Below, piece by piece: positions 1 through 18,687 of a stretch of DNA of 18,687 bases. Origin of the DNA: Candidatus Nitrosopumilus sp. GTDB lineage: Archaea > Thermoproteota > Nitrososphaeria > Nitrososphaerales > Nitrosopumilaceae. Under the pieces are notes generated by a model. The model ran no database searches. It saw only the letters and a program-made list of their open reading frames with translations, and was not told the origin of the DNA. The translations under genes were made by a program, and so were the position numbers. Where the stretch lies: contig JABHXI010000070.1 in assembly GCA_018657375.1 (NCBI GenBank), positions 1-18,687 of the forward strand, written 5' to 3'. Every line of letters begins with the position of its first letter. The stretch's first letter is position 1.

Positions 1-442
1 AATTAATTTTATTCAGGGTAGTTTTAGCAATTTAATAGAAACCAGGAACAGAGTTCATCACAAATATAATTAGATAAAAAACCAAACTAATTGTTTCTAA
101 TGGCACTTTGTTATGATGAGGATCTATTAAGTGTCGTTAGAGACATAGACCTACTTTGGTAAATGTTCTCTTGGTATTTTATGCTCATGAAAGAAAAAAG
201 ATGTTAAAGCGGATTTTAGAGCAGAAACTGATTGCTAGAGGAAGTTTTTAAGAAGTTCGATAGCGGATTACCCTTGGAAACTAGGATGGATAATCGTTAG
301 TTTTCTGAATGAATTAAATTATGGAGGATGACAGAATTCTAGGCAGACCTGAACAAATCTAATTTCAAAAAAGTCACCCTCGTGAATTCTATTTATTTTT
401 ATTACTTAACTAGAGTAGTTAATTCTCATTTTCGATATCATG
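1..442. other. Stretch without a convincing gene
   Basis: No long open frame occurs on either strand. On the plus strand short protein-like stretches succeed one another in different frames: 20 residues from ATG 100 (MALCYDEDLLSVVRDIDLLW), then 31 from TTG 156 (containing FYAHERKKMLKRILEQKL), then 22 from TTG 232 (containing FKKFDSGLPLETRMDNR). They could be one roughly 66-residue gene broken by two compensating frameshifts. Such runs also arise by chance in AT-rich DNA, and another protein-like run overlaps the third one in a further frame. An A6 run at 367-372 would read as T6 on the minus strand, a possible terminator for the cupredoxin gene. No tRNA, CRISPR or insertion sequence is visible. 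Confidence 0.4.
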
Positions 443-961
443 TTATTTTACTGTGACCAAACCTACTCTCCATGGATGTAACGAACAATAGTAATTGTAT
501 ACTCCCTCTTCTGTAAATTTAAACTCAAATGTTTCTCCTGTGTTTAACGGAACACTGTTGAATAATCCGATAATATTCCCAAATTCATCTTGGCTTTGCA
601 CTGTGTGTTGTACTATGTCATCATTAATCCATTGAACTGTGGTCATTGAATGTATTTCCAGATTAAGCGGTAAGTAAAAACCTCCACCCGAAATAACATA
701 ATTTCCATTTGGAATTATAATTTGTTCTAATTGATGTCTTTTTACTTTATCATCATTGTCCAATACCAGAATGTCGTTTTCAATTAAAAATTTAATTGAA
801 TTTAAAAATTCTGTCTCTGTAATTTCATCTTGTCCGTACCACAATGCATTATTTTTTATCCAATTAGGCACATTTTCTCCATTTACTAAATTTATTGAGG
901 ATGAAATTAAAAAGATTGAAAACACTACCCCCACGGATATTTTTAAAATAGATTGTTTCAT
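443..961 (-). CDS. Secreted cupredoxin (plastocyanin-like) protein
   Basis: A probable exported blue-copper-type electron carrier. The start is placed at the Met followed by KQSILKISVGVVFSIFLISS, a typical signal peptide, giving 172 residues. An AT box on the minus strand (986-994) lies about 26-28 bases ahead of this start, which fits a leaderless transcript; two upstream in-frame ATGs (982, 1009) only add residues before the signal. After the signal comes NVPNWIKNNALWYGQ and an acidic helical stretch, a module often seen in secreted thaumarchaeal proteins. The C-terminal half is the cupredoxin fold, with ligand candidates His119 (in QHTVQS), Cys159 and His162 (in YYCSLHPW). The usual axial Met after HPW is Arg165 here, so copper binding may be altered or lost. 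The gene diverges from a winged-helix regulator. Family assignment is firm; the redox role is inferred. Confidence 0.88.
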   Translation of the reverse strand: MKQSILKISVGVVFSIFLISSSINLVNGENVPNWIKNNALWYGQDEITETEFLNSIKFLIENDILVLDNDDKVKRHQLEQIIIPNGNYVISGGGFYLPLNLEIHSMTTVQWINDDIVQHTVQSQDEFGNIIGLFNSVPLNTGETFEFKFTEEGVYNYYCSLHPWRVGLVTVK

Positions 962-1016
962 TTTTAATTTTTTATCCACCATGACCAAATTATTGATACA
1001 TACATCCATTTCATTA

Positions 1017-1039
1017 ATTTCTAACTCTTAATTAGAAAT
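1017..1039. promoter_or_regulatory. Inverted repeat between divergent genes
   Basis: ATTTCTAA (1017-1024) and its exact complement TTAGAAAT (1032-1039) are separated by 7 bases. The site lies between the cupredoxin gene and the winged-helix gene, so a bound dimer could act on either. The half-site TTTCTAA also forms the outer arms of the two long palindromes at 17351 and 18015, where the arms are 8 bases apart. This may be an operator; an RNA hairpin is less likely in that position. Confidence 0.4.
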
Positions 1040-1082
1040 ATAACACAATGGAATACACTGCAAGACATTGCAAACATCAGTG

Positions 1083-1088
1083 TTATAA
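1083..1088 (+). promoter_or_regulatory. TATA box for the winged-helix gene
   Basis: TTATAA is centred about 25.5 bases before ATG 1111. This is the spacing expected for an archaeal leaderless transcript and is the main reason for choosing 1111 over ATG 1048. Confidence 0.4.
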
Positions 1089-1110
1089 CCCATTTTTCCA
1101 AAAATTGTAC

Positions 1111-1461
1111 ATGCAGGAATTAATTCAAACACAACAAATTAAGGATGAACTAAAAAAACAGATTATCTTAGAAAGTATTGCTGATAAATACAGTACATTG
1201 ATTTTAAAAAACACTATTGAAAAACCAAAATCTGCAATGATGATATCTGACGAGGAAAATATTCCTCTAAGTACTGTTTATAGAAAACTACAACGACTTT
1301 ATGATGGGAAGTTATTGGCAATTTCAGGCTCAATTAACAGGGATGGAAAAAAATATTTTCTATACATGAGTAAAATCAAAGACGTTACAATTCATTGTAA
1401 TTTAGAAGAAACTGTAATTGAATGTGTTTTAAATAACACAAAACAAGAAGACACCAATTAA
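1111..1461 (+). CDS. Winged-helix transcription regulator
   Basis: A 116-residue DNA-binding protein. Residues 9-35 form a basic amphipathic helix. Residues 40-70 hold the helix-turn-helix (SAMMISDEENIPLSTVYRKL, with IPLSTVYRKLQRLY as recognition helix), and GSINRDGKKYFLY (73-85) is the beta wing. This is the ArsR/MarR-like winged-helix layout common in thaumarchaeal regulators. An in-frame ATG at 1048 would add 21 residues of poor quality (three of them Cys or His pairs with no family look), so ATG 1111 with the TATA box 26 bases upstream is preferred. The gene is divergent from the cupredoxin gene and could regulate it. The ligand and target are unknown; the CxxxxxxxxxC pair late in the chain (Cys96, Cys105) could sense metal or redox state, but that is a guess. 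Confidence 0.75.
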   Translation: MQELIQTQQIKDELKKQIILESIADKYSTLILKNTIEKPKSAMMISDEENIPLSTVYRKLQRLYDGKLLAISGSINRDGKKYFLYMSKIKDVTIHCNLEETVIECVLNNTKQEDTN

Positions 1462-1483
1462 TATCAGACAGGAGAATATCATA

Positions 1484-2083
1484 TTGGCCGATAACATGGA
1501 TACTGGAAAAAGACAATCACACGTAACTAAAAAAGATCCCACCAGAAGTATCACTTACAGATTATCTGAAAAATTAATTGCAGAATTAGAAACAGAAGCA
1601 AGTCAAAAAGGCATATCTCAAAATGTGTTAGTTAAACAGATTTTAGAAAAATATGTTCAGTGGGACAGATTTTCCCAAAAAATTGGGTTAATTCCCGTAC
1701 CTGTAGGAATTTTACAATCATTGGGAGAGGATTTAGATGGACAAGAAATAGATGAAATAATTAATTTAATTTTTCCTACTATCAAAGATACGGTAATGTT
1801 CATCAAAGGTGGTTACGATCTAAAGCGATGTATTGAAACACTTGAAGATTACATGAGAGCTTCTGGAATGAATTCTGATCATAGAGTTAATGGAAATGTT
1901 CATTCATTTCTTATTCAACACGATTTGGGCACTAAATGGTCTGTATTCACTGAACAATTACTAAAACAGGTTTTTCGAAGTTTCTTACCGGATAAAGAAT
2001 TAAATTTTCAAACCACTGACTCGACTGTAATTTTGAATGTATCATTAGGATCTGAATTTAATGAACATGATTTTCAAAGTTGA
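1484..2083 (+). CDS. Ribbon-helix-helix protein with unknown C-terminal domain
   Basis: A 199-residue protein read from TTG 1484. GGAG at 1471-1474 lies 9 bases upstream, which supports this start over ATG 1496. Residues 21-58 (RSITYRLSEKLIAELETEAS, then GISQNVLVKQILEKYV) match the ribbon-helix-helix fold: a short strand that reads DNA followed by two helices. The remaining 140 residues are an alpha/beta domain I do not recognise. It holds a conserved-looking segment DHRVNGNVHSFLIQHDLGTK (132-151) with three His, and may bind a ligand or mediate assembly. It follows the winged-helix gene by 22 bases in the same direction, so the two regulators are probably co-transcribed. I infer a transcription factor; the target is unknown. 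Confidence 0.72.
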   Translation: MADNMDTGKRQSHVTKKDPTRSITYRLSEKLIAELETEASQKGISQNVLVKQILEKYVQWDRFSQKIGLIPVPVGILQSLGEDLDGQEIDEIINLIFPTIKDTVMFIKGGYDLKRCIETLEDYMRASGMNSDHRVNGNVHSFLIQHDLGTKWSVFTEQLLKQVFRSFLPDKELNFQTTDSTVILNVSLGSEFNEHDFQS

Positions 2084-2129
2084 AATTTAGTTTATCCATT
2101 GAAATACTCTCGTTTTATTTACTTGAATA

Positions 2130-2513
2130 GTGCAATTCAATCCCTACGTAAAAACTAAAAAAATTAAAGATGTGATGAAATCCACCATTCTCGCTTTAGA
2201 ATCATCGGCTACCGCATCTGATGCTGCTAAAATTATGGAAATACGTGATATTGAAGCCATTGTAGTTGTTGAAAACAAAAAATTTATTGGAATTGTTACT
2301 GATCGAGATTTTACGATAAAACTTGGTTCACACGCATACCCGATTGACACTCCAATTAATCGCCTAATGAGCTATCCTTTGATATCCATAGATCAAAATG
2401 CTGAAATCTCAGTTGCCCAAAATTTAATGAAAAAAAATAAAGTTAAGAGGTTGCCAGTAATATCCGAGAATGCGTTGCTAGGAATGGTTACTATGAATGA
2501 TATTCACATCTGA
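2130..2513 (+). CDS. CBS-domain pair protein
   Basis: A 127-residue stand-alone CBS pair (Bateman module), a soluble sensor that in this family usually binds AMP, ATP or S-adenosylmethionine. The first CBS motif spans about residues 12-66 (IKDVMKSTILALESSATASD through GIVTDRDF). The second spans about 77-127 (INRLMSYPLISIDQNAEIS through LPVISENALLGMVTMNDI). The two GIVTDRD/GMVTMND strands are the typical ligand-facing repeats. No catalytic domain is attached. The start is GTG 2130; the only internal ATG (2175) would cut into the first CBS strand. It sits 46 bases after the ribbon-helix-helix gene and is followed by an oligo-T terminator. What it regulates is not visible. Confidence 0.85.
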   Translation: MQFNPYVKTKKIKDVMKSTILALESSATASDAAKIMEIRDIEAIVVVENKKFIGIVTDRDFTIKLGSHAYPIDTPINRLMSYPLISIDQNAEISVAQNLMKKNKVKRLPVISENALLGMVTMNDIHI

Positions 2514-2570
2514 TTTTCTTGTTTTCATCATTGAGAATTACACACAGTCTTAATAATTCAAATCTAGTTA

Positions 2571-2578
2571 TTTTTTTT
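2571..2578 (+). terminator. Oligo-T terminator after the CBS gene
   Basis: A run of eight T residues starts 57 bases after the CBS stop codon. Archaeal RNA polymerase commonly terminates on such runs. It directly precedes the first of three hairpins. Confidence 0.45.
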
Positions 2579-2652
2579 GTAAACTGCATGTTTACGATCT
2601 ATCACGAAGTTTGTGATTTCCCATAAAAGTAGAGAGTTATTTCTCTACTTTT
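2579..2652. other. Three tandem hairpins
   Basis: Three consecutive inverted repeats occupy 74 bases. GTAAAC/GTTTAC (2579-2584, 2590-2595) has a 5-base loop. ATCAC/GTGAT (2601-2605, 2613-2617) extends to 7 pairs with one G-U. AAAAGTAGAGA/TCTCTACTTTT (2625-2635, 2642-2652) is a perfect 11-pair stem with a 6-base loop, running into T-rich sequence. The last resembles a stem-loop terminator. The group could be a structured 3' end of the CBS transcript, a bidirectional terminator or a small RNA. Confidence 0.45.
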
Positions 2653-2746
2653 TATTTTCAGTTCTACGGGTACTTGTTAAATTTCATTTAAGATAGACAT
2701 GTTATTAGATCATCACTATATCGTTGAGAAACCATAAGGATCAATA

Positions 2747-2917
2747 AAAGTTGGTTAGTGTTGCGATAATGAACCAAAGTTCTTGATTGAATATCTGTGC
2801 GGAGATACAACTGAAAGTTGGTTAGTGTGTTCTACCTGTATCAAAGAAGACCTGTTTCAAAAATACATCAAAGAAAAACATTAACTCTAGGCACGAACCA
2901 TGTCCAACACTAACCAA
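2747..2917. repeat. Three-copy short repeat, third copy inverted
   Basis: The 15-mer AAAGTTGGTTAGTGT occurs at 2747-2761 and again, identical, at 2814-2828. The complement of its core plus two bases (CAACACTAACCAA) lies at 2905-2917. Copies one and three could pair as a 13-base stem enclosing about 140 bases. The second copy lies inside the coding remnant described at 2759-2884; the first overlaps its upstream stop codon. Confidence 0.45.
2759..2884 (+). pseudogene. Small cysteine-rich protein remnant
   Basis: An open frame of 41 codons follows an in-frame TAG (2756-2758) and ends at TAA. It has no ATG or GTG start; the only alternative start is TTG 2783, which would leave 34 residues. It begins CCDNEPKFLIEYLCGDTTES and continues to WLVCSTCIKE. 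The cysteine spacing, with a clean CxxC at positions 24 and 27, looks like a small zinc-binding protein and the composition is protein-like throughout. The missing start and the stop codon just upstream suggest a gene that has lost its 5' end, possibly through the short repeat that spans both places. It could instead be a chance frame. Confidence 0.35.
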
Positions 2918-3008
2918 AATTGACTAATGTCGTTAGAAACACCTCAAATAATCATATCAGTAAAAATTTAATCAAAAAAATGTCAATAGTTGGATTAAAG
3001 ATCATCAA

Positions 3009-3122
3009 TTAACTATTTGTCACTAGTGTTTCCAAAGATAATCCAAAATAGTCATCATTAGAATCATCAACAGAATTAATTAATTCCATTTTCAGCAATC
3101 TAAAATCTTTTTCTGATTTCAT
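3009..3122 (-). CDS. Possible 37-residue acidic microprotein
   Basis: A minus-strand frame from ATG (3122) to TAA encodes MKSEKDFRLLKMELINSVDD followed by SNDDYFGLSLETLVTNS. It has a basic amphipathic start and an acidic C-terminal half, with no membrane segment, cysteine or known motif. No clear ribosome binding site or strong TATA box precedes it. It lies in the 736-base stretch upstream of the helicase and points away from it. The composition argues for a real peptide, but a frame of this size can occur by chance in AT-rich DNA. Confidence 0.33.
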   Translation of the reverse strand: MKSEKDFRLLKMELINSVDDSNDDYFGLSLETLVTNS

Positions 3123-3169
3123 AATTAGATGAGAATCAACTTATGGATAATTCTCTGTTTTTAATGAAA

Positions 3170-3186
3170 GTAAGCTAATAGCTTAC
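3170..3186. promoter_or_regulatory. Palindrome upstream of the helicase operon
   Basis: GTAAGCTA (3170-3177) and TAGCTTAC (3179-3186) form a perfect 8-base dyad around a single A. It ends 63 bases before the helicase start and about 30 bases before its TATA-like box, so it is well placed as an operator. A second, purely AT dyad (AATAATT/AATTATT) follows at 3195-3208. Confidence 0.42.
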
Positions 3187-3216
3187 AGTGCATCAATAAT
3201 TAATTATTAAAAAATC

Positions 3217-3222
3217 CTTTTA
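3217..3222 (+). promoter_or_regulatory. TATA-like box of the helicase operon
   Basis: The AT-rich element around CTTTTA lies about 30 bases before ATG 3250, as expected for an archaeal promoter with a very short leader. No ribosome binding site precedes the start. Confidence 0.3.
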
Positions 3223-3249
3223 TGGCAAAAAAAAAGTACAGCAAAACAG

Positions 3250-5916
3250 ATGAAATTTTGTGAGAATTGTGAAACTAAATTATCACAAAATCACAAAGAT
3301 TTAGGAGCTCCATGGATTTGTCCAAAATGCAATCCAGAAAAAATAGTTGTAAGAAAGCCAACATACGGTGTAAATTATTCAGGAAGGACAAAACAATGTT
3401 CAAAGGGGTGTGGTTCAGAAATTTATTGGGATGAAGAATTTAAATCAGACAGTGGCAAATTTATTCCTCTTGATGCGAGAACGGATGAACCGCATAGTTG
3501 TAACGGTCCAGAAAGCACAAGCACATACTTTCCTGACGAAATAAGAAAAATAACAAAAAAAGTAATTCCACGTCCAATTACAGAAAAATTAAAAATTACA
3601 ATACCCGAGAGTGTTCTGTTTGATGTTAATAAAATTCCAAAATTAGAAATTGACAATGATGGAATTTTACATGAAATAGTAGAAGGTCATAGAAATCAAT
3701 CATTAGCAATAATAGATTACAAAAAAATAACAACATTAGAACCTGAAAAAATCCCAATAGAAAATCTAAAGGACGTATTATCGGAAAACATCATAGACGG
3801 GTTAAAAAAATATGGGTTTTCAGGAGTCCTACCGTTCCAAAATGAATCAATTCGTTCTATCTTAAAGGGGAATAATTCAATTATTTCAGCATCAACAGGT
3901 TCAGGTAAAACAGAGGCATTTGTAATACCAATTTTACAAAAAATATTAGAAAATCCAATAAAAGGCGTCTTTGTGTTACTAATCTATCCATTAAATGCAT
4001 TAATTGATGATCAAGTGTCAAAAATTTCAGATTTAATTCAAAAATGTAAATTAGAAAAAATTATTTCCACATATTCTATCCATGGAGGTCAAAGTTCAGA
4101 ATACAAGGATAAAATTATTTCAGAATCGTATGTAAAATCAATAATTCTTGCAACAAACTTTGATTTTATTAATTATCATTTAATTTTACAAGATAAAAAA
4201 TGGAATCAATTATTTAAAAACGCAAAAATAATTGTAATGGACGAATCACATTCGTATACCAGTTTTCACGGTTCTAATGTATACCATGTTTTAAAAAGAA
4301 TGAAAAACTACATGAACCAATTTCAAATAATTGGATCATCTGCAACATTAGATAACCCTAAAGAATTTTTTTCAAAAATGTTTGATTTACCAGAAAATTC
4401 TTTTTCTCATATTAAAAGTGAATTTAGAAGAAAACAAAACATGCATCAAATTTTTATAATGCCAAGAAAGTTTGGACAAAGAACTACAATGGAAATGGTT
4501 TCATCGATATGTTATAAAAATAATTCAAAGCAATTGGTATTTAGTAATACCCACAATGATGCAGAATTTTTAGCATCAAATGTAGAAGGGGCAAATGATG
4601 GAATTAGAATCCAAATTCATCGAGGGGGCCTAGATCAAAAAGATAGAAAATTGTATGAATTACAAATGAAAGAAGGGGAATTAGACATCCTATCATGCAC
4701 ACCCACATTAGAATTAGGCATAGATATTGGAAATGTGGATGTTGTTATTTCTGCATTCAAAAATGAATATGATTCGTTTATTCAAAGAATAGGTAGGGCA
4801 GGAAGAAAAGGTCAAAAATCATATGCAATTTGTGTATTTGATCCAGAGGATGCAGCATGCCATTATTTTGCACGAAATATTACATCATACCTTAAACAAA
4901 ATCACCGTGTTGAAATTAATAAAGACAATCCAATTATTTCAGAAAAGCACATTGCATCGATAGAAATTGAAAAACATGCTGCAGTTGAATCAGATAAATC
5001 AAAGTTTTTTGATTTTGCAAATAGTATCAATCTCAGAGGATCATCAGGAGAAATTGGGATTTTTTATAATTCAAAAAAAATAGGGACAAGAGATACACCT
5101 ACAGGGTATTATCAATTACATCAAAATGCAATTTATCATTTTAACAAACAAAATTATGAAGTAGAGTCAATAGTAAAAATTCAAAACGGAGCAAATGTAT
5201 ATTTAAAAAAATCTAGTGAAGTGCAAAAAATGACAATACCAGTTGTTAAGACATCATTAACACAATTGTCCGAAGAAAAAGCAATTAAAAAAGAAATCAA
5301 CTCCAAAACAAGAAAAATTTCTCTACGTTATGGATTAATTGACATAAAAAAAATAATTACAGGTTATCTAAAAGGCAACTACAATGATTCGCCAGATAAA
5401 TTTGAAACATTTGACGGGGATTCATCAACATCCTGGAATGATTTTAGTTGGAATTCAAAACATTATTCTACAAGTATTGTGATTCCATCAGAATTTACAT
5501 CAAAAATAAAAACAGACGGAAAGAAACCAATCATACTAGATTCAAAGATCCACACAATCACTCATGTTTTAGTTAATGCAAGTAAAATTTTAACAAAATC
5601 AGAATCGAACGACATTGATGCATATTATGAAAATGGGATAATTCATTTGTTCGATAACACATCAGATGGGTATAACGGGTGCAGCAAAATGATTTATGAT
5701 AATTTTGAAAATATTATGAACACATGTTTTGATTTAGTTAATGAATGTGATTGTCCTACAGATGAAAAACAGAAAAAACAAGTATTGCAAGGAGAAGAAT
5801 GGGGAGGATGTCCAAAATGTACCTTTACAACAAATTATTGTCAAACAAAAAATAAGAAACTATCAAAAAAAGATGCATTGGAATTCTTTTCAATTTTTAA
5901 AAAGGATAAAAAATGA
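3250..5916 (+). CDS. DExH helicase with zinc clusters, MrfA/Hrq1-like
   Basis: An 888-residue superfamily 2 helicase, probably a 3'-5' DNA translocase. Two N-terminal cysteine groups (Cys4, Cys7, Cys24, Cys27; then Cys50, Cys54, His82, Cys84) look like zinc ribbons. The helicase core has Walker A ASTGSGKT (214-221), motif Ia IYPLNAL (245-251), DESH (331-334), SAT (364-366), motif V TPTLELGIDIG (484-494) and QRIGRAGR (512-519). Residues 760-888 resemble DUF1998, with Cys833, Cys835, Cys854, Cys857 and Cys864. This order matches bacterial MrfA (mitomycin repair) and the Hrq1/RecQ4-related helicases, though the chain is longer than MrfA because of the N-terminal ribbons. It overlaps the following HD gene by four bases (ATGA), so the two are translationally coupled. 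DNA repair is the family role; defence is possible since related DUF1998 helicases occur in defence operons. All catalytic motifs are intact. Confidence 0.88.
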   Translation: MKFCENCETKLSQNHKDLGAPWICPKCNPEKIVVRKPTYGVNYSGRTKQCSKGCGSEIYWDEEFKSDSGKFIPLDARTDEPHSCNGPESTSTYFPDEIRKITKKVIPRPITEKLKITIPESVLFDVNKIPKLEIDNDGILHEIVEGHRNQSLAIIDYKKITTLEPEKIPIENLKDVLSENIIDGLKKYGFSGVLPFQNESIRSILKGNNSIISASTGSGKTEAFVIPILQKILENPIKGVFVLLIYPLNALIDDQVSKISDLIQKCKLEKIISTYSIHGGQSSEYKDKIISESYVKSIILATNFDFINYHLILQDKKWNQLFKNAKIIVMDESHSYTSFHGSNVYHVLKRMKNYMNQFQIIGSSATLDNPKEFFSKMFDLPENSFSHIKSEFRRKQNMHQIFIMPRKFGQRTTMEMVSSICYKNNSKQLVFSNTHNDAEFLASNVEGANDGIRIQIHRGGLDQKDRKLYELQMKEGELDILSCTPTLELGIDIGNVDVVISAFKNEYDSFIQRIGRAGRKGQKSYAICVFDPEDAACHYFARNITSYLKQNHRVEINKDNPIISEKHIASIEIEKHAAVESDKSKFFDFANSINLRGSSGEIGIFYNSKKIGTRDTPTGYYQLHQNAIYHFNKQNYEVESIVKIQNGANVYLKKSSEVQKMTIPVVKTSLTQLSEEKAIKKEINSKTRKISLRYGLIDIKKIITGYLKGNYNDSPDKFETFDGDSSTSWNDFSWNSKHYSTSIVIPSEFTSKIKTDGKKPIILDSKIHTITHVLVNASKILTKSESNDIDAYYENGIIHLFDNTSDGYNGCSKMIYDNFENIMNTCFDLVNECDCPTDEKQKKQVLQGEEWGGCPKCTFTTNYCQTKNKKLSKKDALEFFSIFKKDKK

Positions 5917-6527
5917 CTTTATTAAAAAATGCAGAACTATTTGCAAAATCAAAACATGCAGGTAAATTAAAAAAAAGCGGAATTACGTATTCAAAACATT
6001 TGGAAGAAGTTGTCAATAGACTCAAAAGTTTAGGAGTGATAGATGAGGAAGTGTTGTGTACCGGTTGGTTGCACGATATTTTAGAAGATACAGATACAAG
6101 TTTTGATGAATTGTTTGAAAAATTTGGAAGAAGGATTGCGGTGCTAACATTATCATTAACAAAAACTAAATTTGTAATAGATACAAATGATAATTCAACA
6201 TTAACATTAACAAAAAAGAAAACATTATCAAAAAAACAAAGAGAAAAAAATTATGGGATAAAACTTAAAGAATCAGAGGTTGATGCAAAAATAATCAAAT
6301 TATGCGATATTTCAGCAAATTTAGGAAATTTAAAGAATCAAGTTATATCTAAAACTAAAAAAAGAAAGGTTCTCAGAGAATTAAGATATTATCTTTCAAT
6401 AATTCAAAAAGACATAATGGAAGACGCCAAATATCAAAATGCAACAATATTACTAGAAACAATTAATCAAAATTTGAAAATTCAAACTCAAACCGTATCT
6501 AAAAGTAAAGAAAATAGGTTAAAATAA
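5913..6527 (+). CDS. HD-domain hydrolase, SpoT/MESH1-like
   Basis: A 204-residue metal-dependent phosphohydrolase. The motifs of the (p)ppGpp hydrolase domain are all present in order: His15 followed by AGK, Tyr26-x2-His29, GWLHDILEDT (51-60, metal ligands His54 and Asp55, catalytic Glu58 and Asp59), FGRRIAVLTLSLTK (71-84), RExxY (110-114) and KLCDISANLGN (129-139, metal ligand Asp132). Bacterial SpoT hydrolases act on (p)ppGpp; the stand-alone animal enzyme MESH1 also acts on NADPH. No synthetase domain is attached. A Lys/Thr-rich loop at 90-112 is unusual, and the Lys-rich tail (190-204) may contact nucleic acid. Start ATG 5913 overlaps the helicase stop, which indicates one operon and a shared function. 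The true substrate is unknown. Confidence 0.85.
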   Translation: MTLLKNAELFAKSKHAGKLKKSGITYSKHLEEVVNRLKSLGVIDEEVLCTGWLHDILEDTDTSFDELFEKFGRRIAVLTLSLTKTKFVIDTNDNSTLTLTKKKTLSKKQREKNYGIKLKESEVDAKIIKLCDISANLGNLKNQVISKTKKRKVLRELRYYLSIIQKDIMEDAKYQNATILLETINQNLKIQTQTVSKSKENRLK

Positions 6528-6592
6528 AAAATATTTGACAGAAGCAGGTAGATGAAAATTAGAATTAAATACTAAAGAATAACACAATAAAT

Positions 6593-6673
6593 ATGGATTT
6601 AAAGAAAATGCTTTCAAAGTTTTGCATAATGAAAAAAGTACGCGATAAAGCAAATGAAACAGACGAAAAATAA
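6593..6673 (+). CDS. Possible 26-residue basic microprotein
   Basis: An ATG-started frame encodes MDLKKMLSKFCIMKKVRDKA followed by NETDEK. A TTAAATA element centred near 6567 lies about 26 bases upstream, which fits the leaderless pattern seen for neighbouring genes. There is no membrane segment. It lies 65 bases after the HD gene and converges on another possible microprotein at 6693-6812. Only the composition and the upstream AT box support it. Confidence 0.28.
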   Translation: MDLKKMLSKFCIMKKVRDKANETDEK

Positions 6674-6692
6674 GCAAATATTAAAAATACGA

Positions 6693-6812
6693 TTAACAGC
6701 TTAACGGAATATTAGAATTTTTACATAATGTGTTAAACATTCCAAATCCAAAAATAATAGATGCAAATATGGATAACGGGATTAAAATAAAAATATTTGT
6801 TTTACGCCCCAT
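6693..6812 (-). CDS. Possible 39-residue single-span membrane protein
   Basis: The minus-strand frame from ATG 6812 encodes MGRKTNIFILIPLSIFASII then FGFGMFNTLCKNSNIPLSC. A basic N-terminus is followed by one clear hydrophobic helix (about residues 6-25) and a short tail with two cysteines, suggesting an N-in membrane microprotein. TATAAA at 6835-6840, read on the minus strand as TTTATA, is centred 25-26 bases ahead of the start, as for a leaderless transcript. It lies 41 bases downstream of the DUF371 gene on the same strand. The tail faintly recalls the start of Cox11-type proteins, too weakly for a call. Confidence 0.42.
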   Translation of the reverse strand: MGRKTNIFILIPLSIFASIIFGFGMFNTLCKNSNIPLSC

Positions 6813-6853
6813 AAAAAAAATAAAACAGATGTAGTATAAAGTTGTGACAGTTT

Positions 6854-7270
6854 TTAATCAACATCGATAATAAAAAGTCCCTGTGTTTGGGGATTTTGTA
6901 ACTGTAAAACCATTTCTCTAGGCAATAGATCGGATGCCTTATCACATTTTACAGATAATGTCCTAGGACAAGTGAAATCACTTTTTCTTAATACAATATC
7001 CTCGCTATGAGTTAGAGCCAAGTTAGGATGACCTCGTCCTTCTAAATTAAATTCATGGTTGCCGACAATAATTGAAAAACGGATCAGAGTTTCAGGATTT
7101 CTTAATTTATTTTTTAATTCATCAGGTAATTCAACACAAGAAGAGCTAGCATTAACGCCAACAATACAGTCACCTCGAGGTGTCAAATGAGATTCTTTTG
7201 TAATTTCTATTGTTTTTTTATGATTTGATCTGATGTTTTCGTGTCCAAAAAATTTAATCTCGTATTTCAT
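6854..7270 (-). CDS. DUF371 family protein
   Basis: A 138-residue protein matching the archaeal DUF371 family in length and motifs: FFGHENIRSNHKKTIEITKE (7-26), LTPRGDCIVGVNA (29-41), GRGHPNLALTHSEDIVLRKS (78-97) and CPRTLSVKCDKASDLLPREM (101-120). The invariant-looking Asp34-Cys35, Gly-His-Pro (80-82) and Lys-Ala (111-112) positions suggest a binding or catalytic site, but no reaction is known to me. It is cytosolic, with no signal or membrane segment. Start ATG 7270 lies 26 bases from the AT box shared with psmA on the other side. Divergence from the proteasome gene hints at co-regulation only. Confidence 0.83.
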   Translation of the reverse strand: MKYEIKFFGHENIRSNHKKTIEITKESHLTPRGDCIVGVNASSSCVELPDELKNKLRNPETLIRFSIIVGNHEFNLEGRGHPNLALTHSEDIVLRKSDFTCPRTLSVKCDKASDLLPREMVLQLQNPQTQGLFIIDVD

Positions 7271-7291
7271 AGTGACTGTAATAGGCTAGAC

Positions 7292-7300
7292 TTAAATTAA
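7292..7300. promoter_or_regulatory. Shared bidirectional TATA box (DUF371 / psmA)
   Basis: TTAAATTAA is the only AT-rich box in the 51-base gap between the two divergent starts. Its centre (7296) is exactly 26 bases from the A of each ATG (7270 minus, 7322 plus), and the element is nearly self-complementary. It could direct two leaderless transcripts in opposite directions. Confidence 0.5.
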
Positions 7301-7321
7301 TCCTTCACGGCATTTGATTAA

Positions 7322-8059
7322 ATGCTTCCTGCACAACAAGGTTATGATCGAGCTATTACTGTATTCTCACCAGATGGTAGACTTTACCAAGTTGAGTACG
7401 CGATTGAAACAGTAAGAAGAGGAACAATTGCAGTAGGAGTAAAATGTAAAGATGGAATTGTCATAGCAGTTGAAGAAAAACCAAGAAAATTACAAATTTC
7501 TGAAAATCCACATAAAATTTTTCAAATTGATGAACATGTAGGAGTTGCAGCAGCAGGATACATTCCAGATGCAAGAAGTCAAGTAGATAACGCAAGATTC
7601 TTTTCTCAAAGTAATAAAATGATTTATGACGAAGCTGTAGAAGTGGAGACAATTGCAAAACATTTAGCTGATCAATGTCAACAATATACACAGTACGCAG
7701 GTGTAAGACCATATGGCGTTGCACTAATTTTAGGAGGAGTCGTAAACAACACACCAGAATTATTCCTTACAGATCCTAGTGGGACTTACATTTCATATGA
7801 TGCAATAGCAATCGGTTCAGGCTCCGATAGCGTAACTGACTTTTTAGAAAAAACATACAAGAACGATTTAACATTAGACGAAGCATCAGTATTAGCATCT
7901 GCAGGAATTTATCTTTCAAGTGACGATAAAGAAGGAACCAACCACATCCGCATGGCACATATAAAAACAGACAATGGTTTGTACGAGTTAGTCTCAAACG
8001 AACAAATTGTTAGTTATGCAAATACAGCTAAAGAAAAATATCCGCACGACAAAAATTAA
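7322..8059 (+). CDS. psmA: Proteasome subunit alpha
   Basis: Alpha subunit of the archaeal 20S proteasome, 245 residues, which forms the outer heptameric gating rings around the proteolytic beta rings. The N-terminal gate region and signature are clear: GYDRAITVFSPDGRLYQVEY (7-26) followed by AIETVRRGTIAVGVKCKDGI. EEKPRKLQ (51-58) lies where the pocket for ATPase C-terminal tails is found. Further family marks are GYIPDARSQVDNAR (79-92) and RPYGVALILGGV (129-140). Like other alpha subunits it lacks the propeptide and N-terminal catalytic Thr of beta subunits. No beta subunit or ATPase gene lies in the window. The SPOUT gene follows after 35 bases. Start chosen for the AT box 26 bases upstream. 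Confidence 0.96.
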   Translation: MLPAQQGYDRAITVFSPDGRLYQVEYAIETVRRGTIAVGVKCKDGIVIAVEEKPRKLQISENPHKIFQIDEHVGVAAAGYIPDARSQVDNARFFSQSNKMIYDEAVEVETIAKHLADQCQQYTQYAGVRPYGVALILGGVVNNTPELFLTDPSGTYISYDAIAIGSGSDSVTDFLEKTYKNDLTLDEASVLASAGIYLSSDDKEGTNHIRMAHIKTDNGLYELVSNEQIVSYANTAKEKYPHDKN

Positions 8060-8094
8060 GTAAGTATAACTATAACTTGAGAGATTAAATTACA

Positions 8095-8907
8095 TTGAAA
8101 ATATCTGTCGCAATCCCCACATCCTCATTACAAGATGAATCACTGAAAATAGATAAAACACGTAAAATTTCAGTTTTAGCTAGAGCATGTGCCATTTTTA
8201 AAATAGAAAAAATTTACGTCTACCAAGAGGGGAACAACGGTTCAGATGGAAGTTTGATGTCAATGATTTTAAAATATTTAGAAACGCCGCAATTTCTTAG
8301 AAGAAGATTATTTCAAAAAATGAATGATCTTAAATTTGCAGGAGTGTTACATCCATTAAGAATTCCAAGTCACGCAACACCGACAGATGCAAAAAAAATA
8401 GTTGCTGGGGACATAAGAGAAGGAATCATAGTAAGTGTAAAAGGTAAGAAATGGGTAGATGCAGGGATTAATCAACTGCTCCAATTTTACGGCAAAACGC
8501 CTACAGGAAAAAGAGTGACAATTCAATTCAAAGAAGGGTATCCAAAATTATCAATAAAAGAAATAGACAATTCAGGATCTGAAGTGTATTGGGGGTATCA
8601 AGTTAAAGAAAAATCTAATTTGTTTTCATTGTTATCAGAATGGAAAGGCAATGTGATAATTACATCTAGAAAAGGTAAAACAGCAACAAAAGAGCAATTA
8701 GAAAAATATGTAAAATCAAACGAACCACTACTGGTGGTTTTTGGTTCTCCTGAAAAAGGAGTTCATGAAATTATTGGCGGAAGAATGAACAAAGTACAAA
8801 ATGCCAAATCTTTAAATTTTTTTCAGAATCAAGCAACCGAAACAGTGCGACTTGAAGAGGCACTACTTGGAACGTTAGCCATAATCAATGCACAAAATTC
8901 ATCATAA
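8095..8907 (+). CDS. SPOUT-class RNA methyltransferase upstream of uL3
   Basis: A 270-residue SPOUT (trefoil-knot) methyltransferase of the family typified by archaeal MTH1 and human SPOUT1/C9orf114 (Pfam Methyltrn_RNA_3, formerly DUF171). The fold is split by an OB-like insertion at about residues 90-160. The SAM-binding knot is at the C-terminus: PLLVVFGSPEKGVHEIIGG (211-229) and NQATETVRLEEALLGTLA (245-262). RKISVLARACAIF (23-35) is the typical N-terminal motif. The human member is reported to modify a 28S rRNA uridine, so an rRNA target is likely. The gene sits just before the ribosomal cluster, as in many archaea. The start is TTG 8095, with a TATA-like element (8065-8070) about 27 bases upstream; no other in-frame start precedes the first strand. 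Confidence 0.87.
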   Translation: MKISVAIPTSSLQDESLKIDKTRKISVLARACAIFKIEKIYVYQEGNNGSDGSLMSMILKYLETPQFLRRRLFQKMNDLKFAGVLHPLRIPSHATPTDAKKIVAGDIREGIIVSVKGKKWVDAGINQLLQFYGKTPTGKRVTIQFKEGYPKLSIKEIDNSGSEVYWGYQVKEKSNLFSLLSEWKGNVIITSRKGKTATKEQLEKYVKSNEPLLVVFGSPEKGVHEIIGGRMNKVQNAKSLNFFQNQATETVRLEEALLGTLAIINAQNSS

Positions 8908-8908
8908 C

Positions 8909-9016
8909 ATGGCAGAAAGAAAAAATTTCCTAATATTTGCAATAGGCATCGGAGTTATGGGAGTTGTGATTGGATCCATAACAATATGGGATATGATTTT
9001 AGAAGTACTAAAGTAA
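8909..9016 (+). CDS. 35-residue single-span membrane microprotein
   Basis: The frame starts at ATG 8909, one base after the stop of the SPOUT gene, and encodes MAERKNFLIFAIGIGVMGVV then IGSITIWDMILEVLK. A charged N-terminus (ERK) precedes one hydrophobic helix rich in Gly (about residues 7-27) and a short amphipathic tail, so an N-in topology is likely. The one-base spacing suggests co-transcription and coupled translation with the methyltransferase. The family is unknown to me. Its position just before the ribosomal operon could suit a factor near the translocon, but that is speculation. Confidence 0.6.
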   Translation: MAERKNFLIFAIGIGVMGVVIGSITIWDMILEVLK

Positions 9017-9034
9017 CAATAAAATCTAGAAATG

Positions 9035-9068
9035 ATCGTTAACCAAAATATTTTACAAGGTTAACGAT
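9035..9068. promoter_or_regulatory. Inverted repeat in front of the ribosomal operon
   Basis: ATCGTTAACC (9035-9044) and GGTTAACGAT (9059-9068) are exact complements. They enclose 14 bases that begin with the AT palindrome AAAATATTTT (9045-9054), itself TATA-like. The repeat ends 44 bases before uL3 and just upstream of another TATA-like box. It may be an operator controlling the ribosomal cluster, a terminator for the upstream genes, or an RNA hairpin if transcription starts further upstream. Confidence 0.55.
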
Positions 9069-9079
9069 AACTAACAGGG

Positions 9080-9086
9080 TTTAATA
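9080..9086 (+). promoter_or_regulatory. TATA-like box of the ribosomal operon
   Basis: TTTAATA is centred 30 bases before the uL3 ATG, predicting a transcript with a leader of only a few bases. Confidence 0.4.
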
Positions 9087-9112
9087 GAGGGAATTCAAGA
9101 ATCGATTTAACA

Positions 9113-10108
9113 ATGGGTGCTAGAAAGAGACATCAACCACGCAGAGGTAGTTTAGGGTATTCACGTAGAGTACGCGCAAAAACTATGGAAGCAAGAATCA
9201 GAGCTTGGCCAAGTAGATCAATAACAGATGAACCAAAAATTCTAGCTCACTGCGGATTCAAAGCAGGTTGTGTTCAAATAGTAAGTATTGATGATCGTGA
9301 AAAAGTTCCTAATGCAGGAAAACAATTAGTAAGTTTAGGAACAGTGTTAGTTACACCACCAGTTTTAATTTTAGGAATTAGAGGATATGGAAAAGACTAT
9401 GATGGAATGCGAGCAGAATTTGACGTCTATGCAGAAGATATTCCAAAATACATTTCAAAAGAAATGACATTCAAAAACAAAGAAGGAGCATTAGAAAGTG
9501 CAGAGAAAAAAATTAAACACATTAAAGAAATATTTGCAGTAGTTGCAGTGTCCCCAAGAGCAGCAGGACTTGAAATGAAAAAACCATATATTTTTGAAGC
9601 AATGGTCAGTGGCGGAGATATTCAAAAACAATTTAATCACGTTAAAGAATTACTTGGAAAAGAAATTAAAGTTGATCAAATTTTTGAAACAGGTGCAACT
9701 GTAGATGTTGCAGCAATTACAAAAGGTCACGGATGGCAAGGAACCATGAGAAGATGGGGTGTCAAAAAGAAACAACACAAATCAAGAAAAACAGTCAGAG
9801 AAGTTGGTTCATTAGGCCCAATTTCACCACAAAGTGTCATGTACACAGTTCCAAGATCAGGTCAAACAGGATTTCATCAAAGAGTAGAATACGATAAAAG
9901 AATAATGGTAATGGGAAATACAGATAACGATAAATTAAAAATTAACCCAGACGGAGGATTCAAACACTTTGGTTTGGTTAAAGGAGACTTTGTAATTTTG
10001 AAAGGGTCAGTTCCAGGAACATATAGAAGATTAATTAAAATGAGAACTCAAATCAGAAATGCACCGCCAAAAGTCAACAAACCAAATATCTTGGAGGTTG
10101 TCATCTAA
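9113..10108 (+). CDS. rpl3: Large-subunit ribosomal protein uL3
   Basis: uL3, 331 residues, the usual archaeal length. It binds 23S rRNA early in assembly and sends a loop to the peptidyl-transferase centre. The N-terminal MGARKRHQPRRGSLGYSRR anchors it in rRNA. The hallmark loop GHGWQGTMRRWGVKKKQHKS (205-224) and the SLGP turn (233-236) are intact, and the C-terminal FVILKGSVPGTYRRLIKMR region is standard. It is the first gene of the S10-type cluster and ends by overlapping the first base of the uL4 start (TAATG). The preceding SPOUT methyltransferase is a common archaeal partner of this gene. Confidence 0.97.
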   Translation: MGARKRHQPRRGSLGYSRRVRAKTMEARIRAWPSRSITDEPKILAHCGFKAGCVQIVSIDDREKVPNAGKQLVSLGTVLVTPPVLILGIRGYGKDYDGMRAEFDVYAEDIPKYISKEMTFKNKEGALESAEKKIKHIKEIFAVVAVSPRAAGLEMKKPYIFEAMVSGGDIQKQFNHVKELLGKEIKVDQIFETGATVDVAAITKGHGWQGTMRRWGVKKKQHKSRKTVREVGSLGPISPQSVMYTVPRSGQTGFHQRVEYDKRIMVMGNTDNDKLKINPDGGFKHFGLVKGDFVILKGSVPGTYRRLIKMRTQIRNAPPKVNKPNILEVVI

Positions 10109-10920
10109 TGAAAATTACAACTTACACAACTAGTGGAACAAAGGAAGGAGAAATAGAACTCCCAATAATATTCTCAACACCATTTAGAAGAGAGTTAATC
10201 CACAAAGCTTGGACAAACATCACATCTCATAAATTCCAACCACAAGGCAGACATCCAACTGCAGGTCAGGATGTTGTTGCAGATTCAAACGATCCACCAA
10301 CAGGACAAGGTGTATCTCGTGTTGCAAGAGCACAAGGCGGTGGTGGTGGAAGACAAGGTCAAGGTGCAGAAGTTGCATCAACAAGAGGTGGAAGACAAGC
10401 ACATCCACCAATCGTAGGAAAAGTAATTTACAAGAAATTAAATAAAAAAGAAAATAAACTTGCACTATGTTCAGCAATTGCTGCTACAGCATCAAAAGAT
10501 ATTGTAGAGGCAAGAGGACATAAAATTGAAGGCATAGAGACATTCCCAATCGTTGTTTCAAACGATATTGAGTCAGTTTCTAAAGCAAATGATATTTCAA
10601 AAATATTAGATTCATTAAAACTCAAACAAGACATAGAAAGATTAGAATCAAGAAAGGTTCGTTCTGGTCAGTCAAGACTAAGAGGCAGAAGTAAGAAAGT
10701 TGGAAAGAGCGTATTATTTGTAACCAAAGATGGTTCAAGCCTATCAAAAGCAGTAGGTTCATTCCCAGGAGTAGAAGTTAAAAAAGTTACAGACCTGAGC
10801 ATTCTAGATTTAGCTCCAGGAGCACATCCAGTAAGATTAACAGTATATTCAAAATCAGCAATAGAAGAAATTGCAAAAATTAAATCAGCACATCTAGAAC
10901 TAATGGTGAAAACACAATGA
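10108..10920 (+). CDS. rpl4: Large-subunit ribosomal protein uL4
   Basis: Archaeal uL4 (L4e type), 270 residues, lining the peptide exit tunnel. The long extended loop is visible as a Gly/Arg-rich stretch at about residues 68-100 (ARAQGGGGGRQGQGAEVA, then RGGRQAHPP), which contacts the tunnel rRNA. The globular part resumes with KLNKKENKLALCSAIAATA (110-128), and LFVTKDGSSLSKAVGSFPGV and LAPGAHPVRLTVYSK follow late in the chain. In some bacteria uL4 autoregulates its operon; nothing in this sequence shows whether that holds here. It overlaps uL23 by four bases. Confidence 0.97.
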   Translation: MKITTYTTSGTKEGEIELPIIFSTPFRRELIHKAWTNITSHKFQPQGRHPTAGQDVVADSNDPPTGQGVSRVARAQGGGGGRQGQGAEVASTRGGRQAHPPIVGKVIYKKLNKKENKLALCSAIAATASKDIVEARGHKIEGIETFPIVVSNDIESVSKANDISKILDSLKLKQDIERLESRKVRSGQSRLRGRSKKVGKSVLFVTKDGSSLSKAVGSFPGVEVKKVTDLSILDLAPGAHPVRLTVYSKSAIEEIAKIKSAHLELMVKTQ

Positions 10921-11183
10921 ACGTAGAACAAGCAATGAAAATAATTGTCAAACCATACATTACAGAGAAGACGTTTGCAATGATTGAAAGTGAAAACAAG
11001 ATCTGTTTTATCGTAGAATTGTCTGCAAAAAAGCCAGAGATAGCAGAAGCAGTAAAAACATTATACAATCAAAAAGTGCTCAAAGTCAACACAGCAAGAA
11101 CAATTTACGGTAAAAAAGCATTTGTACAGTTTGAGAATACAGAAAAAGCAAGAGATCTAGCAACGAAAATAGGAATGCTCTAA
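10917..11183 (+). CDS. rpl23: Large-subunit ribosomal protein uL23
   Basis: uL23, 88 residues, sits at the tunnel exit where signal recognition particle and translocon dock. The family opening IIVKPYITEKTFAMIESENK (9-28) and closing KVNTARTIYGKKAFVQFEN are clear. Start ATG 10917 overlaps the uL4 stop (ATGA); a second ATG at 10935 would still keep the first strand. In many archaea uL2 follows directly, but here the next gene is uS19 after 44 bases. Confidence 0.95.
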   Translation: MNVEQAMKIIVKPYITEKTFAMIESENKICFIVELSAKKPEIAEAVKTLYNQKVLKVNTARTIYGKKAFVQFENTEKARDLATKIGML

Positions 11184-11188
11184 TATGG

Positions 11189-11198
11189 AATATAAAAC
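11189..11198 (+). promoter_or_regulatory. Possible internal promoter ahead of uS19
   Basis: AATATAAAAC lies in the 44-base gap between uL23 and uS19, the place where uL2 is missing. Transcription about 26 bases downstream would begin near 11220, leaving a leader of about 8 bases. A GGAG (11217-11220), 7 bases before the ATG, also offers a ribosome binding site for read-through messages. Confidence 0.3.
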
Positions 11199-11227
11199 TC
11201 GAAGTACGTTAACAGTGGAGAAAAATA

Positions 11228-11623
11228 ATGGTTAAAGAATTCAATTACAGAGGACTATCTAAAGCAGATCTAGATAATACCTCATTAGAGAAATTATTTT
11301 TATTATTTAATTCAAGACAAAGAAGATCCCTAACAAGAGGAATCACAGATGGAAAAAGAAAATTAATTGAAGAAATAAAATCTGCAAAGGCAGGTAAGTT
11401 ATCAAGTCCCATCAAAACTCATCTCAGAGATTTGATTATTCTACCATACATGGTAGGTGTTACAGTAAATGTTTTCTCAGGAAAAGAATTTCGTCCAGTA
11501 AATATTACGACGGAAATGATTGGTCATTACTTGGGAGAATATGTCATAACAAACAAGAAGGTACAACATGGAGCACCAGGTGTAGGTGCATCAAGATCCA
11601 GTCTGTACGTGCCATTAAAGTGA
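11228..11623 (+). CDS. rps19: Small-subunit ribosomal protein uS19
   Basis: uS19, 131 residues, binds 16S rRNA in the head of the small subunit near the A site. The eukaryotic/archaeal type is shown by the N-terminal FNYRGLSKADLDNTSLEKLF and SRQRRSLTRGI (29-39). The core KTHLRDLIILPYMVGVTVNV (63-82), EFRPVNITTEMIGHYLGEY and the C-terminal HGAPGVGASRSS (114-125) are standard. GGAG at 11217-11220 supports the start. The stop codon overlaps a possible GTG start of uL22. Confidence 0.96.
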   Translation: MVKEFNYRGLSKADLDNTSLEKLFLLFNSRQRRSLTRGITDGKRKLIEEIKSAKAGKLSSPIKTHLRDLIILPYMVGVTVNVFSGKEFRPVNITTEMIGHYLGEYVITNKKVQHGAPGVGASRSSLYVPLK

Positions 11624-11628
11624 TTATT

Positions 11629-12087
11629 ATGGGTAGATTCAATTACGCTTTCCAAAATTATGACGCAACAAGACATGTTAGATCATCAGTAAGAGAAAAA
11701 GACATTTCACATAAACATGCACGTGAAGTTGCAGTTTCAATCAAAGGATTGTCAATTGACAAAGCACGAGATTACTTACTAGCAGTAATTAACAAAAAAA
11801 GAGCTGTTGCATTTAGAAGATATAAAAATCAAGTGGCACACAGATCAGATCCTGGAATGATGTCAGGTCGTTATCCACAAAAAACAGCAAAAGAATTCAT
11901 CAAAGTGTTGGACAACCTAGAATCAAATGCAGAATACAAAGGAATGGATTTAGATAGATTGAGAATTATCAATGCAACCACACACAAAGGTGTAATTGTA
12001 AAAAGATTTACTCCAAGAGCAATGGGTAGAGCAACTGCAAAGAACAATGTATTGACACATATAGAATTGGTGGCACAGGAGATTTAG
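11629..12087 (+). CDS. rpl22: Large-subunit ribosomal protein uL22
   Basis: uL22, 152 residues from ATG 11629, lines the exit tunnel with a beta hairpin. The start is chosen because [20 protein letters not shown] is the family's usual beginning; a GTG at 11620, overlapping the uS19 stop, would add only three residues. [20 protein letters not shown] is the conserved N-terminal helix, and the tunnel hairpin is near residues 115-140 ([20 protein letters not shown]). It is followed two bases later by uS3. Confidence 0.96.
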
Positions 12088-12089
12088 AA

Positions 12090-12881
12090 ATGTCAGCAGT
12101 CAAAAATGTTATCAAAGATAATTACAACATGATGTTGTTAAAGGACTATCTGAGAAAACAAATTAAAGATGCAGGCTTCTCACATGCAGAAATATCCAAA
12201 ACCCCAACAGGTACAAGAGTAGCATTACATGTTACAAGACCTGGAATTGTCATAGGAAGAAAGGGTTCAGGAATTAGAGAGCTCACAGAAAAACTTGAAA
12301 AAGACTTTGGATTAAAAAGCCCACAAATTTCAGTAAACGAGATTGAAAAACCAGACTTATCACCAAATGTAATGTGTACCAGAATGGCATCACACCTAGA
12401 AAGAGGCACTGCATTTAGAAGAGCAACAATGTGGACCATGAAACAAATCATGGAAGGTGGTGCAATGGGTGTTCAAATAACAATTTCAGGAAAACTTAGA
12501 GGTGACCGTTCAGCATTTGAAAAACACGTAGCAGGTATACTACCAAGAGCAGGACATCACGCAGACATAATAGTTGATGAAGACATTGCACATGTAAAAA
12601 CAGCAATGGGTTTAATCGGAGTTAGAATAAGAATTGCAATCAAAGAAAAACTAGTTCCAGAATATGAATTAATTAAAGACAAAGAAGAAAAGAAGAAGAA
12701 ATCATCATCACCTGCAAAAAAAGTTGAGGAAGTTGAATTGTCTAAAGATGTAAAAGTTGAAGTTGTAAAAGTTGAGGGAACGGAGAACAAGGCCAAGTCA
12801 GAAACAGAGCAAATTGCAATTGAGGCAGAGAAAATGAAAACATTAGAAACGTTAGAAGAAGAGGAGAAGGTGTTGAAATGA
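12090..12881 (+). CDS. rps3: Small-subunit ribosomal protein uS3
   Basis: uS3, 263 residues, at the mRNA entry channel. The KH domain holds the loop GRKG at residues 56-59 (within [20 protein letters not shown]), and the C-terminal uS3 domain includes [20 protein letters not shown] (125-144). From about residue 195 the chain becomes a Lys/Glu-rich tail ([20 protein letters not shown] and onward to the end), probably disordered. Tails of this kind vary between archaea. The stop overlaps the uL29 start by four bases. Confidence 0.96.
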
Positions 12882-13084
12882 CCATAGTATCAATGAAAAC
12901 AATTAGAAAATTAAGTGAAAAAGATCTTAGAAGTAAAATTTTAGATAATAGAACAGACTTAGCAAAACTCAGAGTAGATTCTTCTAAAGGAACATTAAGA
13001 AAAGAGAGCGGTAAATTAAAACCAATACGCCGTAGTATTGCAAGAATGTTAACCAGATTAAATGAAATGGAGAACGAGAAATGA
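12878..13084 (+). CDS. rpl29: Large-subunit ribosomal protein uL29
   Basis: uL29, 68 residues, a two-helix hairpin at the tunnel exit next to uL23. The first helix starts at [20 protein letters not shown] and the second holds [18 protein letters not shown], the family signature. Start ATG 12878 overlaps uS3; ATG 12893 is an alternative that would begin the protein at [10 protein letters not shown]. The stop overlaps the Rpp29 start. In many archaea a SUI1-type initiation factor gene follows here; it is absent. Confidence 0.93.
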
Positions 13085-13347
13085 TTACAGCAGATACCAT
13101 AACAAGACACGAATTTATAGGATTGGAGACACAAATATCCAGATCTAGCAATCAGCAAGTAGTAGGATTAAATGGAGTCATAATTAATGAAACAAAATCT
13201 ATGTTTACAATAAATACTCAAAAAGGCATGAAACAAATTCCAAAGTCAACAAATGATTGGAAATTTTCAATTGCAGGAAAAGAAATAACAGTAAAAGGTT
13301 CAACGATCATAAAAAGGCCATTTGAAAGAATAGGGGGAAAAGCATGA
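13081..13347 (+). CDS. rnp1: RNase P protein component 1 (Rpp29/Pop4)
   Basis: An 88-residue Sm-like beta-barrel subunit of archaeal RNase P, which pairs with Rpp21 and helps the RNA subunit recognise and cleave the 5' leader of precursor tRNA. The family pattern is visible in the N-terminal helix ITRHEFIGLETQISRSSNQ, the GLNGVIINETKSMFTINTQ strands (29-47), the positively charged IPKSTNDWKFSI region and the closing GSTIIKRPFERI (73-84). Its place between uL29 and uS17 is conserved in archaea and supports the call. It overlaps both neighbours by four bases, so its synthesis is tied to that of ribosomal proteins. Confidence 0.93.
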   Translation: MITADTITRHEFIGLETQISRSSNQQVVGLNGVIINETKSMFTINTQKGMKQIPKSTNDWKFSIAGKEITVKGSTIIKRPFERIGGKA

Positions 13348-13667
13348 CTAAAAACATAGGGATTAAAGTTACCGAACCGACAAGAGATTGTCAGGATAAA
13401 AATTGTCCATTTCACGGAGGATTGTCAATTAGAGGCAAACTGTTTGATGGAAAGGTTACAGGTGCTAAAGCTAAACAAACAATCACACTAACAAAAGATG
13501 AACCAATTTACTTTAGTAAATTTAAGAGATATGCCAGAGGTAAAAGTACAATCCATGCACACGTACCAGGTTGCTTAGATGTTGCATCTGGCGATAATGT
13601 TTTGACTGCAGAGTGCAGACCAATTTCAAAATCAGTATCTTATGTAGTAATTGAGGTAAGAGCATAA
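13344..13667 (+). CDS. rps17: Small-subunit ribosomal protein uS17
   Basis: uS17, 107 residues, an OB-fold protein that binds 16S rRNA in the body of the small subunit. The archaeal form begins with a segment containing CQDKNCPFHGGLSIRGKLFD (16-35), typical of the archaeal/eukaryotic type. KFKRYARGKSTIHAHVPGCL (59-78) is the rRNA-binding core. Cys16, Cys21 and His24 lie close together and might bind zinc, which I cannot confirm. It overlaps Rpp29 by four bases and uL14 by one. Confidence 0.96.
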   Translation: MTKNIGIKVTEPTRDCQDKNCPFHGGLSIRGKLFDGKVTGAKAKQTITLTKDEPIYFSKFKRYARGKSTIHAHVPGCLDVASGDNVLTAECRPISKSVSYVVIEVRA

Positions 13668-14089
13668 TGGCAAAACAAGCAGGAAAAGGCGTACAAGAAT
13701 TTCGCCCATATGTAACAAGATCAATTCCAGTTGGCGCAAATATTGTATGTGCTGATAATTCTGGTGCCAAAATTTTAGAAGTGATCAACGTTCCAAGAAT
13801 TAAAACAAGATCATCAAGACTTGCAGCAGGAGGCGTTGGAGATTATTGTAATGTCGTAGTTAAGAAAGGTCCAGCAGAATTAAGAAAACAAGTTTACGGA
13901 GCAGTTATTGTTAGACAAAAATATGCAGTTCGCAGATTAAACGGTGTAAGAGTTTGTTTTGAAGATAATGCAGCAGTATTAATCACTCCAGAAGGAGAAA
14001 CAAAAGGAACAGACATCAAAGGACCAGTTGCAGCAGAAGCTTCAGAAAAATGGCCAAGAGTAGCTAACTTGGCATCAACGGTGATATGA
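13667..14089 (+). CDS. rpl14: Large-subunit ribosomal protein uL14
   Basis: uL14, 140 residues, a beta-barrel at the subunit interface that contacts uL3 and the small subunit. Family marks are PVGANIVCADNSGAKILEVI (21-40), GDYCNVVVKKGPAELRKQV and the C-terminal KGPVAAEASEKWPRVANLAS. The stop is one base before the uL24 start, with the context TGATATGG giving near-coupled translation. Confidence 0.97.
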   Translation: MAKQAGKGVQEFRPYVTRSIPVGANIVCADNSGAKILEVINVPRIKTRSSRLAAGGVGDYCNVVVKKGPAELRKQVYGAVIVRQKYAVRRLNGVRVCFEDNAAVLITPEGETKGTDIKGPVAAEASEKWPRVANLASTVI

Positions 14090-14090
14090 T

Positions 14091-14525
14091 ATGGTAAAAC
14101 CAACTAAAATGCGTAATCGAATGATATACAAAGCAACATTTCAGACACGAAGTAAACAATTAGGAAGTCTATTATCAAAAGACTTGCAAAAAAAATACGG
14201 TAAAAAAAGTACAAGAGCAATTGAAGGAGATACAATCACAATCCTTAGAGGTGAATTCAAAGGAGTTTCAGGTAAAATAACAAAAATATCTAAAGAAAAA
14301 ACAAGTGTGACAGTTGAAGGGGTAAAGAAAGAAAAAACAAAGGGAGATAAATTTGACGTATACATTCACACATCAAACTTAGTAGTAACTGCACTAAACA
14401 CTAGCGATAAATGGAGAATTACAAAATTAGAAGGTAAAGATCCAAAAACACAAACATCAGTTAAACAAGAAACTAAAGAAACAAAAGTGGAAACAAAAGT
14501 AGAAAAAAAGGATGATGAAAAATAA
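14091..14525 (+). CDS. rpl24: Large-subunit ribosomal protein uL24
   Basis: uL24, 144 residues, an assembly initiator protein near the tunnel exit. The archaeal N-terminal part (KMRNRMIYKATFQTRSKQLG) is followed by the KOW motif at residues 44-66 (EGDTITILRGEFKGVSGKIT). DVYIHTSNLVVTALNTSDKW (89-108) closes the fold. From about residue 115 comes a Lys/Glu/Thr-rich tail, probably disordered, like that of uS3. The last base of the stop overlaps the eS4 start (TAATG). Confidence 0.95.
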   Translation: MVKPTKMRNRMIYKATFQTRSKQLGSLLSKDLQKKYGKKSTRAIEGDTITILRGEFKGVSGKITKISKEKTSVTVEGVKKEKTKGDKFDVYIHTSNLVVTALNTSDKWRITKLEGKDPKTQTSVKQETKETKVETKVEKKDDEK

Positions 14526-15241
14526 TGGTAAGTATTGCAGGTAGTAAAAAACTCAAACGACAAATGGCACCACAGTTTTGGGGAATTGCCAGAAAAGATA
14601 AGAGATTTGTAATCACAGTAAAACCAGGTCCACACAAAAAAGATCTTGCAATACCTTCAGCAGTATTTCTTAGAGACACATTAAAAATAGTTGCAAGCCT
14701 CAGAGAAGCTAAAGCATCAATATATGCAGGTAAAGTCAAAATTGACGGCGTTGTTAGAAAATCACTACATCATTCAATAGGATTAATGGACGTTGTGGAA
14801 TTAGAAAACGTTCCAGAGATATATCGCCTTGTTCCAACTGAAGGAAAACTTCTCAAACCAATTAAAATTAACGAATCAGAAAAATCTAAAAAACTTGTCA
14901 GAGTTGTAACTAAGACAACAATAGGTAAAGGAAAAAATCAAACAGGATTTCATGATGGTCGTTCTACATTAGCAGAAGTTAAAGCAAGTATTGGAGATAC
15001 ATGTGTAATGCAAGTTCCAGATCAAAAGATTTTAGAAGTTATAAAATTAGAAGCAGGTTGTCAGGGATTGGTAACACGTGGAATTAACGCAGGTCAAATA
15101 GGCAAAATTGAAAGTGTGGAAGAAGGTACATTCATTCTTCCAAGAAGAGTTATTCTAATTTTAGGTGATAAAAAAATCGAGATTCCGGCAGACATCATCA
15201 TGCCAGTAGGTAAAGGAGAGCCTGTTATTCAAATAAACTGA
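14525..15241 (+). CDS. rps4e: Small-subunit ribosomal protein eS4
   Basis: eS4, 238 residues, found only in archaea and eukaryotes. The N-terminal LKRQMAPQFWGIARKDKRFV (10-29) and PGPHKKDLAIPSAVFLRD (34-51) are typical, an S4-like RNA-binding domain spans about 41-95 (LREAKASIYAGKVKIDGVVR), and a KOW motif lies at about 178-200 (GCQGLVTRGINAGQIGKIES). It binds the body of the small subunit near uS17. Its position between uL24 and uL5 is the usual archaeal order. Confidence 0.96.
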   Translation: MVSIAGSKKLKRQMAPQFWGIARKDKRFVITVKPGPHKKDLAIPSAVFLRDTLKIVASLREAKASIYAGKVKIDGVVRKSLHHSIGLMDVVELENVPEIYRLVPTEGKLLKPIKINESEKSKKLVRVVTKTTIGKGKNQTGFHDGRSTLAEVKASIGDTCVMQVPDQKILEVIKLEAGCQGLVTRGINAGQIGKIESVEEGTFILPRRVILILGDKKIEIPADIIMPVGKGEPVIQIN

Positions 15242-15245
15242 TACT

Positions 15246-15767
15246 ATGTCTCAAACAACAGAATCCCCAATGAAAAAAATATCTTTAGAAAAAGTAGTTC
15301 TAAACATGGGTCTTGGTAAATCAGGAGATGTCATTGACATTGCAAAAAAGGCAATAGAGCAAATTTCAGGTAAAAAACCATCTACACGAAATGCAAAAGA
15401 AGCTCAAAGAGAATGGGGAGTTAGAAAAGGCGAACCAATAGGTGTTGCAGTTACAGTTAGAGGTGATGACGCAGTTGCACTATTCAAAAGATTGTTAGAA
15501 GCTAAAGGCAACACAATAAACGGTAAATCAGTTGATAACTTTGGAAATTATTCATTTGGAATTAATGAGCACATAGATATCCCAGGTGTAAAGTATGATC
15601 CACAAATAGGAATCTTGGGTCTTGGAATATCAATCACTTTAACTAGACCAGGTTATTCTATACGTAAACGAAGTAAACACAAAGCACACGTAGGCAAATC
15701 ACACATTATCACTAGTCAAGAAGCAAAGGATTATTTTACAAAAGAATTTGGAGTAACCGTAGCATAA
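15246..15767 (+). CDS. rpl5: Large-subunit ribosomal protein uL5
   Basis: uL5, 173 residues, which binds 5S rRNA in the central protuberance and contacts tRNA in the P site. Recognised by KISLEKVVLNMGLGKSGDVI (11-30), the SGKKPSTRNAKEAQREWGVR segment (41-60) and the C-terminal GILGLGISITLTRPGYSIRK. ATG 15246 is the first in-frame start; MKKISLEK (ATG 15270) is an alternative that keeps the fold. The stop overlaps the uS14 start by one base. Confidence 0.96.
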   Translation: MSQTTESPMKKISLEKVVLNMGLGKSGDVIDIAKKAIEQISGKKPSTRNAKEAQREWGVRKGEPIGVAVTVRGDDAVALFKRLLEAKGNTINGKSVDNFGNYSFGINEHIDIPGVKYDPQIGILGLGISITLTRPGYSIRKRSKHKAHVGKSHIITSQEAKDYFTKEFGVTVA

Positions 15768-15946
15768 TGCCTAAAGATAGATCCTATGAAGCAACTGGAA
15801 GAAAAAAACACGATTTCGGTAGAGGTTCGAGATGGTGTAAAAGATGCGGGGACTATACAGCAGTTATTCAAAAATACGACTTAATGTTATGCAGACGATG
15901 CTTTAGAGAAGTAGCAACATCTTTAGGCTTCAGGAAAAATATGTGA
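15767..15946 (+). CDS. rps14: Small-subunit ribosomal protein uS14, zinc-binding
   Basis: uS14, 59 residues, encoded between uL5 and uS8. The sequence opens MPKDRSYEATGRKKHDFGRG and carries two CxxC pairs: Cys24/Cys27 (WCKRCGD) and Cys42/Cys45 (LCRRCFRE), separated by 14 residues, the zinc-ribbon form of this protein. It binds the 16S rRNA 3' major domain in the head, together with uS19 and uS3. The start overlaps the last base of the uL5 stop (TAATG), which fits the coupled style of the operon. The length is normal for archaea; the gene is simply small. Confidence 0.95.
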   Translation: MPKDRSYEATGRKKHDFGRGSRWCKRCGDYTAVIQKYDLMLCRRCFREVATSLGFRKNM

Positions 15947-15953
15947 TATAGAT

Positions 15954-16346
15954 ATGCCTGCAACCAATATTTTAGCAAATTTGTTTAACACACTTTACAA
16001 TAACGAAGCAAGAAGAAACAATAATTGCATAATCATTCCAACTTCAAAGTTAGGGGTAGAGGTTCTAAAGACACTTCAAAAAGACGGATACATCGGAGAG
16101 TTTGAACATATTGATGATAAACGTGGTGGAAAATTTAAAATTCAACTATTAGCAAAAATTACAAAATGTGGTGCAATTTCTCCACGATTCAAAGTAAAAA
16201 ATGATGAATACAACAGTTGGGAACAACAATATCTACCGGCATATGACAGAGGAATGTTACTAGTAACTACAAACCAAGGTGTTATGTCACATCACGAAGC
16301 GGTACAAAAAGGAATTGGAGGATTTTTGGTGGGATATGTCTACTAG
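15954..16346 (+). CDS. rps8: Small-subunit ribosomal protein uS8
   Basis: uS8, 130 residues, which binds 16S rRNA helix 21 and organises the small-subunit platform. Start MPATNILANLFNTLYNNEAR has the usual N-terminal helix. SKLGVEVLKTLQKDGYIGEF (31-50) is the central region and TTNQGVMSHHEAVQKGIGGF (105-124) the conserved C-terminal rRNA-binding turn. It starts 8 bases after uS14 and its last 11 bases overlap the uL6 start. Confidence 0.96.
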   Translation: MPATNILANLFNTLYNNEARRNNNCIIIPTSKLGVEVLKTLQKDGYIGEFEHIDDKRGGKFKIQLLAKITKCGAISPRFKVKNDEYNSWEQQYLPAYDRGMLLVTTNQGVMSHHEAVQKGIGGFLVGYVY

Positions 16347-16893
16347 TCAACTCGAAAAATTCCAAGACGAAGTAGTCATTCCAGAAGGAATAACAGTTAC
16401 GCAGAAAAAACACATGCTAACATTTGTAGGACCCCTAGGTAAAACACATCAAAGTCTCCGTTTAATTCCAATTAATGTTGAAATTGCTGAAAACAAAATA
16501 TTGCTAAAAGCAATCGGTTCAAAAAAAAGAGATTACGCTATTCTACACACAGCAAGATCAATCATCAGAAATATTTGTGAAGGATTAATCGTAGGCTATA
16601 CAATAAAAATGAAAATTGTTTTTGCACACTTTCCAATTACAGTTAAAGTTGAAGGTAAAAATATCATAATTGAAAATTTCCAAGGAGAAAGATCCCCACG
16701 TAGAACAGTGATTGTAGGGAATACAAAAGTCGTTCCAGGAGGAGAAGACATAATCCTTACAGGAGAAGTTTGGACAGACATAACACAGACTGCAGCAAAT
16801 ATTGAATTAAAAACCAAAGTTAAGAACAAAGATCACAGAGTATTCTTAGATGGTATCTATGCATTTGAGAAGAAGAAAGGTTTAGAAAAATAA
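16336..16893 (+). CDS. rpl6: Large-subunit ribosomal protein uL6
   Basis: uL6, 185 residues, near the GTPase-associated centre at the base of the stalk. The start is ATG 16336 (MSTSQLEKFQDEVVIPEGIT), which gives the normal archaeal length; a further upstream in-frame ATG (16279) lies deep within uS8 and would add 19 residues unrelated to the family. Two similar alpha/beta domains follow. The second has NFQGERSPRRTVIVGNTKVV and ends with FLDGIYAFEKKKG, both typical. It is the last gene of the cluster here: eL32, eL19, uL18, uS5, uL30, uL15 and secY, which follow in many archaea, are not in the window. Confidence 0.95.
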   Translation: MSTSQLEKFQDEVVIPEGITVTQKKHMLTFVGPLGKTHQSLRLIPINVEIAENKILLKAIGSKKRDYAILHTARSIIRNICEGLIVGYTIKMKIVFAHFPITVKVEGKNIIIENFQGERSPRRTVIVGNTKVVPGGEDIILTGEVWTDITQTAANIELKTKVKNKDHRVFLDGIYAFEKKKGLEK

Positions 16894-16909
16894 AATTTTT
16901 AATTACATA

Positions 16910-17200
16910 ATGAATATTGATCCTGAGTTTGTAAAAACAACAACAGAATTCATAGACCAAACTTTAGAGGCATACAAAGCTGCAGGAGTGTCGCCATCAG
17001 TAGGGGACATATGGGATTGTCAGAACGTAGGAGATTTTCTTTGCGGATTTTTTGTCGGGGAATTAGTAGGTTCAATTCTCAGTGCGTTTCAATATTCACA
17101 AAAAAGAGATCCTACAGCAGATGAGCATTTAGAAATAGTGGGTTTAGTAGAAAGTCGTTCTAAAGAAATCAAAGAATTCTTTTCAAAATTCAACAACTAA
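16910..17200 (+). CDS. Small acidic protein of unknown function
   Basis: A 96-residue soluble protein beginning MNIDPEFVKTTTEFIDQTLE. It is largely helical by composition, with a central hydrophobic, Gly-rich stretch (about residues 43-60: FLCGFFVGELVGSILSAF) that is amphipathic rather than clearly membrane-spanning. CQNVG and DFLCGFF supply two cysteines 9-10 residues apart. It starts 16 bases after uL6 and is probably read from the same transcript. I do not recognise the family. Confidence 0.7.
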   Translation: MNIDPEFVKTTTEFIDQTLEAYKAAGVSPSVGDIWDCQNVGDFLCGFFVGELVGSILSAFQYSQKRDPTADEHLEIVGLVESRSKEIKEFFSKFNN

Positions 17201-17238
17201 GCCTACCAATTTGCTAGAATTTGGAATAGTCGCAAAGA

Positions 17239-17244
17239 TTAAAT
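17239..17244 (+). promoter_or_regulatory. TATA-like box of the tRNA gene
   Basis: TTAAAT lies 26-31 bases before the first base of the tRNA, the usual archaeal tRNA promoter position. Confidence 0.4.
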
Positions 17245-17269
17245 CACTTTTACCAAGGTAAATCGTAGT

Positions 17270-17343
17270 GCCTCCCTAGCTCAGCGTGGTAGAGCATCCG
17301 ACTGTTAATCGGATGGTCACCAGTTCAAGTCTGGTGGGAGGCG
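17270..17343 (+). tRNA. tRNA-Asn (anticodon GTT)
   Basis: A 74-base cloverleaf. The acceptor stem GCCTCCC pairs with GGGAGGC; the D stem is GCTC/GAGC; the anticodon stem TCCGA/TCGGA encloses loop CTGTTAA with anticodon GTT; the T stem ACCAG/CTGGT encloses TTCAAGT. The discriminator base is G. There is no intron, and the 3' CCA is not encoded, so it must be added after transcription. All stems are fully paired. A T5 run follows at once. Confidence 0.97.
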
Positions 17344-17344
17344 C

Positions 17345-17349
17345 TTTTT
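17345..17349 (+). terminator. Oligo-T terminator of tRNA-Asn
   Basis: TTTTT begins two bases after the tRNA discriminator base, typical for archaeal tRNA termination. It abuts the first of the two long palindromes. Confidence 0.5.
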
Positions 17350-17350
17350 A

Positions 17351-17372
17351 TTTCTAAATTCGAATTTAGAAA
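17351..17372. repeat. 22-base perfect palindrome, copy 1
   Basis: TTTCTAAATTC is followed directly by its exact reverse complement GAATTTAGAAA. Together with 4 bases before and 3 after, the sequence is identical to the copy at 18015-18036 (29 shared bases, 17347-17375 and 18011-18039). This copy lies 7 bases after tRNA-Asn and 91 bases before the zinc-ribbon gene. With no loop it is more likely a binding site for a dimeric protein than an RNA hairpin. Confidence 0.7.
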
Positions 17373-17452
17373 CATTGATCGGTTGATAGTAATTGGTGTA
17401 CTCAATTAGACAACATAGATCTAATAGATGATCTGATATTAAGAAGAATGCA

Positions 17453-17456
17453 GGAG
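17453..17456 (+). promoter_or_regulatory. Ribosome binding site deciding a TTG start
   Basis: GGAG lies 7 bases before TTG 17464 and is the reason for taking that start for the zinc-ribbon gene, which has no ATG near its N-terminus. Confidence 0.5.
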
Positions 17457-17463
17457 ATTTACA

Positions 17464-17712
17464 TTGGTTAGAACTAGAAGGGCAAACAGGTATTGTGTAG
17501 ATTGCAGTGCAAGATTGGTGTATTATCCAAGACTGTCAAACCCAAAAGCACCAAACGAACACAGAGTCCTAGTTTATGCCTGTCCAGATTGTACGGATGA
17601 TTTTGAAAAACCAAAAATGTTTTCAATTAAACGTAATCAGGTGGAAGATCCACTAGAGACAGTTGAAATTGAAATTACACAGTTACAGAAAAAAGTAATA
17701 ACAGCAAGATAA
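17464..17712 (+). CDS. Small zinc-ribbon protein
   Basis: An 82-residue protein starting at TTG with GGAG 7 bases upstream. Two CxxC pairs, Cys11/Cys14 (RYCVDCSARL) and Cys40/Cys43 (YACPDCTDDF), separated by 25 residues, predict a zinc ribbon. The N-terminus is basic (RTRRANRY), while the C-terminal third (VEDPLETVEIEITQLQKKVI) is an acidic amphipathic helix suited to protein contacts. This pattern suits a nucleic-acid-binding or ribosome-associated factor, which is inference only. The downstream membrane-protein gene starts 12 bases after its stop, so they are co-transcribed. One copy of the 22-base palindrome lies upstream of this pair and one downstream. Confidence 0.75.
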   Translation: MVRTRRANRYCVDCSARLVYYPRLSNPKAPNEHRVLVYACPDCTDDFEKPKMFSIKRNQVEDPLETVEIEITQLQKKVITAR

Positions 17713-17724
17713 TTTTAAAAATAC

Positions 17725-17976
17725 ATGCCGTATCCTGAAAAGTCCGGAGGAGAACATACTGAAAAATCAAGAAGTAGCATGTGGTATTTGCTTCCAATAC
17801 TTGTCGGGATGATTGGAGGAATAATCGCATATTTGGCAATAAGAAAAGACGATCCCCGTAAAGCAAAAAATTGTATTTACATAGGACTAGTAATGGTATT
17901 AATCGGTATTCTTTTCAACATCATGTTGCTAGGGGTAGATGTGTCAAATAATCCGGGTTTCAATGTTAATCTATAA
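17725..17976 (+). CDS. Small membrane protein with two helices
   Basis: An 83-residue protein. A polar N-terminus (MPYPEKSGGEHTEKSRSS) is followed by helix 1 at about residues 19-38 (WYLLPILVGMIGGIIAYLAI), a basic loop RKDDPRKAKN and helix 2 at about 50-70 (IYIGLVMVLIGILFNIMLLG). By the positive-inside rule the loop is cytoplasmic and both ends face outward. No catalytic residues are evident. The family is unknown to me. It is probably in one operon with the zinc-ribbon gene 12 bases upstream. Confidence 0.72.
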   Translation: MPYPEKSGGEHTEKSRSSMWYLLPILVGMIGGIIAYLAIRKDDPRKAKNCIYIGLVMVLIGILFNIMLLGVDVSNNPGFNVNL

Positions 17977-18014
17977 CGAAATTACGGGTAATCACAAGTC
18001 CTAAATCATCTTTA

Positions 18015-18036
18015 TTTCTAAATTCGAATTTAGAAA
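18015..18036. repeat. 22-base perfect palindrome, copy 2
   Basis: Identical to the copy at 17351-17372, in the same orientation (a palindrome, but the flanking bases also match), 664 bases away. It starts 38 bases after the membrane-protein stop and ends 36 bases before the TATA-like box of the next gene, a plausible operator position. Confidence 0.7.
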
Positions 18037-18072
18037 CATATCTAATCGACAATAGTGATCATCATGATTTAG

Positions 18073-18080
18073 AATAATAT
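18073..18080 (+). promoter_or_regulatory. TATA-like box of the DUF2299-like gene
   Basis: AATAATAT is centred 27 bases before ATG 18104, matching the leaderless pattern of other genes in the window. Confidence 0.42.
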
Positions 18081-18103
18081 AGAAGAGATTTTGAAATTTA
18101 ACC

Positions 18104-18553
18104 ATGTCCATGTCAAGAATGAGAGACAATGTCGAAAGATGGCTAATTCATGAAAGCTTATCATTTAATTCCGTAAAAAGTGAAGAAAATTCATTTCAAA
18201 TTTTAGTAAAGCATGCAGGTCAATACGGGATATCAGTAGATATTTTTGAACCAAAAGCACAGTTGGGAATTCTAGTAGTAGGCGCCAAAGTAGAGATGAA
18301 AAATAATCAAATTATCAGGTATAGGGGATTTACTGATGAAGAGAAAAGTAAATTCGGCGATAAATTATCTGATTTTTGTAATTCAATTGAAGCAATTAGC
18401 AAAATAATTACTGAGGACGGAAAACAAAAAATTGCAGTTTATGTCGTATTAGATGATAAAGAAAACATCAACCAACAGACAATGTTAGATGCAATCGATA
18501 GCTTGTCAGAAAAACATGAAAGAACATCCAGATTCCTACTAAAAACATTTTAA
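18104..18553 (+). CDS. DUF2299-like protein
   Basis: A 149-residue soluble alpha/beta protein. An N-terminal helix (MRDNVERWLIHESLSF) leads into strands (SFQILVKHAGQYGISVDIFE, then LGILVVGAKVEM), a charged loop RGFTDEEKSKFGD, a helix and a final strand-helix unit (KIAVYVVLDD onward). The layout and length fit what I recall of archaeal DUF2299, which resembles YbjN/type III chaperone-like folds; the assignment is tentative. No active-site residues or metal motif stand out. It has its own TATA-like box, and a 22-base palindrome lies upstream, so it may be controlled by the same factor as the zinc-ribbon operon. Confidence 0.7.
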   Translation: MSMSRMRDNVERWLIHESLSFNSVKSEENSFQILVKHAGQYGISVDIFEPKAQLGILVVGAKVEMKNNQIIRYRGFTDEEKSKFGDKLSDFCNSIEAISKIITEDGKQKIAVYVVLDDKENINQQTMLDAIDSLSEKHERTSRFLLKTF

Positions 18554-18687
18554 AAAAATATACTGAAAAATTAGAATGTGTAAAAATAACATCAACGCAC
18601 ATCTAAAGAAGAAATATTTTGAAAAAAACAGTCAAGTCCAAAGTAAAAAAGCAATAATATCATAGATGTCAAATTGCAGTATTTACG

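Follow-up and report, generated by a model that had tools for sequence, protein, structure and literature searches.

MrfA (YprA) of Bacillus subtilis, a mitomycin repair helicase of the 'YprA-only' branch, and the small alarmone hydrolases (SAHs) related to Mesh1 belong to two known protein families. One source places helicases of the YprA type in several defence systems (PMC12458937), and another describes an orphan bacterial SAH that hydrolyses (p)ppGpp, pppApp and NADPH (PMC9765508). The D66K variant of human MESH1 reportedly lacks catalytic activity, and crystals of it have been obtained with NADPH and with PAPS (PMC9894426). Alarmone enzymes have been described as rare in archaea (PMC3153485), and one study did not detect (p)ppGpp in the two archaea that it tested (PMC8646023).

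Here we examine a locus in which these two protein types are encoded by overlapping genes. The host is a Nitrosopumilus-type archaeon, and the window, meaning the whole stretch of DNA that was analysed, is 18,687 nucleotides long. We call the helicase gene HEL, the gene for the Mesh1-like protein HD, and the microprotein gene that follows them MP. In the literature that we searched, we found no earlier description of a HEL-HD-MP cluster and no joint mention of Nitrosopumilus and DUF1998. That three genes have been gathered into one cluster suggests a joint function not described before, and we tentatively favor, at somewhat less than an even chance, an accessory module assembled in one clade from a repair-type helicase, a nucleotide-binding regulatory HD protein and a microprotein.

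Two overlapping genes and a conserved microprotein

As the first-pass annotation had proposed, two open reading frames on the forward strand, HEL at 3250..5916 (888 amino acids) and HD at 5913..6527 (204 amino acids), overlap by the four bases ATGA (5913..5916), which serve as stop and start. HEL encodes a DExH helicase of the YprA/MrfA family with a C-terminal MZB (MrfA Zn-binding, or DUF1998) region at residues 771-858 (5560..5823). Its DEAD, Helicase_C (PF00270, PF00271) and MZB/DUF1998 domains all score above the Pfam cut-offs (28.3 bits against 24.2 for PF09369), and the solved structure nearest to it by sequence is MrfA/YprA (6znp, E 3.6e-35). SF2 motifs I, II, III, V and VI are conserved among 57 aligned orthologs, except that motif I falls in a gap in one row and another row reads X over parts of V and VI. 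Cysteines 4, 7, 24, 27, 50, 54 and 84, which make up N-terminal clusters spanning residues 4-84 (3259..3501), are conserved in 55 of the 57 orthologs, with the remaining two gapped there, and the zinc-domain cysteines 833, 835, 854, 857 and 864 are kept in 55-56 of them. The domains, the structure match and the conserved cysteines bear out the earlier view of an intact MrfA-like helicase with additional N-terminal cysteines. The AlphaFold2 model of HEL (pLDDT 46) is too poor for judging an OB-CON-DUF1998 canopy over the RecA domains.

HD encodes a protein with the fold of Mesh1. It matches HD_4 (E 3.1e-11), its top match in a profile search is Mesh1 (3nqw, E 1.3e-20), and Foldseek ranks 1-5 for its AlphaFold2 model (pLDDT 90.7) are all Mesh1/MESH1. 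This is an RSH-type HD fold lacking a synthetase domain, as in the small alarmone hydrolases. It also carries the complete (p)ppGpp-hydrolase residue set claimed for it, with all seven RSH/Mesh1 catalytic residues (H29, H54, D55, E58, D59, D132 and N136), including an intact metal-binding and catalytic motif HDxxED at residues 54-59 (6072..6089) that is changed in many relatives. A 17-residue insertion at approximately residues 82-98 (6156..6206) is modelled by AlphaFold2 as a beta-hairpin with strands at residues 86-91 and 97-102. The insertion occurs in 13/13 operon-type HDs versus 0/84 other HDs, and in 120/120 close database relatives.

Downstream, at 6593..6673 on the forward strand, lies MP, whose 26-codon frame is open and free of indels in 10/10 relatives. 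Among the 10 genomes, pairwise differences concentrate at third codon positions (353, against 57 at first and 32 at second positions). Of 250 family genomes, 101 have an MP homolog, and the gene turns up repeatedly next to HEL or HD; no Pfam or NCBIfam family matches it. A second microprotein suggested by the first-pass annotation did not hold up, its frame having stops in 3/10 relatives, and coding on the opposite strand of that stretch was ruled out as well, no frame being open throughout. The region upstream of HEL (3022..3249, forward strand) is a candidate promoter or leader with DNA 71-85% identical in operon-clade loci, and a 250-bp element of it matches 4 other genomes of 95. Described earlier as a structured non-coding region, it is only modestly more stable than shuffled sequence (z -2.79, 20 shuffles), and no Rfam family matches it above the gathering threshold.

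Co-occurrence and assembly of the cluster

The DUF371 gene (PF04027; 6854..7270, reverse strand) is a fixed neighbor that forms one edge of the junction in which the cluster lies. It is present in 79/95 genus genomes and in all 56 of the high-quality ones (the neighborhood tally used 27 of the known DUF371 places). Across the 63 genomes with a junction between DUF371 and the gene c14, none of the three genes is found in 49, MP only in five, HD and MP in two, and all three in seven. The junction usually measures about 250 bp and exceeds 500 bp in only four of the 49 cases without any of the three. The idea that the pair sits where an inserted module would is supported by the many relatives whose junction has none of these genes. 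A strict order of assembly, MP then HD then HEL, was not borne out, because one genome (G115) has HD and MP while its sister group has MP only; what we retain is that HEL came last.

The HEL/HD overlap is retained as an identical ATGA in 11/11 operon genomes. HEL and HD lie within 3 kb of each other in 16 of 60 HEL genomes among the matches listed, namely the 11 operon genomes and five more; one of the 16, from another genus (G012), has HEL, MP and HD together. Counting against a link, the operon arose only once, and the remaining close pairs could all go back to one ancestral island. On a species tree of 73 of the 95 genus genomes (of the 79 with DUF371, six with short sequence were dropped), the presence of HEL and HD co-varies (Pagel p=0.005), and 0/60 simulations, run with the root state fixed as both genes present, reach the HEL-HD value. 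HD and MP also co-vary (p=0.0014), and these two are the strongest signals among the six pairs tested. The accessory gene c49, included as a control, co-varies somewhat too (tree-corrected p=0.035 with MP), so that part of the signal may reflect shared genome-content effects.

Coupling therefore extends beyond this genome, as the operon genomes, the five further close pairs and the tree-corrected co-occurrence attest, and adjacency is not peculiar to the window. Unrelated neighbors elsewhere, the other circumstance that would speak against a joint system, are nevertheless part of the picture, given that the two genes lie apart in most HEL genomes. Among the matches listed, HD is remote from HEL in 34/60 HEL genomes, which counts against a link; in 25 of these, all drafts, it is on another contig, and in nine it is 0.48-1.48 Mb away on the same contig. 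HD is absent from 10 of the 60, again among the matches listed, two of which (G151, G159) have weaker matches, and absence from a draft genome can reflect an assembly gap.

Clustering without function is a serious rival to the module, and we regard it as a real possibility, if a somewhat improbable one, that HEL (an accessory repair helicase), HD (an accessory orphan SAH) and MP are independent genes of variable islands that by chance reached the same permissive junction, vertical descent having kept them there since. The separation of HEL and HD in most HEL genomes fits such a history, as do the 10 further family genera that have HD with no HEL ortholog among the matches listed, and the borderline signals of c49. 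HEL, moreover, often sits at the trp operon or c39-c49, where MP lies in 15 of the 20 examined loci that have it near neither gene; MP beside HEL may thus be ancestral synteny. Against this history stand the small junction, without any of the three in most relatives, that took these genes in one group, the overlap kept in every operon genome, the rank of the HEL-HD and HD-MP signals, and the restriction of the hairpin to operon-type HDs.

The trp-operon island also raises the question of whether HD is a partner of HEL at all. In five genomes (G118, G149, G151, G174 and G012) MP follows HEL after 30-33 bp, and in eight others it is divergently oriented 106-113 bp upstream, in both cases among the matches listed (the MP tally took in 94 of 109 MP places and left out 15 weak, second-copy or other-genus rows). 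The gene near HEL in that island, c49 (PF12705), encodes a PD-(D/E)XK nuclease, which would make a helicase-nuclease pair analogous to MrfA-MrfB. On this view HEL would have MP, c49 or both as its partners and HD as a late neighbor in one clade. We consider this quite unlikely: the operon genomes yielded no c49 ortholog of the close kind (73% identity or more), with just a copy of 50-52% identity found in eight of the 11 and none in three drafts less than 76% complete (G000, G125, G165), and the HEL-c49 (p=0.063) and HEL-MP (p=0.065) signals are weaker than that of HEL and HD.

Erosion of the catalytic site in the HD family

Of 250 Nitrosopumilaceae-type genomes, 167 encode a member of the HD family, and we compared 97 homologs with a fetched locus, a set that takes in five very divergent proteins (g16) and a few second copies, and from which most paralogs of about 39% identity are excluded. 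The full set of seven catalytic residues is present in 35 of the 97, and at least one is missing in 62. D59 is changed most frequently, and in 12 homologs it is lysine, the same substitution as in MESH1 D66K; H29, D132 and N136 are retained in 91, 89 and 90, respectively. Loss reaches into the operon itself, where 7/11 HDs are without some catalytic residue. In the window's own lineage the residues are kept in 96/101 close variants. Counting against the module, HEL was not found in one genome (G087) whose HD retains the seven residues and the hairpin, albeit with a frame broken near residue 160.

The proteins are nonetheless maintained: for 14 pairs tested, both members of which are without part of the catalytic set, dN/dS is 0.07-0.19, indicating purifying selection. 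Catalytic loss is commoner where HEL is present (37/48 versus 2/9, Fisher p=0.003), but the difference is not significant once corrected for the tree (p=0.11), and we dropped a HEL-dependent decay of HD. A synthetase domain (PF04607) was found in only 8/250 family genomes and was not found in the window genome (G000), a draft that is 75% complete. A family seldom accompanied by a synthetase, many members of which lack a complete set of catalytic residues, needs another role.

Hydrolysis as the purpose of the protein, which the first-pass annotation had supposed, is not supported, given the loss of catalytic residues under purifying selection and the scarcity of synthetase domains, and a defence role fares no better. 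PADLOC gives no match for HD and only partial matches for HEL, confined to the helicase core, and the nearest solved relative of HEL is a repair helicase. Of five flanking genes tested, only that for a winged helix-turn-helix (wHTH) protein matches any model, and then weakly, to the CARF3/Csa3 type. A viral origin was considered and rejected: in IMG/VR scans, one with each single protein and detecting close relatives only, 11 HD-like loci were found, all at or below 38% identity, and no close relative of HEL. That an active hydrolase and a DNA translocase together mount a response to damage or viruses, with HD destroying a signal nucleotide, is very unlikely: the intact residues of the window lineage, the activity of the orphan bacterial SAH (PMC9765508) and the YprA helicases of defence systems (PMC12458937) favor it, and the eroded sites, the scarcity of synthetase domains, the want of a defence match for HD or of a defence partner among the genes tested, and the viral-contig scan weigh against it.

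A putative accessory module and its relation to known systems

We return to the three-gene module. Speaking for it are the overlap kept in every operon genome, the co-variation on the tree, the nested series of junction contents, purifying selection on eroded HDs, the lysine at D59 shared with MESH1 D66K, the hairpin of operon-type HDs and the closeness of HEL to MrfA. In the module, HEL would act as a DNA-repair-type YprA/MrfA helicase, and HD, as its co-translated partner, would regulate or anchor it, binding a 2'/3'-phosphorylated purine nucleotide of the ppGpp, NADPH, PAP/PAPS or CoA class. The hydrolytic step would be dispensable; it would have disappeared repeatedly within the family, whereas the window's own lineage probably retains it. 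The metal ligand H54 is often lost too in degraded operon HDs, which could weaken ligand binding and counts against HD as a nucleotide binder. MP, probably a third component, would be a 26-residue accessory peptide, and one clade would have gathered MP and HD, in either order, and finally HEL between c14 and DUF371. We infer a physical interaction of the three products, ligand binding by HD and a role in DNA maintenance. A more specific version, in which an alarmone-hydrolase fold has become a subunit that senses a phosphorylated nucleotide or cofactor and gates a repair helicase within a HEL-HD-MP complex, with the hairpin as docking element and with HDs of some lineages bearing by nature the substitution that leaves human MESH1 able to bind but not to catalyse, appears unlikely.

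The archaea that carry the cluster form one group of marine ammonia oxidisers. If true, the link to the helicase would join nucleotide or cofactor sensing to DNA maintenance in abundant marine archaea. The c14-DUF371 locus is a traceable case of gene cluster assembly at a single junction, and MP adds a new conserved microprotein.

The comparison with described systems is one of parts shared and partners exchanged. The locus has a YprA-family helicase as its core, as DISARM, Druantia, Dpd and ARMADA do (PMC12458937), but no PglX-like methyltransferase, PLD or Vsr nuclease or second helicase occurs among the window neighbors scanned (cupredoxin, wHTH, RHH, CBS, HD and DUF371). Unlike in the toxSAS-SAH toxin-antitoxin pair, an alarmone synthetase was not found in the 75% complete genome. 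Cas3 is an SF2 helicase with an HD nuclease, and the locus resembles it in pairing an SF2 helicase with an HD-fold protein; the HD of the window is, however, of the RSH/SAH type, and the CRISPR-type matches of the flanking genes are only the weak ones to CARF3/Csa3. With MrfA/YprA, HEL shares the SF2 core and the C-terminal DUF1998/MZB zinc domain, and its gene context differs among the loci examined, as in the 'YprA-only' branch. It departs from MrfA/YprA in its extra N-terminal cysteine clusters and in having a Mesh1-like protein and a microprotein as neighbors, and from MrfAB in that a gene for an MrfB-type 3'-5' exonuclease is absent among the window neighbors scanned. Finally, HD resembles Mesh1 and SAHs in its HD_4 domain, its fold and, in the window protein, its seven catalytic residues, and is set apart from them by the hairpin of operon-type HDs, by the recurrent loss of catalytic residues and by conserved residues of its own (W52, C131 and S134).

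Identity and distribution of two overlapping genes

Contig C72, which makes up the window, belongs to a draft genome (75% complete) from a Nitrosopumilus-type archaeon and carries a helicase gene, HEL (3250-5916, + strand), followed by a gene for a Mesh1-like protein, HD (5913-6527, + strand). Both frames are intact and, as the first-pass annotation had described, share the four bases ATGA. HEL matches the Pfam families DEAD, Helicase_C and MZB/DUF1998, and among solved structures MrfA/YprA (6znp, E 3.6e-35) is its best match by sequence comparison. The 57 aligned HEL orthologs retain SF2 motifs I, II, III, V and VI, with a gap at motif I in one row and X in parts of V and VI in another; 55 of them span the N-terminal region, where seven cysteines are conserved in every one. 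HD matches HD_4. A profile of 34 HD orthologs has Drosophila and human Mesh1 as its best matches (E 1.3e-20 and 5.2e-20), and a PDB search with the AlphaFold2 model of HD (pLDDT 90.7) returned Mesh1/MESH1 first.

At the cut-offs used, HEL is matched in 208 and HD in 167 of 250 family genomes. The HEL matches listed outside the genus are paralogs of ~31-39% identity, except that of G012, a genome of another genus; orthologs (at least 60% identity) are carried by G012 and by 59 of the 95 genomes of the genus, with a few present as fragments. A phylum sample of 398 genomes contained 51 with an HD match, 50 in the family and one, weak, elsewhere. One scan of viral contigs found no close HEL relative, and one with HD found 11 weak relatives. 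The (p)ppGpp synthetase domain RelA/SpoT (PF04607) is present in 8 of the 250 family genomes (loci L102-L109) and was sought but not found in the window's 75% complete draft genome. Passages of PMC12542715 report that a putative SpoT/RelA gene of Nitrososphaera viennensis is upregulated at carbon limitation; passages of PMC3153485 state that a few archaea carry SAHs, and its text contains neither 'Thaumarch' nor 'Nitrosopumilus'. According to PMC9765508, one orphan bacterial SAH acts on (p)ppGpp, pppApp and NADPH, and PMC8646023 looked for (p)ppGpp in two archaea and detected it in neither. Among genomes carrying the overlapping pair (the operon clade), a second HD paralog (~38-41% identity) lies elsewhere in G094:C2, G100:C9, G103:C4, G142:C12, G096:C4 and G120:C90.

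Assembly at the c14-DUF371 junction

A further frame, MP (6593-6673, + strand), encodes a 26-aa protein. It is free of indels across 10 operon-type loci, where pairwise differences at codon positions 1, 2 and 3 number 57, 32 and 353; MP families sought in Pfam and NCBIfam gave no match. We measured the gap between neighbour gene c14 and the DUF371 gene (6854-7270, - strand in the window) in 63 genus genomes. HEL, HD and MP are all absent from 49 of these junctions (median gap 250 bp, above 500 bp in four), five hold MP only, two HD and MP (G115 and G087) and seven all three; G000 (the window's genome), G120 and G125 also have all three, with c14 missing from the stretch. Since these contents are nested, and since the species tree unites G115 and the MP-only genomes with the operon clade (support 0.92), HEL joined the junction after MP and HD. 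The weak inner order of that group (support 0.51) fits MP first, HD first, or later loss of HD in the MP-only genomes. G087, inside the operon clade, is a case of HEL loss, and its HD reading frame is interrupted near residue 160. HD and MP are present at its junction (L067), and HEL was sought in this genome and not found; in G115 (L082) the same two genes stand at the junction and HEL is on a different contig. An insertion of 17 residues, which folds as a hairpin in the model, is present in 13/13 operon-type HDs versus 0/84 others, and two of its bearers, in G087 and on C24 of G101, lack an adjacent HEL.

Upstream of HEL, 443-2513 holds cupredoxin, wHTH, ribbon-helix-helix and CBS genes where relatives have c14-c15, and this side has therefore been rearranged in the window's genome. 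A 250-bp non-coding element (2680-2930), which might encode a small RNA or be a small mobile element, contains AAAGTTGGTTAGTGT twice plus one inverted copy; among the 95 genomes it has an 84% identical copy in G142, G171 and G144 have copies at 71-72%, and the match in G120 spans 43 bp.

The MP profile matched 101 of 250 family genomes, 64 of the 95 in the genus. Across 94 places analysed, 17 genomes beyond the operon clade have MP no more than 1 kb from HEL: 30-33 bp 3' of HEL (G118, G149, G151, G174, G012), 106-113 bp upstream and divergent (G133, G113, G134, G138, G086, G158, G092, G136), or 145-788 bp away (G089, G173, G099, G148). In G087, G115, G126, G131, G153 and G117 MP is at most 1.5 kb from HD, with HEL not near. 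HEL, HD and DUF371 are all absent within 5 kb at 52 of the 94 places, and because 15 of 20 fetched loci among these place MP by the trp operon or c39-c49, its closeness to HEL may partly be ancestral gene order. The PD-(D/E)XK nuclease gene c49 (L073:11343-12020) adjoins c39 in the trp-operon island and is near HEL and MP in many genomes; a close ortholog was sought in the operon clade and not found.

Linkage and co-occurrence of HEL and HD

The pair is also linked in genomes other than the window's. Among 60 HEL-carrying genomes the operon occurs in 11, with the ATGA overlap in all 11, and the genes lie within 3 kb of each other in five more (G170, G123, G101, G084, G012). The two families, which the first-pass annotation proposed to search for side by side, are apart in 34 genomes (0.48-1.48 Mb on one contig, by linear distance, in nine; on separate contigs in 25), and in 10 HD is missing from the list used, G151 and G159 having weaker matches. 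HEL (at least 55% identity) flanks 13 of 80 named GTDB HD loci. The order c16, c63, HD, HEL, with HD and HEL convergent, is common to G012 and G123/G170/G101, and the two are convergent in G084 as well; we therefore counted two arrangement classes, not four, and the close non-operon arrangements may be one ancestral arrangement. G012 nests within the genus beside G084 and others in the HEL tree (support 0.98) and groups with G084, G127 and G104 in the HD tree (support 0.61), placements that fit a joint transfer of HEL and HD without proving it.

Such scattered positions suit a reading in which independent accessory genes were collected at one site with no functional need, the chief rival to the partnership proposed below and nearly as likely. 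Bearing on it from the other side, 56 high-quality genus genomes comprise 36 with both HEL and HD, four with HEL only, six with HD only and 10 with neither (Fisher p=1.3e-4). Pagel's test on the species tree (64 genomes at least 85% complete) gave p=0.005 for HEL-HD, 0.0014 for HD-MP and 0.065 for HEL-MP; four HEL-HD variants gave p=0.012, 0.040, 0.005 and 0.012, and the observed HEL-HD likelihood ratio was not attained in any of 60 runs simulated under independence. The co-occurrence signal is moderate, and the accessory nuclease c49, used as a control, is not fully clean (p=0.063 with HEL, 0.13 with HD, 0.035 with MP).

Erosion of the HD active site and a candidate partnership

The first-pass annotation took HD to be catalytic. 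This probably still applies to the window's lineage, since all seven catalytic residues are kept in 96 of the 101 database entries that share at least 90% identity with the window HD, but the set is complete in only 35 of 97 homologs with fetched sequence (at least one residue missing in 62) and in four of 11 operon HDs (G000, G120, G094, G165). It is incomplete in G125, G142, G171, G103, G085, G096 and G100; in all of these except G125, H54, a metal ligand, is missing as well. Among the 97, D59 (MESH1 D66) is retained in 44 and replaced by N in 19, K in 12, H in eight, Q in five, Y in four, E in three and G and S in one each; H29, D132 and N136 are retained in 91, 89 and 90. Degraded HDs remain conserved, and catalysis has eroded under selection: dN/dS is 0.03-0.19 for HD (20 pairs), 0.07-0.19 in the 14 pairs where both proteins miss part of the set, and 0.03-0.13 for HEL (15 pairs). 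Degraded HDs number 37/48 in HEL carriers versus 2/9 without HEL, an excess that is not significant after tree correction (p=0.11).

MESH1 D66K has no catalysis and was crystallised with NADPH, according to a review (PMC9894426), and a PDB title lists a second D66K structure containing PAPS. By analogy with this inactive enzyme, HD may bind a ligand without catalysis, and loss of H54 in degraded operon HDs may weaken binding. We tentatively propose that HD binds a nucleotide and regulates HEL as its partner, that HEL would act as a repair-type helicase, and that MP could be an accessory peptide, perhaps with all three in one complex. Signal hydrolysis or defence by HEL and HD, both suggested in the first-pass annotation, is improbable: it fits only lineages with intact HD sites, and the neighbours tested and PADLOC gave no positive evidence, the PADLOC matches of HEL being partial and to the helicase core (best BrxHI, E 3e-48).

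In the YprA family, as passages of PMC12458937 describe, a defence branch has specific partner genes and a DNA-repair-related branch occurs with MrfB or in no conserved context. By its gene context and its best solved relative, MrfA/YprA 6znp, rather than by tree placement, HEL appears to fit the DNA-repair-related branch.
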